DNA of 64,000 nt from Sphingobacteriaceae bacterium (lineage in GTDB: Bacteria > Bacteroidota > Bacteroidia > B-17B0 > Aurantibacillaceae): contig NVQB01000001.1 in assembly GCA_002319075.1 (NCBI GenBank), positions 4,092,001 through 4,156,000 on the forward strand, in the 5' to 3' direction. The first letter of the stretch is position 1, and every line of letters starts with the position of its first letter. Shown here in pieces: positions 1 through 64,000 of this stretch. Position numbers and translations under genes: made by a program. A model generated the notes under the pieces. The model was not told the DNA's origin and searched no databases. It worked only from the letters and a program-made list of their open reading frames with translations.

Positions 1-3000
1 AACACCCAGATCAAGATTTACAAAATTGACATATTTATCAGAGAGCGAACTTAATTGTTGTGTAAGAGCTTTACTGGCTGTAGACCTGGAGGTAGAAGAC
101 AGTCCGCCGCCGCCGCTGCTCTCTAAAGGATTCTCACCTATAAATCTTCGTAAAGTAAGTAAGGCAAATACTTGTTTATTTAATTGTGTTTCGTCTTCGC
201 GCAAATTTGCAAGTTTTGTATTTACCGCTCCATTCAATGCGCCGCGGTCGCCCGGCGCCAGCTCAATATCGAAACTTATTTCAGGCGATGACAGAAATCC
301 ATTCATTTTTAGGTACACCATAAAAGTCAGCAGATTTCTGTATTTATTTTTCTCCATTTCAGAAAGTCCTGCTAATTCATTTTGCACTAAATCTAATGGT
401 GATGTTTTAATCGTGTATATGGCGGTTAAATCTACATAAGCATCCAAAGGATCGCCCGACCAGGTAACCGAACTTCCAGGTTGGATTTTAAAACTTCTTT
501 TTACAACGTTTTCCAGAGATAAAAAATAGCCTCCGTCTTCAATATTGTATTTACCCGAGAGACTTGTTTTACCGCTGCGATCCAACCCAAAGTCTAAAAG
601 TCCACCACCCGTGATATACAGAGAATCTCCTGTACTACGGTCTACAATCATTTTTAACTGTACCGATTTGTCAAAGTTTACAGAAGCATTTAATTCAATG
701 CCTTTTATTTTGGAATCAGCGTCTATCGAATCGTTGCGACGCGCCATAATGCTGATGTCTTTTTCGGAAGGATTAATAAATTCAACCACACCTTTGCTCT
801 CGTTTTTACTCACCTGACTTTCTGGTTTCACATAAGTAACAGACGAGCCTTTGTTCAATTTTATTTTCGCGTCTACCGTTGGCGCATCTGTTGTTCCTTT
901 GATTTTGATATCGCTGTCCAGAATAATCTTACCATAATATAAAGGATTGTCTTCACGCGTAGTGTTCAAAGCCAGGAAATCGTTTGTTTTCAAACGCAAA
1001 TCCAGTTCTATGTTTTTCAGATCGCGAATGTCTATATCTCCATTTAAAGTAGCAGTATGATCTAAAGTGTCTTTTAGTGTAAAATTATTGAATTGTATTT
1101 TTTTAGATACAAAATCTATTTTCGAATCTGTGACCTTGAGGTAAGAGTCAATGAATTTTGGTCTGAAACCTGCGTCCTTAAATCGAAGAGAGCCTTCTAT
1201 TCCGGGCAGCGTGGCGGGACCTTTTACATTTAATTTTCCATTAATGTTTCCCGACATATTTGTAAGCTGGCCAAAAGTGAAAGGTTCCACACTCGCAAGG
1301 CTAAGATTTCGAATGTCCACTATCATATCAAGATCGTTTGTTTTTGAGGCTCTGTAAAATCCTTTCATAGCGATGTCGTTACCGTTGCCCTGAACATTGA
1401 GCTCAACATCATATTTTGCAGGATCTTCGTAATTACTAGCTTTTAACTTTATAGTTCCAACAGGTACTGATTGAAAGACAAAATCTTTTATAACAAGGTC
1501 TGATTTAAAAGCTGAAGCGTTATTTTGTTTCTCAAGAATAACGTTTCCATTTATAGTTCCCTTTGCGAGCTCTTTTTTATTCTCCATCATGCGTGAGAGC
1601 GTAGTAATTTCAAAGTTTTTGAAAGTTATTTCTAAAGGGCTTTGTGGTTTTTTTTCTTTGCTATTTACGCCAAGCGACTGCGGACCATTGGATAGCACTA
1701 CATTATTGGCATACATGCCTTCTTTTCCAAAATGCAGGTAGTTAGCCTTGTCAATAGACCAGTTTTCGGCGTCCAAAATTAACTTGGGATCTAATTTTAA
1801 TTCAAAATCTTTATTCAAGCTTTTTAAAACGCCGCCAATAGCAAAAAGTTTTGCACTGTCGTCTTTTGCAATATTAAATTGAAAACCGAGAGTGTTGTTT
1901 TTTAGTTCACCTCCAAAATAAACGTTTTCAAATTTTAAAGTAGGATTCGAAACTTCTGCAAGAGTTAGGGCATAATTTAGTTTTTGAGGATCAGACTTAA
2001 TATCAAACCTCAAACTATCTAGTATAATTCCAGAGTACTTTACTTGCGGAACATCCACATTCAAAATAATATCTTTTGCCTCGCTGTTGTAAGAACCTTT
2101 AATGGCAATGGCACTTAGTTTTTCCAGTTGGGGTACAAAATTTTCGGTTATTGTATAGGGATCATTGATAGTGAGATCGAAATTGAATTTTTGTTTAGTA
2201 AGTTTTTGTGCCGGGGCGCCATCCTGCATATTAAAATAATTGCCTAGGTGCTGTTTCAAAACATAGGGAAGTTCTGCGAAGAGAATGTCGCCGGTAAAAT
2301 TAGCATTCATGATTTCTGAACGCAAACGCAAATCAGAAACACCCTCTTTAAACTCTGAGATCACTACAATGGAATCAATGGGGTATTTTTTGTTGTTACG
2401 TATAACCAAAGCATTTCTAATACTTGCGGTGCCGGTGGCATTCCGGCCGGGTTCACTTCCAATGTCTGATTGAATGAGCGCACTCACACGCAAATCTGTT
2501 TCCGACAGATTTAAGGCTTTTAAGTCGGCTCCTTTTAAATCTAAAGTAAAAGTATATTTAGGATGCGTTTGCTCTATATCTACGTGCCCTTTGAATTCAA
2601 AGGCGAGGTTATCGTCTTTCATGGAAGCGGTTCCGTTAAACGATTTTTTATTTATTGTTCCGTCAAGATTGAAATTTTTGTATTCATAGTTTTTTAAAAA
2701 CGCTTTAAGAAGGCCCACATGCAGTTCTGCATTTATGTTGCTGGTATCAAACCCGCTTCCTTTCACAGAAGCTGTGAGCGTTACCGGGCCAATCGTTTTT
2801 GATTGATTTAATAATTTTCCGAAGTCAAATGCGTTGATATCTATTTTTCCAGAATAAGGTTGCTCCTTATTTCCTGCTTTTGGATTCATTTTTACATTGG
2901 CAGCGAGATCTCCAAAAGATGTTTTTACAGCAAGATCAGCATCAAAATTTTTGACATAACCCTTGTAAGTTCCCTTTAAACTTAAATTTTCGGGAATGCT

Positions 3001-4668
3001 GATTGTTTTTGGAATCAGGGAATCCAGAACCAGACTCTCAATATCTTTTTTTGTGCTTGTGATTTCGAACGCTGCAGAGGCGTATAAATTTTCAGGATCG
3101 ATGACATTTTTCAAGGTCCCATGGAGTTTCAAAGAAGTACTTTCTTTTGTCTTTATTTCCAGTTTTGTAAAATTGAGGTCATTTAGTTTTCCTTCAATTT
3201 TACCTGACAAATTCACAACAGCATTTTGAGTTTCTCCTTTTAGCGGGAGTTTTTTCAAAAGATCGGGAGAAAAATATAAAATGTCTTTGAATGCAATGCT
3301 TGTGTTTTTAAATTCCGCCTGCAAACCCAGCTTGTTTATTGAGTCTCCCAAAGCTTTCAATGAGGGGTAGGAGAGAGCAAGATGATCTGTAATTCTACTG
3401 TTATTTATTTGCAGGTCGAGGTTTTTTAATTCGGCATGGGTTGTATCGTAACTGATTTTAGCTTGAAACTTTTTTAACTGGAAACCACTTTGTTCGTTGA
3501 AGTGCAGATCTTTTAAATTAAAATCTATTTTTTTGACATTGGCATAAAGGTCATTTCCCTTAAATGTAAAATTACTTACATCTAGATGATTAAAATCTAA
3601 TACGTTTTTTTGGACGGGGGTATTTCTGTTATCATAACCTAAGGTGTTTTGGTCAAGATCAAGTGTGTTCAAGGTCACGGTCCAGTCTGGTGATTTACCT
3701 GAGACCTGTTCTTCAACAGCCTTGGCAATAGTATCCTGTATCGCGATTTTATTTTGTGTATAATAAATAGCTGTATTTTTCAGGGCCAGTTTATTCAGAT
3801 CTATTTTTTCTTTTTTAAGATCTATTTTCTTAACGTCCAATAAAAATTCACCAAGCACTACTGCGAGATCCTGACCGCTGCTCTTGTCTTTGTAAGTTGC
3901 CTGTATGCTTTCTAACTTTAATTTGTTAAGACCAATCTCAAAATCGAATGGCTCAGATGCGCTTGTGTCTTTTGCTGTTTGAAGCGGTTTTTCGCGTGTG
4001 ACGAAAGCTTTAGTGCTTTTTAGATCAATGGTATTGACATGTATGATCTTTTTATTCAGATCAAATTCGTCGATATGCGTTTCAAAACTTCCAAGGTTTA
4101 AATCAGCGTTCATGCCGCTGGATTTATCGTGAAAGGTGAAATAAATATTCTTGAGAGAAATATTTTTAATGGAGAAAATTATTGGTTGGCTTGTTGTATC
4201 GGTATCTGCCGAAGAATCTTTCTCAGCAGAAGCAAATGCAGCCGGAATAAAACTAAAATTAAATTTTCCACCGGGTAGCTCTCTGTAAAGATGTGCAGTT
4301 AAAGTTTCAAGCTCTACAGAATTAAGCACTATTTTTTTATCTATCAGATCCCACAGGTTAACATCCACTTTGAGGGAATGGCTATAAAGCAGTGTGTCGT
4401 TCTTTTCATCTTCGATGTATAGATCGGTAAGCGACACAGATTTAGGAAAAGCAATCGTGATATTTCCCAACTCCACCTTTGTTTTTATTTTTTTTGAAAG
4501 ATAGTCGGTAGCTTTTCCGGTGACAAATTTTTGCGCTTTAGGAAATTGTAGTGTAATAAAAATAATAAGTACCAGCACTATTGGTGTAGCTACGATCCAC
4601 AAAATGGTCTTAAGAATAATGATTGTAATTCTTTTTCCTTTTGATCTATTATTTTTTACGCTTGTCAA
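1..4668 (-). CDS. tamB: TamB-like translocation/assembly module protein (partial, runs off the left edge)
   Basis: Large envelope protein of the AsmA/TamB (DUF490) type, which bridges the inner and outer membranes and helps place outer-membrane proteins or lipids. About 1556 codons are present and the frame is open to base 1. I read the start as TTG at 4668, because a stop codon lies in frame just upstream. The N-terminus has a basic stretch and one membrane helix (roughly residues 16-40), then a very long beta-rich region. The last visible part reads NPLESSGGGGLSS and VNFVNLDLG, typical of the C-terminal TamB domain in Bacteroidota, so only a few hundred residues should be missing. The gene lies 57 bp behind an FMN reductase on the same strand. 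Family assignment is firm; the start is less certain. Confidence 0.88.
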   Translation of the reverse strand, partial: MTSVKNNRSKGKRITIIILKTILWIVATPIVLVLIIFITLQFPKAQKFVTGKATDYLSKKIKTKVELGNITIAFPKSVSLTDLYIEDEKNDTLLYSHSLKVDVNLWDLIDKKIVLNSVELETLTAHLYRELPGGKFNFSFIPAAFASAEKDSSADTDTTSQPIIFSIKNISLKNIYFTFHDKSSGMNADLNLGSFETHIDEFDLNKKIIHVNTIDLKSTKAFVTREKPLQTAKDTSASEPFDFEIGLNKLKLESIQATYKDKSSGQDLAVVLGEFLLDVKKIDLKKEKIDLNKLALKNTAIYYTQNKIAIQDTIAKAVEEQVSGKSPDWTVTLNTLDLDQNTLGYDNRNTPVQKNVLDFNHLDVSNFTFKGNDLYANVKKIDFNLKDLHFNEQSGFQLKKFQAKISYDTTHAELKNLDLQINNSRITDHLALSYPSLKALGDSINKLGLQAEFKNTSIAFKDILYFSPDLLKKLPLKGETQNAVVNLSGKIEGKLNDLNFTKLEIKTKESTSLKLHGTLKNVIDPENLYASAAFEITSTKKDIESLVLDSLIPKTISIPENLSLKGTYKGYVKNFDADLAVKTSFGDLAANVKMNPKAGNKEQPYSGKIDINAFDFGKLLNQSKTIGPVTLTASVKGSGFDTSNINAELHVGLLKAFLKNYEYKNFNLDGTINKKSFNGTASMKDDNLAFEFKGHVDIEQTHPKYTFTLDLKGADLKALNLSETDLRVSALIQSDIGSEPGRNATGTASIRNALVIRNNKKYPIDSIVVISEFKEGVSDLRLRSEIMNANFTGDILFAELPYVLKQHLGNYFNMQDGAPAQKLTKQKFNFDLTINDPYTITENFVPQLEKLSAIAIKGSYNSEAKDIILNVDVPQVKYSGIILDSLRFDIKSDPQKLNYALTLAEVSNPTLKFENVYFGGELKNNTLGFQFNIAKDDSAKLFAIGGVLKSLNKDFELKLDPKLILDAENWSIDKANYLHFGKEGMYANNVVLSNGPQSLGVNSKEKKPQSPLEITFKNFEITTLSRMMENKKELAKGTINGNVILEKQNNASAFKSDLVIKDFVFQSVPVGTIKLKASNYEDPAKYDVELNVQGNGNDIAMKGFYRASKTNDLDMIVDIRNLSLASVEPFTFGQLTNMSGNINGKLNVKGPATLPGIEGSLRFKDAGFRPKFIDSYLKVTDSKIDFVSKKIQFNNFTLKDTLDHTATLNGDIDIRDLKNIELDLRLKTNDFLALNTTREDNPLYYGKIILDSDIKIKGTTDAPTVDAKIKLNKGSSVTYVKPESQVSKNESKGVVEFINPSEKDISIMARRNDSIDADSKIKGIELNASVNFDKSVQLKMIVDRSTGDSLYITGGGLLDFGLDRSGKTSLSGKYNIEDGGYFLSLENVVKRSFKIQPGSSVTWSGDPLDAYVDLTAIYTIKTSPLDLVQNELAGLSEMEKNKYRNLLTFMVYLKMNGFLSSPEISFDIELAPGDRGALNGAVNTKLANLREDETQLNKQVFALLTLRRFIGENPLESSGGGGLSSTSRSTASKALTQQLSSLSDKYVNFVNLDLGV

Positions 4669-4725
4669 ATTTTGATGTGTGCTTTGTTCTCAGAGTGTGT
4701 TTTGGTCGGTAGCCCAATTTCGTCC

Positions 4726-5295
4726 TTATTTCAAGGTTCTCATTTTGTTTAGCCCAATGGCCCACTTTTCAAGTTCATCCAGCATAACATTAGCAGCTTT
4801 TAAACTATCCATACCCGGAATAAATTTTCCTTCTTCATTAAAATATTTGCCAAAATTTGGTAGGTAAAGCGATTCGGTCAAAGGCATCATCTTAAGCGCT
4901 GTAACCACCGGTATCAACATTTCAGAAGCTCTGCTTCCGCCTGCAACTCCTCCGTAACTTACGAAAGCTACAGGTTTATAATTCCATTCTTTGAAAAGAA
5001 AATCGAGAGCGTTTTTTAAAGGGGCAGAATAACCGTGATTGTACTCAGGATGAACGAAAATAAAGGCTTCTCCCGCATTGATTTTTTTGCTCCATTTTTT
5101 CGTACGCTGGTGTTTGTATTTTTGCAAAGCCGGCATTTCTGGCTCATTATGAAAAGGAAGATTTTCTTCTTTAAGATCAATAAAATCGATCTTAAATTTT
5201 TTGGAATCCTTGGTAATTTTGAGAATCCAGTCTGCAACTGCCGGTCCTTTTCTGCCGGGTCTTGTACTGCAAAGTATTATTTTTAATTTGATCAT
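4726..5295 (-). CDS. NADPH-dependent FMN reductase family protein
   Basis: A 189-residue flavodoxin-fold oxidoreductase that would bind FMN and use NAD(P)H to reduce flavin, quinone or a similar acceptor in the cytoplasm. The phosphate-binding stretch STRPGRKG sits at residues 10-17. The family motif PEYNHGYSAPLKNALD lies near residues 83-98, followed by FVSYGGVAGG at 111-120. Length and motif order fit the FMN_red family over the whole protein. It starts with ATG at 5295 and precedes tamB on the same strand. The natural substrate cannot be told from sequence. Confidence 0.9.
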   Translation of the reverse strand: MIKLKIILCSTRPGRKGPAVADWILKITKDSKKFKIDFIDLKEENLPFHNEPEMPALQKYKHQRTKKWSKKINAGEAFIFVHPEYNHGYSAPLKNALDFLFKEWNYKPVAFVSYGGVAGGSRASEMLIPVVTALKMMPLTESLYLPNFGKYFNEEGKFIPGMDSLKAANVMLDELEKWAIGLNKMRTLK

Positions 5296-5307
5296 AAGTA
5301 CTCAACT

Positions 5308-5337
5308 AATTGGGGTCGGGGACAAATAACCCCAATT
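5308..5337. other. GC-rich inverted repeat upstream of the FMN reductase
   Basis: An 8-bp perfect inverted repeat, AATTGGGG and CCCCAATT, with a 14-base loop, lies 13 bp before the reductase start codon. It could be an operator, a 5' leader hairpin or a weak terminator for whatever reads in from the right. Nothing in the sequence decides between these. Confidence 0.4.
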
Positions 5338-5640
5338 TTCCCCACTTTTTCATCAGAATAATTCCTGGCCAGATGGATCCATTTTGTTGTTAGGGCTAAA
5401 GGCTTTTCAACAGGGGATTCAAACGCATCAAAAAATTAAACTGTGTTTTGTACTTAAATAAAGTCAATAGTCGTGCCACTATTGGTTTTTAGAGCTGAAA
5501 ATAAAGGCTGTGACCTTTGCATGCGCGGGCCAAAAGCTCTAATGATCTTCCCGACTATCCCAAAGCCATCCCGATGCTGCAGGCATGTGACAGGCTGCTC
5601 GAAGTGACATCGGTGGCAGTTGATGTCGGTTCGAGCACGT
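5338..5640. other. Non-coding stretch before the 59-bp array
   Basis: About 300 bp with no credible reading frame. Its right end (about 5598-5640) has GCTCGAAGTGACATCGG and GATGTCGGTTCGAGCAC, which resemble degenerate heads of the repeat units that follow, so the array may once have been longer. Confidence 0.4.
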
Positions 5641-6303
5641 CGATGTCAGTTCGGGAAGGATCAACATCCAGTGGATATTAAGGCCAGCTGAAGGGCGGTC
5701 GATGTCAGTTCGGGCAGGATCAACATCCAGTGGATGTTAAGGCCAGCTGATGGACGGTCGATGTCAGTTCGGGCAGGATCAACATCCAGTGGATGTTAAG
5801 GCCAGCTGAAGGGCGGTCGAAGTCAGTTCGGGCAGGATCAACATCCAGTGGATGTTAAGGCCAGCTGATGGGCGGTCGATGTCAGTTCGGGCAGGATCAA
5901 CATCCAGTGGATGTTAAGGCCAGCTGATGGACGGTCGATGTCAGTTCGGGCAGGATCAACATCCAGTGGATGTTAAGGCCAGCTGGTGGACGGTCGATGT
6001 CAGTTCGGGCAGGATCAACATCCAGTGGATGTTAAGGCCAGCTGATGGACGGTCGATGTCAGTTCGGGCAGGATCAACATCCAGTGGATGTTAAGGCCAG
6101 CTGATGGACGGTCGATGTCAGTTCGGGCAGGATCAACATCCAGTGGATGTTAAGGCCAGCTGGTGGACGGTCGATGTCAGTTCGGGCAGGATCAACATCC
6201 AGTGGATGTTAAGGCCAGCTGATGGACGGTCGATGTCAGTTCGGGCAGGATCAACATCCAGTGGATGTTAAGGCCAGCTGATGGACGGTCGATGTCAGTT
6301 CGA
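5641..6303. repeat. Tandem array, 59-bp unit, 11 copies plus a partial copy
   Basis: Unit starts fall at 5641, 5700, 5759, 5818, 5877, 5936, 5995, 6054, 6113, 6172 and 6231, exactly 59 bp apart, and a twelfth partial copy starts at 6290. Units differ at only a few positions (for example GAAGGGC, GATGGAC or GGTGGAC after CAGCT). Each contains the palindrome AACATCCAGTGGATGTT, able to form a 7-8 bp hairpin, and the head GATGTCAGTTCGGGCAGG. The array abuts the stop codon of the following minus-strand gene. There are no variable spacers, so it is not a CRISPR array. Confidence 0.95.
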
Positions 6304-6316
6304 GCGTAGTCGAGAA
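6291..6316 (+). repeat. Single TTCGAGCGTAGTCGAG repeat capping the 59-bp array
   Basis: The last partial array unit changes from CAGTTCGGGCAGG to CAGTTCGAGCGTAGTCGAG, which is the core of the dispersed repeat family seen at 33.9-35.0 kb. It ends at the stop codon of the short-chain dehydrogenase at 6317. This suggests the 59-bp units evolved from, or recombined with, that family. Confidence 0.75.
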
Positions 6317-7126
6317 CTAAAGAAACAAATCAATCATCAATTTTTCATTGGGATTGATAGCATATTTACTAAAATCCGTTACGCCATTTTCTCTGAGAAT
6401 TTCTTCATCAATAAAAAAGTTTCCGGTTGTGGATGTGCTGTTTTTCTCGAAAATAAGAAGCGCCGCATCTGCCATAATTTCTGGCGTGCGGCTTTTGTTT
6501 ATCAAGGCATCGCCACCCAATAGATTCTGCACAGCGGCTGTGGCTATCGTCGTTCGCGGCCACAGAGCATTAACACCTATTTTATATTTTTTTAATTCTT
6601 CAGCAAGACCAAGAACTGTCATACTCATGCCATACTTAGCCATGGTATAAGCCAGGTGTTTTCCAAACCATTTCGGGTCAAGATTTAAAGGTGGCGACAA
6701 GGTAAGGATATGTGGATTCCCGGATTCTTTCAGTAGGGGAATACAATATTTAGAAACCATAAAAGTTCCTCTTACATTAATGTTGTGCATTAAGTCGTAT
6801 CGCTTCATTTCTAACTCCTCTGTGGAAGAGAGATTGATGGCGGAAGCATTATTTACAAGTATATCAATGTGGCCAAATGTTGATTTTACTTTTTCAACAG
6901 CGGCAACAACGTTTGCTTCATCACGAATGTCAACCTGCAATGGCAAAGCTTTCACACCGGCTTTTTCGACCTCCTCAGCAACAGAATAAATTGTCCCTGG
7001 AATTTTCGGATTCGGATCGGTAGTCTTGGCTGCAATAACAATGTTGTAACCTTTTTTCGCCAGGCCAAGAGCTATCTCTCTTCCAATACCGCGACTTGCG
7101 CCGGTGATGAATGCTGTTTTTGCCAT
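6317..7126 (-). CDS. SDR family oxidoreductase (HSDL2-like)
   Basis: Classical short-chain dehydrogenase of about 269 residues using NAD(P)H. The cofactor motif TGASRGIG lies at residues 8-15 and NNAS at 92-95. The catalytic Ser, Tyr and Lys are S144, Y160 and K164 (AYTMAK). I chose ATG at 7126 rather than an upstream start at 7171, because 7126 begins right after the stop of the acyl-CoA dehydrogenase and gives the usual N-terminus MAKTAFITGASRG. It resembles the HSDL2-like dehydrogenases linked to lipid metabolism. Coupling to the upstream gene suggests one operon acting on an acyl or hydroxyacyl substrate; that substrate is inferred, not shown. Confidence 0.9.
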   Translation of the reverse strand: MAKTAFITGASRGIGREIALGLAKKGYNIVIAAKTTDPNPKIPGTIYSVAEEVEKAGVKALPLQVDIRDEANVVAAVEKVKSTFGHIDILVNNASAINLSSTEELEMKRYDLMHNINVRGTFMVSKYCIPLLKESGNPHILTLSPPLNLDPKWFGKHLAYTMAKYGMSMTVLGLAEELKKYKIGVNALWPRTTIATAAVQNLLGGDALINKSRTPEIMADAALLIFEKNSTSTTGNFFIDEEILRENGVTDFSKYAINPNEKLMIDLFL

Positions 7127-7127
7127 G

Positions 7128-8306
7128 TTACATATGTTTTGAAAATGAAGGTTGATATTCTTTTTTATCAATTACCATTTTAGCGATTACTTCTGCCAAG
7201 ATCTCTGAAGTACCGCCACCTATTGGTCCGAGTCGGCTGTCACGGAACATGCGTGCTAAAGGATATTCTTCCATATAACCGTATCCGCCCAATGCTTGCA
7301 AACAAGTTGTCATTACTTCGTCGGACATTGCCGTAGAAAGCATTTTTGCCATGCTCGCTTCTTTCACAGGATATTCACCCTCTACAAGTTGATGACAAAT
7401 ACTGTAATTAAAACGTTTGTGCATTTCTATTTGAGAAGCCATCTGAGCTACGCGGTGACGCAACACCTGAAAACTATCAATTGTTTTTCCAAACGCCTGA
7501 CGTTCGCCCATGTATTTAATTGTGTAGTTAAGTGCCCACTCGGCGGCGGCATGCGCATTAATAGCCATGATGAGACGTTCAAGAGCAAAGTGCTGCATGA
7601 TATAGGGAAACCCTTTTCCTTCTTCACCCATTAAATTTTCTGCGGGAATACGAACGTTATCGAAAGAAATTTCTCCCGTGTCAGAAGCTCTCCAGCCGAG
7701 TTTATCGAGTTTAGAAGCGCTGATACCAGGTGTAGCACGGTCCATGATAAAAATACTGATGCCTTTTGCGCCCTTATCTAAACTTGTTTTAGCAGCAACA
7801 ACAAGGTAATCGCTATAAACACCATTCGTGATAAATGTTTTTGATCCATTAATCAGGTAACCATCTTTATCTTTTATTGCGGTAGTTCTCATCCCTGCAA
7901 CGTCAGAACCAGCAAAGGGTTCAGTAATGCAAAGACAACCGATTTTATCTCCTGAAATACTTGGAGCAAGATATTCGCGCTTAATACGATCATCACCTTC
8001 TGCATTTAAATGCTGCATGGCAAGATAAGAATGCGCCCACATCGCAGCCGCAAATCCACCTGAGTTTACACCTTGTAATTCTTCCAGGAAGATAGTCGTA
8101 TAAAAAAGATCAAGACCCAATCCACCATATTGTTCAGGATAAACCAAACCAAAATAACCCATGTCGCCCATTTTTTTCCAAATGTCGCGGTCAATTTTTC
8201 CGGTTTCTTCCCACTTGTTAACGCGTGGGGCAACTTCTTTGGCAAGGAAATCCCTGATTCCTTCTCTGAACAAATTGTGTTCTTCTGTGAAATAGTTTGT
8301 CTTCAT
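7128..8306 (-). CDS. Acyl-CoA dehydrogenase
   Basis: A 392-residue FAD-dependent dehydrogenase making a 2,3-double bond in an acyl-CoA, the first step of beta-oxidation or of a branched-chain pathway. The N-, middle and C-terminal ACAD domains are all present. CITEPFAGSD (126-135) is the FAD/substrate signature and GGGTSEI lies at 363-369. The position of the base in medium-chain enzymes (Glu of YEGTS) is Gly364 here. E243 in FALERL fits the alternative base of the long-chain and isovaleryl enzymes. It heads the pair with the SDR gene (1 bp gap) and lies 31 bp after a TetR gene on the same strand. Confidence 0.94.
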   Translation of the reverse strand: MKTNYFTEEHNLFREGIRDFLAKEVAPRVNKWEETGKIDRDIWKKMGDMGYFGLVYPEQYGGLGLDLFYTTIFLEELQGVNSGGFAAAMWAHSYLAMQHLNAEGDDRIKREYLAPSISGDKIGCLCITEPFAGSDVAGMRTTAIKDKDGYLINGSKTFITNGVYSDYLVVAAKTSLDKGAKGISIFIMDRATPGISASKLDKLGWRASDTGEISFDNVRIPAENLMGEEGKGFPYIMQHFALERLIMAINAHAAAEWALNYTIKYMGERQAFGKTIDSFQVLRHRVAQMASQIEMHKRFNYSICHQLVEGEYPVKEASMAKMLSTAMSDEVMTTCLQALGGYGYMEEYPLARMFRDSRLGPIGGGTSEILAEVIAKMVIDKKEYQPSFSKHM

Positions 8307-8337
8307 AATTTTTGTCTAGTGTGTTATTAGCTGGAAT

Positions 8338-8994
8338 TTAAAACGTAACGAATTGATTTATTTTTTTATTAAATGCCTTTCCTAAACTGTTGTAGTATTT
8401 GATACCAAAATATTTTTTAAAAGAGGCTAATCCTTTTTCAGTAAAATAGGGGATGATATTTATCCAGATCACTTTTTCGCAATTGTCTTCGTTTTTATCT
8501 TTACGGATGGTCTGTTGCGCAGTCCAGAAAAAAGAAAGCATCCAGGTAGAAATTGCCAGGTTGTTATAGGCCCCGGGAATAGGCTCTTTTTTCATATTTC
8601 CTACTTGTATAGAAAAAGTGATAGCTGCTTCAAAATCTTCAATACTGCGGTCAGCCATAGTCTTGAAAATCTTGCTCACATGAGCATGTTTCATTACCTG
8701 GTTATCGTGAAAAATAAAAGGATATTCTTTTTGAAATTTTATGTAAACCCTTATTTCTTCCCGTAAATTTTGAAAGGAGGGAAACTGACGTGTTTTCTGC
8801 TTTACAAGGTTAATGCGTTCCCACATTTCATCCACAATAGCTATCAGTAAAGCTTCTTTGTCTTTATAGTGATAAGTGATATTTCCCCTGCTGATACCGA
8901 GCTCATTAGCGAGCTCAAATAAATTCACAGAGCCATAACCCGATTCATTAAAAATCTCTACGGCTTTTGATTTTATTTTTTCTTTGGTTGTCAT
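8338..8994 (-). CDS. TetR/AcrR family transcriptional regulator
   Basis: A 218-residue regulator with a TetR helix-turn-helix at about residues 8-50 (ELGISRGNITYHYKDKEAL) and a longer ligand-binding C-terminal domain rich in aromatic residues. It is encoded just upstream of the acyl-CoA dehydrogenase/SDR pair on the same strand, so it probably controls its own operon in response to an acyl-CoA or related ligand; this is inferred from position. A TATATTTG box and an inverted repeat lie before its ATG. Confidence 0.9.
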   Translation of the reverse strand: MTTKEKIKSKAVEIFNESGYGSVNLFELANELGISRGNITYHYKDKEALLIAIVDEMWERINLVKQKTRQFPSFQNLREEIRVYIKFQKEYPFIFHDNQVMKHAHVSKIFKTMADRSIEDFEAAITFSIQVGNMKKEPIPGAYNNLAISTWMLSFFWTAQQTIRKDKNEDNCEKVIWINIIPYFTEKGLASFKKYFGIKYYNSLGKAFNKKINQFVTF

Positions 8995-9005
8995 GTATGG
9001 AAAGT

Positions 9006-9013
9006 CAAATATA
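9006..9013 (-). promoter_or_regulatory. Promoter -7 box TATATTTG of the TetR gene
   Basis: An exact TAnnTTTG match read on the minus strand, ending 11 bp before the ATG at 8994. The -33 element is not clear. Confidence 0.6.
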
Positions 9014-9030
9014 CATAATTTTTAAAAATA

Positions 9031-9044
9031 ACTAAATAATTAGT
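9031..9044. promoter_or_regulatory. Candidate TetR operator
   Basis: Inverted repeat ACTAA-ATAA-TTAGT lies about 18 bp upstream of the -7 box, where an operator of the adjacent TetR-family protein would be expected. It is short and AT-rich, so chance is possible. Confidence 0.35.
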
Positions 9045-9116
9045 CACTTTTGACAAATATTTAGCCACTAAGACACTGAGAGCACAAAGGGTCATTAAGA
9101 TCATCACGAATAGAAC

Positions 9117-10775
9117 TTATCTTAACGAATTAAGAATAGCTCTCGCAGCGGTTCTTCCTGAAAAAATACAGCCTCCTAAAAAAGTTCCTTCCAATGCTCT
9201 GTAACCATGCATGCCACCACCACCAAAACCTGCGGCTTCACCCGCGGCATACAGACCTTTAATTATTTTCCCGTCTCTACCAAAAACTTCTGCGTTTAAA
9301 TTGGTTTCTAAACCTCCTAAAGATTTTCGGGTAAGGATGTGTAACTTCACTGCAATGAGTGGCCCGGCTTTTGGGTCCAGGATTTTATGTAAAGGTGCCG
9401 TTCTTATTAATTTGTCTCCCAAATAATTCCTTGCATTTCTGATTGCTTCAATCTGCAAGTCTTTACAAAATTTATTGTCGAGTTGTTTATCGCGGGCTTT
9501 AATTTCATTTTCTATTTTTTCGAAATCGAGTAGAGGCTCTGTTGTAAGCCTGTTCATGCCTGCAACAAGGTCTTTTAAATTGTCTGCCACTACAAAGTCT
9601 TCTCCTTTTTCTTTAAAGGCTTCTACCGGTCCGGTGGCCTTTTTACCGAAAGCTCTGCCTAAAACGAGTTTGATGTTTTTACCGGTGAGATCCGGATTTT
9701 GTTCGGAACCAGAAAGAGCAAATTCTTTTTTAATTATTTTTTGTGTAAGAATAAACCAGGAATAATCATAGCCTGTCGATAGAATATGTTTGAGTGTTCC
9801 TAAGGTGTCAAAGCCTGGAAATAAAGGCACGGGGAATCTGTTGCCTTTTGCGTCAAACCACAAAGACGATGGGCCGGGTAAAATACGAATGCCATGTTTT
9901 TCCCAAACGGGAGAAAAGTTTTTTATACCTTCTGTATAATGCCACATGCGATCTCCGTTAATGGAGTTAGCTCCTGATTTTTCTGCAATGCCAATCATTT
10001 TTCCGTCCACATGCTCCGGCACGCCTGACAACATGGTTTCGGGAGCTTTGCCTAATCTTTCCGGCCAGTTTTTTCTTACCAGATCATGGTTCGCCCCGAT
10101 ACCCCCACTTGTAATAATAACAGAGTGCGCTTCAAAATGAAAGTCCCCAAGAATGTTTTCCGAATTTTTTTCACCCCGCTTAACATTTTTATTTTCTAAA
10201 ACACTTCCGCTTACGCCCTTCACAGCGCCGTTCTCAACTATTAAATTTGTAACACGATGCCTGAATTTAAATTCTATGAGTCCTTTCTTTGCAGCGGCTT
10301 TAACGCCTTCTACAAAAGGCGCGATCACACCCGGACCTGTTCCCCAGGTTACATGGAAACGTGGAACTGAATTGCCATGTCCAATGGCACCATATCCACC
10401 ACGCTCGGCCCAGCCCACTACAGGGAAAAATTTCAAGCCTTTTTCTTTGAGCCAGGAATATTTTTCTGTTGCAGCAAATTGCAGGTAAGCTTCGGCCCAT
10501 TTTTTTGGCCAGTGATCTTCATGTCTTTCAAACCCTGCTGTGCCCAGCCAATCATTGGTAGCGAGTTCAAGACTATCTTTAATTCCCATTCTTCTTTGCA
10601 AAGGAGAATCAATAAAAAATAATCCTCCAAAAGACCAGAAGGCTTGTCCTCCTATGTTATTTTCTCCCTCCTGATCGATCAGGATCACGCGTTTTCCTTT
10701 TTCTGCAAGTTCATTTGCTGCTACAAGTCCCGAAAGTCCTGCGCCGATAATTATTACATCTGTTTTGGAATTCAT
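9117..10775 (-). CDS. FAD-binding dehydrogenase (3-ketosteroid dehydrogenase/fumarate reductase flavoprotein family)
   Basis: A 552-residue flavoprotein with an N-terminal dinucleotide fold, GAGLSGL at residues 11-17, and the matching C-terminal FAD segment ending GGGGMHGYRALEGTFLGG. It belongs to the FAD-binding dehydrogenase group related to 3-ketosteroid delta-1-dehydrogenase and fumarate reductase flavoproteins, which move hydrogens across a C-C bond. Length is normal. It follows the aldo/keto reductase by 15 bp on the same strand, suggesting co-transcription. The substrate is unknown; association with an acyl-CoA dehydrogenase and two NAD(P)H enzymes hints at lipid, terpenoid or steroid-like breakdown. 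Confidence 0.88.
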   Translation of the reverse strand: MNSKTDVIIIGAGLSGLVAANELAEKGKRVILIDQEGENNIGGQAFWSFGGLFFIDSPLQRRMGIKDSLELATNDWLGTAGFERHEDHWPKKWAEAYLQFAATEKYSWLKEKGLKFFPVVGWAERGGYGAIGHGNSVPRFHVTWGTGPGVIAPFVEGVKAAAKKGLIEFKFRHRVTNLIVENGAVKGVSGSVLENKNVKRGEKNSENILGDFHFEAHSVIITSGGIGANHDLVRKNWPERLGKAPETMLSGVPEHVDGKMIGIAEKSGANSINGDRMWHYTEGIKNFSPVWEKHGIRILPGPSSLWFDAKGNRFPVPLFPGFDTLGTLKHILSTGYDYSWFILTQKIIKKEFALSGSEQNPDLTGKNIKLVLGRAFGKKATGPVEAFKEKGEDFVVADNLKDLVAGMNRLTTEPLLDFEKIENEIKARDKQLDNKFCKDLQIEAIRNARNYLGDKLIRTAPLHKILDPKAGPLIAVKLHILTRKSLGGLETNLNAEVFGRDGKIIKGLYAAGEAAGFGGGGMHGYRALEGTFLGGCIFSGRTAARAILNSLR

Positions 10776-10790
10776 AGGAGGGGTGAAATT

Positions 10791-11609
10791 TTACATGTTT
10801 AAATAGGTCAGCATTCTTTTTCGTGTTGCTGCATCCGGCAATTCTCCGTTTCCGGCCGTAAAATTATCTTTGGCGTGTGCGGGATTTGAAGTTGCAGGAA
10901 TAACACAAGTTACAGCAGGATGGGACATAAGAAATTTTAAAAAATAAGCGCTCCAGTTTTCTATTCCCAGTTCTTTGGCAAACTCAGGAATTTGTTTGTC
11001 CTTAACCAATTGAAAAAGCCGCCCTTCTCCAAAAGGCCTGTTTATAAGGGTCGCGACGCCATTATCGGCTGAGGCGTCAAGGATTCTTTTTTCGGCGTGA
11101 CGGGAATCGATGGAATAATTAAACTGAACAAAATCTATGGGTTCTTTACGGATAATTTTTTCTAGTTCTTCATGCATGCTATCCGTGTAGTGAGTTATTC
11201 CTATGTAATGAATAATTCCTTTTTCTTTCCAGTCGCGCAAAGTAGAAAGATGCGTTTTCCAATCGGTAAGGTTATGAATTTGCATCAGATCCATAGTGCT
11301 CCGGTTCATCTTTTCCATGGAGTCTTCCATCTGTCTTACTCCGGCGTCACGACCATTGGTCCAGACTTTCGTAGCATAAAAGAGATCATTTTTAAAAACT
11401 AATTTTTCGGTGAGATCACCAATAGCCATTTCCGATTTTCCATACATGGGAGAACTATCGATAAGTTTTCCTCCCTGAGCGTGCAACTCTGTTAAAACGG
11501 AAGTAAGTTCTGAATTTTCTGAGGCGTTGGCCACATCAAAGCTCTGCCAGGTGCCGAGCCCAATAACAGGTAAAGATTTTCCGGAAGAAGGGATTATACG
11601 TTGAATCAT
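10791..11609 (-). CDS. Aldo/keto reductase
   Basis: A 272-residue NADPH-dependent carbonyl reductase with a TIM-barrel fold. The catalytic tetrad is visible: D51, Y56, K81 and H112 (motifs LIDSSPMYGKSE, FYATKVW and MQIHNL). IGLGTW opens the barrel at residues 16-21 and CVIPATSNPAHAKDN near the C-terminus is the cofactor-binding end. It is first in a two-gene unit with the FAD-binding dehydrogenase. A near-consensus box TACTTTAG lies upstream of its ATG. Confidence 0.9.
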   Translation of the reverse strand: MIQRIIPSSGKSLPVIGLGTWQSFDVANASENSELTSVLTELHAQGGKLIDSSPMYGKSEMAIGDLTEKLVFKNDLFYATKVWTNGRDAGVRQMEDSMEKMNRSTMDLMQIHNLTDWKTHLSTLRDWKEKGIIHYIGITHYTDSMHEELEKIIRKEPIDFVQFNYSIDSRHAEKRILDASADNGVATLINRPFGEGRLFQLVKDKQIPEFAKELGIENWSAYFLKFLMSHPAVTCVIPATSNPAHAKDNFTAGNGELPDAATRKRMLTYLNM

Positions 11610-11652
11610 TTTAGTTTTCTGGAACTCTAAAGTACAAGAAAATTAAATGAAT

Positions 11653-11757
11653 TCAGAGCAGTGCAATATAGATAATAGTCGCAGCCACTATCAGGTTGAT
11701 AACTGTGTCCAGCAGCTTTTGTTGCCGCATAAGTTCTTCCTTATAAGTTTTACTCAT
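11653..11757 (-). CDS. Possible 34-residue single-pass membrane microprotein
   Basis: An ATG at 11757 opens a 34-codon frame ending in TGA. The product has a charged N-terminal part (MSKTYKEELMRQQKLLD) followed by one hydrophobic helix to the end. It sits alone between the aldo/keto reductase and the receiver-like gene. Short membrane peptides of this shape are plausible genes in Bacteroidota, but nothing beyond shape supports it, and I do not recognise a family. Confidence 0.35.
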   Translation of the reverse strand: MSKTYKEELMRQQKLLDTVINLIVAATIIYIALL

Positions 11758-11867
11758 TGTGTGTGTGATTTTTCCGACTACGGGTAAGCCCTGCAATGGC
11801 CTTAACAACTGTAAGACGGATAGGGATAAAAGAATATTGTTTGATTTACATTTATTAACAAAGAGCT

Positions 11868-12182
11868 TTAACTTCTATCCCTCTTCTCAAGCGCTTCTAG
11901 AATTTCATTGGAAAGAAGTCCACTTCCACCGCCGTAATGTTGAATGATGATTATAGTCGGATTGTAATTTAAAAAGAAAGTACGCAGCTGAACATCTGAG
12001 CTTTCTTCAATTCCACCACCGAGTAAAACAATATCAAATTTTTTAGTTTGAAAGATTGCTATTGCCTCATGGTCTTCGTTTACACAAGTGCCCGACCAGG
12101 AAGGGTTTGTGTTCACCAGACGCTCGACTGTTGCGGCAATTTCTTTGTTCCGTCCTATGATGAGTATTTCTATTTTGTCCAT
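11868..12182 (-). CDS. Receiver-like (pseudo-receiver) protein
   Basis: A 104-residue protein with the alternating pattern of a CheY-type receiver domain: IEILIIGRNKEIAATVERL at the start and KKFDIVLLGGGIEESSD in the middle. The acidic pair after strand 1 is replaced by GRN, and the phospho-acceptor Asp position reads as Gly, so it probably cannot be phosphorylated in the usual way. It may bind a partner constitutively. A TATATTTG promoter box precedes it. It stands alone without a kinase or output domain. Family call is moderate. Confidence 0.6.
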   Translation of the reverse strand: MDKIEILIIGRNKEIAATVERLVNTNPSWSGTCVNEDHEAIAIFQTKKFDIVLLGGGIEESSDVQLRTFFLNYNPTIIIIQHYGGGSGLLSNEILEALEKRDRS

Positions 12183-12199
12183 CTCACTTTATTGATAGG

Positions 12200-12207
12200 C
12201 AAATATA
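12200..12207 (-). promoter_or_regulatory. Promoter -7 box TATATTTG
   Basis: An exact TAnnTTTG match on the minus strand ending 17 bp before the ATG of the receiver-like gene at 12182. Confidence 0.6.
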
Positions 12208-12249
12208 AAGCAGGGAAAAATTTCGCCTCTTAATATAGGATAAGAAATT

Positions 12250-12771
12250 CTAACTCTTTTTAACCAGGGCCGAATAAATCCTACCGGAACTATAAAGTGA
12301 TTGTGTATCCGCCATTTTTTCTACAGAAAAAAATCCTAACTCTATAAACAGTTTTTTTAAATTCAGAAAGCTGATGGGATAAGGAACCCAGGGATTTGCT
12401 TTGTCTGTATCGTATTCTATGAGGATGAATTCTGCATCAGGCATTAGATATTGACTTAATTTTTTAAGGAGCTTTTTCTTGTCTTCTACAAAATGAAATG
12501 AGTTAGCCATAAGAATGCCATCGAGATTTTTAAGGTCTAAATGTTCTTTTTCAAAATTTGCTTTTTGAAAGGCTATTTGTATCTCTGGTAAAGAATCTAA
12601 CAAAAGACCATCGCTTTTATCCACTGCATAGATTTTACTTCCAGGAGAAAGTTGTCTTGCTAATGCTTCTGTGAAAAACCCTTTGCCACAGCCAAGGTCT
12701 GCCCATTGCACTATCTTTTCTTTTTGAATAAAGGCTTTTTCTAAAAGTAGGTCAGCGGTTTTATTTTCCAT
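12250..12771 (-). CDS. Class I SAM-dependent methyltransferase
   Basis: A 173-residue protein with a Rossmann-type methyltransferase core. Motif I is VQWADLGCGKGFFTEAL (about residues 21-37), followed by an acidic loop (IYAVDKSDGL) and LDGILMANSFHFVED as motif IV. It is shorter than most members but not obviously broken. The methyl acceptor is unknown. It is monocistronic, with a 215-bp gap to the divergent gene on its right. Confidence 0.82.
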   Translation of the reverse strand: MENKTADLLLEKAFIQKEKIVQWADLGCGKGFFTEALARQLSPGSKIYAVDKSDGLLLDSLPEIQIAFQKANFEKEHLDLKNLDGILMANSFHFVEDKKKLLKKLSQYLMPDAEFILIEYDTDKANPWVPYPISFLNLKKLFIELGFFSVEKMADTQSLYSSGRIYSALVKKS

Positions 12772-12986
12772 TTACTATAAAAGTAGGAATAATCTTATTA
12801 GGTTATAAAGTAGTGGAGCTTTGAGAGTCAATAGTCACTAGTTGCGAGTCAGTAGTAATTAAGTGTAGTAGAAAGCTAACTGTTGAATTGCTGAAACTAT
12901 AAACTCTAAGTCTTCTACACATTTACCCTTTTTCAGGTATTGGTTTTAGTTAAGGGAAAGAATAATTTTATCGGAATCAAAATGCT

Positions 12987-13307
12987 ATGTGCGAGTTCCA
13001 GGTAATAACAACTAATTCTTTCGGTTGCGTTGTAAAATGTTCGCATTGTGAAGATATACATTTGAGTTTTGGTAATGTACTGGCAGTTATTGATAACAGT
13101 GAGTTTGAGCAATTAAAGTGGGTAGTTGAAAATCTCTACATTAAAAAATATAGGGAAATCGTGGATTCAGGAGAAAAAATGTATTTGAATACTGATAGCG
13201 AAAAATTTGCCCTTGCCTTAAATGCGCATGAATTACATGAGCTTAACACTTTACTGCAAGAGGCCAGTGTGATGCTTGAAGTCTACACAATTTTAGATAT
13301 AAAATAA
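12987..13307 (+). CDS. Small conserved-type protein, DUF6686-like
   Basis: A 106-residue protein with an N-terminal pair CSHCEDIHLSFGNV (a C-x2-C motif) and a helical C-terminal half ending LHELNTLLQEASVMLEV. The pattern recalls the DUF6686 proteins of Bacteroidota, but I rely on memory of the pattern. TTG, 20 bp, then TAATTTTA lies upstream and is a near-consensus promoter. It is followed after 5 bp by a second small frame, suggesting a two-gene transcript. Function unknown. Confidence 0.65.
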   Translation: MCEFQVITTNSFGCVVKCSHCEDIHLSFGNVLAVIDNSEFEQLKWVVENLYIKKYREIVDSGEKMYLNTDSEKFALALNAHELHELNTLLQEASVMLEVYTILDIK

Positions 13308-13312
13308 ATTCT

Positions 13313-13495
13313 ATGGAAGCACAAATCAACGCTTTGGAGAACATGGCTCTCGCAGAGAATCGCCTTAAATGGTTCATGGAAATGTTAGCGATTAAAAGAG
13401 ATGCTGGCATGACTCGCATTTATTCTGCCATTTCAACATGTGAAACCGATTCTAAAAAAAAGGAGGCAGAGCGGGATGAGGACCTTAACTTCTGA
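13313..13495 (+). CDS. Hypothetical 60-residue helical protein
   Basis: Starts with ATG 5 bp after the preceding gene and would be translated with it. The 60 residues are predicted mainly helical (MEAQINALENMALAENRLKW) with a charged tail. I do not recognise it. The tight spacing is the main support; it could also be a chance frame. Confidence 0.4.
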   Translation: MEAQINALENMALAENRLKWFMEMLAIKRDAGMTRIYSAISTCETDSKKKEAERDEDLNF

Positions 13496-13531
13496 ATGAA
13501 AAATGTTTCGGCGAAGTCTAAGGTAGCGTGT

Positions 13532-13768
13532 TTACCTGATACGACTCAATGACTGAGGTGTAATTTTCAGGTACGACGCAATGTGCTGTTGCGGCACGTG
13601 CAGGGCTAAATCGGGATACCGTTTTATAAATTCGTTGTATTTTTCGTATCCTTTTTTGAGCAATTGAATGGCGGTGTGAGAACCTACGAAGCCACTGATT
13701 CCGGTGAGCAGTACTTTTTTAGAGTTTTTCATGACCTGTAATGTTGAATTAAAGGTAAAACAACCCAA
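13532..13768 (-). pseudogene. Chimaeric gene fossil: NAD-epimerase N-terminus fused to a Crp/Fnr C-terminus
   Basis: The 78-codon frame joins two unrelated gene ends. From the ATG at 13732 it reads KKVLLTGISGFVGSHTAIQ, the Rossmann start of an NAD-dependent epimerase. After about 29 residues it switches to EKYNEFIKRYPDLALHVPQQ and HIASYLKITPQSLSRIR, the last helices of a Crp/Fnr-type regulator, then stops. Both parent genes have lost most of their length. The simplest reading is one internal deletion that fused the first gene's start to the second gene's end. It is unlikely to have either parental function. Confidence 0.75.
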
Positions 13769-13823
13769 AGAGCCAGACTTAACAATTGGTAAGAAATAGC
13801 GGTATGAATTTGGTTCTTTTGTT

Positions 13824-14228
13824 TTAGAGTGATGCTTTTTTGTATTGCTCTTCGCTTACCTGCTCCATCCATTCTACAGCTGATCCGTTTAATTTTTCCT
13901 GGATGGCGATATGACTCATCGCGGTGGTTTTTGTAGCACCGTGCCAGTGTTTTTCATTGGGCATAAAATAAACAACATCTCCCTGGCGAAGTTCTTCAAT
14001 TTTACCACCCTCGCGTTGGGCCCATCCAAATCCGGATGTTATGATGATGGTTTGACCGAACGGATGCGTGTGCCAGGCAGTGCGTGCTCCTGGTTCAAAA
14101 GTAACAAGTGCTGTTGATAAGCGAGAGGGTTCAGGGGGCGTAATCAAAGGGTCAATTCTTACCGTACCGGTGAAATAGTCTGCTGGACCTGTTGTAGAAG
14201 GTTGTGAGCCGTTTCGTATAATTTCCAT
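13824..14228 (-). CDS. Cupin-domain protein of the Mn-dependent hydroxynitrile lyase-like family
   Basis: A 134-residue single-domain cupin. The metal ligands of the family fall at H53, H55 and Q59 (WHTHPFGQ) and H94 (EKHWHGA), the same spacing and numbering I recall for the bacterial Mn-dependent cupin hydroxynitrile lyase type. [15 protein letters not shown] near the N-terminus and [12 protein letters not shown] at the C-terminus also fit. The physiological reaction of most members is unknown, so lyase activity is not implied. It is monocistronic and reads toward the chimaeric fossil. Confidence 0.85.
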
Positions 14229-14361
14229 GCCGTAAGTTAAGCTTTATCTCTCGATCACATCAAACAACAATTCAAAAAAATAAGCTATTCTCTATGAGTA
14301 CAAAGCGTAAGGGATAAAATTGCTTTTTTCATGCACGGAAGGAGTTCTCCTAAGCGTGAGG

Positions 14362-14823
14362 TCAGTTTTCGGTTATGGAGTTTTGTGACGTCGTAGTAGT
14401 ATTTTCTAGTAAAGAGTCCGCATAAGAAACGATTTCATTAAAAAAGAAATGGTGTCTTAGTCTTCTTGTCAGCCAGTTTATAGTTATGAGAAAGGTAAAC
14501 ATGACTAAAACAACCACTATTTCTCTTGTACCGATTGCCAATGTCAATGCAATCATTAAACCAATTATAAATGTTTTTAAATAATATATTTTATAGATCA
14601 AGGTAGTATCGCTGTCAAACCTGAACTCGCCTTTGTCTACCATCGCAAACAAATTCCAGTTATTTACCCAAAACGGAACAGTGAAATGTAAGTCGTCCCA
14701 CGACAAATAAACGTCCGCTTTGACTTTATTTAAAATGGAAGCTTTTACATGATCGATTAACTCACGCTTCTCTTTGTCAGAGAGGGCTCTTTTGAATTTA
14801 TGTCTGTAACTATTCGTCAGCAT
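14362..14823 (-). CDS. Hypothetical membrane protein, two helices
   Basis: A 153-residue protein with a soluble N-terminal half (residues 1-80, mixed charge, with FTVPFWVNNWNLF) and two membrane helices at about 84-101 and 104-118, then a basic stretch RRLRHH and a polar tail. I do not recognise the family. It stands alone, divergent from the small gene at 15059. Confidence 0.65.
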   Translation of the reverse strand: MLTNSYRHKFKRALSDKEKRELIDHVKASILNKVKADVYLSWDDLHFTVPFWVNNWNLFAMVDKGEFRFDSDTTLIYKIYYLKTFIIGLMIALTLAIGTREIVVVLVMFTFLITINWLTRRLRHHFFFNEIVSYADSLLENTTTTSQNSITEN

Positions 14824-15046
14824 TAAGATTACACTTCATTGGTGCATAGTCGCCGGGCTTTCCATTTTTAATAGTTGTAAACGATCTGATCCTTTAGATT
14901 GTCAGGCGCCATGAAGTTAGGTGAAATTTTCAGTCAAACTACTTAAAGACTGTTTTTTAAAAAATCCCCACAAACATATCCCGAATTGTCGATTAAACCC
15001 CCCAGCATTCCTACAATTTGTAGCAAGCACTCTGTGCACAGGCTCG

Positions 15047-15054
15047 TACCTTTG
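15047..15054 (+). promoter_or_regulatory. Promoter -7 box TACCTTTG almost touching a start codon
   Basis: An exact TAnnTTTG match whose last base is only 5 bp before ATG 15059. Transcription from it would begin at or near that ATG, which argues for the shorter start and for a leaderless message. Confidence 0.5.
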
Positions 15055-15058
15055 TGAT

Positions 15059-15280
15059 ATGGAATTAGCGGAGGCGGAAAAGAAATATCTTCATAAAGTA
15101 GTTTGTCATATGGCAACAGGTTTAACCTTCGAGGTAACAGAATTGGTAGAGTTGGGACGCTTAACCAAAGACCGGATAGAATTGCATTTTAAACATCTGG
15201 TAGAGGAAGAGATTCCGATAGGTCAGCAAAGTAGCGCCACTTTACGAGAGATAGAAATTCATTATAGGATTGTCACTTAG
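15059..15280 (+). CDS. Hypothetical 73-residue protein
   Basis: A small acidic, helical protein beginning MELAEAEKKYLHKVVCHMA. A longer frame from 14921 exists, but its extra 46 residues look unstructured and overlap the promoter box, so I take ATG 15059. It is similar in size and charge pattern to small regulatory or adaptor proteins, but I do not recognise a family. It is flanked by a divergent membrane protein and a PEBP gene. Confidence 0.5.
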   Translation: MELAEAEKKYLHKVVCHMATGLTFEVTELVELGRLTKDRIELHFKHLVEEEIPIGQQSSATLREIEIHYRIVT

Positions 15281-15451
15281 TGTTTAGCTATGGCGCTAGT
15301 CCTCCATAGCTATGGAGCAGGGCATTGACGGACGCCCAAAAATTAACCCCAATAACACTAATAAAGTTCAACTCGCGGCCAAAATATTAAATTGACCTTT
15401 TAGAAATACTTTTTGGACGTCAACCCATCGTTTTCTGGATTTTTGTGGAAC

Positions 15452-15459
15452 TACCTTTG
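15452..15459 (+). promoter_or_regulatory. Promoter -7 box TACCTTTG of the PEBP gene
   Basis: An exact TAnnTTTG match ending 17 bp before ATG 15477. Confidence 0.6.
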
Positions 15460-15476
15460 TTGAATAAATTAAACAA

Positions 15477-16019
15477 ATGAAAAAAATCATGACAACATTA
15501 GCAGCAGCAGCCGTATTAAGCGGAAGTGCAATCGCACAAACTTTTACTTTAAAAAGTAGCGAACTCGGAGGACAATTAACAAATAAACAGTATGCAAACG
15601 GCATGGGATTCTCAGGCGAAAACCAATCTCCGCAACTTAGTTGGGACAACGCTCCTAAAGAAACTCAAAGTTTTGCCATAACGATTTATGATCTGGATGC
15701 ACCAACCGGAAGCGGTTTTTGGCACTGGGTAGTATTTAATATACCAGCAAACGTGCACGAATTGAGATCTGGAGCTGGTGACTTAACAAAGCACTTAATG
15801 CCGGAAGGAGCTATTCAAAGTAATACAGATATGGGTAAGCCGGGGTATGTAGGTGCTGCTCCAAATGATGGACCTGCTCACCGTTATGTAATAACAGTTT
15901 ATGCGCTTGGCAAAAAACTAGAACTTGATAAAAATGCAACTCCTGCATACGTTGGTGTCAATATGTACTTTGCTACTTTAGCCAAAGCATCTTTATTGGT
16001 ATACGGTCAAAAGCACTAA
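15477..16019 (+). CDS. Secreted YbhB/YbcL family PEBP (Raf kinase inhibitor-like) protein
   Basis: A 180-residue protein with a signal peptide (residues 1-20, cleavage after AIA) and a complete phosphatidylethanolamine-binding-protein fold. Family signatures are SPQLSWDNAP (51-60), ITIYDLDAPTGSGFWHWVV (68-86) and GPAHRYVITVYAL near the C-terminus. Bacterial members bind small anionic ligands; their cellular role is poorly defined. It has its own promoter box and ends at a strong hairpin terminator, so it is a single-gene unit exported to the periplasm. Confidence 0.92.
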   Translation: MKKIMTTLAAAAVLSGSAIAQTFTLKSSELGGQLTNKQYANGMGFSGENQSPQLSWDNAPKETQSFAITIYDLDAPTGSGFWHWVVFNIPANVHELRSGAGDLTKHLMPEGAIQSNTDMGKPGYVGAAPNDGPAHRYVITVYALGKKLELDKNATPAYVGVNMYFATLAKASLLVYGQKH

Positions 16020-16032
16020 TTCTTTTTTTAAT

Positions 16033-16065
16033 GTCCGGTAGCAATAATGTTGCCGGACATTTTTT
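16033..16065 (+). terminator. Rho-independent terminator after the PEBP gene
   Basis: GTCCGGTAGCAA and TTGCCGGAC pair around a TAATG loop with a two-base bulge, followed by a run of T. Confidence 0.85.
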
Positions 16066-16160
16066 GCATTTCTGTAAATTGATTTTTAGATAGGCGAAAA
16101 TTTTAGAAACGTTTGAAATTGAGTAATTTTAAAAGGTATTCCAATTACATCTACGACACT

Positions 16161-17000
16161 ATGAAAAAAGACGCATTTCCTTCTGCTATTCAAAAAGTAA
16201 CAATTGGCTATTACGACTCTGATGTTCCGAAAGTCAATAACCGTATTAAGTTAGAGCAGAATTTATTTAGTTTTTTATTAGAGGGAGAAAAGTCTGTTCA
16301 GTATGCAGATGCAAAAATAACTATTGATCCTTCTCAGTTTTTGTTGTTGTCGGCGGGAAATTGTTTAATGAGTGAAAAAACAGTAGCTGCCGGTGGCCGT
16401 TACAGAAGTGTATTGATTTTCTTTGACAACAGCACGTTAGTTGATTTTTTTATACAACACCCATTAACTCTTCAACCCAAAAATACTACGCGGGAAGAAA
16501 ATGCAATAGTAGTTTTTAAAAAAGATGCGTTTCTTACTCATTTTGCTGAATCGCTTGTAGTAATGCTCAGTCATGACCAACCCGTTTCGCTTAAGATGAT
16601 GAAGGTAAAGCTGGAAGAATTACTGCTCTACATTAGTGAACATTATCCCGGGCAAATACAGACACTTCAAAATTTAAGTCAGCGGGAAGACACTGAACTT
16701 CTTATCAGGCAGGCTGTAAGTGCTAATATCGATTCGCGCACTAGCGTAGCAGAGTTAGCGTTTTTATGTAACATGAGCCTTTCTACTTTTAAAAGACGTT
16801 TCGTGAAAATTTATCAAACTTCACCTAACAAATGGCTGATTGATAAACGCATGCAAAAGGCAGCAAACATACTCAAACAAGGCGAACAAACTGCCAGCCA
16901 GATCTATCTCGACCTTGGCTATGAAAATCTATCGAGTTTTGTCCAATCATTTAAGCAAGTTTACGGCGTAACTCCAAAACAATATCAGTTGGCTAATTGA
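16161..17000 (+). CDS. AraC family transcriptional regulator
   Basis: About 280 residues from ATG 16161; a TTG start at 16113 would add 16 residues. The N-terminal half is a cupin-like sensing domain of the type that binds a small ligand. The C-terminal hundred residues hold two AraC helix-turn-helix motifs: SVAELAFLCNMSLSTFKRRF and ASQIYLDLGYENLSSFVQSF, then KQVYGVTPKQY. It is separate from the PEBP gene because a terminator lies between them. Its targets are not evident; no divergent partner gene is present. Confidence 0.9.
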   Translation: MKKDAFPSAIQKVTIGYYDSDVPKVNNRIKLEQNLFSFLLEGEKSVQYADAKITIDPSQFLLLSAGNCLMSEKTVAAGGRYRSVLIFFDNSTLVDFFIQHPLTLQPKNTTREENAIVVFKKDAFLTHFAESLVVMLSHDQPVSLKMMKVKLEELLLYISEHYPGQIQTLQNLSQREDTELLIRQAVSANIDSRTSVAELAFLCNMSLSTFKRRFVKIYQTSPNKWLIDKRMQKAANILKQGEQTASQIYLDLGYENLSSFVQSFKQVYGVTPKQYQLAN

Positions 17001-17615
17001 TGCTAAATTTTAATACAGCGCATTAGGGTTTGAGCAGACGCCTGAAGTACCCGTGTTTGCAGCCAATTTTACAACTCGCAGAAGTTTAATCAGGTGGTAC
17101 CCACAAACCGGATTAGAGCATCGCTTAATATTACCCTCTGCCATACACACTCTTAAAAAAAAAATTCTATTTGTTCTCGGTTTTCGTGTGGGACGACGTT
17201 TATCTCCTGTAAATACAGATCCATCGTCTCGCCTTCGGAGTGTTTTTTATAAGCTGTAAGGTCGAAATCTCAAATCGCCTCGTGACATTGCATTATAAAT
17301 AATCACTTAAGGGATGATCGAAGATAAATTTGCTCATCCATTTTCATATAGTGAACGTTACTTTCGCGAAAATGTTGTAACGTCTACTGTTTGGATGAAG
17401 AGAGCTAAAAAAACGATAATACACGAGGATAAAACCCACCTGATTTTCATTCGGCTAAATTTTTCTGGTTTGAGTACAAATCGTCATCTAACCTGATCTT
17501 AAAGATAAAAACTTGTAAAAATAGCCACGTACATTTTATAATTATTGGCGAGGACGGAAAATTAATGGCGGTTTAGAATCTTCTAAAAATATTAACTTTC
17601 TTTAAAAAAATACGA
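17001..17615. other. Gene-free stretch with decayed IS sequence
   Basis: About 615 bp between the AraC gene and the promoter of the Gre-like gene. The only recognisable content is the transposase fossil at 17199-17290. Two 60-70 codon frames (17053-17259, 17314-17496) have no sensible product; the first runs over the fossil. Confidence 0.6.
17199..17290 (-). mobile_element. Fossil fragment of an ISAon1-like transposase N-terminal gene
   Basis: The stretch TTATCTCCTGTAAATACAG followed by a TTTTTTATAA run and a degenerate tail aligns base by base with 21858-21950 inside the ISAon1-like element of this window, in the same orientation. Many substitutions and the lack of a frame show that it is decayed. 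Weaker similarity may extend left to about 17150. Confidence 0.7.
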
Positions 17616-17648
17616 TTTGGTAAAGCAGTTTTTGACGTAGTAATTTTG
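17616..17648 (+). promoter_or_regulatory. Full Bacteroidota promoter: TTTG, 21 bp, TAATTTTG
   Basis: The -33 box TTTG at 17616-17619 and the -7 box TAATTTTG at 17641-17648 have a suitable spacing. The ATG at 17680 lies 31 bp downstream. Confidence 0.7.
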
Positions 17649-17679
17649 TGTCACTTATAACATTTATATCAAAATCAGT

Positions 17680-18027
17680 ATGGAACCTGTAATTGCTAAA
17701 TCTGTTTATAACACGCTCTTTCGTTTAAGTCACCCATTAGTGGAACATCTCAACAACAATTTGGTAAACGCGCATGTAGTAAAAGACGACATTCTTCCGA
17801 AGAATATAGTCAGTGTAAATTCAGTTGTGGAATATGTGAGTGAGCCTTACAATCGCCCCGTCCGGATTAAGATTGTGCTTCCGGAACATGAAGATCTTGC
17901 AAGGCGAAATGTTTCAGTTCTCGCTCCTATATGCAGGGCCTTGCTTGGCTTTAAGGAATCAGATGAGTTGGTTGTGAAAATGCCATCTGGTAAAAAAAAG
18001 ATCAAAATTTTAAAGGTCTATAATTAG
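17680..18027 (+). CDS. GreA/GreB-like (Rnk-type) elongation factor family protein
   Basis: A 115-residue protein made of a short helical N-terminus and a C-terminal Gre FKBP-like domain (VRIKIVLPEHEDLARRNVSV and LGFKESDELVVKMPSGKKK). It lacks the long coiled-coil of true GreA, as Rnk-type proteins do. Such proteins bind RNA polymerase at the secondary channel side without transcript-cleavage activity. It has a well-formed promoter and lies upstream of an Hsp20 gene, which suggests a stress role. Family call is firm, role inferred. Confidence 0.85.
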   Translation: MEPVIAKSVYNTLFRLSHPLVEHLNNNLVNAHVVKDDILPKNIVSVNSVVEYVSEPYNRPVRIKIVLPEHEDLARRNVSVLAPICRALLGFKESDELVVKMPSGKKKIKILKVYN

Positions 18028-18099
18028 GAAAAAAGAAAAAATGACAGTTTTTCTGAAATTTTTTCACAAAAAAAAGAAATCCTGGCGCAAAAAATAGCC

Positions 18100-18115
18100 T
18101 GGCACTTAGTTTGAA
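18100..18115 (+). promoter_or_regulatory. Sigma-54-type promoter of the Hsp20 gene
   Basis: TGGCACTTAGTTTGAA has a perfect -24 element TGGCAC and a near-consensus -12 element TTGAA with the right spacing. It lies 72 bp before the hsp20 ATG. A sigma-54 activator is encoded at 43365 in this window. Confidence 0.6.
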
Positions 18116-18187
18116 TTTTTAAGAGAAAATAAATTATTAACCCGGTGAAGCGGTCCGGACAGCTTCACCACAAAACAAAACGAAATC

Positions 18188-18643
18188 ATGACACTAATCA
18201 AAATGATCAACCCTGCAGTGGGTTTAGAAAAGAGAAACATGCTGATGCCATCGATGGAAAATTTGTTCAGTAGTTTCTTTGGTAATGATCTTACGAATAA
18301 AGATTATGCCGCTTATGTACCATCGGTTAATATTACCGAGAATGAAAAGAGTTACAGCATCGAAGCAGCGGCCCCCGGCTTTGAAAAACAAGATTTTAAT
18401 GTGCAGCTCGAAGAAGGAATTCTAACCATTAGAGGCGAGCACAAACAGGAAAGTGAATTCAATCATAAGACCTTTGTACGCAAAGAGTTTAACTATGGAT
18501 CATTTAGCCGCAGTTTTAATCTTGTAGACCTTGTGGATGAAGAAAAGATAGACGCTAAGTACGAAAATGGGGTCTTAAAAATTGAGCTTCCAAAAAAAGA
18601 GAACAAAAACATAAAAAATGTCACACAGATTCAGATTCAATAA
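18188..18643 (+). CDS. Hsp20/alpha-crystallin family small heat-shock protein
   Basis: A 151-residue small heat-shock protein that holds unfolding proteins in an ATP-independent way. The alpha-crystallin domain covers about residues 42-140: YVPSVNITENEKSYSIEAAA, then PGFEKQDFNVQLEEGILTI, and the closing GVLKIELPKKE with a C-terminal TQIQIQ anchor like the I-x-I oligomer motif. A sigma-54-type promoter and a GC-rich leader hairpin (GGTGAAGCGGTCC and GGACAGCTTCACC, about 18142-18171) lie upstream. The lipoprotein gene at 18725 may be co-transcribed. Confidence 0.94.
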   Translation: MTLIKMINPAVGLEKRNMLMPSMENLFSSFFGNDLTNKDYAAYVPSVNITENEKSYSIEAAAPGFEKQDFNVQLEEGILTIRGEHKQESEFNHKTFVRKEFNYGSFSRSFNLVDLVDEEKIDAKYENGVLKIELPKKENKNIKNVTQIQIQ

Positions 18644-18724
18644 GATTGAAGAGGTCCGAAAGGTGTGGAAATTTTTCGGGCTAATTTAGGAAGTGATTTA
18701 TGAACCATTGAACCCTTAAATAAA

Positions 18725-19216
18725 ATGAAAACTTTAAATGTGATTCTATGTTCTTTGTTATTACTGATGAGTTCATGTAACGCTCAAAACAAACAGGATG
18801 GCACTAAAGAACTTTCGTTTGCTAATAGCACACAAAAAGAAACAGAAACTCTTTCCAAACCTGTAGTTCGTTTCAAAGTAAATAAGCAGTATGATACCAA
18901 CGGTAACGTTATAAGATACGACTCTACTTACAGTTACTCTTATTCTGGTACCGGAGAAATGGACACGGAAATAAAAAAACTATTGGGTAATTCAAATTCA
19001 CATTTTGATGTGCCCTTGAATTTTTTTGCGATGCCAGAGTCAGCTGAAGCTCCCAGAGATTCAACTTTTGCACCTCTGTTCCAAGACTCTTATTTTCAAA
19101 GACAAATGCAGATGCATCAGAAGTGGATGGATGAAGTTTTCAGGCAGTTTCATTCGGAGCAAAGACTGCCGGGACCGGATGATATAATTGAAAAGAAAGG
19201 GCAGAAAGAAATCTAG
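18725..19216 (+). CDS. Hypothetical lipoprotein
   Basis: A 163-residue protein with a lipoprotein signal peptide ending MSSC (Cys18), so it should be anchored in the membrane facing the periplasm. The mature part is polar and disordered at first, with a Met- and Gln-rich segment near the end (FQRQMQMHQKWMDEVFRQF). I do not recognise a family. It lies 81 bp after hsp20 and ends at a strong terminator, so the two may form one stress transcript. Confidence 0.7.
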   Translation: MKTLNVILCSLLLLMSSCNAQNKQDGTKELSFANSTQKETETLSKPVVRFKVNKQYDTNGNVIRYDSTYSYSYSGTGEMDTEIKKLLGNSNSHFDVPLNFFAMPESAEAPRDSTFAPLFQDSYFQRQMQMHQKWMDEVFRQFHSEQRLPGPDDIIEKKGQKEI

Positions 19217-19223
19217 TTTCCTT

Positions 19224-19254
19224 AAAACGGCATCAGTAAATGATGCCGTTTTTT
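19224..19254 (+). terminator. Rho-independent terminator
   Basis: AACGGCATCA and TGATGCCGTT pair around GTAAA, flanked by A and T runs. It could work in both directions. Confidence 0.9.
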
Positions 19255-19409
19255 CATTAACACAGTTTATCACCAATTCACTTGGTAGAGTAACTTCAAC
19301 GAAACGTACTGTATTGCCTTTTAGCGAGCACGCGACGATATTCAGTCTGTAGAAAACAGTGTGCCTGCGAATTGGAAAAATAGCGCATCATTTCAACAAG
19401 TGGCTATCT

Positions 19410-19483
19410 AGAAAGGGCTATAGATTTTTAGTGTGGGTAAAATCCAACTTTGTTTTCTTCCCCACCTCTCTTGCACCTGATCC
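19410..19483 (-). mobile_element. Fossil right end of an ISAon1-like element
   Basis: GGTAAAATCCAACTTTG and TTCTTCCCCAC followed by a degenerate TTGCACCTGATCC match the right end of the element at 20621-22050 (bases about 21996-22050), including its terminal inverted repeat. No transposase frame accompanies it, so it is a solo end. Confidence 0.65.
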
Positions 19484-19937
19484 AATTTTTGCGCTTCACC
19501 CAAATAGAGCATGTAAACTACAAATTCCATTGCTCTAAAGCCTCCAGCATTAGCTGAGGGTTAATAGTCCTTACAAGCGTTAATAACTTGTTGATTTTTG
19601 AGGATCAGCTAGCTCTGGACGCCTTATGAATTCAGGTTTTTAGGATTTTCAAAAATTTTCATCGTTGGATAAAGGAAGATCAAATACGATAATCCACACT
19701 AACAAGATCCACCTGAAAATTCACCTGTTTGGTGTAGCCCAACTGGGAATCGATATATGTCAAGCTCCCCAAAATGACGCAGGAATGTCACCCTGAGCAC
19801 AGTAAAAGTCTTGTAAACGTTTGATCGGGTAGGTGGGTTTCGCTTTAAGAAGAGGAACAGTTCATCAACCGTCACCCTTAAATAGTCTGAACAGATCATC
19901 AGGCATACATTTAGCATAGTAGGATCAAATACTTACT
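19484..19937. other. Gene-free stretch, no recognised content
   Basis: About 450 bp without a credible gene. Short segments such as GTCACCCTGAGCAC look like worn repeat or mobile-element debris, but I cannot assign them. The reverse frame at 19699-19917 has no family resemblance. Confidence 0.4.
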
Positions 19938-20387
19938 ATGACACAAATAAAAATATTGGTGAATAATATCCATGATGTAACACACCGCGCTGCTGCCGAG
20001 ACAGAATTAAACGTTTATTTAAAAATAGGCTGGAAACTGCAAGAAACCCACCAGCATACGGATGCTGATAGCGGATCTTTTATGTTGACCACCATTCTCA
20101 CAAAAGAGAGTGATGAGACAGAAAAAACAGACGACAATAAGCAGGAAGCAAAGCAAAGCGAAGACAAAGGTCCCGGTTTAAAAACCGATGAGAAGAATAC
20201 CGTAAAGGAGGTTAAAGAAGAAAAAGAAAAAACGGAAGAAGAAGAAAAAGAAGAAGAAAAAGAAGAAGAAACAAAAGAAGAAGAAGAAACTAAAGAGGCT
20301 CCTCGAACATCAACAGACGAACCAGGATCGAAAGAGGAAAGATCAGAAGCTCCAAAAGGCTTTAAGATCAAAGAGAAGGAAGGCTAA
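19938..20387 (+). CDS. Hypothetical protein with Glu/Lys-rich low-complexity tail
   Basis: A 149-residue protein in two parts. Residues 1-55 look like a small folded domain (INVYLKIGW-type pattern: ETELNVYLKIGWKLQE, then SGSFMLTTILTK). Residues 56-149 are extremely charged and disordered, dominated by Glu and Lys from GAA/AAA runs. I do not recognise the first domain. Position between IS debris and an IS makes an accessory origin likely. The reverse-strand Ser-rich frame over the tail is an artefact of the same repeat. Confidence 0.55.
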   Translation: MTQIKILVNNIHDVTHRAAAETELNVYLKIGWKLQETHQHTDADSGSFMLTTILTKESDETEKTDDNKQEAKQSEDKGPGLKTDEKNTVKEVKEEKEKTEEEEKEEEKEEETKEEEETKEAPRTSTDEPGSKEERSEAPKGFKIKEKEG

Positions 20388-20620
20388 TCACTCTTATTTG
20401 TTGAGATAACACTCAATAGGAAGAAGATTAATGTAGAGCCTACTATTCGATCGTCAAAATAAAAAAAGTGGTAATGGAAGTCTCACCTTTAGCGATTCTC
20501 AAGCTCAACTTTTTTTCCGAAATTGTTTAATGTCACAACTATTACTATTTCAGGGTTAAAGCTAGGAATGAATGAGAAGCAGTTGAATTCGATTTACGCG
20601 AAATTCAACAGCAAAATAAA
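20388..20620. other. Short gene-free flank of the insertion sequence
   Basis: About 230 bp, no frame, promoter or hairpin that I can support. Confidence 0.4.
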
Positions 20621-20642
20621 GGATCAAGTCCAAAAGCTGTGG
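20621..20642 (+). repeat. Left terminal inverted repeat
   Basis: GGATCAAGTCCAAAAGCTG plus TGG pairs with the right repeat at 22029-22050 with four mismatches over 22 bp. Confidence 0.8.
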
Positions 20643-20649
20643 AGTAAAT

Positions 20650-21642
20650 TTAGGCAAATAATTTTGAGAGCCTAAAAAGGAAGAAATTTACATCTGTAAC
20701 TCCTCTGTATTGGGCTCTAAAAGCTTTAATTTTCGCATTGAATGATTCAGCTCAGGCATTGGTACTTCGGTTATTAAAATAGTTGAGTATTCTCTTGTAA
20801 TTGTTTTCAATGGTTCTGGATAGGGTATTGAAGGTCTTGAACCCAGCTTGGGCAACCTCTTCATGCCATTTGGCTAATCTTGTAAATGCATATATTTTTT
20901 CTTTTGTATTACTGTAGATCCAGGATAATTTCTGAGCCAAACCGTATGCTTTTTTGATATCAGGATAGCGTTCAAAGAGTATATTAGCTCTTTGTGATTG
21001 TTCTAAAGTCCAGTTGTGTTCTGCTTTGTAAAGTAAATAGCGGCTTCTTGCGAGTAGTTGTTTGAGAGTCTCACCATTACTTAAAATTTCAGGGACATAA
21101 GCTCTTTTGTTTTTCCGGGATTCGTCAATGCCAATATTTTCAGCCTCTATAGCCTCCCAACGATGTCTTATTCTTATTTCCTGGAGTGCTTCGGTAGCTA
21201 ACTGTTGAACATGGAAGCGATCGATCACCATGCTTGCATGAGGAAAACATTTTTTTACGATCAGTCCCATGTTACCCGCAAGATCCAGCGTGATTTCACG
21301 AACTCTCTTTCTAAGATGTAAGGGAATGCTTTGTAGCAATGGGATTATGCTCTCCGAGTGAGTTCCCTTTAAAATCGCAACTATGGTACCCTTCTTTCCT
21401 TTTGCAGCTTTGTTGGAGAGGATCGTGTAAAGCTCTGAGTGTGATAAACAAGTCTCATCAATGGATAAATAAGGACCAATGTTTTCAGGGAATATAATTC
21501 CTTGTTCGGCTTTATTCTTATATTTCCAATCGTTATAATCGCTTAGTTTTTTACGATAGTAACGCTGAAGCTTTTTACCATTAATGCCGTAAAATGAGCC
21601 TATAGTTTTAATGCTATGCGCATGTGTATCAACTAATTTCTT
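20650..21642 (-). pseudogene. ISAon1-like transposase with an internal TGA
   Basis: The frame reads through all the usual blocks: a start overlapping the upstream gene (KKLVDTHAHSIKTIGSF), the first catalytic Asp in LSIDETCLS, the second in REITLDLAGNM, the conserved VIDRFHV and the end block NYFNNRSTNA. It then meets TGA at 20752-20754. Beyond it the same frame continues AESFNAKIKAF to a TAA at 20650. The Glu in AESFNAKIK is the third catalytic acidic residue, so the stop removes the active site's last member and about 33 residues. No ATG is available; expression would need a +1 shift from the upstream gene at its TTTTTTAAAAG tract. Confidence 0.85.
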
Positions 21643-21985
21643 TTAAAAAAGCCGCAAAATCGTTTGTGATTCGCGTGCCTTTTGTTATGACATCCCAATT
21701 ACGGAAAACTACCTTTCCTGTATCTTCATTAAGCCAGCGACGACGTTTCACGTGCAGAAAAACATTATGTCCACGAATGGGAAAATCTTGGATTGTTACC
21801 TGGTCAAAAAATCCTTTTGAAGTTAATCTAGCTCTCGCGTATTCTGAAGGAACATTGCTTATCTCCTGTAAATACAAATCAATGCGCTCGCGTTCTGAGT
21901 CTTTTTTATAACCTGTGAGTTCAAAATAATCGCAAATAGCTTCAGGCAATACCATTTTTAAAAAGTCATTGTAGGACGGGTCCAT
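21629..21985 (-). CDS. ISAon1 family transposase N-terminal region protein
   Basis: A 118-residue helix-rich DNA-binding protein encoded by the first frame of the element. It contains the typical blocks YFELTGYKKDSERERIDLYL, FFDQVTIQDFPIRGHNVFLH and VKRRRWLNEDTGKVV, and ends FAAFLKEIS. It should recognise the element's ends and, joined to the second frame, form the full transposase. It is intact, but its partner frame is broken by a stop codon, so the element cannot move on its own. Confidence 0.85.
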   Translation of the reverse strand: MDPSYNDFLKMVLPEAICDYFELTGYKKDSERERIDLYLQEISNVPSEYARARLTSKGFFDQVTIQDFPIRGHNVFLHVKRRRWLNEDTGKVVFRNWDVITKGTRITNDFAAFLKEIS

Positions 21986-22028
21986 AAATAGTTTTAGTCC
22001 CGGTAAAATTCAGATTATTTTTTCTTCC

Positions 22029-22050
22029 CCACAACTTTTGAGCCTGATCC
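22029..22050 (-). repeat. Right terminal inverted repeat
   Basis: CCACAACTTTTGAGCCTGAT plus CC pairs with 20621-20642. Two further TGATCC copies follow directly to 22065. Confidence 0.8.
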
Positions 22051-22104
22051 CTGATCCCCTGATCCAGACATACGGATTCGTCAACCAATCCGTCAACCAA
22101 AATT

Positions 22105-22139
22105 AAAAAATCCCGGCAAATACGTGATTTACCGGGATT
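22105..22139 (-). terminator. Rho-independent terminator of tRNA-Glu
   Basis: Read on the minus strand, AATCCCGGTAAAT and ATTTGCCGGGATT pair around a short loop and are followed by a run of T. It lies 16 bp after the tRNA 3' end. Confidence 0.85.
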
Positions 22140-22154
22140 CTTTGCTACTTCTTG

Positions 22155-22226
22155 TAGCCCGTACGGGAATCGAACCCGTGTTTCATCCGTGAAAGGGACG
22201 TGTCCTAACCCCTAGACGAACGGGCC
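22155..22226 (-). tRNA. tRNA-Glu(TTC)
   Basis: A 72-base cloverleaf on the minus strand. The acceptor stem pairs GGCCCGT with ACGGGCT (first pair G-U), and the discriminator base is A. The D-arm reads TCGTCTAGGGGTTAGGAC, the anticodon loop CTTTCAC gives TTC (glutamate), and the T-arm holds GGTTCGATTCC. The CCA end is not encoded. A terminator follows. Confidence 0.97.
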
Positions 22227-22647
22227 AAATGACTTATGAACGACATCCATAAGTTGGATTTGGGATTGCAAAAATAGGTAATTAATTAAAATAAAAAAAA
22301 TAAATTTTAAATTATTTTGGAACTTGCTGTTTTTGTGACAAATACGGAAACAGCACCTAGCCTTTTAAAGGCCAAAAACCGGAATTTTTTACCAGCGGAC
22401 CAAAAATGCATGAGATTTGGTTAAAGTTTATACTCCGTTTCTACAGGTCTCTGTTCCGGAAAATAGTCATCGTGCGAAACTTCATTCAGAGTGCCCTGGT
22501 GGGCATTGAGCGCTACTGTCAGATTTCCGGATTCCGGATATCAGGATTATTCGTGGGTTCATGCACTGCATACTTTTAACAATAGCTGGGTTTACCGCAG
22601 GTTGATCTTTCAATCAGGAGATAATTTCGCACTACTTCACTATTTGT
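22227..22647. other. Gene-free stretch upstream of tRNA-Glu
   Basis: About 420 bp that should contain the tRNA promoter. A 68-codon frame at 22491-22697 has a peptide-like stretch (GYQDYSWVHALHTF) but overlaps the end of the next gene and has no start support; it could be a fossil. Nothing else is evident. Confidence 0.4.
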
Positions 22648-24267
22648 TTACAATCTGTTTAATTTCTCGAGTTTTTCTTTGTATTCTTTCACGCTAACCG
22701 TCTTAAAGTCTAAAGCATCGAATGGCTGTTGTGTAACTGTGGTTTCATGAAGGGCCATCATAAGTTTTCCTTCCTGTATTTTTAGTGCAACAAGGGTGAT
22801 TGGTGCGTTGAGTGGCACTCCGTGAAACACACCCAGACTGTTACTCGACAAAATGGATTTCATAGCCTTAAAAACAATTAATAGGCTGGCTTTTTCTTTT
22901 AGGTTTACCATGTAATCTACTTTAGAGGGAGCACTGTAAAAGCGGTCGCAATTAATCCAACCTAATTTAGGAGTACTGAGTAATAAATACTCTTGAGCAC
23001 TTTGTAAATCGCTGGAGGCGTTTTTTTCGGAGTTTAATAATCTTTCCTCATCAGCAAGCCTCAATTGCGCAAGTTTTTTATCATATTCTACTTGCAATTG
23101 TGACCTGTATTTTTGTTTTTTCCGAAACTCCGTTACGGTCAAAGCGTCCTGGTAATAGCTCTTAATTTTTTCAAAACTGGTAAGTTTAATGCTGGGATTT
23201 AAAACAACTCCTACAGTCACCATACTGTCTGGATTGCCCTTATGCAACTTAAAAAGTTTTTGATAATACTCGTGGTTGAGATAAGATTTAAAGTTCAGAG
23301 TAACATCCACAGAAAGATTCACCTTCATGTCTTTGTAGCGTGTTGGACTATAAATAGTTTTAAATGTTATCTGTTGCGAACTACCGCCAACATTGTAACA
23401 CTGCAGATTGCCTAGAGTGTCAATATAACCGAAGGCTTTTCTGGTAACAACTCCCACATATTGCATCAGATCCCTGAGAGAGATGCTCATTTCAGCCTGG
23501 AGATTTTCGGGCTCCGTATTTATTACCGCTGGTTTTAATTTATAGGTGCCTTCCGGAAAAACAAGGCTATTCAAAGGTGCCATATAGGGCGGGAGATCAC
23601 TCTGACGGCGACTCCAATATTGGGCAAGTCCGGCTATGCCATTTCGTGGTACCCAATTAATCTCGCTGCTATCGTGAGAGCCGTTAAACAGTTGCATGCC
23701 GTCAACACTAGAAGCGCCGTTGGGAGGCATAGCCATGCTAATGTTTTTTCCGGGTTTTAAAATGCAGCTGTCTTTTGTTTCCTTACTGATCACGTTAATA
23801 TTTATCATGCCGCCACTTTCCAGCAAACGCTTATTGCTTGTAGTTGTTAACCCGGCTACAAGCATGTCTGAAATGGTATAAAATTCTTTTATGGAAATTT
23901 TGACCTGGCCATTCACTGGTTTTTGCGTGGTTGCATTTAAAAAAGCGTTTGCTGGTATAGAAAGCAAAGTGCCTTGCTTGCATTTAATAACAGTGTCTCT
24001 GTTTGTTTTTATAACAAATACAGAAGACCTCCTCCGTAATTGCCGGTTTACATCGGAGAGATTCCTGAGCTTTTTTTCCGGCGCGCTATAAGGCCTGGCA
24101 AATTCGAAGGCGCTGCTATCCGAATCTTCTTCCGTCGATTCTGGTGAGCTGTTACTTACTGTCAACGAATCGCTGCTGAGGCTAACATCTGCTTCGCTCG
24201 TTACCGAGTTGTGACAGTAGGTTAGAAATAAACAAGTGCAAGCGAAAACAAGTAGTCGTTTTTTCAT
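22648..24267 (-). CDS. Large hypothetical lipoprotein
   Basis: A 539-residue protein with a lipoprotein signal peptide (Cys18 in LTYC) and a polar Ser-rich linker. The mature part has a beta-rich domain with the pattern KQGTLLSIPANAFLN and ISDMLVAGLTTTSNKRLLES, known from large surface proteins of Bacteroidota whose role is undefined. A charged coiled-coil stretch follows (residues about 370-425), then a C-terminal beta domain. It is expected in the outer membrane or periplasm. It stands alone. I can name no function. Confidence 0.75.
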   Translation of the reverse strand: MKKRLLVFACTCLFLTYCHNSVTSEADVSLSSDSLTVSNSSPESTEEDSDSSAFEFARPYSAPEKKLRNLSDVNRQLRRRSSVFVIKTNRDTVIKCKQGTLLSIPANAFLNATTQKPVNGQVKISIKEFYTISDMLVAGLTTTSNKRLLESGGMININVISKETKDSCILKPGKNISMAMPPNGASSVDGMQLFNGSHDSSEINWVPRNGIAGLAQYWSRRQSDLPPYMAPLNSLVFPEGTYKLKPAVINTEPENLQAEMSISLRDLMQYVGVVTRKAFGYIDTLGNLQCYNVGGSSQQITFKTIYSPTRYKDMKVNLSVDVTLNFKSYLNHEYYQKLFKLHKGNPDSMVTVGVVLNPSIKLTSFEKIKSYYQDALTVTEFRKKQKYRSQLQVEYDKKLAQLRLADEERLLNSEKNASSDLQSAQEYLLLSTPKLGWINCDRFYSAPSKVDYMVNLKEKASLLIVFKAMKSILSSNSLGVFHGVPLNAPITLVALKIQEGKLMMALHETTVTQQPFDALDFKTVSVKEYKEKLEKLNRL

Positions 24268-24463
24268 GATCTATGTATTTATATAACCATAACACTGGCT
24301 GGTGAAAAAGTTACAGGCCTGCTATAGTTTACTTTCTTTAATCCTTTTGTGGAATAATGATTCGCATCTCAGATCTATTAAAAGGAAGATAAGTTGAGCT
24401 GATTCATGTAGTGTAAAACTATCAAATTTATTAAGGGAAATAGCGGCCGGACAAATTGTAAAT

Positions 24464-25471
24464 TTAAAAAATTATGAACGAGTCGTAAGCCATCATGATT
24501 CGAAACGCTGTCCCGTCTCCGCGGGTTTTCCCTATTAAAAAGTCAAAATCTTTTTTCACATCGTCTGCCAGTTTGGGATAAGGAATTAAACCCTCAGACA
24601 ATGGTTTGAAAAAATTATCCCAATGAATCGGTATCAAAATTTTTGGTTTTAGTGTTTCTACAGTGTTTTTATAATAATCGTTTTGAAAAGTACTGTCCTG
24701 TTTACTCAATGTAGCAACTCCCAAAAATAAAATATCGGCACGCACCGAATCAAGCGCATGCTCACTAAAATTGGTGCTTGCTTTTACATAAAGTTTGTGG
24801 CTGCCATGTTCGATAAGCAAATCATAAGCCCCACCTTCTACAAAGTCTTTACGGCTGGCTGGTTGTTTTAATGGACCATGAATGCTTTTACCTGTATCGT
24901 CTTCTTTTGGGAAAGTTAAGGGAGGAGTATGCTTAGACTTAAGGACAGTAATTCTGAAGTTTCCAAGTTGTTGCACAGTGCCAGGCTCGAATAATTTTAG
25001 TTTATCTTCTGAAAGCCCGGCGCCTCTGCCAATGTTAAGCGTCGATTCTGAACCATACAACAGCGCTTCTGTATACTTTGCAAAATAAGGGGCGTCCATT
25101 GCATGGTCATAATGGGAGTGGGCAGTAAAAATTCCTTTTAGTCGATTTATCCTGAGATCGGCGATTACCGATTTTACAAGCGTTGTATCAGATCCTATCT
25201 TTCCAAAGCCAACCTTTAATAATGACGGACGTGACACAAAACCATCACTTAAAATTTGTGTTTCCCCATCATCCATTAAAAGTGTAGCCACGCCTAAATA
25301 AGTAATTTTAAGTTGACCTTTTTCTGAAGTTTTTGTCGACTGGTTTTTAATGCGAAACTCTGAATACTCCTCCAGGTTAGCCGAAGGACGGAAGATGTAA
25401 AAAATTAAAAGAAAGCATAAAACGAAGAGTCCAAGGAATGAGTAAACTGTTATTTTTAGTTTTTTCCGCAT
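24464..25471 (-). CDS. Membrane-anchored metallo-beta-lactamase-fold hydrolase
   Basis: A 335-residue protein with one N-terminal membrane helix (about 6-28) and an MBL-fold domain. The metal motif is HSHYDH (H118, H120, D122, H123). Later metal ligands are probably in KSKHTPP, STNFSEHALD and IPIHWDNF. The C-terminal HW motif is typical of the UlaG/lipid-phosphodiesterase branch. It is the third gene of the MBOAT operon, 3 bp after the SGNH-like gene, so it may act on the lipid or glycan that the acyltransferase modifies. That role is inferred from context. Confidence 0.85.
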   Translation of the reverse strand: MRKKLKITVYSFLGLFVLCFLLIFYIFRPSANLEEYSEFRIKNQSTKTSEKGQLKITYLGVATLLMDDGETQILSDGFVSRPSLLKVGFGKIGSDTTLVKSVIADLRINRLKGIFTAHSHYDHAMDAPYFAKYTEALLYGSESTLNIGRGAGLSEDKLKLFEPGTVQQLGNFRITVLKSKHTPPLTFPKEDDTGKSIHGPLKQPASRKDFVEGGAYDLLIEHGSHKLYVKASTNFSEHALDSVRADILFLGVATLSKQDSTFQNDYYKNTVETLKPKILIPIHWDNFFKPLSEGLIPYPKLADDVKKDFDFLIGKTRGDGTAFRIMMAYDSFIIF

Positions 25472-25474
25472 CTG

Positions 25475-26488
25475 CTACTTTTCATAAATTTTCTTCATAA
25501 TGTCTTTACCAACCTCCATACTATAATGAAAGGGATCGTAAAAGTTATGTAGGTCTTTTGTATACTTGTTGGAGCCGGAGAAGTTATAAACTCTGTTTTT
25601 TCCGAAAATTCTCTCCAGGACTTCTAAATCTTCGGGGTGCATAGTATAACAATTAAATTTCGGACTAATAATAATCTTGTAATCCGTTTTTTGTTTATCA
25701 AGAATATGTTTCATTTCCAAAAGCATGTCTTCTTGGTTTTTTAAGATCACTTTTTTGTCTGGCTTTTCTGTACACTCCAGCGTGGGACCATTACTTCTGA
25801 ATTTTGAATAATAAGCTGCTGAATCTGCGAGCCGCGCAGTCATTTGACTCATAGGATACAAATCATTAGTTTCAGGATCAAAATAAAGTCCTTCACCATC
25901 GAGCGCGCCTTTCATGTAAGCTCTTTTTTTGCCAAAGAGTGAATAATCAATACATTTCACAAAGAAAAAATCGGACAGATAAGCTTTGAAAAAGGTATAA
26001 TAAAATTGTTGTTTACTCGAACCTGTTACTCTTGGATCTTTTATGTAAAGATGAAAATCGGTGCGGTCTGTTGTTTGGGTTAAGAGTGTTTCGTCAATAA
26101 CAAACAGGGCGTTCTTGAGTGTGTCTTTTTGCTGATCAACAAATTTTACTTTTGAAAGAAGTCCGTAAAGTGATTCATTAAATGCCAAATATAAATAAGG
26201 CCTGTCAGTTGCATCAAGGTGTTTTTTCCATTCTGCTGTTTTGTAGGCCATAGCTCTTGAGTTGCCGAATATAAAGGAGTTGTAACGTCTTTTTTCTCGG
26301 TTCTTTAAATAAGTTTCAGTGGACACTACATCGGCATTTAGTCCGGCAAGCACACTAGTATAGCGCTTGTATTTTTTTACAACCATAAATGGATCGATCA
26401 CAACAAAGGAGAGAATGAGAACAATAAAGGGAATCAGAAATAAACTTAGTTTGATTCCAAATCTGAATATGCATGTTTTTTTTTGCAT
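25475..26488 (-). CDS. SGNH-like membrane-anchored protein, MBOAT partner
   Basis: A 337-residue protein with one N-terminal membrane helix (about 13-33) and a soluble outside domain. FGNSRAM (74-80) looks like the SGNH block I with S77 as nucleophile, and DPFHYS near residue 320 would supply the catalytic Asp/His. Proteins of this shape accompany AlgI/DltB-type MBOATs in acyl transfer to exported polymers. Its ATG overlaps the MBOAT stop (TGATG), so translation is coupled. The acceptor is unknown. Confidence 0.75.
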   Translation of the reverse strand: MQKKTCIFRFGIKLSLFLIPFIVLILSFVVIDPFMVVKKYKRYTSVLAGLNADVVSTETYLKNREKRRYNSFIFGNSRAMAYKTAEWKKHLDATDRPYLYLAFNESLYGLLSKVKFVDQQKDTLKNALFVIDETLLTQTTDRTDFHLYIKDPRVTGSSKQQFYYTFFKAYLSDFFFVKCIDYSLFGKKRAYMKGALDGEGLYFDPETNDLYPMSQMTARLADSAAYYSKFRSNGPTLECTEKPDKKVILKNQEDMLLEMKHILDKQKTDYKIIISPKFNCYTMHPEDLEVLERIFGKNRVYNFSGSNKYTKDLHNFYDPFHYSMEVGKDIMKKIYEK

Positions 26489-27930
26489 CAGAATTGGAAA
26501 TAAATAAATTGAGAGGAACTTGAATTAGCAAATAATAAAATGATAAAAGCAATAAAATAGTAACTCAGCCAGCGAACAACAGCACTCTGACGGTTAATAG
26601 CAGTGAGCAGATTTTCCTTGTACCAGAATTCAATTAAGATTAAAAGAAGAATCGATGCAATGGCAATAAAAAACTGGCTGCGATCAAGCCCCATGTTAAA
26701 GCCTCCTGACTGCAGTTTTATATTCTGAAAAAGATGTGATGAAATATAAAACGCATCCTGAACTGTTTCAGCACGGAAAAAAATCCAGGCAAAACTCACC
26801 AGGCAAAAGGTAATGGCAACGTTTATACCTCTCAAAAGTCTGGGGAAATGATTCAGTTGCAGTCTGGCGGTAAAAGTGGCCCTCATGTTTTTTGTCATTA
26901 AAGCCAGCACTAAAAAAGTACCGTGTAGCGCGCCCCATAAAATATAAGTAAGGTTAGCTCCATGCCAGAGTCCGCTGATTAAAAACACTACAAACAAATT
27001 AAAATAGAGTCTCGGAATCTTAACTCTGTTGCCTCCAAGTGGAATGTATAAATAATCTTTAAACCAGGTGGACAAAGAAATGTGCCAGCGTGTCCAGAAT
27101 TCAGAAACAGAAGAAGAAATATAGGGACGGTTAAAATTCTGCATTAAGGTGAAGCCCATCACCCGCGCCGCGCCAATGGCTATGTCAGAATATCCCGAAA
27201 AGTCACAATAAATTTGAAAGGTAAAAAATACAGTCGCAATAATTAAAGGAGTGCCACTGTACGATTCAGGACTGCCATATACAGTAGAAACAAGCTCAGC
27301 AAGCCGATCGGCAATCACAATCTTTTTAAAGAATCCCCAGAGCATCAATTTTAATCCATTGGTGACATCGTCGTAATTAAATTCCTTTTTTTCATAAAAC
27401 TGCGGTAAAATATTTTGCGGACGTTCTATGGGTCCCGCCACCAATTGCGGATAGAACATCACGTACAGTGCATAAATTCCAAAATTACGTTCAGCTTTTT
27501 GATTACCGCGGTACACCTCAAAAGTATAACTCATAGCCTGGAATGTGTGAAACGAAAGTCCGATAGGCAATAAAATACTGAGGTAAGGAATAGGGTTGGA
27601 GTACCCCGTCAGATTTATGAGTCCACTCAAACCATCATTCAGAAAATTGAAATATTTAAAGATCGCAAGTACACCCACATTTGAAACAATACTTAAGATG
27701 AGGTAGTATTTTTTTCTCTTAGGATCTTTTTCAGACTCCAGCAAAATTCCTGCAAAATAATCGATGAGGATGGTAAAAAAAAGAATAAGAATATATTCAA
27801 TCTTAAAGAACATATAAAAAATGCAACTGGCAACAAGTAACAAGGCCCAACGGAATTTATGCGGCATTAAAAAATACAGCAGCGTTACTAAAGGAAAGAA
27901 AATAAGAAACTCCAGTGAATTAAATAACAT
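26488..27930 (-). CDS. MBOAT family O-acyltransferase (AlgI/DltB type)
   Basis: A 480-residue polytopic inner-membrane protein that would pass acetyl or another acyl group across the membrane to an exported polymer or lipid. Diagnostic blocks are LPIGLSFHTFQAMSY (121-135), VAGPIERP, the loop SEFWTRWHISLSTWFKDYLY (276-295) and SGLWHGANL with the catalytic His323. Length is normal for AlgI. It begins a three-gene operon with the SGNH-like and MBL-fold genes, with no polymer-synthesis genes nearby, so the acceptor cannot be named. Confidence 0.93.
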   Translation of the reverse strand: MLFNSLEFLIFFPLVTLLYFLMPHKFRWALLLVASCIFYMFFKIEYILILFFTILIDYFAGILLESEKDPKRKKYYLILSIVSNVGVLAIFKYFNFLNDGLSGLINLTGYSNPIPYLSILLPIGLSFHTFQAMSYTFEVYRGNQKAERNFGIYALYVMFYPQLVAGPIERPQNILPQFYEKKEFNYDDVTNGLKLMLWGFFKKIVIADRLAELVSTVYGSPESYSGTPLIIATVFFTFQIYCDFSGYSDIAIGAARVMGFTLMQNFNRPYISSSVSEFWTRWHISLSTWFKDYLYIPLGGNRVKIPRLYFNLFVVFLISGLWHGANLTYILWGALHGTFLVLALMTKNMRATFTARLQLNHFPRLLRGINVAITFCLVSFAWIFFRAETVQDAFYISSHLFQNIKLQSGGFNMGLDRSQFFIAIASILLLILIEFWYKENLLTAINRQSAVVRWLSYYFIAFIILLFANSSSSQFIYFQF

Positions 27931-28027
27931 GGTTTAAGTGCTTTGTTTATCAGGGTGAATGTACCGTCAAAATAAAAAAAAGCCGGCAAATGCGCTAATA
28001 GATTTATCAGCAGTTTGCTATTATAAT

Positions 28028-29320
28028 TTACAGTAAGATGAGCGTTTTCTCAATAGCTTTTAGCAGCTTGCTTTCTACATTAACCTGCTTTGCATAACTA
28101 GCCCAGTTATTAACGACTGCAGCAACCTGGTCAATAATTTTTTCCGGTTTTTTTATGGTCATTTGCGAAGCAACTTCTAAAAGATCACTTCTTAAAATAG
28201 TCTGGCGTTTTCCATTTACGCTGAGCGCGTGCTGACTCACCCAGGTGCTTTCGGGACGATAAGCATGACAAACATCAAACGCTGGTGATAAGGACCAGTT
28301 ACCAGACGGGTTCATCAGAAAGGCAAAATTTTTAGTATGATCGTCGCAGTTGCGGGCCATCACGTTAAATACCATCCTGCGAAAAAGCTGTTCAGCTTGC
28401 GGATAGGGCAGGCGCAACATACGCATAGTTTCAAAAAGTTGTTCGTAGCTATAAAGGCTTACTTCATTAAAATCGAAATGACGCATGGCACAAAAGCTTT
28501 GCACATGTAATTTTTCCTGGCCTTCGACCCTATCGAAGCGTTTAGTCATAAAGTGTGCTCTGTTATTTTCTTCCAGGAGTTGACTTTCCATCATCTCAAT
28601 GCCGCAATCTTTTGCCATGAGGTAATAAGCCATTTCAACTCTTCCATAACCATGCGAAGAGCCAAACTGTGAGTCGTGTATTCCATCAAATTTGATTATC
28701 CAGTGACTAAATCCCTTGGGAGCATTCGCTTGCCCGCTTCTGACTTCTTTTGTCTTTGAATTATAGGCTATAACGGCTTTTGCTCGGGCTCCCCCGGCAG
28801 AGGTTCCAATTTTTAAAACATCGAGCAAAGTTTTCTTTTCTTCTGCTTTTAATTTTCCACTAAAATCTTTTTTACCTGAGAGTATAGCATCCGCAACCTG
28901 AAGTAAATTACTGATCTCGATTTTTGTAACGGTATTATTTGCTTTAGGAATAACAGGTTCAAATTCCAAAGCGCCCATTCCGCGGCTTCCAATAAAACAA
29001 AGTAACTCCACGGGGTTTAAACTATCCGAAGCCCGACCTTCGCGAGCCAGCCAGGCATTGATAAGAGCGTTGCCATATTTGTCCGGCAAAACATCCGCAA
29101 GCAAACCGGGAAGCCCCCTGAACGTTTTAAGCGTTCTTAATTCAGGAAATCTAAAGATTTTTTTTTCAGCATGCTCCCTTGGCATTTTAACCGGAGCAGG
29201 ATCTAAGCCTGTTTTTAAAAAAGCAGGATCGTATTCAAAAGAACCCACCTGGGTTTCGGTATTCCAAGCAATAGCTCCTACGCGTTGTCCCCAAAGAGTT
29301 ATAAATGCACTCGTAATCAT
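28028..29320 (-). CDS. hipA: HipA-type serine/threonine kinase toxin
   Basis: A 430-residue HipA-family kinase, the toxin half of a type II toxin-antitoxin pair. Classical HipA phosphorylates glutamyl-tRNA synthetase and induces persistence; whether this homologue has that target is unknown. The Gly-rich nucleotide loop is TSAGGARAKAVI (173-184). The catalytic loop is NCDDHTKN (324-331), and the metal-binding Asp lies in SPAFDV (D349). Both N- and C-terminal HipA domains are complete. It starts one base inside the antitoxin stop (TAATG). The window also has tRNA-Glu at 22155, but I see no link. Confidence 0.93.
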   Translation of the reverse strand: MITSAFITLWGQRVGAIAWNTETQVGSFEYDPAFLKTGLDPAPVKMPREHAEKKIFRFPELRTLKTFRGLPGLLADVLPDKYGNALINAWLAREGRASDSLNPVELLCFIGSRGMGALEFEPVIPKANNTVTKIEISNLLQVADAILSGKKDFSGKLKAEEKKTLLDVLKIGTSAGGARAKAVIAYNSKTKEVRSGQANAPKGFSHWIIKFDGIHDSQFGSSHGYGRVEMAYYLMAKDCGIEMMESQLLEENNRAHFMTKRFDRVEGQEKLHVQSFCAMRHFDFNEVSLYSYEQLFETMRMLRLPYPQAEQLFRRMVFNVMARNCDDHTKNFAFLMNPSGNWSLSPAFDVCHAYRPESTWVSQHALSVNGKRQTILRSDLLEVASQMTIKKPEKIIDQVAAVVNNWASYAKQVNVESKLLKAIEKTLILL

Positions 29321-29676
29321 TACCAGTCAGATTTGGGTTTTGGTTTAGAAGCAGGGGATCTTAATTTCGACGCCCTTTTACGTTTTGCCATTTCAAGTTC
29401 CGCCAATTGCAGAGGACTAAGCTCTTGTTGTACAATAAAAGGGTCGAGCATGTACAGAAGATTAAGAGACCTCAGGAGCTGAATAAAAGTAATAAGGTTA
29501 ATCCGTTTACCTTTTTCAAACTCGATAAGCGTAGAACGATTGATGCCAGATTCTAAGGCCAACTGACTCTGCGTCTTATTTTGATCGAGGCGGTGCTGTT
29601 TAACGAATTCACCAAGACGGGCAAGATAAGCTGTGTCGCCTAAAGCCTGGGTGTAGATGTTTATTTTATCCGACAT
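29320..29676 (-). CDS. hipB: HipB-type XRE family antitoxin
   Basis: A 118-residue helix-turn-helix protein and cognate antitoxin of HipA. The XRE motif lies at about residues 21-76 (LGEFVKQHRLDQNKTQSQLA and INRSTLIEFEKGKRIN). A basic Lys/Arg/Ser/Pro tail of about 30 residues follows and may contact DNA or be the protease-sensitive end. It should bind its own promoter and repress the operon together with HipA. A TACATTTG box and an inverted repeat upstream fit this. Confidence 0.9.
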   Translation of the reverse strand: MSDKINIYTQALGDTAYLARLGEFVKQHRLDQNKTQSQLALESGINRSTLIEFEKGKRINLITFIQLLRSLNLLYMLDPFIVQQELSPLQLAELEMAKRKRASKLRSPASKPKPKSDW

Positions 29677-29699
29677 TAGTGTGTTTTTTGTTATATAAT

Positions 29700-29715
29700 G
29701 TTGGTTAATTACAAC
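29700..29715. promoter_or_regulatory. Candidate HipB operator
   Basis: Inverted repeat GTTG-N8-CAAC with inner TTAATTA (GTTGGTTAATTACAAC) lies directly downstream of the -7 box, over the expected transcription start. The arm-8-arm layout recalls known HipB operators, but the bases differ. Confidence 0.45.
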
Positions 29716-29722
29716 AAATGTA
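29715..29722 (-). promoter_or_regulatory. Promoter -7 box TACATTTG of hipBA
   Basis: An exact TAnnTTTG match on the minus strand, 38 bp before the hipB ATG. Confidence 0.6.
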
Positions 29723-29840
29723 CAGAATTTTTGTAAATAAATAAATAAACTTTATTTGTCTAGTCTTGAAACTCAGAAAGAAGAAGTGAAAAATACCTGC
29801 AATGGCTTGTTTTAACGGCGATCAGGTAGCCTTAAATAAA

Positions 29841-29868
29841 AACACCCCGGCATTTCTGTCGGGGTGTT
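29841..29868. terminator. Bidirectional hairpin AACACCCCG/CGGGGTGTT
   Basis: AACACCCCGGCA and TGTCGGGGTGTT pair around TTTC with a T run on one side and an A run on the other. It is followed by TTTTACCCAAAAAAAA. Confidence 0.75.
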
Positions 29869-30207
29869 TCGTTCTTTTACCCAAAAAAAACGAGAATAAT
29901 ACTATTCCTGTTTTAAAGATAGGAGATGGAAAACCAGAAAGCAAATAAAAAAGGGAAATTTTAAAATCAAAAGGGGGTATTTTTCGCGAACCTAGGGTAA
30001 ACCCGTAGTATTTTGCTGCTCTTTGTTTTAGTTATGTGGCTTACCACATACCTGTCTTATTCTTTCCTACTACTTCCAATTTAGAGTTACCCTCTTCTTA
30101 TAGCAACCAGAATGTCAATCGAACTTTAGATGCGTATAAAAGTTTTACTTTCCAAGCAAGCTGGCTAATTTTGCTCACATAAAAAGAACAGAAATGATTT
30201 CAAAAGG
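29869..30207. other. Gene-free stretch between two hairpins
   Basis: About 340 bp without a supported frame between two strong hairpins. An independent short transcript ending at either hairpin is possible but I see no clear promoter box. Confidence 0.4.
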
Positions 30208-30242
30208 AAAGCCCCGCTAGCGGGTAGCTAAGGCGGGGCTTT
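30208..30242. terminator. Hairpin AAAGCCCCGC/GCGGGGCTTT
   Basis: A 10-bp perfect stem with a 15-base loop. Like the hairpin at 29841 it is followed by TTTTACCCAAAAAAAA. It lies 170 bp beyond the end of the exonuclease gene, so it may end that transcript or a small RNA. Confidence 0.7.
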
Positions 30243-30412
30243 AAATCTTCCTTTTACCCAAAAAAAAGGAAAACTTTGAGCTGTAAAATTAATTATTCCT
30301 TCTGCATAAAACAAGCATCTTGGGAATAAATTTTTTAATACAAATGATTTTTTAAGATTTTTTTTATTTTGCTGCTAACAATTAACGATTGCTAACACTT
30401 ATTTTTTTAAAA

Positions 30413-31816
30413 TTAGTCAAAATCGTGAAACTCTTTACCAACAGGCTTCTCTAGACTAATGATTTTTTTTCTGCCCTGACCCAAATGTTGGCGGATTAAA
30501 GAATCGGCATCCGGGTAATAATCTGCCGTTTTTATAAAACCTTTAAATTCTTCAGGATCAGAGATTTGTTCAAAGCTATCGTAATAGCCGTAGCCCTTAT
30601 AACGTGCGTTTTCCACTACCACCACCGAATATTCGCCTGCAGTTCTTCCTTTGTCGATAATGGCAAAGTCTTTTTGTTTAAAAAGATAGGCGTCCAGTAT
30701 AATCTGCACACGCTTGTTGTAGACCTCAATATCTTCTTGTTCAGCGCAGATGCCGTTGCATTTTTTTATCTGGTGATTAAAACACACCGATTCTTCGCTA
30801 CTGAGGTGACAGTAACGCATGCACAATTCATAAGTTTCAATCCAACTGTCAACACGTTCGCGGGCACTCATGTAGGTATTAAAAGTGGCAAGAGCATTTT
30901 CACTTTCATCAAAGGGTACTATTTTTAAATTGAGAATTCCTTTTTTATCTTTAAAATAATCGATGCAGTGTGTAAACTCTTCCGACTTACGCATACGGTT
31001 ATATAAAGGCTTATGTTTTTTTATTTCACCCGATTCTAAAAGCAATGCTATAAGTTCACTACCTGTTACCACGTAGTCTACGTTATAAAGATCGTTCAGC
31101 ATTTTTTTACTTTTTTTCTGATCGCTGTTAAAATGACCTTTTGCACGGTTGTACATATTCGTGCTTTTTCCAATGTAGATAATCTCCCCGGCGCGGTTCC
31201 TGAAATAATAAACGCCACATTCTTCGGGTAATTTATCGAGAATGTATTGTTTTATTTTATCAATGCGACGCACCATGATGTCTTCTACACCCATGTTTTT
31301 GTATTGGGGATGTTGCGTTTTTAAACGGATCAACAAATCAAATAAAATAGCTGTTGCTTCTGCATCTCCTGCCGCGCGGTGTCTGCCAAAGATCTCAATG
31401 TTTAAAGACGCACAAAGATGCCCTAAACTATAAGATATTCTGCCCGGAATTAATTTCCTGCTCAAGCGCACAGTGCATAAGGTGTCGCGTTTGTATTTAA
31501 ATCCCAGAGAATTAAATTCCTCTTTTATAAATCCGTAATCGAAAGAAACGTTGTGTGCCACGAAAATGCAGCCCTCTGTCATCTCATTTATTTTTTTTGC
31601 AATCTCGTAAAATTTTGGAGCGTCGGCCACCATCTCGTTTGTAATGCCGGTGAGTCCGGTAAAATAGGGACTAATATTGCATTCGGGATTTACGAGTGTG
31701 GTAAATTTTTCTATCACGCTTAAGCCATCGTGTTTCAGAATACAGATTTCTGTAATGCGTCCTTTCCGGAATTCAAATTTGCCTCCGCAGGTCTCTATGT
31801 CAATAATGGCGAACAT
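30413..31816 (-). CDS. DEDDh exonuclease fused to a GIY-YIG nuclease domain
   Basis: A 467-residue fusion. Residues 1-170 form a DnaQ-like 3'-5' exonuclease (D6 and E8 in IIDIETCGG, AHNVSFD, and the HRAAGDAEAT block with the catalytic His and Asp). Residues about 195-285 form a UvrC/Cho-type GIY-YIG domain (CGVYYFRNRAGEIIYIGKST). The C-terminal part has a Cys cluster (CMRYCHL, CFNHQIKKCNGIC) as in UvrC-like proteins. The arrangement is known in Bacteroidota and suggests a role in excision repair. It is single-gene with a TAATTTTG promoter box. Confidence 0.9.
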   Translation of the reverse strand: MFAIIDIETCGGKFEFRKGRITEICILKHDGLSVIEKFTTLVNPECNISPYFTGLTGITNEMVADAPKFYEIAKKINEMTEGCIFVAHNVSFDYGFIKEEFNSLGFKYKRDTLCTVRLSRKLIPGRISYSLGHLCASLNIEIFGRHRAAGDAEATAILFDLLIRLKTQHPQYKNMGVEDIMVRRIDKIKQYILDKLPEECGVYYFRNRAGEIIYIGKSTNMYNRAKGHFNSDQKKSKKMLNDLYNVDYVVTGSELIALLLESGEIKKHKPLYNRMRKSEEFTHCIDYFKDKKGILNLKIVPFDESENALATFNTYMSARERVDSWIETYELCMRYCHLSSEESVCFNHQIKKCNGICAEQEDIEVYNKRVQIILDAYLFKQKDFAIIDKGRTAGEYSVVVVENARYKGYGYYDSFEQISDPEEFKGFIKTADYYPDADSLIRQHLGQGRKKIISLEKPVGKEFHDFD

Positions 31817-31827
31817 TGTAGTAGTAT

Positions 31828-31835
31828 CAAAATTA
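31828..31835 (-). promoter_or_regulatory. Promoter -7 box TAATTTTG
   Basis: An exact TAnnTTTG match on the minus strand ending 11 bp before the ATG at 31816. Confidence 0.55.
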
Positions 31836-31947
31836 AAGTATAAAATCTAGATCTTAAAAAAATGCTACAATTGATAGCAATAGACGCAGAATTAATACAA
31901 GGTTTAACAAACTAGGTAGTTAAACTAATCAGATTTAATTAGCGTAA

Positions 31948-32191
31948 TTTTTTGGGCGCCTCCTCCTAAAGCAGTCCCAATAAAAAATCGGGACGCTTTA
32001 GGAGGTCCTGCCCTGCGCTATATCCCGCTCGCCCGGCTAAAAGTGCCTATGCCTCGCCTTCGCTCTGCATAAAATGTTTGTGCGGGGTCTTTTCTAAGCA
32101 GAAAAGCCTCCGCCAAACAGGCACTTTAGAGCCGGTCTTCACGGGGATGCCGCTCCGGTCAGTGGCGCAGGGCCGTACACGCGTGTTCCTT
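31948..32191. repeat. Structured GC-rich intergenic element of unknown function
   Basis: A stretch of GC content well above its surroundings, opening TTTTTTGGGCGCC. It has two long inverted repeats. The first pairs 31962-31978 with 31990-32005 (16 bp with one bulge). The second pairs AAAGTGCCT (32040-32048) with AGGCACTTT (32119-32127) and encloses a further stem, TGTTTG..CTTTTC with GAAAAG..CAAACA, around TAAGCA. No frame is present. It resembles from memory the GGGCG-headed intergenic elements of other Bacteroidota genomes. Confidence 0.65.
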
Positions 32192-32280
32192 AAAATTGCC
32201 CATTACTAAGGTTTTTAACATATCAAACGTTTTTCTTCTAATGGCACATGATTTGCGACCTTCTTGTAAACTAGCGAACT

Positions 32281-32760
32281 ATGAAAACACTTTACTCCCT
32301 CTTTATATTTTTTTTAATGCTGAATGTTCTTTCAGCTCAAAGTCCTGCCTACGAAGGAGGGAAAGAACCTGTTGCTTATCAGCCGTCGAAAGAAGTACTG
32401 GATAAATTTAAATCAGATTATCCTCAGGTAACTGCTACCTGGAAAATTGAAAAAAACTATTACGTGGCAGACTTTGCAGACACCGCTACTTTTAAAGGCA
32501 TTAGCATCGTGTACGATAAAAATGCCAACGTTGTTCGCAGAGAACTGGAAGTGGAGAATTCTTCTTATCCGCAAAACATCAATACTTATTTCGTAAAAAA
32601 CTATCCGGGTGAAAAATTCAGAACCTGGAAGTCTACCGATGACAAAGGCAGTCAGACCTATTGCATAAAAAGACCAGATGGTCCTTTATGGTTTGATGCG
32701 CAGGGAAATTATTTAGACCCTCAAAAAAAAAACGAGCAGGCAACCGCGTCGGCAGAGTAA
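32281..32760 (+). CDS. Secreted PepSY-like protein
   Basis: A 159-residue protein with a signal peptide (cleavage after LSA, about residue 19). The mature part has two repeats of a pattern seen in PepSY-like/BLIP-like domains: VLDKFKSDYPQVTATWKIEK plus NYYVADF, then NTYFVKNYPGEKFRTWKST plus YCIKRPDG. Such domains are thought to inhibit or bind partner proteins in the periplasm. It ends in a charged tail and a strong terminator. Family call is moderate. Confidence 0.7.
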   Translation: MKTLYSLFIFFLMLNVLSAQSPAYEGGKEPVAYQPSKEVLDKFKSDYPQVTATWKIEKNYYVADFADTATFKGISIVYDKNANVVRRELEVENSSYPQNINTYFVKNYPGEKFRTWKSTDDKGSQTYCIKRPDGPLWFDAQGNYLDPQKKNEQATASAE

Positions 32761-32778
32761 ATAAAAAATAAAATTTAG

Positions 32779-32807
32779 AAAGTCAGTAGGTTGTTACTGA
32801 CTTTTTT
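32779..32807 (+). terminator. Rho-independent terminator
   Basis: AAAGTCAGTA and TACTGACTTT pair around GGTTGT, followed by T residues. Confidence 0.88.
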
Positions 32808-32888
32808 CTTTGTGTTAAACCGGGTTTTTGAGATATACTACAAATTATAGCAAGGTATTGCTACGCGCTGGGTGTAACTTAGCGTATC

Positions 32889-33965
32889 ATGGAAAACCTT
32901 GCAACAGTAGACAATTTTATGAAAGGGCGCGGCGCCCAGGTGAACACGCATAATAAATTTTTTAAGCAGCAGTATGTGCAGGACCATGTAGAAGGTCTGG
33001 ACGAAGAATTTTTAGTAAAAGAAAAAACCGAAATTATTTACACCTGGCCCAAAGCCATCGTGAATAAAGTGGAGAGTGATGATTTAGGTTTCGGGTATTC
33101 TATGAATCCCTACCAGGGTTGTGAGCATGGCTGCATTTATTGTTACGCTCGAAACACGCATGAATTCTGGGGTTACAGCGCAGGGTTGGATTTTGAAAGA
33201 AAGATCCTGGTAAAGAAAAACGCGATAGAACTCCTGGAAAAAACGTTTAGTAAAAAAAGCTGGAAGCCTAAACCTATTATGCTTTCGGGTAATACCGACT
33301 GTTACCAGCCCATAGAAAGAGAGTTGGAAATTACGCGTAACATTTTAAAGACTTGTTTAAAATACAAACATCCCGTTTCGGTGATCACCAAAAATTCTCT
33401 TATTAAAAGGGATCTCGATATTTTAGCGCAGTTGGCCGAACATAATTTGGTACATGTGATGGTGTCTATTACCGGCACAGATGAAAAGGTAAGACAGCTT
33501 TTAGAGCCACGCACAGCCAGTTATAAAAGTCGTTTTAATGTGATTGAAACTTTGGCTAAATATAAAATTCCCTGTGGTGTGATGGTGGCACCTATTATTC
33601 CGGGGATTAATTCGCACGACGTAGCGAGTGTTTTAGAACAAGCCGGTGCAGCGGGCGCCACAGCAGCGGGCATGACGATAGTGCGTTTGAACGGAGCGGT
33701 TGGAGATATTTTTAAAGATTGGTTATTTAAGAGCTTTCCCGATAGGGCCGAGAAGGTATGGACGCAAATTTGTGATTGTCATGGTGGAAATGTGAACGAT
33801 AGCCGGTTCGGCGTGAGAATGCGCGGCGAAGGAAAAATTGCCGACTCTATTGTGCAATTGTTTAAAATATCGAAAGCGAAGTACATAAAAACGCGTGATG
33901 ATTTTAAATTGAATTGCGAGGATTTTAATTACAAAGCGAATGATATACAGTTGAGTTTGTTCTGA
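32889..33965 (+). CDS. PA0069/Rv2578c family radical SAM protein
   Basis: A 358-residue radical S-adenosylmethionine protein of the SplB-related PA0069 family. The iron-sulfur cluster motif is CEHGCIYCY (C78, C82, C85). Other family blocks are PYQGCEHGC, MLSGNTDCYQPIE (about 125-137) and GMTIVRLNGAVG. The physiological reaction is not established; relatives include DNA photoproduct lyases, and a repair role is often proposed. Length is normal. The stop codon is followed at once by the first repeat array. Confidence 0.9.
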   Translation: MENLATVDNFMKGRGAQVNTHNKFFKQQYVQDHVEGLDEEFLVKEKTEIIYTWPKAIVNKVESDDLGFGYSMNPYQGCEHGCIYCYARNTHEFWGYSAGLDFERKILVKKNAIELLEKTFSKKSWKPKPIMLSGNTDCYQPIERELEITRNILKTCLKYKHPVSVITKNSLIKRDLDILAQLAEHNLVHVMVSITGTDEKVRQLLEPRTASYKSRFNVIETLAKYKIPCGVMVAPIIPGINSHDVASVLEQAGAAGATAAGMTIVRLNGAVGDIFKDWLFKSFPDRAEKVWTQICDCHGGNVNDSRFGVRMRGEGKIADSIVQLFKISKAKYIKTRDDFKLNCEDFNYKANDIQLSLF

Positions 33966-34174
33966 TCTCGACTACGCTCGATCTGACAGCGACTGGGCTC
34001 TATCTGACAGCGACTGGGCTCGATGTGAAAGCGACTAGGCTCTATCTGATCTCGACTACGCTCGATCTGACAGCGACTGGGCTCGATGTGAAAGCGACTG
34101 GGCTCTATCTGATCTCGACTACGCTCGATCTGACAGCGACTAGGGTCGATCTGACAGCGACTAGGCTCTATCTG
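33964..34174 (-). repeat. Array of about ten 21-bp units, reverse orientation
   Basis: Units such as CTCGACTACGCTCGATCTGA and CAGCGACTGGGCTCTATCTG follow each other every 21 bp. They are the reverse complement of, or degenerate versions of, the core TTCGAGCGTAGTCGAG. A higher-order pattern of three to four units recurs. The 21-bp period is a multiple of three, which creates a false reading frame (34025-34216). Confidence 0.9.
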
Positions 34175-34179
34175 AACAT

Positions 34180-34310
34180 TGAGCGTAGTCGGAAGCCGTT
34201 GTCACTTCGAGTGTAGTGAGAAGCCGTTGTCACTTCGAGTGTAGTGAGAAGCCGTTGTCACTTCGAGCGTAGTCGAGAAGCCGTTGTCACTTCGAGCGTA
34301 GTCGAGAAGA
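34180..34310 (+). repeat. Array of four 28-bp units, forward orientation
   Basis: GTCACTTCGAGCGTAGTCGA and its variant GTCACTTCGAGTGTAGTGAG recur at 34201, 34229, 34257 and 34285, each unit closing GAAGCCGTT; a worn copy lies before 34200. The array faces the reverse array at 33964-34174, so together they form a large inverted structure. Confidence 0.9.
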
Positions 34311-34348
34311 TGCACTATTTTTAACTCTAACCCAAAATATAAAATCCC

Positions 34349-34714
34349 ATGCAGAAATTTTTATACGTCTACATCCTTAAATGCTCTGATCATTCTTATT
34401 ATACCGGCGTTACAAATAATCCCGAAAGAAGACTAATAGAGCACAACACTGGTTTTAATAAAGATTCTTACACATACTCACGAAGGCCCGTTGAGATGCT
34501 TTATCTGGAAAGATTTACAGATTATAATTTAGCGATTTCCTGGGAAAAAAGGATTAAAGATTGGAGTAGAAAGAAAAAAGAAGCTTTAATAAATGGATAT
34601 TGGGATGAATTGAGAAAGGCAGCTGAATGCCAGAATGCAAGTTCTCATAAGATTTTTTGGAATCTTTTGCGTTCGATAAATGTACAAGAAGATGTTACCT
34701 CGAGTGAAATGTAA
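34349..34714 (+). CDS. Small GIY-YIG nuclease family protein
   Basis: A 121-residue single-domain GIY-YIG protein. The two motif halves are YVYILKC (6-12) and YYTG (17-20). The catalytic Arg is in RRL (R27/R28) and the metal-binding Glu is E66 in SWEKRIKDWSRKKKEALI. The last 40 residues are an extra tail. Members of this short family (UPF0213-like) are common in Bacteroidota; their substrate is not established. It is enclosed on both sides by arrays of one palindromic repeat family, which is the reason to think it acts on that repeat. Confidence 0.9.
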   Translation: MQKFLYVYILKCSDHSYYTGVTNNPERRLIEHNTGFNKDSYTYSRRPVEMLYLERFTDYNLAISWEKRIKDWSRKKKEALINGYWDELRKAAECQNASSHKIFWNLLRSINVQEDVTSSEM

Positions 34715-34730
34715 AATAGAAATGTTACAC

Positions 34731-35016
34731 TGTTCTCGACTACGCTCGAACTGACATTTTCGACTACGCTCGAACTGACAGTTTCCGACTACGCTCGAAC
34801 TGACAGTCTCGAACACAGTTCTCGACTACGCTCGAACTGACATTTTCGACTACGCTCTAGCTGACAGTTTCGAACATGGTCTAACTGTTCTCGACTACGC
34901 TCGAACTGACAGTTTCCGACTACGCTCGAACTGACAGTTTCCGACTACGCTCCATCTGATCTCGACTACGCTCTATCTGAAATAGTTTCTGCAATGTCAC
35001 TTCGAGCGTAGTCGAG
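34731..35016. repeat. Nine reverse repeats closed by one forward repeat
   Basis: Nine copies of TCGACTACGCTCGAACTGAC and variants (spacing about 24-34 bp, some with CATTTT, some with CAGTTTC linkers) are followed by one forward TCACTTCGAGCGTAGTCGAG at about 34996. The reverse-then-forward order is the same as on the other side of the GIY-YIG gene. The array ends 4 bp before the stop of the next minus-strand gene. Confidence 0.9.
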
Positions 35017-35019
35017 AAG

Positions 35020-35772
35020 TTACTGTGCGAGGTAACCGCCATCTACATTGTAGTATGCGCCGGTTACGAAAGAGGCTTTGTCGGAAGCTAACCACAAAGC
35101 TAGTTCTGCTACTTCTTCCGATGTTCCCAATCTTCCCATGGGGTGTAATTTTTCTAACGAAGTCATGGTTGCTTTGTCCAGCGTATTTGTGAGCAGAGGT
35201 GTTACTATGTAACCGGGCCCTATAGAGTTGATGCGGATTTTCTGATCTGCATATTCAACAGCTGCTGCTTCGGTTAAACCTATTACACCATGTTTAGAGG
35301 CGACATAAGCCGGAGAGCCTTTTGTTCCTACTTTTCCAAGAATAGAGGCTATGTTTATGATGTTGCCGCCACCTGCTGCCAATAGCGCCGGTATTTGGTA
35401 ACGCAAACCATAAAACACTCCTGATAAATTAACCGAGATCACCTTGTCCCAACCTTCAACAGGATATTCTCCTGTAAGACCTTGTGGACCGCCGATGCCG
35501 GCATTGTTCACCGCAATGTGAAGCGCTCCAAATTGTTTCACGGCTTCTTTCACCACTTTCTCACTGTCTTCTGCTTTTGCTGTGTTGGCTGTTACAAAAA
35601 TGGCTTCCCCGCCTTTTGCTTTTATTTGAGAAACGGTTTCGTTCCCGCCTTTTTCGTCTACGTCCGACACAACAATTTTTGCTCCTTCAGAAGCATATAA
35701 CAATGCGATGGCTCTGCCAATACCTGATCCGGCACCGGTTATAAGCGCTACTTTTTTTTCTAATGTTTTCAT
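35020..35772 (-). CDS. SDR family oxidoreductase
   Basis: A 250-residue classical short-chain dehydrogenase using NAD(H) or NADP(H). TGAGSGIG lies at 12-19 and NNAG at 89-92. The catalytic residues are S143, Y156 and K160 (YVASK), and GPGYIVTPL follows. D37 in VVSDVDE at the end of strand 2 favours NAD over NADP. It resembles glucose 1-dehydrogenase-type or cyclopentanol-type enzymes, but the substrate cannot be told. It is monocistronic, and its stop codon sits at the edge of the repeat array. Confidence 0.92.
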   Translation of the reverse strand: MKTLEKKVALITGAGSGIGRAIALLYASEGAKIVVSDVDEKGGNETVSQIKAKGGEAIFVTANTAKAEDSEKVVKEAVKQFGALHIAVNNAGIGGPQGLTGEYPVEGWDKVISVNLSGVFYGLRYQIPALLAAGGGNIINIASILGKVGTKGSPAYVASKHGVIGLTEAAAVEYADQKIRINSIGPGYIVTPLLTNTLDKATMTSLEKLHPMGRLGTSEEVAELALWLASDKASFVTGAYYNVDGGYLAQ

Positions 35773-36016
35773 GAATTTTTATTTAGTGTTGGTTAGTGAA
35801 TCTAAGGTAGCCAACATCCAAGGGAAGAAACTTGATGTAAATCGGTTCTGTGACTGAATTAAGCTTGTTTAACAGGAGTCTGCAATGCCATGCCAGGATG
35901 TTTATCTACAGGTTGTGGCTGCTAAACTTTACAGCTTGCTTTCTTACCGGGAAAGATTTCGTATCTTGTTTCTAGTAAATTCATCGTGCTTAGTTTCTAA
36001 ATTTTTCTTTTTGCTT

Positions 36017-36292
36017 ATGTTCGGTCTGCCGCTATTAACTGTATTAGCCCTTGCTTTCGTTGTATGGCGATTTCTGACGTATTTTAAAAAGAAAAGTCAC
36101 GAAGAACAAGCGCTTGAAAAAAGTCTTGAAGATGAAACCATTTATGTGGAAGGATTAGGGCAGGTGGCTGTAGAAGATTTGAATCTGAACGCTACTCCGG
36201 AAGACGCGAAGTCTTTGCCAACAAAGGAGTATGAACCGCCTGCGAATTCGGAAAAAAGTAAGATTTTAAAAAAAGATTCGAATGAAAGGTAA
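36017..36292 (+). CDS. Hypothetical single-pass membrane protein
   Basis: About 91 residues from ATG 36017. A membrane helix (MFGLPLLTVLALAFVVWRF) is followed by KKKSHEEQ and an acidic, disordered tail ending KILKKDSNER. A longer frame from 35885 exists, but the extra N-terminus would put a soluble, Cys-containing stretch before the helix and looks like leader sequence. I do not recognise the family. It converges on the response-regulator operon. Confidence 0.5.
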   Translation: MFGLPLLTVLALAFVVWRFLTYFKKKSHEEQALEKSLEDETIYVEGLGQVAVEDLNLNATPEDAKSLPTKEYEPPANSEKSKILKKDSNER

Positions 36293-36313
36293 GAGACCTT
36301 AATATTTTCCTGT

Positions 36314-36976
36314 CTAAAGCAATTTAAAAAGATCGTGTTTTAAAACAAAAAGCACGAGTCCGGTTTTTGATTTTATGCCAAACTTTTCGAAGACGGCTTC
36401 GCGGTACCCGTCTACCGTTCGGTGTTGCACTTTCATTTCATGAGCAATTTGTTCGTAGATGTATTCTTTTTCGTGACAGACTAATTTTAAAAACTCCCGT
36501 TCGCGTGCAGTGAGTTGTTCCAATATTTTTTCCTGCTCTGTTTTGGTAGCATTCAATAAATTGTTTCTTAAGGATAAACTTAAAAACTCATTGTGATAAT
36601 AACCGCAGCGAAAAATTTCTTCAATAGCATCTTTCAGGGTTTGTGCACTGCAATTTTTTTGAAGATAACCCCTTGCGCCATTCCTGAATAATTTTATGAT
36701 CTTATCTTCTTCGGTATTGAGTGTGAGCATGAGCACTGGAGTTGTGAGGCCACTACGGTTTAATTCCGTCAAAACTTCATCTCCATTCATGCCAGGTAAA
36801 TTCAGATCCAGCAAAATAAGATCGGGTGTTTTTTTAAAGGGTAAGCTTGCTAAGAGGGCCTGACCGCTATCAAACTCATGGATGATTTCGTAAGGACCGA
36901 GTTTTTGAATGAGTTCTTTTAATCCATTGCGAACTATAACATGATCGTCTACGAGAATAATGTTTTTTGTTTCCAT
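36314..36976 (-). CDS. NarL/LuxR family response regulator
   Basis: A 220-residue regulator. The receiver domain (1-125) has the acidic pair DD (10-11) and the phospho-acceptor D57 in LILLDLNLPGMNG. The C-terminal part (about 150-215) is a LuxR-type helix-turn-helix, LTAREREFLKLVCHEKEYIY followed by EQIAHEMKVQHRTVDGYREA. It is the last gene of a three-gene unit and should be the partner of the histidine kinase 16 bp upstream. Targets unknown. Confidence 0.93.
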   Translation of the reverse strand: METKNIILVDDHVIVRNGLKELIQKLGPYEIIHEFDSGQALLASLPFKKTPDLILLDLNLPGMNGDEVLTELNRSGLTTPVLMLTLNTEEDKIIKLFRNGARGYLQKNCSAQTLKDAIEEIFRCGYYHNEFLSLSLRNNLLNATKTEQEKILEQLTAREREFLKLVCHEKEYIYEQIAHEMKVQHRTVDGYREAVFEKFGIKSKTGLVLFVLKHDLFKLL

Positions 36977-36992
36977 TTGGGTGGGCTGTGTG

Positions 36993-37775
36993 TTAAACTA
37001 AGGTGCTTATTTTTTTCAGAATAAACAAACTTCCATTGCCGGGCGAAGATTCAATCTCACATTCTAGACCAGCCAGCGCGCTGCGTTTCATAATGTTGCG
37101 GAGTCCGGAAGCACGCTGCGAAGCTAGCACAGCCTCTTTGTCAAATCCTTTGCCATCGTCTTTCACACGGAGTTCGAAACCATTTACGAGGCTGAGGGTA
37201 ATGTAAAGATTTTGCGCTGACGCATGACGCAAAGCGTTCTGTGTAATTTCCTGGAAGATGCGGAAAGCCATCAGCTCCTGATTTTTTTCTAAGTTGGTGT
37301 TGCCCGAAACCCCTTGCCAGTGGATCGTAAAACGCCGCAAGGCACGCAAACGATCCACTTCTAATTGCAAGGCTGACAACAATCCTATATGTCCGAGGTA
37401 ATCGTTATTTAAAGTCCGGCTCAGCAAGCGCAAATGCTGCGTGACTTCGCCCAGGTATATCTCAATGGGTTTAAATCCTTCCACCAAATCAGGATGCTCG
37501 AGCTTCTGATTTTCAATTTGAATGTGCATGGCGGTAAGCAGCTGTCCTATATTATCGTGCAGCTCTTGCGCGAATTGGCTCATGATGTGTTCGCTTACTT
37601 CTGCTTCTACCTGGCGGAGTTCGCGTTCGAACTTTAATTTAGCATTTGAAATTTCGTTTTTTTGCCGACTTCTTCTTTTCGCTGAAATTATAAAACTGAG
37701 TAAAAGTACAACCGTTAGAATGAGGATGATAAGGGTAGTGTATATAACAAATATTAGAATATCAGATCTGTCCAT
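36993..37775 (-). CDS. Sensor histidine kinase (HisKA_3 type)
   Basis: A 260-residue kinase with one N-terminal membrane helix (about 8-32), a short coiled linker, the NarX-type phospho-acceptor H73 in ELHDNIGQLLTAM and an HATPase domain with NALRHA and VKDDGKGFD (N and G1 boxes). It has no periplasmic sensing domain of its own, so the seven-helix protein encoded just upstream, whose frame overlaps it by 14 bp, is probably the sensor. It should phosphorylate the following NarL-type regulator. Confidence 0.92.
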   Translation of the reverse strand: MDRSDILIFVIYTTLIILILTVVLLLSFIISAKRRSRQKNEISNAKLKFERELRQVEAEVSEHIMSQFAQELHDNIGQLLTAMHIQIENQKLEHPDLVEGFKPIEIYLGEVTQHLRLLSRTLNNDYLGHIGLLSALQLEVDRLRALRRFTIHWQGVSGNTNLEKNQELMAFRIFQEITQNALRHASAQNLYITLSLVNGFELRVKDDGKGFDKEAVLASQRASGLRNIMKRSALAGLECEIESSPGNGSLFILKKISTLV

Positions 37776-38466
37776 TTTCGCTACCCTTATTGTAATTAAT
37801 TCTTTTTCCCGAAAGAATAAAACCTATTGCCAGCAATAAGTAACGGAAAACAGCCAATAGTACAACAATCTTTTTAAACAATTCTTTGCTAAGAATGATG
37901 TCGAGATGCATTAACTGTTTCATTGCGGCCAAACAAGGAATCGATCCAGCACAAAAAACAACTAATCCGAAACTAATAACTGTTAACGAGATGTCAATTT
38001 CATTATTTTTTGAAGGGTTAAGTCGTTGATAAAGAATAAAAGTATAAATACACGAAATAAAAATGTACTCGGTAAGGGCAGCCATATAAACAAAATCGGA
38101 ACTTAGCTTAACCACTATTAGCTCAGGAATATAAATCAGCAAAAATGCGCCAAACATAAGAGTTAGAATCCAGACGATGCGTTTTGACTTTAATTCTATT
38201 CCGGCTGCTAAAAAAAGTATAAAGGTTTCTACAAGGGTATAAATATTATAGATCCAAACATTATTATTACTATTCATTACGGCGCTATCAAAGATTAAAT
38301 AAATGATCGCCTGGAGCAAAAATAATTTACCCGCCAAATTTATCTTACGATAAAAAACCAATCCCGCTGAAACTGCCAGTATGGTTGTTGCGGAATCTTT
38401 AATCAATAATTCTAACTGCATGTTAATTAGAGATCGTAGATTAAATATAAAGTTTTTATCTGGCAT
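37762..38466 (-). CDS. Multi-pass membrane protein, probable sensor of the kinase operon
   Basis: A 234-residue protein with about seven membrane helices and short loops. There is no recognised domain. It overlaps the start of the histidine kinase by 14 bp, a sign of translational coupling, so it probably senses the signal. Two starts are possible: ATG 38466 and ATG 38421 (MQLELLIKD), and the box TATATTTA between them favours the shorter form slightly. Role is inferred from position only. Confidence 0.75.
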   Translation of the reverse strand: MPDKNFIFNLRSLINMQLELLIKDSATTILAVSAGLVFYRKINLAGKLFLLQAIIYLIFDSAVMNSNNNVWIYNIYTLVETFILFLAAGIELKSKRIVWILTLMFGAFLLIYIPELIVVKLSSDFVYMAALTEYIFISCIYTFILYQRLNPSKNNEIDISLTVISFGLVVFCAGSIPCLAAMKQLMHLDIILSKELFKKIVVLLAVFRYLLLAIGFILSGKRINYNKGSENGQI

Positions 38467-38613
38467 GAAACTATTATTTTTTAATGAGAAACTATGTCAC
38501 GATCAAACCATTTCATAACTGGGTTTATGTTATTGATTTTTGCGAAAGGTTTATACGCCGGCACAAACTAAGTCAGTAAAGCTTTCTATTGATACGCTTT
38601 AAACTTACGCTGT

Positions 38614-39480
38614 TTAAAGGCAATTATACGTCTTCATTATTCTATACACGGGATTGCAATTTGGAGGGCAAAGATGCGCCAGATTAGCGGCACTATTATA
38701 CGCAGAAAGTATCAGGTTGTTTTTTACATCTGAGTCAAGGTCTTCCAAAGCTAAAAAGAGAGTGTGTTTTCTACGCCAGTGTGGAATAACGTTTTTATAA
38801 TTGGCAACTCCATTATATATATAAATGTTTTTATTGTAATCGGGGTTGGTTTCGCAAGGAAATATCATTTCATAAAATGAGAATATTTCCTGAAAGCTAA
38901 AAATAACACTTAATGAGTCTGCTTGCCACTCTGTAGAATCAAGATTGAGTGTGTAAAAGTCGGACGCGTAATATCTTTGGATCCAGATTTTTGCAATATA
39001 CTCGTTAGTATAGATTGCAAGCTGCTCAGTACTTATTTCGCTGATTTCGCCATTTGCAAATTTGTAAACCTGAGCATCAGGCGTTGTATTTGTATAGCTA
39101 ATATTGGCCGGTACCGCCGGATTGCTCGTTCGGGTAAGTTGAATAGGCCTGAAAAATAGCTGAACCGTGTCACCCTCTAACCCGAAAATTATTTGCAAAG
39201 CCCGGACATTAACTGAACAGGGGTCTTCGGGAAGTTTTTTAAAAAGTTGGTAAATCAAAGAAGCGTTTATTACCAGAGGTTGATCGTTAAGAGATTCCAA
39301 ATTGCCATTACTTGCTTCGTATCTGATACAGTTAGCAAATAAAGTTCTTTCAGTGCCGATCTGATCATAATTCTTAATAAAATCAGTGAGATCAATTTTG
39401 TCTTCTTTAAGCGTATCGAAGTCGATACAATTACTTGTTTTGATTTGATTTTTCATATTCATAAATGTTTTTCTCTGCAA
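38614..39480 (-). CDS. Hypothetical protein, unrecognised
   Basis: A 288-residue soluble protein without signal peptide or membrane helix. It is rich in Tyr, Asn and Phe and has a Cys-containing C-terminus (LCPPNCNPVYRIMKTYNCL). I see no enzyme motif. It reads divergently from the two genes on its right, with a 180-bp gap that could hold a shared control region. An alternative start at residue 7 or 9 is possible. Confidence 0.65.
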   Translation of the reverse strand: MQRKTFMNMKNQIKTSNCIDFDTLKEDKIDLTDFIKNYDQIGTERTLFANCIRYEASNGNLESLNDQPLVINASLIYQLFKKLPEDPCSVNVRALQIIFGLEGDTVQLFFRPIQLTRTSNPAVPANISYTNTTPDAQVYKFANGEISEISTEQLAIYTNEYIAKIWIQRYYASDFYTLNLDSTEWQADSLSVIFSFQEIFSFYEMIFPCETNPDYNKNIYIYNGVANYKNVIPHWRRKHTLFLALEDLDSDVKNNLILSAYNSAANLAHLCPPNCNPVYRIMKTYNCL

Positions 39481-39659
39481 ACATGCATCCTAAAAAAAGA
39501 GAAAACAAATTTTCGCTAAGCACTTATTCCCCTTTTAAGCCGGGATTAATCCCCCCTTTATTTTACACAAAGCACCATTGATTTTAGAGTTTGCTGAATC
39601 CATCTTTGTTATGGATTTTTTTAAAATCGCCTGAAATCCAATTAAGAATAATTACATAA

Positions 39660-40718
39660 ATGAGGAAAATGAAAAACATGAACAAAAAATTAGCGCTACA
39701 ATTTATTCTTCTGATAGCGTTTAATCTTTCTCTTTCTGCAATTTCAAATTCAGTTGATTCTGCAGATACATATGAAGAAAAACTTCCAGACAATAAAATG
39801 GAATTGAATGAAATTATGGAGGATATCAAAAGAAAGATCAATGAGCTTGAGAATAAAACTTTACTCTACGAGAGCTACGAGAAGGCTGTCAAAGATTTTG
39901 GCGAGAGTGTTCTAAAATTTGATGAGCAAGCTATCAGCAAAGAGTTCAGTAATATGGAAGTCATATTGAGGAATAAGCCACTTGACAAACAAAAACAGTA
40001 CCAGGAAGAACTGAATTTTTTAAACATCCTCAGCGGTTTTCCGGGCCGATGGAATTTCTTTACGAAGCCGGAATACACTGACATTAGCAGCCCCGCATTT
40101 TACGATAAAACGAATTTTCCGCTTCAGAAAACTCTCGCTTCGCCGCTAATTACTCAAATGCAAAAAAACCATTATAGCAATATAAATCAAACTTTTGCGC
40201 CTATCATTAATACCATCGAAGATCTGAATGCGATAGAGGAGGTTTTCAACAGTACGTTTAAATCTGAATTACAGGAAATAAAAAGCTTGTTAGATGAAGA
40301 AAAAAAGAGGATAATAAGCGCTCGGGACGAAATCCGGATAAAGATCGCTGCTTTGAGAAAACAAAGAGGGTTGATAAGGTCTAAGCTTGAAGAGGATACA
40401 CAAATCAATTTTTTAGCTATCCGATTGGGTCTACCTTTGTTCTGCGGCACAATACTTTTGCTGTTTCTGGGGCCAAGCATATTAAAGCTCATCCGTAAAT
40501 CAAACTCAGATCAACCAACAAGTTCAGAATCCAGAAGCACGTTACTCGAAATCAGTACAGTTCTTTTATTAACTATGTCTATCCTGATATTAGGTTTGGC
40601 ACAACGTCTTACCGGGGAAGTACTCGGAACATTAATAGGCGGAATATCAGGGTATGTGCTGAACCGAATAAATACCCAAAATAGTCAGGCGCCCTCAACC
40701 CCGGCCAATCCAAAATAA
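39660..40718 (+). CDS. Hypothetical coiled-coil protein with C-terminal membrane helices
   Basis: A 352-residue protein: N-terminal hydrophobic segment (about 9-28, signal peptide or anchor), long coiled-coil stretches (about 45-80 and 195-245), two membrane helices (about 252-270 and 297-318) and a weaker third (GTLIGGISGYVLNRI). The layout suggests a protein whose coiled-coil domain lies in the periplasm and is tethered at the C-terminus. I do not recognise the family. It precedes the beta-barrel-like gene at 40813 on the same strand by 94 bp. Confidence 0.65.
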   Translation: MRKMKNMNKKLALQFILLIAFNLSLSAISNSVDSADTYEEKLPDNKMELNEIMEDIKRKINELENKTLLYESYEKAVKDFGESVLKFDEQAISKEFSNMEVILRNKPLDKQKQYQEELNFLNILSGFPGRWNFFTKPEYTDISSPAFYDKTNFPLQKTLASPLITQMQKNHYSNINQTFAPIINTIEDLNAIEEVFNSTFKSELQEIKSLLDEEKKRIISARDEIRIKIAALRKQRGLIRSKLEEDTQINFLAIRLGLPLFCGTILLLFLGPSILKLIRKSNSDQPTSSESRSTLLEISTVLLLTMSILILGLAQRLTGEVLGTLIGGISGYVLNRINTQNSQAPSTPANPK

Positions 40719-40812
40719 CAAGGAAGCTATCTCTAAATAAAAAAAATAAATTATCGAGTTACGGAGTCTGCTGAAAATCCGATGAAGAGTAAGCACACTA
40801 AATTAATTTTAC

Positions 40813-41835
40813 ATGAAACCAATCTACTTACTTTTTGTTTTTTCACTTTTTTTTACCTGCAGTTATAGCCAGCAAGTCATGACTATTCCGGTTATTAGAC
40901 ATAAACCTTTACGGGTACCGGATTATAACGTGTCCAAACTGAATGAACAAATTAATATACTCAACTTAAGGCAGGATAGCATTGTGTTCTTGCAAAGAGA
41001 TTTAACAGAAGGTGCAGGTAGGAAAAACAGGTACAACAAGTTGTTCAAACAAACCGCAGAGAAAATAGATAAGGCTATTGAAGAAAATAGCGAAATCGAT
41101 TATCCTAAATTAATAGCAAGCTTAAATGAAACGCCGAATTTTGTAATTGCAGGTGTAGGAGGAATTAGTAATATTTCTGATGCCGGAACAGCCAATGGTA
41201 ATTTTTCCGCAGGCCTTAAAATCAGGCTAACAAAATATAAACCTTCTAACTATTTTCCTAAATTAATCGATCCCCATTATGTTTATCTGGGGTTTAACAC
41301 AAAGACACATTTTACCGAAGACTCTGCGGTGCTTGCTAAATCGGTTCTTTTTCCAGATATAAGTCGCAGGGATTTTGTATTCTCGTATAACTTTGAATTA
41401 CTAAACCCAAAAAATGGGGTAATTATACAACCTGTCTTTGTAGAATTTGGTTTAAATAAATACAGTTACTTAAAAGATAGTACTGAAAACGCATTCAAAA
41501 GCGAAAATTTTAGTTTGGGTTTTAAAATCTCGAAATCTGGGTTATTTAAAATGGGTGCTGACAGTATTAAAGCTGGTATCCAATTCTTCCCATATTATTC
41601 GGTTATCAATATCCAGACTAAATATCAGCAACCTTATTACGATGCCCTATCTAAAAACTCTGCCATAACCTGGCACTGTTTGGGTGTTCAAGCGCTTATG
41701 CAACTATCAGATGTTGTACTATTTTGTAATATGAAATATGTGTTGAACAAGAATAATTCAGAAAGACCACAAGATCTCAGAGGGTTCACTTATACCATAG
41801 GAACAATGATAGGAGTGGATATCTTTAGATTTTAA
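40813..41835 (+). CDS. Hypothetical exported protein, probable outer-membrane beta-barrel
   Basis: A 340-residue protein with a signal peptide (cleavage after SYS, about residue 19). The first 100 residues are helical and charged. The rest alternates polar and hydrophobic residues in short strands (NFSAGLKIRLTKYKP, YVYLGFNTKTHF, FVFSYNFELL, KAGIQFFPYYSV) and ends with an aromatic residue, GVDIFRF, as outer-membrane barrels do. No family is recognised. It lies downstream of the coiled-coil membrane protein and may be its partner across the periplasm. Confidence 0.65.
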   Translation: MKPIYLLFVFSLFFTCSYSQQVMTIPVIRHKPLRVPDYNVSKLNEQINILNLRQDSIVFLQRDLTEGAGRKNRYNKLFKQTAEKIDKAIEENSEIDYPKLIASLNETPNFVIAGVGGISNISDAGTANGNFSAGLKIRLTKYKPSNYFPKLIDPHYVYLGFNTKTHFTEDSAVLAKSVLFPDISRRDFVFSYNFELLNPKNGVIIQPVFVEFGLNKYSYLKDSTENAFKSENFSLGFKISKSGLFKMGADSIKAGIQFFPYYSVINIQTKYQQPYYDALSKNSAITWHCLGVQALMQLSDVVLFCNMKYVLNKNNSERPQDLRGFTYTIGTMIGVDIFRF

Positions 41836-42010
41836 GCAGGAAGAAGATACTTTGAGTAAGTAGTTTCTACAAAAATGCAAAGAAATACGCTCGCGCTAAT
41901 GGCATTGGTAGAGAAGATATTCAAAAGTCCGTCGGCGCCTTAGCAATTGCTAAATCCAACAAAGGTGGCTTATAACCACAACTTAATATTCAAAAGGAGC
42001 GCCCGCGTAA

Positions 42011-42377
42011 GTCAAAAATTTAAATGGTAGAACCAACATTGTCTTAAGCAACAGCAAGAACTCGCTGAATACACTACAAATACGCTCTCGGCAGGCACAA
42101 CACTCCAGTAATTACATAAAGGGTTTTGTATTGGATAATAAGTGCTTGAAACAAGCACAAAGTTTTGGCAAAAACTACTGTGATGAATTACTGGATCGTA
42201 TACGCAAAATACCGCCCAGCAAACCACGCTTTTACCTGGAAACTGCAGATATCTGCGAATAGTGCAGGACTGATTATAACACAGACGTCACTATTACTCA
42301 AACCTTTTCTAAAGACAGTGCAAAATAAATTACATTTTGCAATTTGCGGGAAAACAGCAGCGCAGATAATTGCTTAA
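42011..42377 (+). pseudogene. RhuM-family gene fossil
   Basis: The region carries worn pieces of the RhuM (virulence RhuM family) C-terminal half in more than one frame: IKGFVLDNKCLKQAQSFGKN and YCDELLDRIRKIPPSKPRFY, then, after a stop and a frame change, FLKTVQNKLHFAICGKTAAQ. A second frame change lies before IKGF, where a TTLQ block reads in another frame. No start remains. RhuM proteins are usually found in mobile or accessory regions. Confidence 0.7.
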
Positions 42378-42433
42378 AGGGCTAGGGATATAAAAATTAC
42401 TTTAAGTTATATTAAAGTAGCTGCAATTTTGTT

Positions 42434-42907
42434 CTACTCCCCTGGAGGAACAATCACCAACTTAAATTTTAACGACGTAGGTTTAGTAGGCATCTTACCC
42501 GTGCTGGAGGTAATAAAGACCTCGACCTCTGAAAGCGCGTATTTAAAAGTAACATTCAACTCTGTGGTAGAAAACGGAATTGCTTTCCATTCACTGCCAT
42601 TGGTTCCCAACTCTTCGCTCATGTATAGCATTACGAAGCCATTGTCGACCACTTCCTTTGTTAAGCTTACGGTGTGGTAGGTGTAATTAAAATTTTTTGC
42701 GGTGCTGTCTGTTTTCCAATTGCTGCCAGTAGAAAAACTAATTGCTTTTACATTGGCATTTCCCTGTGCTCCCGTTTCTCCTTGCACGCCTGCCACGCCT
42801 TGTTCGCCGGCTGGGCCCACAACTGTTTTTTTACAAGAGATAAAAGAGCCGCTTAAGAGAAGCGTTAGTGTTAAACTAAGAAACGAAATGGATGTGTAGG
42901 TTTTCAT
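42434..42907 (-). CDS. Lipoprotein with a short collagen-like stretch
   Basis: A 157-residue protein with a lipoprotein signal (Cys26 in SFISC), then seven G-x-y triplets (GPAGEQGVAGVQGETGAQGN), then a beta-rich C-terminal domain of about 105 residues. This layout is common among surface lipoproteins of Bacteroidota. The collagen stretch may form a trimer stalk. The role of the C-terminal domain is unknown. It reads away from the signalling cluster and shares its upstream region. Confidence 0.8.
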   Translation of the reverse strand: MKTYTSISFLSLTLTLLLSGSFISCKKTVVGPAGEQGVAGVQGETGAQGNANVKAISFSTGSNWKTDSTAKNFNYTYHTVSLTKEVVDNGFVMLYMSEELGTNGSEWKAIPFSTTELNVTFKYALSEVEVFITSSTGKMPTKPTSLKFKLVIVPPGE

Positions 42908-43364
42908 GATTTTAAGTGTTAATGCGTTAAGCCAGATTTAACCAAGCTCGTGCCGGATTTCAGAGATCTGGAAATCAGTACTTTGTAAATCATCGAGTGC
43001 CAAAATATTCCCGTATCCGGCCGCTTTTCCAGTTTCTGGAGATATGCCGCACATTTTTGATGGCCCTGCCAAAGCGAATTTCATGCAGCGTTTGAAGAAT
43101 TTTTAAGAACGTGTTTAAGAATTAACGAGTTCGCCTTTGATCGAATCTGGAATTTTTTCCAAAATCTGGAAAGAACGACCTCTTGTCTGGAATGAAATGC
43201 GCTGAGAATTAGTCTATTAAAAACAAGGCACGCCATTGGTAGTGAGAGCCTCAAACATCCCTTGAAGAAGGAAGGTTTTTGTTCAATTGAAAAGAGAATG
43301 CCACAGTTTGATGAACACTAGCAAAAGCTTTTCCTTTTCGAAAGTATGTTTAAGCTCCAAAGCT
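42908..43364. promoter_or_regulatory. Divergent control region with repeated CTGGAA motifs
   Basis: Five copies of (T)CTGGA(A/G) lie within 230 bp, at about 42967, 43034, 43145, 43164 and 43183. One sits in the palindrome TCCAGTTTCTGGA (43028-43040). The region separates a collagen-like lipoprotein gene from the sigma-54 activator gene. Another such motif (ATTCTGGAAATCC) lies at about 47838 before the lone receiver gene. They are candidate binding sites of one of these regulators. Confidence 0.4.
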
Positions 43365-44717
43365 ATGAAAGATTTAAAAATTGTTTTAGTAGAAGATGAT
43401 TCCTGGTACGCTGAGTTACTAAAGCATCATTTATCGCTTAATCCAGATTATGAAGTGAGCATTGCCCTTAACGCGAAACAATGTCTCGATGAACTGCATA
43501 AAAAGCCGGGAATTATTTGTCTTGATTTTGATCTTCCCGACATGAAAGGCGACTTAGTGTTGGAGCAGATCCATGCCTACGATCCCTCTATTCCCGTTAT
43601 CATTATCAGTGGCCAGGAGAATATGAGCGTGGCTGTAAATTTTCTAAAAGCCGGGGCAAAAGATTACATTATTAAAAACAAGGATACAAAAGAAGCGCTC
43701 TGGAATGCGATCTTAAAATTACGCGAGAACATTGAACTTAAAAAAGAAGTAGAAGAGCTTAAAGTACAACTCGAACAGAAACATAGTTTTGAGAAAAGTA
43801 TCATTGGCCAAAGTGCCGCAATTAAAAAAACATTTTCGCTCGTAGAAAAAGCCATTGCCTCAAGCATTAGCATTTCTATTACAGGAGAGACAGGCACGGG
43901 AAAAGAAGTGTTTGCAAAAGCCATACATTACAACAGTGAGCGAAAGAAAAAACCTTTTGTAGCTGTGAACATGGCCGCCATTCCATCAGAATTAATCGAA
44001 AGCGAATTGTTCGGCTATGAGAAAGGCGCCTTTACGGGAGCTAACAACCGTAAGATTGGAAAATTTGAGGAAGCAGGAGACGGCACTTTATTTTTAGATG
44101 AAATTGCAGAGCTCAACCTTCACTTACAAACCAAGATACTGCGGGCTTTACAGGAACGGGAAATAGTAAGGGTAGGAGGGAACGAGCGCATCAAATGGAA
44201 TGCACGTCTGATAACAGCTACGCATAAAAATCTGGTGGACGAAGTAAAAAAAGGAACTTTCAGAGAAGATCTTTTTTACCGCGTGATGGGTTTGCCTATA
44301 AACTTACCACCTTTACGGGAGCGGGGACAAGACATCCTGGTACTTGCACGATTTTTTGCAGAAAACTTTGCCAAAGAAAATAAATTAAAAGTCTTAAACT
44401 TTTCAAAAGCAGCCACTGCCAAATTAATGCAGTACACCTTTCCTGGAAATGTGCGCGAGTTAAAAGCTGTTATAGAACTCGCTTGCGTGATGAGCAACGG
44501 CATTGAATTAACCGAAGAAGATATCAATTTTTACAAGGTAAACTCCGACGATCTTTTCACCGGCGAAGAAAAATCTTTGCGCGAATACAATCTGGATATT
44601 GTACACTTCTTTTTAAAGAAATACAATAACGATGTGCTGGAAGTAGCCCGGCGCCTGAGTATGGGTAAAACCACCATTTATACAATGTTAAAGCAACAAA
44701 ACGCTAGTTTCACTTAA
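43365..44717 (+). CDS. Sigma-54-dependent response regulator (NtrC/AtoC type)
   Basis: About 450 residues from ATG 43365; TTG 43287 or ATG 43311 would add an unlikely leader. Domains in order: receiver (D54 in ICLDFDLPDMKG), AAA+ sigma-54 activation domain (Walker A GETGTGKE, the sigma-54 contact loop GAFTGA, Walker B TLFLDE) and a Fis-type helix-turn-helix at the end (VLEVARRLSMGKTTIYTML). It uses ATP hydrolysis to open promoters held by RpoN. It is followed after 12 bp by a hybrid kinase, its probable partner. The Hsp20 promoter is one candidate target in the window. Confidence 0.94.
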   Translation: MKDLKIVLVEDDSWYAELLKHHLSLNPDYEVSIALNAKQCLDELHKKPGIICLDFDLPDMKGDLVLEQIHAYDPSIPVIIISGQENMSVAVNFLKAGAKDYIIKNKDTKEALWNAILKLRENIELKKEVEELKVQLEQKHSFEKSIIGQSAAIKKTFSLVEKAIASSISISITGETGTGKEVFAKAIHYNSERKKKPFVAVNMAAIPSELIESELFGYEKGAFTGANNRKIGKFEEAGDGTLFLDEIAELNLHLQTKILRALQEREIVRVGGNERIKWNARLITATHKNLVDEVKKGTFREDLFYRVMGLPINLPPLRERGQDILVLARFFAENFAKENKLKVLNFSKAATAKLMQYTFPGNVRELKAVIELACVMSNGIELTEEDINFYKVNSDDLFTGEEKSLREYNLDIVHFFLKKYNNDVLEVARRLSMGKTTIYTMLKQQNASFT

Positions 44718-44729
44718 ATCCGCCAGAAT

Positions 44730-47597
<2,868 letters not shown>

Positions 47598-47939
47598 CTA
47601 CACTATCGCTTACCGGGATGCGGGCATACTTATTTCTGAAAGGTATTCTGCCTGGCATTACCAATAACGTAGCTTTCCCCGTGAGAAGCGTGGACATACG
47701 GTTCCCCATCCATAACGCTATACTTTTTTTACTGTGGAGCCCATAATTTCAGACAGTAAAGTATAGTTACTAAACAAATGAAGCAATTCTATGCAATGAA
47801 TTAAACAAAGAGATTTCCAAAAACAACTTAAAATTCCCGATTCTGGAAATCCTATCTGTTTAGAGATCCTCACAAGCCTTGTCAGTAAAGGGTTTGAGTA
47901 TCCGGCACAGAAATGGTTATCTACTACGAAATAGAAATC
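47598..47939. other. Intergenic stretch with an inverted repeat and a CTGGAA motif
   Basis: About 340 bp, no credible gene. It holds the inverted repeat at 47718-47766 and the motif ATTCTGGAAATCC at about 47836-47848. Confidence 0.45.
47718..47766. terminator. Imperfect inverted repeat, possible terminator of the kinase gene
   Basis: CTATACTTT-TTTT-ACTGT pairs with ACAGTAAAGTATAG, leaving a four-T bulge and a 17-base loop. It lies 120 bp after the kinase stop. Confidence 0.4.
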
Positions 47940-48371
47940 ATGAAAAGTAAAGACCCCCTTAAAATTTTCGTAATCGACGACGATGTAATGACGCTTAACT
48001 TGTTGTTACAACATTTAAAAAATATTGGGTACAACGATGTAACCCCTTTTGAGAAAGAACATAACGGACTTAACAGCCTCTGCTTTAAACCGGATGTGAT
48101 ATTTATTGACTACCAATTGGAATTGCTGGACGGTCTGGAGCTCTTAAAAAGAATTCGCAGAACACACCCAACGACTTATATCGTCATGCTTTCAGGCCAG
48201 TCAAATATCGACGTGGTTGTAAACTGTTTCAGATATGGAGCTTTCGATTACATTATCAAAAACAGCAACCAGGAAAGTCGCATTAAACAAGTACTGGATA
48301 AAATAAATGAGGAGAGAAAAAAAAATGACGAAGAGAAATCGCTGTTTCAAAAGATCAAGAACTTATTTTAA
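47940..48371 (+). CDS. Single-domain response regulator
   Basis: About 143 residues from ATG 47940. The receiver is complete: acidic cluster IDDD (12-15), phospho-acceptor D57 in VIFIDYQLELLDG, a conserved Ser in MLSGQSN and the Lys in YIIKNS. No output domain follows; the tail is charged and helical. It is downstream of the hybrid kinase, so it may be a phosphate carrier or sink in the same relay. Confidence 0.9.
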   Translation: MKSKDPLKIFVIDDDVMTLNLLLQHLKNIGYNDVTPFEKEHNGLNSLCFKPDVIFIDYQLELLDGLELLKRIRRTHPTTYIVMLSGQSNIDVVVNCFRYGAFDYIIKNSNQESRIKQVLDKINEERKKNDEEKSLFQKIKNLF

Positions 48372-48507
48372 AAGTCGCCGTCTTCTTCCTGGCCTGCATC
48401 TGAAATTAATTCACTGACAGTTACTCAGAAGGGTTTCAGCGGCGATTGTTCAGTTTTGGAAAAACCTTTATCTTCGGATTTCAGAACCCAAAAATTATAG
48501 AGGATTT

Positions 48508-49392
48508 ATGATTTTAGTTGATGCAAAAGCAGTTGCTCACTCTTCTTTATTGAAGAAAACAAGTTTTTTCATTTTAGTTATCTTATTTCTGTTTCCGGCC
48601 CACGTTATAGCCCAGCGGAAATTTATTCATTTCTACAGGGATACTGTTATTGCATGTGGTGAGTACAGTGTAACAACCACAACTACTTACCTGCGCAGTG
48701 GCTTATTTTTAAAGTCAACAATAAGTATATATAATCCTACGGATCACTATCTGGTTTTAGATTACCGGTCAGCTTATGCCATGGGCGATAACGGTATTCC
48801 GGTTAAATTTTCAAACAACGAAGATCCAACTTTTTTGCCTCATGGATCTTACAGGCAGCGCTTGAAATTTAAACCTATGCCAAATACGAAGTTCGTCACT
48901 TTTCATTTCCCGAAAGTTTATGTCACGAGTAACACAGGCAAGGGATACGAGCCAATAGACCTTCTGAAAAAAATTGAGGCCATCGAAAAAGTCGGCAACA
49001 TTAGTATACAGGTTTTAAAAATGACCTATTTTGATGAACAGGTACACATTAGAGTCCGTATTCGTTATGAAGGAGATAAATTTTTGGCGATAAAATTCGA
49101 TAACATCTGTATTGAAGGGGATAAGAGTGGCAAGATTTTTAATAAAACCAGAGCCAATCACCGGATGCACCATCGAAAAAGTGAATATCTTGAAATGGCG
49201 ACTTTAAAATTTCCCATTAAGCCTGGAGAAAAGCTTGGTAAAACAATTCACTTTCAAAATGTTTTTATGGAGTATACGCTCAGGGAACAGGAAGGTTTTT
49301 ATTTAAGATATACCTTGCAGTGTGAGGAAAGCGTTGATGCGCCGTTAAAAGAGGAACTGAAGAAAGAGGAGTCTACTGAGGAGAAAGAGTAG
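48508..49392 (+). CDS. Hypothetical exported protein
   Basis: A 294-residue protein with a signal peptide or anchor at residues about 18-36 (cleavage after VIA) and a beta-rich mature part. It has paired strand patterns such as TTTTYLRSGLFLKSTISIYN and FVTFHFPKVYVTSN and a highly charged tail (KEELKKEESTEEKE). A basic, His-rich segment (NKTRANHRMHHRKSEY) lies at about 211-226. I do not recognise the family. Confidence 0.65.
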   Translation: MILVDAKAVAHSSLLKKTSFFILVILFLFPAHVIAQRKFIHFYRDTVIACGEYSVTTTTTYLRSGLFLKSTISIYNPTDHYLVLDYRSAYAMGDNGIPVKFSNNEDPTFLPHGSYRQRLKFKPMPNTKFVTFHFPKVYVTSNTGKGYEPIDLLKKIEAIEKVGNISIQVLKMTYFDEQVHIRVRIRYEGDKFLAIKFDNICIEGDKSGKIFNKTRANHRMHHRKSEYLEMATLKFPIKPGEKLGKTIHFQNVFMEYTLREQEGFYLRYTLQCEESVDAPLKEELKKEESTEEKE

Positions 49393-49432
49393 CTGATAGT
49401 TTAAGTCGATCGTTTAGAATAGAAGGTGTAAA

Positions 49433-49497
49433 AAAGCGATCGCTCTAATGCAGATTAAACCTGGGGTTAAGATCTGTTCTACGGGAGAGATCGCTTT
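49433..49497. terminator. Long-range inverted repeat between convergent genes
   Basis: AAAGCGATCGCTC (49433-49445) pairs with GAGAGATCGCTTT (49485-49497) with one mismatch and a 39-base loop. The site lies between a plus-strand and a minus-strand gene end and could end transcription both ways. Confidence 0.55.
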
Positions 49498-49516
49498 AAT
49501 AGAAATTTCCTACAGC

Positions 49517-49738
49517 TTATTTTTTTGGAGGCAATGCAAAAGCAGTAGCCTCGTGCTCGAAATGCCCGTTATGAGCTCCATCGCAAAAGGGTTTGTTTTT
49601 TGACATGCCGCAACGGCAAAGAGAAACGATTTCACGTCCGCCCAGATCATAAGAGTTTCCGGTTTTATCCACTATTTCAAAATCACCTTCCAGGCGCAGG
49701 GATCCGTTGTTGTTTACTGTGATTTTAGTTTTAGACAT
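49517..49738 (-). CDS. CDGSH iron-sulfur domain protein
   Basis: A 73-residue protein built on one CDGSH domain, which binds a 2Fe-2S cluster through three Cys and one His. The motif C-x-C-x2-S-x3-P-x-C-D-G-x-H is complete: C41, C43, C52 and H56 (CRCGMSKNKPFCDGAH). Bacterial members are linked to redox or iron-sulfur handling, but the exact role is unknown. It is monocistronic and convergent with the exported protein on its left. Confidence 0.94.
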   Translation of the reverse strand: MSKTKITVNNNGSLRLEGDFEIVDKTGNSYDLGGREIVSLCRCGMSKNKPFCDGAHNGHFEHEATAFALPPKK

Positions 49739-49944
49739 ATTGGTTTTTAGTTTGTGCGAAGATACTCAATTAAGCTTAACAGGATAAAAACGGATGCAGC
49801 GCTCCTGTATATTTGAATGGGAATAGTTACCGGTTTATAAGAAGAAAGCTCCACTTAAAAAAAGTCGCCCGCTTTTTGTACCATTTTCATTTTTTTTGAG
49901 TTTATAAGTAAAAGTTGTTTTTGTTTCACCTTAAACCCAAGTTT

Positions 49945-51219
49945 ATGACTACCAGCTTGCTTTACTCTAAGAACCACCATTTCTCCAGACTGCTATTCCT
50001 GATTTTTTCTTTTTTATCCGCTCTTCATCTGTTCGCGCAAACGGAGTTTAAAACTTATGATAAAGGGCTTATATATTCTTCTGAAACCATGGGTAAACTC
50101 GAACACATTGTCGATTCTTTGAATTTGAAATATAAAGTATGCGATGCCAATAAAGTTTTTTTCTCTAAGAGCCAGACCCTTGCTTATGTTGTAGTAATGG
50201 AATCAGGAAATGTAAAGAGAGCAAAAGAAGCTATGAAAGACAATGTCACTTTCGAAAAATTTAAGAGTGAATTTCCTGAAAGTATCATTAGAATAAATGT
50301 TCTTGTTTTAAAAACTACTTATAACCGCAAAAATAAATCTGTCGTGGAGTACAGTGAAGTCGATTTTAAAACGGGGCGGGGTATGGAGATCGAAGTAAGT
50401 ACTAAAGATAATCCTTCTGCAAAGGATGTCAAAAACCACTGGATCTTCGAGTATTCGAAACGAACAGAGTATTCTGAAGAATCTCTTCGGGCTTTTTATT
50501 TCCCCGGGAATTTTAAATCTGAACCTTTAAAAATGGAGTATAGCAGAATGATTGGTTATGCAGACTGCCTTATAGATACCAACACCACAAAACTTTTGAA
50601 AGACGCATCAGAGGGATATGTTTTGCTTCCCGAAAAGTGGAAGACTATGAATCAGGCAGAAAAAGAAAAATTATTAAAGGACATGCGTTCAACATATGTG
50701 ATGGGTCAATGCAGCATGGATAGCCGTCCCAGAGAACACGCGATGAACATAGCTCTTTTATCTGCGGAGACAACGAACTGGGAAGTGTTCTTAAGATCTC
50801 ATCTGGATATAATGAACGACCGTTTCGATCGCAGATCAGATGGGAGCTATGCATATGCCAGACGGAAAACTTATATCAAAGAACTCGAAGAACTTAATAT
50901 TGACGTAGCCCACCTACTACTCGGTATATCTTTAAGAGTTGAAAACCCTGCTTCAAATCATTATTATGGCACCATCTGGCGTTTAGGAAGAGCCATTTCA
51001 GAATCGCAGCAAAGAAAACAGTTTGAAGATAAGATGCTACAGTTACTTGAGGACAATGAACTGGATGTTTATAACAGAGCACTCGTGTTTTTTCTTTATA
51101 AAAATTACCTGGTTTTTTTGGAGGATAAGTCAGAAAATAAATTAAGTAAACAACGCCTGGAAGTTTCTGTAAAAAAACTTCCACCATTTATGCGGGAGCA
51201 CATGACGGTGGAAGACTAA
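49945..51219 (+). CDS. Hypothetical exported protein
   Basis: About 424 residues from ATG 49945; the longer TTG start at 49915 is less likely because ATG 49945 places the signal peptide (LLFLIFSFLSALHLFAQ) as usual. The mature protein is soluble and mixed alpha/beta, with a helical C-terminal half. A segment near residue 250 (LLKDMRSTYVMGQCSMDSRP) suggests a defined fold, but I find no known motif. Function unknown. Confidence 0.7.
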   Translation: MTTSLLYSKNHHFSRLLFLIFSFLSALHLFAQTEFKTYDKGLIYSSETMGKLEHIVDSLNLKYKVCDANKVFFSKSQTLAYVVVMESGNVKRAKEAMKDNVTFEKFKSEFPESIIRINVLVLKTTYNRKNKSVVEYSEVDFKTGRGMEIEVSTKDNPSAKDVKNHWIFEYSKRTEYSEESLRAFYFPGNFKSEPLKMEYSRMIGYADCLIDTNTTKLLKDASEGYVLLPEKWKTMNQAEKEKLLKDMRSTYVMGQCSMDSRPREHAMNIALLSAETTNWEVFLRSHLDIMNDRFDRRSDGSYAYARRKTYIKELEELNIDVAHLLLGISLRVENPASNHYYGTIWRLGRAISESQQRKQFEDKMLQLLEDNELDVYNRALVFFLYKNYLVFLEDKSENKLSKQRLEVSVKKLPPFMREHMTVED

Positions 51220-51263
51220 TGTTTTTAGTATATTTTGCACGTTAAGGATGCCAAACTTTTTTG

Positions 51264-51271
51264 TAGATTTG
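51264..51271 (+). promoter_or_regulatory. Promoter -7 box TAGATTTG
   Basis: An exact TAnnTTTG match ending 24 bp before ATG 51296. It lies inside the longer frame starting at 51248, which argues for the 51296 start. Confidence 0.55.
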
Positions 51272-51295
51272 CAAAACCCCAGGTCTCTGATTAGT

Positions 51296-51694
51296 ATGAA
51301 CACAACCCTTAGAAAAACGCAGCTTTCCTTCAGTCACGATGTACTGAATATCAAATTTGTAGAAAATTCTGTGATCGAAGTGGAAGATGTTATTTTTATT
51401 TACTGTTACGCAATAGAAAGGTCGAAGGGGAAACCTTACGGCGTATTATTCGACACTTACTCAAAACATGAACTTACCGAAGAAGCAATTCTTTATTTTA
51501 CTAAGAGCGCGCAACTTAACAATGTGATTGCTATTGCTTATATATCAAAGGATCTGATCAGTAAAATAAGATTAAGTCTGCTAAAGATTTTTGAAAGGCC
51601 TCCAGTAAAGATCAAATTATTTTCAGATGAAGAAAAGGGAAGTGAATGGTTGATCCAGGAAATTGAGGCTCTGGAGGTAATGCAGAGCGCCTAA
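51296..51694 (+). CDS. Hypothetical STAS-like protein
   Basis: About 132 residues from ATG 51296. The alternating pattern (LNIKFVENSVIEVEDVIFIY, then KPYGVLFDTYSKHELTEEAI and VIAIAYISKDL) fits the SpoIIAA/STAS-like alpha/beta fold of small proteins widespread in Bacteroidota (DUF7793-like by memory). The promoter box within the upstream extension sets the start. It has no operon partner. Function unknown. Confidence 0.65.
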   Translation: MNTTLRKTQLSFSHDVLNIKFVENSVIEVEDVIFIYCYAIERSKGKPYGVLFDTYSKHELTEEAILYFTKSAQLNNVIAIAYISKDLISKIRLSLLKIFERPPVKIKLFSDEEKGSEWLIQEIEALEVMQSA

Positions 51695-51738
51695 TCTGCG
51701 TTGGTTGAGAATAAAGCGAATGAGCCACCTTAATTAAC

Positions 51739-52407
51739 CTACATCCCCGCGCCTGGCTTTTTATAAAGAATGCTGATGGCCTGACTTTGTTCGCCTAAAG
51801 CAAGAACTTCTTTTTCTTCTGCATTACTCATGGTTCCAAGTCTAACCGGCAAACTAGCACTTTGATAAGCTTCTTCTCTCAAGTCTTTAGCCAGCCTCAT
51901 ATTGTTTTGTGCAGAAAAAATAAGTTTACGTGTTTTTACCATTTGAGGCTCTTCTAATTTTACACTAACAATTAATTTTGTAATAGTTTCTTTATTGCTA
52001 TTGAACCTTACCTGGTTCATGGCTCCAAAAATTTCAGAAGCTTCAATTTGTTTCACTAAACATTTGTTTTCAAATTTTGCCGACTCAGCAAGAAGCTGGA
52101 CTTTTTCATTTCCGGTTTTTGTTTCCGCTTCTTTTTTTAGACGTCTTGATTGATAGGATAAGGCTTCCGCTAATTTTAAAAGTTCTGTACGATCGCTTTC
52201 TCCTGTGAGATTTGCCGTTTTAACAGCCAATTCGTTTTCTGCACTTTGATTATCTACAACTGTTTTGCCACCAAGCCGAGTAAGAATGCGTTTATTTTCG
52301 GAAGATGTACCAGAAGTTTGTGTTGACTCTTTTTTTTCTGTTTGTGCGTTTACTTGAAAACTGAATAAAAAAGTTGTAAAGATGAAAGAGTAGATATATG
52401 ATTTCAT
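51739..52407 (-). CDS. Hypothetical exported helical protein
   Basis: A 222-residue protein with a signal peptide (cleavage after VNA, about residue 21) and a disordered Ser/Thr/Glu-rich linker. A long helical region covers about 60-205, with heptad-like pattern (LKLAEALSYQSRRLKKEAET and NNMRLAKDLREEAYQSA). This is typical of periplasmic coiled-coil proteins. I do not recognise a family. It is on the same strand as hemD upstream, 213 bp away, so probably independent. Confidence 0.7.
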   Translation of the reverse strand: MKSYIYSFIFTTFLFSFQVNAQTEKKESTQTSGTSSENKRILTRLGGKTVVDNQSAENELAVKTANLTGESDRTELLKLAEALSYQSRRLKKEAETKTGNEKVQLLAESAKFENKCLVKQIEASEIFGAMNQVRFNSNKETITKLIVSVKLEEPQMVKTRKLIFSAQNNMRLAKDLREEAYQSASLPVRLGTMSNAEEKEVLALGEQSQAISILYKKPGAGM

Positions 52408-52620
52408 AGAGATTTGTTTTTTGCGTGCTTGAGTGTTTACGGAGAGAAATTTTTAAAGTTTCAGCATTTAGACGAAGAGCGGTAATGTATAGATTTATAG
52501 GCCTTTTAATACTTTTAAAGGAAATGGAAGAATTTTTCAGAAAAAACACAAAAGTTAAAATGGTAAAAGAAATGTTAAAAAGAAGCCTGGGAAAGAAATG
52601 CCGCTTGGCACTTTAATGAT

Positions 52621-53343
52621 TTACTTTTTCGTTTTAGAGGAAACTTTTACTTCGAGCTCTTTTAGAATAGCGTCGAGTAAACCTATTTCATTAAAAGATT
52701 TTGGAAGTCCCATGGTTTTGATGCCATAGTTTTTCAACTGATTGTATGTAGTACTTCCAATAGCAACAACTTTTTGTCCCTTTATGAATTTGTATTTTTC
52801 GAAGTAGGCTTTTGCATTAGACGGACTTGTAAAAACTAATACATCCGCTGTAGGAATTTCAAAGTCTGAACATTGGCTCGTTTTATAAACAAATAGATTA
52901 TGGCAGATGTTTGTAAATGACAATTGTTTTTGAATGGTTTGCAACGAATCAATCGCCTGCGGAAATAAAACAGTATCGTCTTTAATAAAATCTGCAAAGT
53001 CTTTGGCAATTTGCGTTACATCCACACCATCACCAATAAAGTCTGCTTTCTTTCCAAACTCCGCTAAATACTCTGCCGACACCGCACTCATCACGCCATA
53101 TTTTACATTGGCACTTACTTCCGGGTTTTGGGCAAAGAAATATTTAATAGCATTTCCACTCGAAAAAAAGATCCATTGCGTAGGAGGCGTGTGTGTAAAA
53201 CGAATCTGACTAATTTTAATCAGCGACTCATGAAGCACCTCGTAACCCAAAGAGTTCAGCTTAATCAAGATCGGACTTATAGGAGTCAGGTTCCTGGAGA
53301 TAAAAATAATTTTTTTATCAGAAGAAACGTCAGCAAGCGTCAT
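52621..53343 (-). CDS. hemD: Uroporphyrinogen-III synthase
   Basis: A 240-residue HemD-type enzyme that closes hydroxymethylbilane to uroporphyrinogen III in haem synthesis. The family is poorly conserved, but the two-lobed alternation is present: IIFISRNLTPISPILIKLNS at the start, IFFSSGNAIKYFF (58-70), DVLVFTSPSNAKAYFEKYK and VVAIGSTTYNQLKNYGI. The last is the conserved second-lobe loop. Length is normal. It shares a divergent promoter region with the MBL-fold gene at 53429. No other hem gene is in the window. Confidence 0.85.
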   Translation of the reverse strand: MTLADVSSDKKIIFISRNLTPISPILIKLNSLGYEVLHESLIKISQIRFTHTPPTQWIFFSSGNAIKYFFAQNPEVSANVKYGVMSAVSAEYLAEFGKKADFIGDGVDVTQIAKDFADFIKDDTVLFPQAIDSLQTIQKQLSFTNICHNLFVYKTSQCSDFEIPTADVLVFTSPSNAKAYFEKYKFIKGQKVVAIGSTTYNQLKNYGIKTMGLPKSFNEIGLLDAILKELEVKVSSKTKK

Positions 53344-53354
53344 AGAGAGGGGAG

Positions 53355-53362
53355 TATCTTTG
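53355..53362 (+). promoter_or_regulatory. Promoter -7 box TATCTTTG for the MBL-fold gene
   Basis: An exact TAnnTTTG match 66 bp before ATG 53429 on the plus strand. It overlaps the leader of hemD on the other strand. Confidence 0.5.
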
Positions 53363-53386
53363 TGTTAATGTTTGTGAGGGATAGTA

Positions 53387-53394
53387 CAAATATA
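53387..53394 (-). promoter_or_regulatory. Promoter -7 box TATATTTG for hemD
   Basis: An exact TAnnTTTG match on the minus strand, 43 bp before the hemD ATG. With the plus-strand box at 53355 the two transcripts overlap at their 5' ends, an unusual face-to-face arrangement. Confidence 0.6.
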
Positions 53395-53428
53395 AAAATA
53401 TTTAAGAAATTTAACCCTAAAAAGAGAT

Positions 53429-54457
53429 ATGTCATTAAGCATTTACGGCAAACTCCCTTCTGGTGAGCGACTTAGAAAAATTAAAAATTCCGCGAACTAT
53501 AAAAACGGATCTTTTCAGAATATATCGAAAACAAATGCTATGGCTGAAGATGCCTCCTTCTTTAAAACCATGCGCGATTTTTTGAATAAAAATAAGAATG
53601 TACGACCACCAAAAGCTCTTCCTTTTATAAAAACAGATCTTAGAAAATTGCCAGATGCTCAATCGACACTCGTATGGTTCGGACATTCGTCTTATTTGCT
53701 AAAACTAAATGGCCAAACTATTCTCGTGGATCCGGTTTTTAGTGGAAATGCCGCACCTATATCTTTTATGATAAAAGCATTTTTAGGGGCCGACGACTAT
53801 CGTGCTGACGATTTTCCGAAAATAGATGTTTTACTATTAACTCATGATCATTACGATCACCTCGATTTTAAAACGCTTGTTAAACTAAAATCCAAAATAG
53901 ATAAAATTGTTTGTTCTCTTGGAGTTGGCTCGCACCTTGAACACTGGGGCTTTGATACCAAAAAAATAAATGAGTTAGACTGGTGGGAGAATTTTTCTGA
54001 CGGTGATTTTTCCTTTACCGCAGCTCCGGGGAGACATTTTTCGGGACGTGGACTAAAACGTGGCCAAAGTTTATGGTCTGCTTTTATTTTAAAAACGAAA
54101 GAATTCAATTTGTTTTTAGGCGGTGATTCAGGTTACGATACGCACTTCAAAACTATTGGTGAAAAATTTGGTCCGTTTGATCTTGCAATTCTTGAATCGG
54201 GGCAATACAATACTACCTGGCCTAACATACACATGATGCCGGAAGAAACCGTGCAAGCCGCACTGGATTTAAAAGCAAAAGTTTTGTTGCCAGTGCATTG
54301 GGGCAAATTCAATTTAGCACTGCATGCGTGGGATGAGCCTATAAAGCGGATTCTTAAAAAAGCTGAGGAGTTAAAAGTGCCAGTAACCACGCCTAAAATC
54401 GGAGAGGTTTTGGAAATTGGATCTGCACCCATTACGGAAAAATGGTGGGAGTTTTAA
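53429..54457 (+). CDS. Metallo-beta-lactamase-fold hydrolase (UlaG/NAPE-PLD-like)
   Basis: A 342-residue cytoplasmic enzyme. The metal motif is THDHYDH (H139, D140, H141, D143, H144 with the preceding LLL strand). WFGHSSYLLKLNG (83-95) opens the fold. Later ligands lie in PGRHFSGRG, GGDSGYD and PVHWGKF. This layout is shared with N-acyl-phosphatidylethanolamine phospholipase D and UlaG relatives, so a lipid phosphodiester or lactone substrate is likely. It is followed by an RpoA-CTD-like gene after 18 bp, suggesting co-transcription. It differs clearly from the membrane-anchored paralogue at 24464. Confidence 0.92.
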   Translation: MSLSIYGKLPSGERLRKIKNSANYKNGSFQNISKTNAMAEDASFFKTMRDFLNKNKNVRPPKALPFIKTDLRKLPDAQSTLVWFGHSSYLLKLNGQTILVDPVFSGNAAPISFMIKAFLGADDYRADDFPKIDVLLLTHDHYDHLDFKTLVKLKSKIDKIVCSLGVGSHLEHWGFDTKKINELDWWENFSDGDFSFTAAPGRHFSGRGLKRGQSLWSAFILKTKEFNLFLGGDSGYDTHFKTIGEKFGPFDLAILESGQYNTTWPNIHMMPEETVQAALDLKAKVLLPVHWGKFNLALHAWDEPIKRILKKAEELKVPVTTPKIGEVLEIGSAPITEKWWEF

Positions 54458-54475
54458 TATAAGGCAGATTAGAAA

Positions 54476-54781
54476 ATGAAGAAAAGTAGAGTAAAACATA
54501 GTGCATTTGTAAAAATCTGTTTAAACGGACACAAATATTACAAAAACACCAATTGCCCCACTTGCCCTATTTGCGAGGCAGACGGTAAACCTAAACATGG
54601 TTTTATGTGTGGTCTTTCTGCTCCTGCAAGGAGAGCCCTTGAAACCAATTCTATTAAAACCCTCAGGCAACTTTCTCAGTTCAGTGAAAAAGAAATTCTT
54701 GCATTTCATGGTATGGGTCCTGCCTCCATTCCAAAACTCAGACAAGCACTAAATAAAGAGGGTTTATACTTTAAGAAATGA
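54476..54781 (+). CDS. RpoA C-terminal-domain-like protein with an N-terminal zinc ribbon
   Basis: A 101-residue protein. The first half has C15, H19, C27, C30 and C33 (NCPTCPICEA), a probable zinc ribbon. The second half (about 45-97) resembles the RNA polymerase alpha C-terminal domain with its helix-hairpin-helix: LSAPARRALETNSIKTLRQL and FHGMGPASIPKLRQAL. Free-standing versions of this domain are common in Bacteroidota and usually carry no assigned role. DNA or RNA polymerase binding is a reasonable guess. It is 18 bp after the MBL-fold gene. Confidence 0.8.
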   Translation: MKKSRVKHSAFVKICLNGHKYYKNTNCPTCPICEADGKPKHGFMCGLSAPARRALETNSIKTLRQLSQFSEKEILAFHGMGPASIPKLRQALNKEGLYFKK

Positions 54782-54896
54782 TTTTTTCCCGCTGCAAACG
54801 GATAAATAAATTTTGACTTAAGTCAAGTTTGAGAGCAAAATAGGCTAAAACCTTCTTTATTGAGACGAGTGGTTAGAAAAGAATTGTCATTAAAAG

Positions 54897-54904
54897 TATA
54901 TTTG
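54897..54904 (+). promoter_or_regulatory. Promoter -7 box TATATTTG
   Basis: An exact TAnnTTTG match ending 13 bp before ATG 54918, giving a very short leader. Confidence 0.6.
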
Positions 54905-54917
54905 TGTTTTGCAATAA

Positions 54918-56786
54918 ATGAAAGCCTTTTTCTTATCTCTTTTTTTCTCACTGGTTGTTTCTGTTAACGCTCAGATCGTAAATGCTTATGCGAAAGTAAC
55001 AGCCGTTACAAACTCCAGTGTTTTAGCAGTATCCAACGTTAATCAAACCAATCATACTTTTTTGGCCGGCGAAAAGGTTATTGTGATGCAAATGCAGGAT
55101 GACGTGATCGGCACTACAGGCAATGTAAGCGGTTTTGGAAGTCTCGGAACTATTGATAATGCAGGGAATTTCGAGCTTGGTACTATTTTGTCCAGAAATC
55201 CGGCAACAGGAACCCCCACTTCTATTACATTGTCGTCAGTATTAGGTAATACATATAATATTGGCGCAAACACTTCGGTGCAACTTATTACTTTCAGGGA
55301 TTTGGGAACCAATTTTACTACTACGTCAAATATAACAGGTTTGGCATGGAACGGAAATGTAGGTGGCGTTATCGGAATTTATGTCACAAACACACTGACT
55401 TTAAATCATTCGATTGTTGCTGATGGCATTGGCTTTACCGGGGGTTCTCGTTCCAGCGATGCTGATGAAGCTTGCAGTAGCGGATCTTACAGAGTCAATG
55501 ACGCCAATAAAGGTTATAAAGGAGAAGGCATCTATAAAAGAACAACAGCGAATCAAACAAATGGTCGCGCGCGCATTTTAAATGGTGGTGGAGGTGGATC
55601 AGAGAACAACTCTGGCGGTGGCGGAGGAGGAAACTATACTGGTGGAGGGGGTGGAGGCTATGGTTATCAATGCAATTCGGGAAATACAGGGTCAGGCTTT
55701 GGAGGAATTGCACTCAGCACCTACATAAGCGCGAGCAGACTTTTTATGGGCGGCGGCGGCGGCGGCGGGCAAATGAATAACACTAATGGAAGTAATGGCG
55801 GTAATGGTGGCGGCATAATACTTTTAAAAGCGAATACACTGATTACAAATACTGTTTGCGGCAGCGCCATACGGATTTCTGCAAATGGCTCAGCAGCTAC
55901 AAATGCCTCTAATGACGGCGCCGGTGGTGGCGGGGCCGGAGGCAGCATCTTATTGCAGGTAAACACATTTTCAGTGAGTTCTGCCTGTCCCCTGGTTAAC
56001 AGCGGGAGCGGCGGAAACGGCGGGAATGTTACGGATGGTGCCAGTCACGGCGGCGGCGGTGGCGGCGGCCAGGGTGTAGTGTTATATTCTATTCCTCAGC
56101 CAACATCAAACATCACTACTTCAGTATCTAACGGAGGAGCAGGCGCTGATAACTCCGGGGGCAGCGTAACAGCTGGCAGCGGCACAGGTGTTAATAATGC
56201 GGGCATCGTCGCAGCAGGAGCAGGGCCTTTACCGATTCAACTGGTAACTTTTTCCGCTGAGAAAGAAAATGGAAAAGTGAAACTAACATGGTCTACAGCA
56301 AGCGAAACCAACAATGCTTACTTCACCATTGAAAAAAGTGAGGACGGAATAAATTATTCGGTGGTTGGAAATATAGACGGAGCAGGTACCAGCAGGACCT
56401 ATAGAAATTATGGGTATTACGATTCAAAGCCTTATAGCGGAATAAGTTATTACCGGTTAAAACAAACCGACTACTCAGGCAAATACGAGTATTCACCCAT
56501 TGTGAGTGTAAGATTCACAGAAACACTAGTCTTTTCTGTTTTTCCTAACCCTGCAGGGATAGACGAACCTATTTATATAACGCTCGATAAAAAATCGGGT
56601 GAAGGAGGCATAACATTGGCTTTGTATGATTTAACCGGTAAAATCCTTATCAATAAGCTTATAATCACTGACGGAGAAAGAGAAACGTCTGTTAGGCTCG
56701 ACAACTACGGCATAGAGAAAGGTATTTATATTCTTAAGCTTGACAACGGCACCAATAGTGATTTTAGAAAATTGATCATCCGATAA
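54918..56786 (+). CDS. Glycine-rich surface protein with T9SS type A sorting domain
   Basis: A 622-residue secreted protein. A signal peptide (residues 1-18, cleavage after VNA) is followed by a beta-rich region. A Gly-rich region from about 215 to 435 has many GGGGG runs (NGGGGGSENNSGGGGGG) coded by GGT/GGC repeats. After the linker PIQLVTFSAEKENGKVKLTW comes a domain common in these proteins, then a C-terminal sorting signal (VFPNPAGIDEPIYITL to GIYILKLDNG and RKLIIR). The protein should leave through the type IX machinery and be attached to the cell surface. The Gly region may be elastic or adhesive. Confidence 0.93.
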   Translation: MKAFFLSLFFSLVVSVNAQIVNAYAKVTAVTNSSVLAVSNVNQTNHTFLAGEKVIVMQMQDDVIGTTGNVSGFGSLGTIDNAGNFELGTILSRNPATGTPTSITLSSVLGNTYNIGANTSVQLITFRDLGTNFTTTSNITGLAWNGNVGGVIGIYVTNTLTLNHSIVADGIGFTGGSRSSDADEACSSGSYRVNDANKGYKGEGIYKRTTANQTNGRARILNGGGGGSENNSGGGGGGNYTGGGGGGYGYQCNSGNTGSGFGGIALSTYISASRLFMGGGGGGGQMNNTNGSNGGNGGGIILLKANTLITNTVCGSAIRISANGSAATNASNDGAGGGGAGGSILLQVNTFSVSSACPLVNSGSGGNGGNVTDGASHGGGGGGGQGVVLYSIPQPTSNITTSVSNGGAGADNSGGSVTAGSGTGVNNAGIVAAGAGPLPIQLVTFSAEKENGKVKLTWSTASETNNAYFTIEKSEDGINYSVVGNIDGAGTSRTYRNYGYYDSKPYSGISYYRLKQTDYSGKYEYSPIVSVRFTETLVFSVFPNPAGIDEPIYITLDKKSGEGGITLALYDLTGKILINKLIITDGERETSVRLDNYGIEKGIYILKLDNGTNSDFRKLIIR

Positions 56787-56840
56787 TAGTGTATCGCTTT
56801 TTGCAGCGTTCAGGCATTCTCTCTTACTGAATATTATTTT

Positions 56841-56848
56841 TATTTTTG
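56841..56848 (+). promoter_or_regulatory. Promoter -7 box TATTTTTG of the TetR gene
   Basis: An exact TAnnTTTG match 24 bp before ATG 56873. A longer frame beginning at TTG 56846 would start inside the box, so ATG 56873 is preferred. Confidence 0.65.
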
Positions 56849-56853
56849 CAAAG

Positions 56854-56869
56854 CATACCAATCAGTATC
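56854..56869. promoter_or_regulatory. TetR operator, copy 1
   Basis: CATACCAATCAGTATC is a near-perfect inverted repeat over the expected transcription start, directly before the TetR ATG. It matches copy 2 (57475-57490) at 14 of 16 positions when one is inverted. Confidence 0.75.
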
Positions 56870-56872
56870 TTT

Positions 56873-57466
56873 ATGAGCAAAGCAGATTCCACCCGTTTAA
56901 CCATACTTCATAAAGCTTTCGAACTTATTTACAAAAATGGTTACCAGGCTACCAGCATTGACGATATTCTTGCAATGACCAAGGTTACAAAAGGCGCCTT
57001 CTTTTACCATTTTAAAAATAAAGATGAAATGGGGCTGGCACTAATTAATGAAGTAATGTACGAGGCGATGTACCCGTCTCTCATTTTTCCTTTATTAGAT
57101 GCCAAAGATCCACTCAAAGAAATTTACGCGATGATGAAGGAGCTGCTGCTGGCAAATCCATTTATGCAGGTAAAGTATGGATGTCCCGCCAATAACCTCA
57201 TCCAGGAAATGGCACCCTTGAGTTTACGGTTCAGTAAATCCCTTTCAGTACTGGTAGATCAATGGGAGAAGGCCCTGCAGGCTGCTCTAACGCAGGGTAA
57301 AAAAGCAGGACTCGTTCGGAATGACATAAATACAAAACAAGCCGCTAATTTTATCATGTCAGGTTACGGAGGCGTTCGTATTCTTGGACGACTCCATTCA
57401 GATAAAAAAACTTACACCGTTTATCTGAAAGAACTGAAGCGTTATTTAGAGGAAATGAAATACTAA
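56873..57466 (+). CDS. TetR/AcrR family transcriptional regulator
   Basis: About 198 residues from ATG 56873. The N-terminal helix-turn-helix reads NGYQATSIDDILAMTKVTKG and AFFYHFKNKDEMGLALI. The C-terminal domain is typical of the YxaF/LmrA branch (GCPANNLIQEMAPLS), which often controls efflux or redox genes and responds to small molecules. One operator lies at its own promoter and a second before the following membrane-protein operon, so it probably represses both. The ligand is unknown. Confidence 0.93.
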   Translation: MSKADSTRLTILHKAFELIYKNGYQATSIDDILAMTKVTKGAFFYHFKNKDEMGLALINEVMYEAMYPSLIFPLLDAKDPLKEIYAMMKELLLANPFMQVKYGCPANNLIQEMAPLSLRFSKSLSVLVDQWEKALQAALTQGKKAGLVRNDINTKQAANFIMSGYGGVRILGRLHSDKKTYTVYLKELKRYLEEMKY

Positions 57467-57474
57467 TTCAATAA

Positions 57475-57490
57475 CATACTAATTGGTATG
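57475..57490. promoter_or_regulatory. TetR operator, copy 2
   Basis: CATACTAATTGGTATG is a 16-bp inverted repeat with arms CATAC and GTATG, placed 7 bp upstream of the TATATTTG box of the membrane-protein operon. Binding there would block RNA polymerase. Confidence 0.75.
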
Positions 57491-57497
57491 TTTTGTT

Positions 57498-57505
57498 TAT
57501 ATTTG
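57498..57505 (+). promoter_or_regulatory. Promoter -7 box TATATTTG of the membrane-protein operon
   Basis: An exact TAnnTTTG match 18 bp before ATG 57524, next to TetR operator copy 2. Confidence 0.65.
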
Positions 57506-57523
57506 TCCGGTAATTAAAATTTC

Positions 57524-57988
57524 ATGTACACCGGACTTTTATTTTTTCATTCGTTAACGCGTTGGTTTTTACTGATAAGCCTTGTGTATGCTATCTTAAT
57601 AGCATTCAGAGGTTATTTTTTTAACAAAGAATTTTCGAAATGGCATAACGCGATAAGGCACTGGACGGCCACTATTGCGCATATACAGTTAATTTTGGGA
57701 GTTATTCTTTTTATTAAAAGTCCTATCATCCAGTATTTTTTTAAGAATTACCAGGACGCAAAGACCAACGAAGAAATTTCCTTTTTTGCCCAAATTCATA
57801 GTCTATTGATGTTAAGTGCTGTAGTGCTTATAACCATTGGTTCAGCAGTGGCAAAACGAAAAAATACTGACAAAGCGAAATATAAAACTATGTTAACCTG
57901 GTTTTGTATTGCTTTATTTATTATTCTTGTAGCACTACCATGGCCCTTTTCGCCCCTGGCAAGCAGACCTTATTTAAGACCACTTTAA
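57524..57988 (+). CDS. Four-helix membrane protein, TetR-regulated
   Basis: A 154-residue protein with four membrane helices (about 10-28, 48-66, 90-108, 125-143). Conserved-looking His residues face the membrane: HSLTRW, WTATIAHIQLILG and IHSLLML. That pattern recalls small haem-binding or cytochrome b-like membrane proteins, and relatives are sometimes annotated so; haem binding is not proven. It is the first gene of a unit with the DUF3817 gene (1 bp gap), downstream of a TetR operator, so expression probably depends on the ligand of that regulator. Confidence 0.75.
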   Translation: MYTGLLFFHSLTRWFLLISLVYAILIAFRGYFFNKEFSKWHNAIRHWTATIAHIQLILGVILFIKSPIIQYFFKNYQDAKTNEEISFFAQIHSLLMLSAVVLITIGSAVAKRKNTDKAKYKTMLTWFCIALFIILVALPWPFSPLASRPYLRPL

Positions 57989-57989
57989 A

Positions 57990-58319
57990 ATGACAGATTT
58001 AATTAAAACTCCCTTAGGCCGTTTGCGCATCATCGCTTTTTTAGAAGGCGTATCCTTATTGATACTTGTGTTTATTGCTGTTCCAATGAAGTATGCTTTA
58101 AAAAACCCGATTGGTTCTGAAGTAATAGGACCTATACATGGAGCACTATTTTTACTTTTTGTATTTAGTGCCCTAAGTGTTGGTTTAGAGCAAAAGTGGC
58201 AGTTCAGAACCACTACCTGGAAAGTTTTATTGGCCTGTGTGGTTCCGTTTGGGACATTTTACATTGACAAGAAAATTCTAAGGAAACTTCCTGAAGAACT
58301 TGCTTCGGAGAGGGACTAA
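57990..58319 (+). CDS. DUF3817 family membrane protein
   Basis: A 109-residue protein with three membrane helices and the family pattern LRIIAFLEGVSLLILVFIAV, then MKYALKNPIG and GPIHGALFLLFVF, ending with a basic cytoplasmic tail. DUF3817 proteins are found next to regulators and transporters in many bacteria; their function is unknown. It begins one base after the stop of the previous gene, so the two are coupled. Both are likely targets of the upstream TetR protein. Confidence 0.85.
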   Translation: MTDLIKTPLGRLRIIAFLEGVSLLILVFIAVPMKYALKNPIGSEVIGPIHGALFLLFVFSALSVGLEQKWQFRTTTWKVLLACVVPFGTFYIDKKILRKLPEELASERD

Positions 58320-58432
58320 ACGCCCGGATAGAGGTAAGCGTTGGCGGTCTAATATTTTTATATTAGTTGTATATTTAGCATTACATCCTGGCGCATGAAA
58401 AATAAATTCATGAACCAACATTCAAATTAAAC

Positions 58433-59260
58433 ATGAGTAAAAAACTAATTTTAATATCCGGAATTTCTCTGATCGTAACTTTATTAAGCTCGTGCTACCG
58501 CGTTAAACCTGATGCCGGCGAAGAAAGTGTTTTGGTTTACAAACCTATTATATTTGGTCACGGGGGAGTAGACGATACGCCGGTTTCTACAGGTGCTACG
58601 TGGGTTGTATTTACTACAGACCACAAAGAGTTTCCCATAACTCCTATCACCATTACAGAAGATTTCACCAATATGATTCCGTCAGACAATACTCCGGTTT
58701 CATTTATGGTGTACTTAAAATGCCAGATCAGGCAGGGGCAGACGCCCATTCTCTATAAAAAATTTGGAGCAGATTGGTACATACATAATTTGCAGGCCAG
58801 TTTTCGCACTATGGTGCGCGATAAAGCCAGTGTATTTAAAATGTTTGATCTTGCATCAAAAAGAGAAATCTCATCGCAACTGGAGAAAGATATTTTTAAA
58901 GATATTTCCCAGTACGCTGCAAAAATAAATCTGCCGGTAGATATTATGCAGGTTTCGATAGGAGCCGTAACTCCACCAGAGCAGGTGCTTACAGAGACTA
59001 AAAATACAGCAGCACAAAATCAAAGCATTCTTACGCAAAAAGCACGGGCAGATGCCGAACTATCAAGAAAACAAGCTGAGATCAATAAAGCTATTGCCGA
59101 CATGGCGTATCAGAATCAGATGAAAATGACTATCTCAGAATATTTGCATCTCCGTCAGTTAGAAATTGAAAAAGAAAAAGTAGAACTCATAAAGGATAAT
59201 AAGAATGTTTCTATTATTTTCGGCGGCAATAACCTGCCTATAACTTATCCCGCTAAATAA
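58433..59260 (+). CDS. SPFH/prohibitin-family lipoprotein
   Basis: A 275-residue SPFH-domain protein. The N-terminal segment ends in a lipoprotein box LLSSC (Cys20), so it should be lipid-anchored rather than held by a membrane helix. The SPFH domain covers about 25-200 (VLVYKPIIFGHGGVDDTPV and VSIGAVTPPEQVLTETKNTA). A helical stretch follows (AELSRKQAEINKAIADMAYQ). Related proteins build ring-like membrane scaffolds. A short frame with two Met codons precedes the ATG but has no merit. Single-gene unit. Confidence 0.85.
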   Translation: MSKKLILISGISLIVTLLSSCYRVKPDAGEESVLVYKPIIFGHGGVDDTPVSTGATWVVFTTDHKEFPITPITITEDFTNMIPSDNTPVSFMVYLKCQIRQGQTPILYKKFGADWYIHNLQASFRTMVRDKASVFKMFDLASKREISSQLEKDIFKDISQYAAKINLPVDIMQVSIGAVTPPEQVLTETKNTAAQNQSILTQKARADAELSRKQAEINKAIADMAYQNQMKMTISEYLHLRQLEIEKEKVELIKDNKNVSIIFGGNNLPITYPAK

Positions 59261-59345
59261 TACTCTAAAAGCGCTGTAATCAAAATCTTTCTTCCAACCA
59301 GTACTTTCAAAAATCTGCTACCTTTATGCAGATAAAATTGAAAGC

Positions 59346-60170
59346 ATGATAGATAGCAATAAAAAGATCGCCGTATTAATTGATGGCGATAATGCAGAAG
59401 CAAATCTTATAGACCAGATTTTAAATGAAGCATCTAAATTTGGTCGTGTAACCGTGAAGCGGATTTATGCTGATTTCACTATGCCACAAATGAATTCGTG
59501 GAAAGACAAATTGAATATTCATGCCATTCGCCCGATTCAAAAATTCGCCTACACCAAAGGGAAAAACTCTACCGACAGCGCTATGATCATTGATGCCATG
59601 GATATTATGCATTCAAAAACGGTGGATGGTTTTTGTATTGTATCCAGTGACAGTGACTACACCGGTATAGCGCATCGTGTTAGGGAAGAAGGTTTGTTTG
59701 TTATGGGCATCGGTAAATCGCATACGCCTGAGGCTTTTGTTAAAGCTTGTGATAATTTTACCTATACCGAAATTCTTGCGCCAAAACATTCTAAGGCGAA
59801 TCGTAAAGCGGAAGAAATGCAGAGAGAGGAAAAGCGTCCAGATAAAAAACAAAGTCCAAAAAATATAAAGCAACAAAAATCAACTGCTGAACCAAAAAGA
59901 TCGGGCTTGACAAATCTCGTTACAAAGGCGCCCATTGATATTGATTTGGTAGACAGTGCTTTTGAGATGGTTTATGATGATATTACCGGCCAGGCTTTAG
60001 CCAGTCAACTAGGCGCAGCGCTTAAAAAGGTAGATCCCACTTTTGATATCCGTAATTATGGTCATTCCTCGTTCCGTAAGTTTTTAGAAGCTCTGAAACC
60101 TAACTTTGACATTGTTTCCCGCGATGATAAAAACGGGCAGATCTCCGTGAAAAGAGGTCATTCTGGTTAA
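59346..60170 (+). CDS. NYN-domain (LabA-like) protein with C-terminal LOTUS/OST-HTH domain
   Basis: A 274-residue protein. The NYN PIN-like domain (residues 5-150) has the acidic residues of a metal-dependent RNase: D13 and D15 in VLIDGDNAE, STDSAMIIDAMD and IVSSDSDYT. A basic linker (KAEEMQREEKRPDKKQSPKN) joins it to an OST-HTH/LOTUS domain (about 200-268, IDLVDSAFEMVYD to YGHSSFRKFLEAL). In other systems this pair binds and cuts or regulates RNA. The bacterial role is not settled. Confidence 0.88.
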   Translation: MIDSNKKIAVLIDGDNAEANLIDQILNEASKFGRVTVKRIYADFTMPQMNSWKDKLNIHAIRPIQKFAYTKGKNSTDSAMIIDAMDIMHSKTVDGFCIVSSDSDYTGIAHRVREEGLFVMGIGKSHTPEAFVKACDNFTYTEILAPKHSKANRKAEEMQREEKRPDKKQSPKNIKQQKSTAEPKRSGLTNLVTKAPIDIDLVDSAFEMVYDDITGQALASQLGAALKKVDPTFDIRNYGHSSFRKFLEALKPNFDIVSRDDKNGQISVKRGHSG

Positions 60171-60275
60171 AGTCTTTTGCAAAAAAAAGTCGAAAGAACA
60201 CTGATATTGGTCAAGTATACCGTATTTAATAAAAAAAACGCAAATAAAACAACAGGCATTCAAATTGTAAAGTCT

Positions 60276-60283
60276 TATTTTTG
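60276..60283 (+). promoter_or_regulatory. Promoter -7 box TATTTTTG abutting the CLC start codon
   Basis: An exact TAnnTTTG match ending 1 bp before ATG 60285 and 7 bp before ATG 60291. Transcription would start at or inside the first codons. Confidence 0.45.
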
Positions 60284-60284
60284 A

Positions 60285-62072
60285 ATGCCGATGAAATTTA
60301 TCTTTTCGCTTCTCTTTAGTGGGAATAGACTCATTATTTGGATTCAGCACAAACTGAGTCCAAAACAATTCCTGATCTTCAGTGCCATTCTTATTGGTTT
60401 AACTGCGGGGTTTGGCGCTGTATTGCTAAAATTGTTCGTGCATTTTTTATTGCAGCACATTGCTGTAATTTCCGGGAACAAACAAATTTACATTGCGATG
60501 TTTCCCATTGTGGGTATAAGTTTATGTGTACTTTATATACATTACTTAAACGGCAATAAACTTGGAAAAGGCATTGCGAATATTTTACATGCCATTGCGA
60601 AAAAGTCGAGTATTCTTCCCAAAGATCAAACTTACAGTCATATCATTACCAGTGCGCTAACTGTTGGCTTTGGAGGATCATCCGGATTAGAGTCTCCTAT
60701 TGTTACTACCGGTGCATCTATTGGTTCAAATTTTGGACGCATTTATAAACTAAGCTATAAAGAGCGCACACTGTTATTAGCCTGCGGCGCGGCGGCGGGA
60801 ATTGCCGGGGCTTTTAATACGCCTATTGCCGGTGTTCTGTTTGCCCTGGAAGTTTTAGTGGTAGAAGCAAATATCACTGCCTTTATCCCTATTCTTATTT
60901 CTGCTGCTTCGGGAGCCTTGTGTTCGAAAATTATTTTGCAGGAAGAAATTCTTCTCAACTTTACACTGCGAGAGCCTTTCGATTATAAAAACGTGCCCTT
61001 TTATTTAATGCTCGGACTGCTTTGCGGCTTTTTTTCATACTACTACGCGCGTACTTTTTTAGCAACTGAAAAGTACTTTAAGCGCTTTGAAAATAACAAG
61101 ATTCTTAAGGTGGCTATTGGAGGCACGGGACTTTTCTTTTTGATTTGGCTGGTGCCGCCATTATTTGGTGAAGGGTATAACAACATTAAACTTCTGGCTA
61201 ACTATGATGCGGTAGATGTATTCAAAAATTCGGGACTTTCTTTTATTCGCTTTACGAAGCCCATTTTATATTTGTCTTTAATTGTAGTGGTACTCCTAAA
61301 GCCTGTAGCCACCGCTTTCACGGTAGGAAGCGGAGGCAACGGGGGCAATTTTGCGCCCTCTTTATTTATGGGGGCCTTTGTAGGCTTCCTATTCTCTTCT
61401 CTTATTACCGATCTTGGCATTCCTTTACCGGTAAGTAATTTTACCTTGGTGGCGATGGCGGGAATTTTGAGTGGGGTATTTCATGCGCCGCTTACCGGAA
61501 TTTTTATTATTGCTGAAGTTACCGGTGGCTATGAGCTTATTATTCCTTTAATGATTGTATCGGCTTTAAGTTATGCGGTTTCCATTTATTTTATGCCCAT
61601 GAGTATCGACATGCAGAAGCTGGTAGAGAAAGAAAAAATTATTACCACAAATATGGATTCCTACCTGTTAAGTAACATCGATCTCGGTCAATTTGTAGAG
61701 AGCGATTTTTCGGAGGTGAACGATGGAGCAACCCTACGTGGTCTGGTTGATTTTATAGCCGTTTCGAAGCGAAATATTTTTCCGGTGTTAGATAAAAATT
61801 CGGGCTTAAAAGGATTAATCACGGTAGATGATATTCGTGAAGTAATGTTTAAACAAGAGCTTTACGACAAGATAACCGTGAGGGAATTAATGCGCAGGCC
61901 TTCTTATATCATCACGGAGAAAGACGACATTCGCTCTGCTATGAAATTATTTGACGAGTCGCATCTCTGGAATATTCCTGTAGTAATTGACGGGGTTTAT
62001 AAAGGATTTATTTCGAAAAGTACTATTCTTGAAAAATACCGTGAGGTTTTGATTAAAAGTTCTTTAGATTAA
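60285..62072 (+). CDS. CLC family chloride channel/transporter with CBS domains
   Basis: A 595-residue polytopic membrane protein of the CLC family, moving chloride (or another anion) across the inner membrane, often in exchange for protons. The gating Glu is E136 in GGSSGLESP, where the usual Gly after it is Ser. The C-terminal GSGGNGGNFAPSLFMG block (about 345-360) is clear. After residue 450 come two CBS domains (VLDKNSGLKGLITVDDIREV, then RRPSYIITEKDDIRSAMKLF) that sense nucleotides or stress. A second possible start is ATG 60291. Confidence 0.93.
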   Translation: MPMKFIFSLLFSGNRLIIWIQHKLSPKQFLIFSAILIGLTAGFGAVLLKLFVHFLLQHIAVISGNKQIYIAMFPIVGISLCVLYIHYLNGNKLGKGIANILHAIAKKSSILPKDQTYSHIITSALTVGFGGSSGLESPIVTTGASIGSNFGRIYKLSYKERTLLLACGAAAGIAGAFNTPIAGVLFALEVLVVEANITAFIPILISAASGALCSKIILQEEILLNFTLREPFDYKNVPFYLMLGLLCGFFSYYYARTFLATEKYFKRFENNKILKVAIGGTGLFFLIWLVPPLFGEGYNNIKLLANYDAVDVFKNSGLSFIRFTKPILYLSLIVVVLLKPVATAFTVGSGGNGGNFAPSLFMGAFVGFLFSSLITDLGIPLPVSNFTLVAMAGILSGVFHAPLTGIFIIAEVTGGYELIIPLMIVSALSYAVSIYFMPMSIDMQKLVEKEKIITTNMDSYLLSNIDLGQFVESDFSEVNDGATLRGLVDFIAVSKRNIFPVLDKNSGLKGLITVDDIREVMFKQELYDKITVRELMRRPSYIITEKDDIRSAMKLFDESHLWNIPVVIDGVYKGFISKSTILEKYREVLIKSSLD

Positions 62073-62121
62073 TAGTGTAACCTTCTTAAAAAAAATGCGT
62101 TATTGCAGCACAAATCAGATT

Positions 62122-62406
62122 ATGAAGCTTCTTTTAAAACTCTTACTAATTCTCTTCACTTTAACTTCCTATGAAGGGTATTCACAGGATGGTATGGGGG
62201 GAGGAAAGAAAAAACACTTTCGCAGACATAGGAAATATAAGAACTCTTATAATCCATATCTTGAAAAAAAAGGGAAGAATAAACCCAGCGCTAAATTAGC
62301 CAGGGAAAACAAAAAAGATCTTCGCAAAAAAAATAAGGCAATCAAAAAACAAAAGCGGCAAAACCGGATCAATACAAAACACGGTAAGCCTGCCAGGAGG
62401 CCTTAA
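62122..62406 (+). CDS. Small basic exported protein
   Basis: About 94 residues from ATG 62122; ATG 62095 would add nine residues. A signal peptide (LLLKLLLILFTLTSYEGYSQ) is followed by a Lys/Arg-rich mature part (KKKHFRRHRKYKNSYNPYL, KKDLRKKNKAIKKQKRQNR). The charge suggests binding to anionic surface or nucleic acid, but I do not recognise it. It follows the CLC gene by about 50 bp on the same strand and may be co-transcribed. Confidence 0.6.
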   Translation: MKLLLKLLLILFTLTSYEGYSQDGMGGGKKKHFRRHRKYKNSYNPYLEKKGKNKPSAKLARENKKDLRKKNKAIKKQKRQNRINTKHGKPARRP

Positions 62407-62421
62407 AACTACTTAGGCAAT

Positions 62422-63084
62422 TTAGTTTTTCTTTTTTTTAGGTGTGGCGCTTAGTTTACCGCTTCTCCACGCAGAAATAAATTCAGCCCATTTAATTGGA
62501 TTCAGGAGATTGTTCATGGGTTGTTGTCCCGATGTATATATTTTGGTGTAATAAGCATTCATCACATACTTATAGTTTTCAGAAGCGCTGGCAGTTTGGG
62601 TTCTCTCAAGATAAGACAACTCTTCGCGGGTAAGATTTTTGTCTGCGCGGTCTCTATCAGTATCATTCAGATCAAGAGCAAGGAAAGCGCGTTTAAAATC
62701 TTCTTTTGATGGCCATGAATAAATTTCAACCATAGGCAAGTCGACTGTATCTTTTGTAAGTACTTGTATGGCGTAGTAATATTTTTGGCGAAGCGTGTCC
62801 GAAATTTTATAAGATCTGTTTTTATGCGTGATTGAAGAAAATTCAAGTTCGTCGCCGGGTTTAATTATCATGCTGAAAAAACCATTCACCAAACTTACCG
62901 TGCCACGTTCTGTTCCTTTCACAACAATAGAAACAAAAGGAATAGGAGTAAGACTATCCTGGTCAAGAACCATTCCTGAAAATTGAATTAACGGAAGAGT
63001 AGAAGTAGCAACAGCTTTGGTTTGCGCCTGACTGATGGACACCATTATACAAAATGTAAGTAATAAATTTAATCCGCTTTTCAT
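62422..63084 (-). CDS. Exported protein with carboxypeptidase-like regulatory domain
   Basis: About 220 residues from ATG 63084; a longer frame to 63243 adds an improbable Gln/Pro-rich leader before the signal peptide (LLLTFCIMVSISQAQ). The mature protein begins with a carboxypeptidase-regulatory-like/CarboxypepD_reg domain (FSGMVLDQDSLTPIPFVSIV, RGTVSLVNGFFSMI), the module seen at the N-terminus of TonB-linked proteins, and then continues with a helical C-terminus. It is probably a periplasmic or surface protein. It is divergent from the beta-barrel gene on the right. Confidence 0.8.
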   Translation of the reverse strand: MKSGLNLLLTFCIMVSISQAQTKAVATSTLPLIQFSGMVLDQDSLTPIPFVSIVVKGTERGTVSLVNGFFSMIIKPGDELEFSSITHKNRSYKISDTLRQKYYYAIQVLTKDTVDLPMVEIYSWPSKEDFKRAFLALDLNDTDRDRADKNLTREELSYLERTQTASASENYKYVMNAYYTKIYTSGQQPMNNLLNPIKWAEFISAWRSGKLSATPKKKKN

Positions 63085-63267
63085 TTTAAAATAGTTTTTG
63101 TAAGGCTTGGTTTTGTTAGTAGTATGGTGGTATTCTATCGGTGGTTGTTGTTGCTGCTTAGGTGGCCGGTCTGGCTCTTTACGTGCTATAAAAATAATCA
63201 TAGTTTTGAAGGGGCAAAAACTCTTAACAAATTTTGGGCGCACCCTTTTTTTAGCTTATCTTTAGAG

Positions 63268-63275
63268 TAACTTTG
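63268..63275 (+). promoter_or_regulatory. Promoter -7 box TAACTTTG just before the start codon
   Basis: An exact TAnnTTTG match ending 6 bp before ATG 63282, so the message would be leaderless or nearly so. Confidence 0.5.
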
Positions 63276-63281
63276 TAAATA

Positions 63282-64000
63282 ATGTTGAGATTTTTTTTAT
63301 ACCTGGGCTTTATAGTTTTGCTTAAGCAGGGTGTATTTGCGCAGAGTCCTCAGCGCACAGGCAAACCACTTGCCAAACCCCAGTTAAAACCGGCACCAAA
63401 AAAACATTCTCGCACCACCAATCTTGCATTTGGTTTGGGCGTTACCCGCAGTGTGGTTTATTTAGCCCGCAATGTAAAACCCGACAACGATGCTACGGGA
63501 TTGCATAGCTCTGTGCTTTATGGCGGAAAAAAACTGTTCCGTGTCAGTCTGGAATACACGCGTTACAAAACGATTAATATTGAACCTACCTGGTATAATA
63601 TCAGAGCCAGTGTTATAGAGCTGAACGGGCATTTGCTCGCAAGATTTAAAAGTAATAACGCCTATTTTTATCCCTTGTTCGGCATTAGCTACAATCTTTT
63701 TTCAGGAACATATACCGGTATAAATGATTATCTGAACTTAAGTAGTCTTTATGCAAAGAACCAAAAAGTAAACACGCGCTGGTGGGGCTTTAATATTGGA
63801 ACCGGCTACGAATTTTATTTTAAGCCAGGGAGTTTGTTCCTTGATTATAAAATGCGTGTAGGTATAACAGAAGGCAAAAAACAATTGAATATTCAGGACG
63901 TTTGCATTACCGCGGGTTTGAGGATTAATTTAAAAGTGCGTTCACTCTACGGGATTTTTATCTACCGTGGAACACGCAGCCGTTACATGCTCGATAAAAG
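63282..64000 (+). CDS. Outer-membrane beta-barrel protein (partial, runs off the right edge)
   Basis: ATG 63282 opens a frame that is still open at base 64000 (239 codons seen). A signal peptide (cleavage after VFA, about residue 20) precedes a Pro/Lys linker and then amphipathic strands typical of small outer-membrane barrels: TNLAFGLGVTRSVVYLARN, KLFRVSLEYTRYKTINI, FYPLFGISYNLFSG, WWGFNIGTGYEFYF and FLDYKMRVGITEG. The C-terminal end is missing. Function unknown. Confidence 0.8.
   Translation, partial: MLRFFLYLGFIVLLKQGVFAQSPQRTGKPLAKPQLKPAPKKHSRTTNLAFGLGVTRSVVYLARNVKPDNDATGLHSSVLYGGKKLFRVSLEYTRYKTINIEPTWYNIRASVIELNGHLLARFKSNNAYFYPLFGISYNLFSGTYTGINDYLNLSSLYAKNQKVNTRWWGFNIGTGYEFYFKPGSLFLDYKMRVGITEGKKQLNIQDVCITAGLRINLKVRSLYGIFIYRGTRSRYMLDK

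Follow-up and report, generated by a model that had tools for sequence, protein, structure and literature searches.

A small GIY-YIG nuclease gene and the palindromic repeats that flank it and its relatives in Bacteroidota

What does a small GIY-YIG nuclease gene do amid arrays of a short palindromic repeat, and do gene and repeat belong together? The question is raised by an intact open reading frame of 121 amino acids (34349..34714, forward strand) in the window, i.e., the whole stretch of 64,000 nucleotides that was analysed. Its product matches PF01541 with 62.2 bits (cut-off 22.6) and repeat arrays lie on both sides of it, as the first-pass annotation had described. The intergenic gap of ca. 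1.05 kb, between the end of a radical-SAM-like gene, at 33965, and that of a converging short-chain-dehydrogenase-like gene, at 35020 (35020-35772; both names come from reading the sequence), is mostly repeat apart from the GIY-YIG gene. Gene and repeats together span all of it, the outermost repeats overlapping the upstream stop codon (33963-33965) and reaching 35020. Upstream there is an array of ten 21-bp units on the reverse strand (33961..34175), followed on the forward strand by five units of 28/29 bp, TGTCACTTCGAGCGTAGTCGAGAAGCCGT (34176..34309), the first of them degenerate; the full palindrome closest to the gene on this side is found at 34290-34309. Downstream, nine units (34729..34980, reverse strand) are inverted with respect to the nearest upstream ones, with the closest full palindrome at 34732-34751, and one last unit (34997..35020, forward strand), opposite to this array, touches the end of the converging gene. 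These numbers agree with the first count of ten reverse units on the left and nine reverse plus one forward on the right, except for the 28-bp units, which had been counted as four. The core of the repeat is also less general than had been thought, i.e., common to all units: it is near intact in three of the ten 21-bp units and absent, at up to two mismatches, from the other seven. At the GIY-YIG locus it is exact in six units and present within two mismatches in 13, out of 14 in the window (expected 0.01). A lone dispersed copy of the same repeat is located at 6297..6318 (forward strand). The motif used in the survey described below appears 10 times in the segment 33964-35020 and 0-2 times in 20 Markov shuffles of it. 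A search of Rfam gave a single match, below the gathering score and read as chance, and a search of PHROGs gave none.

Taken alone, the source genome would not reveal a partnership between the nuclease and the repeat. The exact core is found 102 times over 5.65 Mb (the reversed control string, not once), and the 100 core places listed fall into 38 sites, 16 of them with at least two copies. There are nine GIY-YIG loci, of which one adjoins the repeat; for the other eight the distance to a listed core is between 3.3 and 170 kb. Of the 38 sites derived from the 100 listed cores, 37 have no GIY-YIG gene. The densest array, with ten exact cores at 5269058-5269514 versus six at the GIY-YIG locus, has no GIY-YIG gene near. 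Within this genome the window gene is by far the best match to the REP-type profile (157 bits, the next one 59.8).

We have surveyed a first set of 60 genomes, the source and 59 relatives, with 132 GIY-YIG matches (the sum of the per-genome counts). Specifically, 110 loci were scored: of the matches above 55 bits all 43, and of those under this line 67 out of 89. The line was placed once a gap between 59.7 and 51.8 bits had been seen, and the genes above it are those called REP-type; with a 36-row profile the gap is less clean, as a match in G014 scores 80 bits without an adjoining repeat. The motif rule asked for TCGA, a loop and TC, in this order, between two complementary arms of 4 nt or more, within 250 bp of the gene. 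It was written after seeing loci L010-L044, the later loci being an unseen test. The association found is limited to one part of the GIY-YIG family. All 43 REP-type genes (window gene included) had the motif within 250 bp, 33 of them on both sides, versus five of the 67 lower-scoring genes, none on both sides (Fisher p 2e-25 for any side and 2e-19 for both sides, with loci treated as independent). Leaving out the source genome, the figure for the other 59 was 42/42, and the unseen loci of this set (L045-L058) passed in 14 out of 14 cases. When the 250-bp windows were shifted by 600 bp, 3 of 37 had a hit, and by 1 kb none of 36. Around REP-type genes the motif density falls from 9.8 per kb within 100 bp to 0.05 per kb at 1–2.5 kb, whereas near lower-scoring genes it is 0.05–0.22 per kb at every distance. 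Complementary arms of at least 4 bp were found in 101 of 215 TCGA-N5/6-TC strings near REP-type genes versus 2 of 39 near the others, so that arm complementarity is not merely an effect of the rule. The five hits beside lower-scoring genes are one-sided and by eye most of them are unlike the repeat; they were still counted.

A further search, with E up to 1e-25, took in 118 genomes from across the phylum and gave 33 matches in new genomes, 28 of which were given loci and scored. Under the unchanged preset rule 26 of these 28 new homologues passed, 21 of the 28 on both sides. The two misses, L250 and L242, have by eye repeat variants (a longer loop; TCGG for TCGA) and were kept as misses. Shifting the windows of this validation set by 600 bp left 3 hits in 25, and by 1 kb 2 hits in 24.

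The repeats beside these genes share an architecture, arm-TCGA-loop-TC-arm', often followed by TGAC, i.e., a tagged palindrome with a TC bulge of 2 nt. It is seen for instance in GTTC-TCGA-CTACGC-TC-GAAC-TGACA, CCCT-TCGA-CAAGC-TC-AGGG and GGCT-TCGA-GGGCC-TC-AGCC. The loops are mostly of 5–6 nt and the arms, of at least 4 bp, carry the 2-nt bulge; long-loop forms beginning TCGATAC are also present. Close homologues of the window gene have its own repeat right before and right after the gene, and distant ones carry different repeats built on the same plan. Of the motifs, 95 of 160 in the first set and 35 of 82 in the validation set have TGAC after the 4-nt arm. The repeats at the 3' side often run into the GIY-YIG reading frame and supply its last codons (translated repeat tails). 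As to orientation, 74 gene sides of the first set have a motif no farther than 120 bp away, and on 60 of them the nearest one points outward (p 6e-8, loci treated as independent); of the 33 two-sided genes, 27 have nearest copies that are mutually inverted. The tendency is weak in the validation set, where 24 of 37 sides are outward (p 0.10) and inversion is seen in 11 of 21 such genes, the nearest copies of the other 10 being in the same orientation. Inverted flanks are thus usual among the nearer relatives of the window gene and not established phylum-wide. Arrays in which units alternate blur this measure of orientation. Pairs of repeats placed head-to-head, 27–28 bp apart, appear five times among 21 repeat places of G019. 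Six repeat units were also folded as single-stranded DNA; the folds were weak, only the long-loop variant being clearly stable, and stable extrusion of hairpins is not claimed here.

Repeat class and protein co-segregate. Over a protein tree of 38 rows, the repeat class changes 8 times versus 23.7 when shuffled, and none of 200 shuffles was as low. On a tree of 112 rows the presence of the motif changes 6 times versus 35.7, counting as 'none' the row of a Rhizobium phage that was labelled before its flanks were scored (later one motif was found, more than 900 bp away). The alignment and the trees exclude eight REP-type matches that contain a stop; alignment A1 also omits L016 and L034, whose frames run far past the domain, and has L040, L041 and L043 added.

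The tie between nuclease and repeat proposed in the first-pass annotation holds, then, insofar as the two belong together across genomes (43/43, 26/28 and the tree); that the nuclease binds, cuts and spreads the repeat is what we infer, recognition being more likely than spreading. On balance we favor, as reasonably probable, that the gene codes for a REP-associated GIY-YIG nuclease, a counterpart of the RAYT proteins built on an unrelated nuclease fold, which likely acts on its own repeat and may spread it. The GIY-YIG gene and the palindromes that bracket it would form one unit, and the dispersed copies of the repeat would be non-autonomous relatives of the ends of this unit. The nuclease would recognize its own repeat class by the arm, the TCGA...TC core and often the TGAC tag, and would cut or nick it, probably while the repeat adopts a hairpin or branched form. 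Repair or replication of the cut might then copy and spread the repeat, and at times the gene too. Against this reading stand the weak inversion in the validation set, which also lowers somewhat the probability of a second REP system considered below, the weak folding of single repeat units, the repeats of genomes without the gene, and the REP-type genes with stop codons inside the domain or near its start.

The same evidence has to be weighed for the opposite dependence, a homing-type nuclease gene that prefers repeat clusters as its landing site, the repeats having been spread by other machinery. GIY-YIG proteins are classic homing endonucleases, and free-standing ones exist (the phage Seg type) that like the window gene stand alone between other genes; their description, however, includes neither palindromic flanks nor a genome-wide repeat family. 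Site preference does appear in the superfamily, as 28 of the 40 GIY-YIG genes of the lowest score class are beside tRNA genes, repeats exist without the gene, and nearest copies in the same orientation, such as the 10 of 21 in the validation set, are what insertion into a direct array would leave, but the inversion in 27 of 33 two-sided genes of the first set is not, the repeat class tracks the protein phylogeny, and in the source genome no RAYT-family match is available to do the spreading instead. We consider this explanation unlikely.

The REP-associated nuclease that we favor can be followed through whole genomes. We have counted four repeat flavors genome-wide, the long-loop ones being left out. 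The flavor that flanks the gene has five or more further copies elsewhere in 25 of 29 genome-flavor cases, and the four flavors are commoner in genomes with the matching gene (p 1e-5, 2e-4, 1e-3 and 2e-3, genomes treated as independent). Whether repeat number tracks the gene was a check that the first-pass annotation had proposed. Of the 31 genomes lacking a REP-type gene, 16 carry five or more copies of one flavor or another (G053 has 158). A profile search of these 16 genomes gave 42 matches, of which 30 were given loci, and none of the 30 had the motif on both sides. An array as dense without a GIY-YIG gene and genomes with the repeat and no such gene are what the first-pass annotation had named as contrary evidence, and taken literally both exist. 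We do not count them as fatal to the partnership, since the number of REPs per RAYT gene is also high, tens or hundreds in the available part of PMC2817692, since REPtrons can be lost, according to sections of PMC3733652, and since draft assemblies break at repeats. In G045, which is one of the 16, contig ends split the gene and both pieces carry matching repeats; in G024 a number of the repeat places are close to the start or end of a contig. Draft assemblies can thus lose REP-type genes, and such breaks might explain the absence of the gene from others of the repeat-bearing genomes.

The AlphaFold model of the window protein is confident (mean pLDDT 89.8). Together with the family match, conserved residues place it in the GIY-YIG superfamily (PF01541): Y18, G20, R28 and E66 are invariant among 36 members and Y8 nearly so, and we take these five to be the catalytic set of GIY-YIG enzymes. 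The closest solved structures are the UPF0213 proteins 1zg2 and 1ywl, with the same small single-domain fold and 36–38% identity over the aligned part, and SLX1, a nuclease of branched DNA. This kinship would suit the reading favored above as well as a housekeeping partner, i.e., a structure-specific nuclease that trims or resolves hairpins or cruciforms of the repeats, or comes under their control, without spreading them; the latter would also be suited by the frequent overlap of the 3' repeats with the gene end and the neighbors that some loci keep between species. The distribution looks selfish instead. A REP-type gene was found in 29 of the 60 genomes, a patchy pattern, and several divergent copies can be present in one genome (four in G041, three in G007). 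Stop codons were detected in 8 of the 43 REP-type matches; in four (L014, L015, L033 and L038) they come after the domain and are probably the natural end, and in the other four (L017, L050, L057 and L058) they are inside the domain or near its start. Moreover, different REP-type genes are located beside the same neighbor in G000 and G018. Unlike these loci, the B. subtilis YazA and Radiobacillus genes are found in a shared operon-like neighborhood with no motif in the stretch fetched, and a conserved housekeeping neighborhood is not seen for REP-type genes, with 14 of 903 locus pairs sharing a neighbor. We regard a purely housekeeping role as quite improbable.

The history of the site itself was followed through the radical-SAM-like neighbor, present in 30 genomes of the genus; the stretch 3' of it was read in 29, in one for 50 bp only. 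A GIY-YIG gene with a repeat array comes after it in two of these 29, the source genome and G018; the gene of the latter is another REP-type member (46% identity over the match) and its repeats also differ. In G020 and G035 this place has one motif and no GIY-YIG match with the window protein as query. An exact empty site was looked for and none was found. Neighbors are shared by 14 of 903 pairs of REP-type loci and by 4 of 465 pairs of other GIY-YIG loci, no more rarely in the former, so the varied position of REP-type loci is no special sign of movement.

The resemblance to RAYT/TnpA-REP systems is evident: in both, tagged palindromes lie on either side of a nuclease gene, further copies are dispersed in large number and some form head-to-head pairs. 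The co-segregation of repeat class with the GIY-YIG protein tree also recalls the co-evolution of REP and RAYT described in the accessible text of PMC2817692. In contrast, the enzyme here is a GIY-YIG protein (PF01541) and RAYTs are HUH tyrosine transposases (PF01797), the tag of RAYT REPs is GTAG/GTGG and that found here is GTCA/TGTC or CCTC, with TGAC/GTCA the common one, the repeats have the 2-nt TC bulge and in the source genome form tandem arrays of 21–25-bp units, and inversion around the GIY-YIG gene is clear in the first set only. The system is therefore RAYT-like in its way of life and not a member of the RAYTs, whose defining HUH domain is absent. Ordinary REPs driven by a RAYT, with the GIY-YIG gene as a bystander, could be thought of in Bacteroidetes, where the RAYT subclass 2.6 has flanking structures described as atypical (in the part available of PMC6006769). 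Nevertheless, the search for PF01797 gave no match in the source genome, the one genome it covered, the common tag is not GTAG, and in the sections at hand of Di Nocera (2013, PMC3733652) no RAYT was found flanked by CGTC-type repeats, making this very improbable. RAYT and a GIY-YIG gene are listed separately in a pangenome table, in the portion available of PMC9465073. Finally, a coincidence, the passive co-location of gene and repeat in repeat-rich intergenic DNA that the source genome by itself might suggest (one of nine GIY-YIG loci beside the repeat, 37 of 38 sites gene-free), is refuted by the counts of 42/42 and 26/28 for REP-type versus 5/67 for other GIY-YIG genes and can be practically dismissed.

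There is a described class of repeats with which those found here may be compared. Two super-families of tagged REPs were recognized in 2013, only the GTAG class having an enzyme, according to the available part of PMC3733652. The other, the CGTC-tagged REPs with TGTC and CCTC variants, is reported there from Alphaproteobacteria, Bacteroidetes and other phyla, apparently with no dedicated transposase (Di Nocera, 2013). The small palindromes, the presence in Alphaproteobacteria and Bacteroidetes and the lack of a link to RAYT are common to both, and the tags appear to correspond (TGAC, read as GTCA on the other strand, and CCTC in two Methylobacterium loci); the CGTC-tagged REPs seem to differ in having stems of 8–9 bp that start with A-T pairs, loops of 4–5 and a CCA tail (same sections of PMC3733652), versus the shorter bulged arms and loops mostly of 5–6 nt or long found here. 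Compared by text description rather than by the consensus figure, our repeats likely belong to this CGTC-tagged family. A wider reading, which we put forward as possible and fall short of calling probable, is that there is a second, RAYT-independent REP system in several phyla, in which GIY-YIG nucleases spread TGTC/CGTC/CCTC palindromes and supply the enzyme reported to be missing from the CGTC super-family. We know of no earlier example in which a non-autonomous element is moved by GIY-YIG chemistry. Many bacteria have short palindromic repeats, and if this were true the CGTC class would gain a candidate enzyme, repeats from Bacteroidota to Alphaproteobacteria would be accounted for, and the RAYT-REP way of life would have arisen more than once from unrelated nucleases. 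As the first-pass annotation had stated, no GIY-YIG/repeat system seems to be described: in one open-access full-text library, a scope outside which fall most subscription papers and all preprints, we found no description linking GIY-YIG genes with REPs.

Outside Bacteroidota the sampling was thin (five loci from a contig scan, 11 of 26 plasmid records, 14 viral contigs and one of 23 phage records). No motif was detected within 250 bp of the gene in another Sphingomonas, two Cupriavidus, Radiobacillus, B. subtilis (YazA), Acetoanaerobium and Photobacterium, nor near the gene of the Rhizobium phage, nor within 250 bp in 12 of the 14 viral contigs. In the plasmids (11 of 26 records), three alphaproteobacterial loci, L085-L087, two of Methylobacterium and one of Sphingomonas, have the motif on both sides; in the two Methylobacterium loci the tag is CCTC and the copies are inverted but pointing inward. 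A Planktothrix gene has by eye a variant, TGTCATTCTGAG, on both sides, missed by the rule. Among the 14 viral contigs the two best matches are the ones with the motif, L177 on one side (its far flank is short) and L176 on both sides, with repeats that we take to be of alphaproteobacterial appearance.

The lowest-scoring of the GIY-YIG genes found in the relatives of the window's genome look like a separate, tRNA-associated class of homing-like genes. In this set (loci L096-L135 and L059-L084), a tRNA or tmRNA gene was located at 350 bp or less from 28 of the 40 GIY-YIG genes that scored up to 36 bits, while in the same genomes this was the case for 3 of the 27 genes scoring between 36 and 55 bits. 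None of the 43 REP-type genes, i.e., the homologues above 55 bits with palindromes nearby, had an RNA gene of either kind at that distance. The neighbouring tRNA and tmRNA genes were nearly always found on the same strand as their GIY-YIG gene (36 out of 37) and mostly upstream of it (29 out of 37).

The same kind of neighbourhood was found in the window's own genome, which has six small GIY-YIG genes besides the one among the repeats: a tRNA gene lies within approximately 350 bp of five of them (L002, L003, L004, L005 and L009). At L004 and L005, inspection by eye revealed an altered second stretch of tRNA sequence on the opposite side of the gene. L002 and L003 have identical scores and flanking sequence in common, yet each adjoins a different tRNA gene, as though one were a copy. 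A further GIY-YIG match (L008, window 30413-31816), not far from the repeat-flanked gene, belongs to a 467-residue protein, the start of which resembles by eye a DnaQ-like exonuclease, and lies 3.3 kb from the nearest exact copy of the repeat core.

Two REP-type genes, L031 and L046, are located within arrays in which two types of palindrome alternate in opposite orientations, an arrangement that resembles BIMEs. On a plasmid of Planktothrix agardhii (L091), a repeat of the form TGTCATTCTGAG...CGAAGAATCTC, which varies the arm-TCGA-loop-TC-arm' architecture, flanks the GIY-YIG gene on both sides; the gene has an MmeI-type restriction gene on one side and a DISARM helicase gene on the other.
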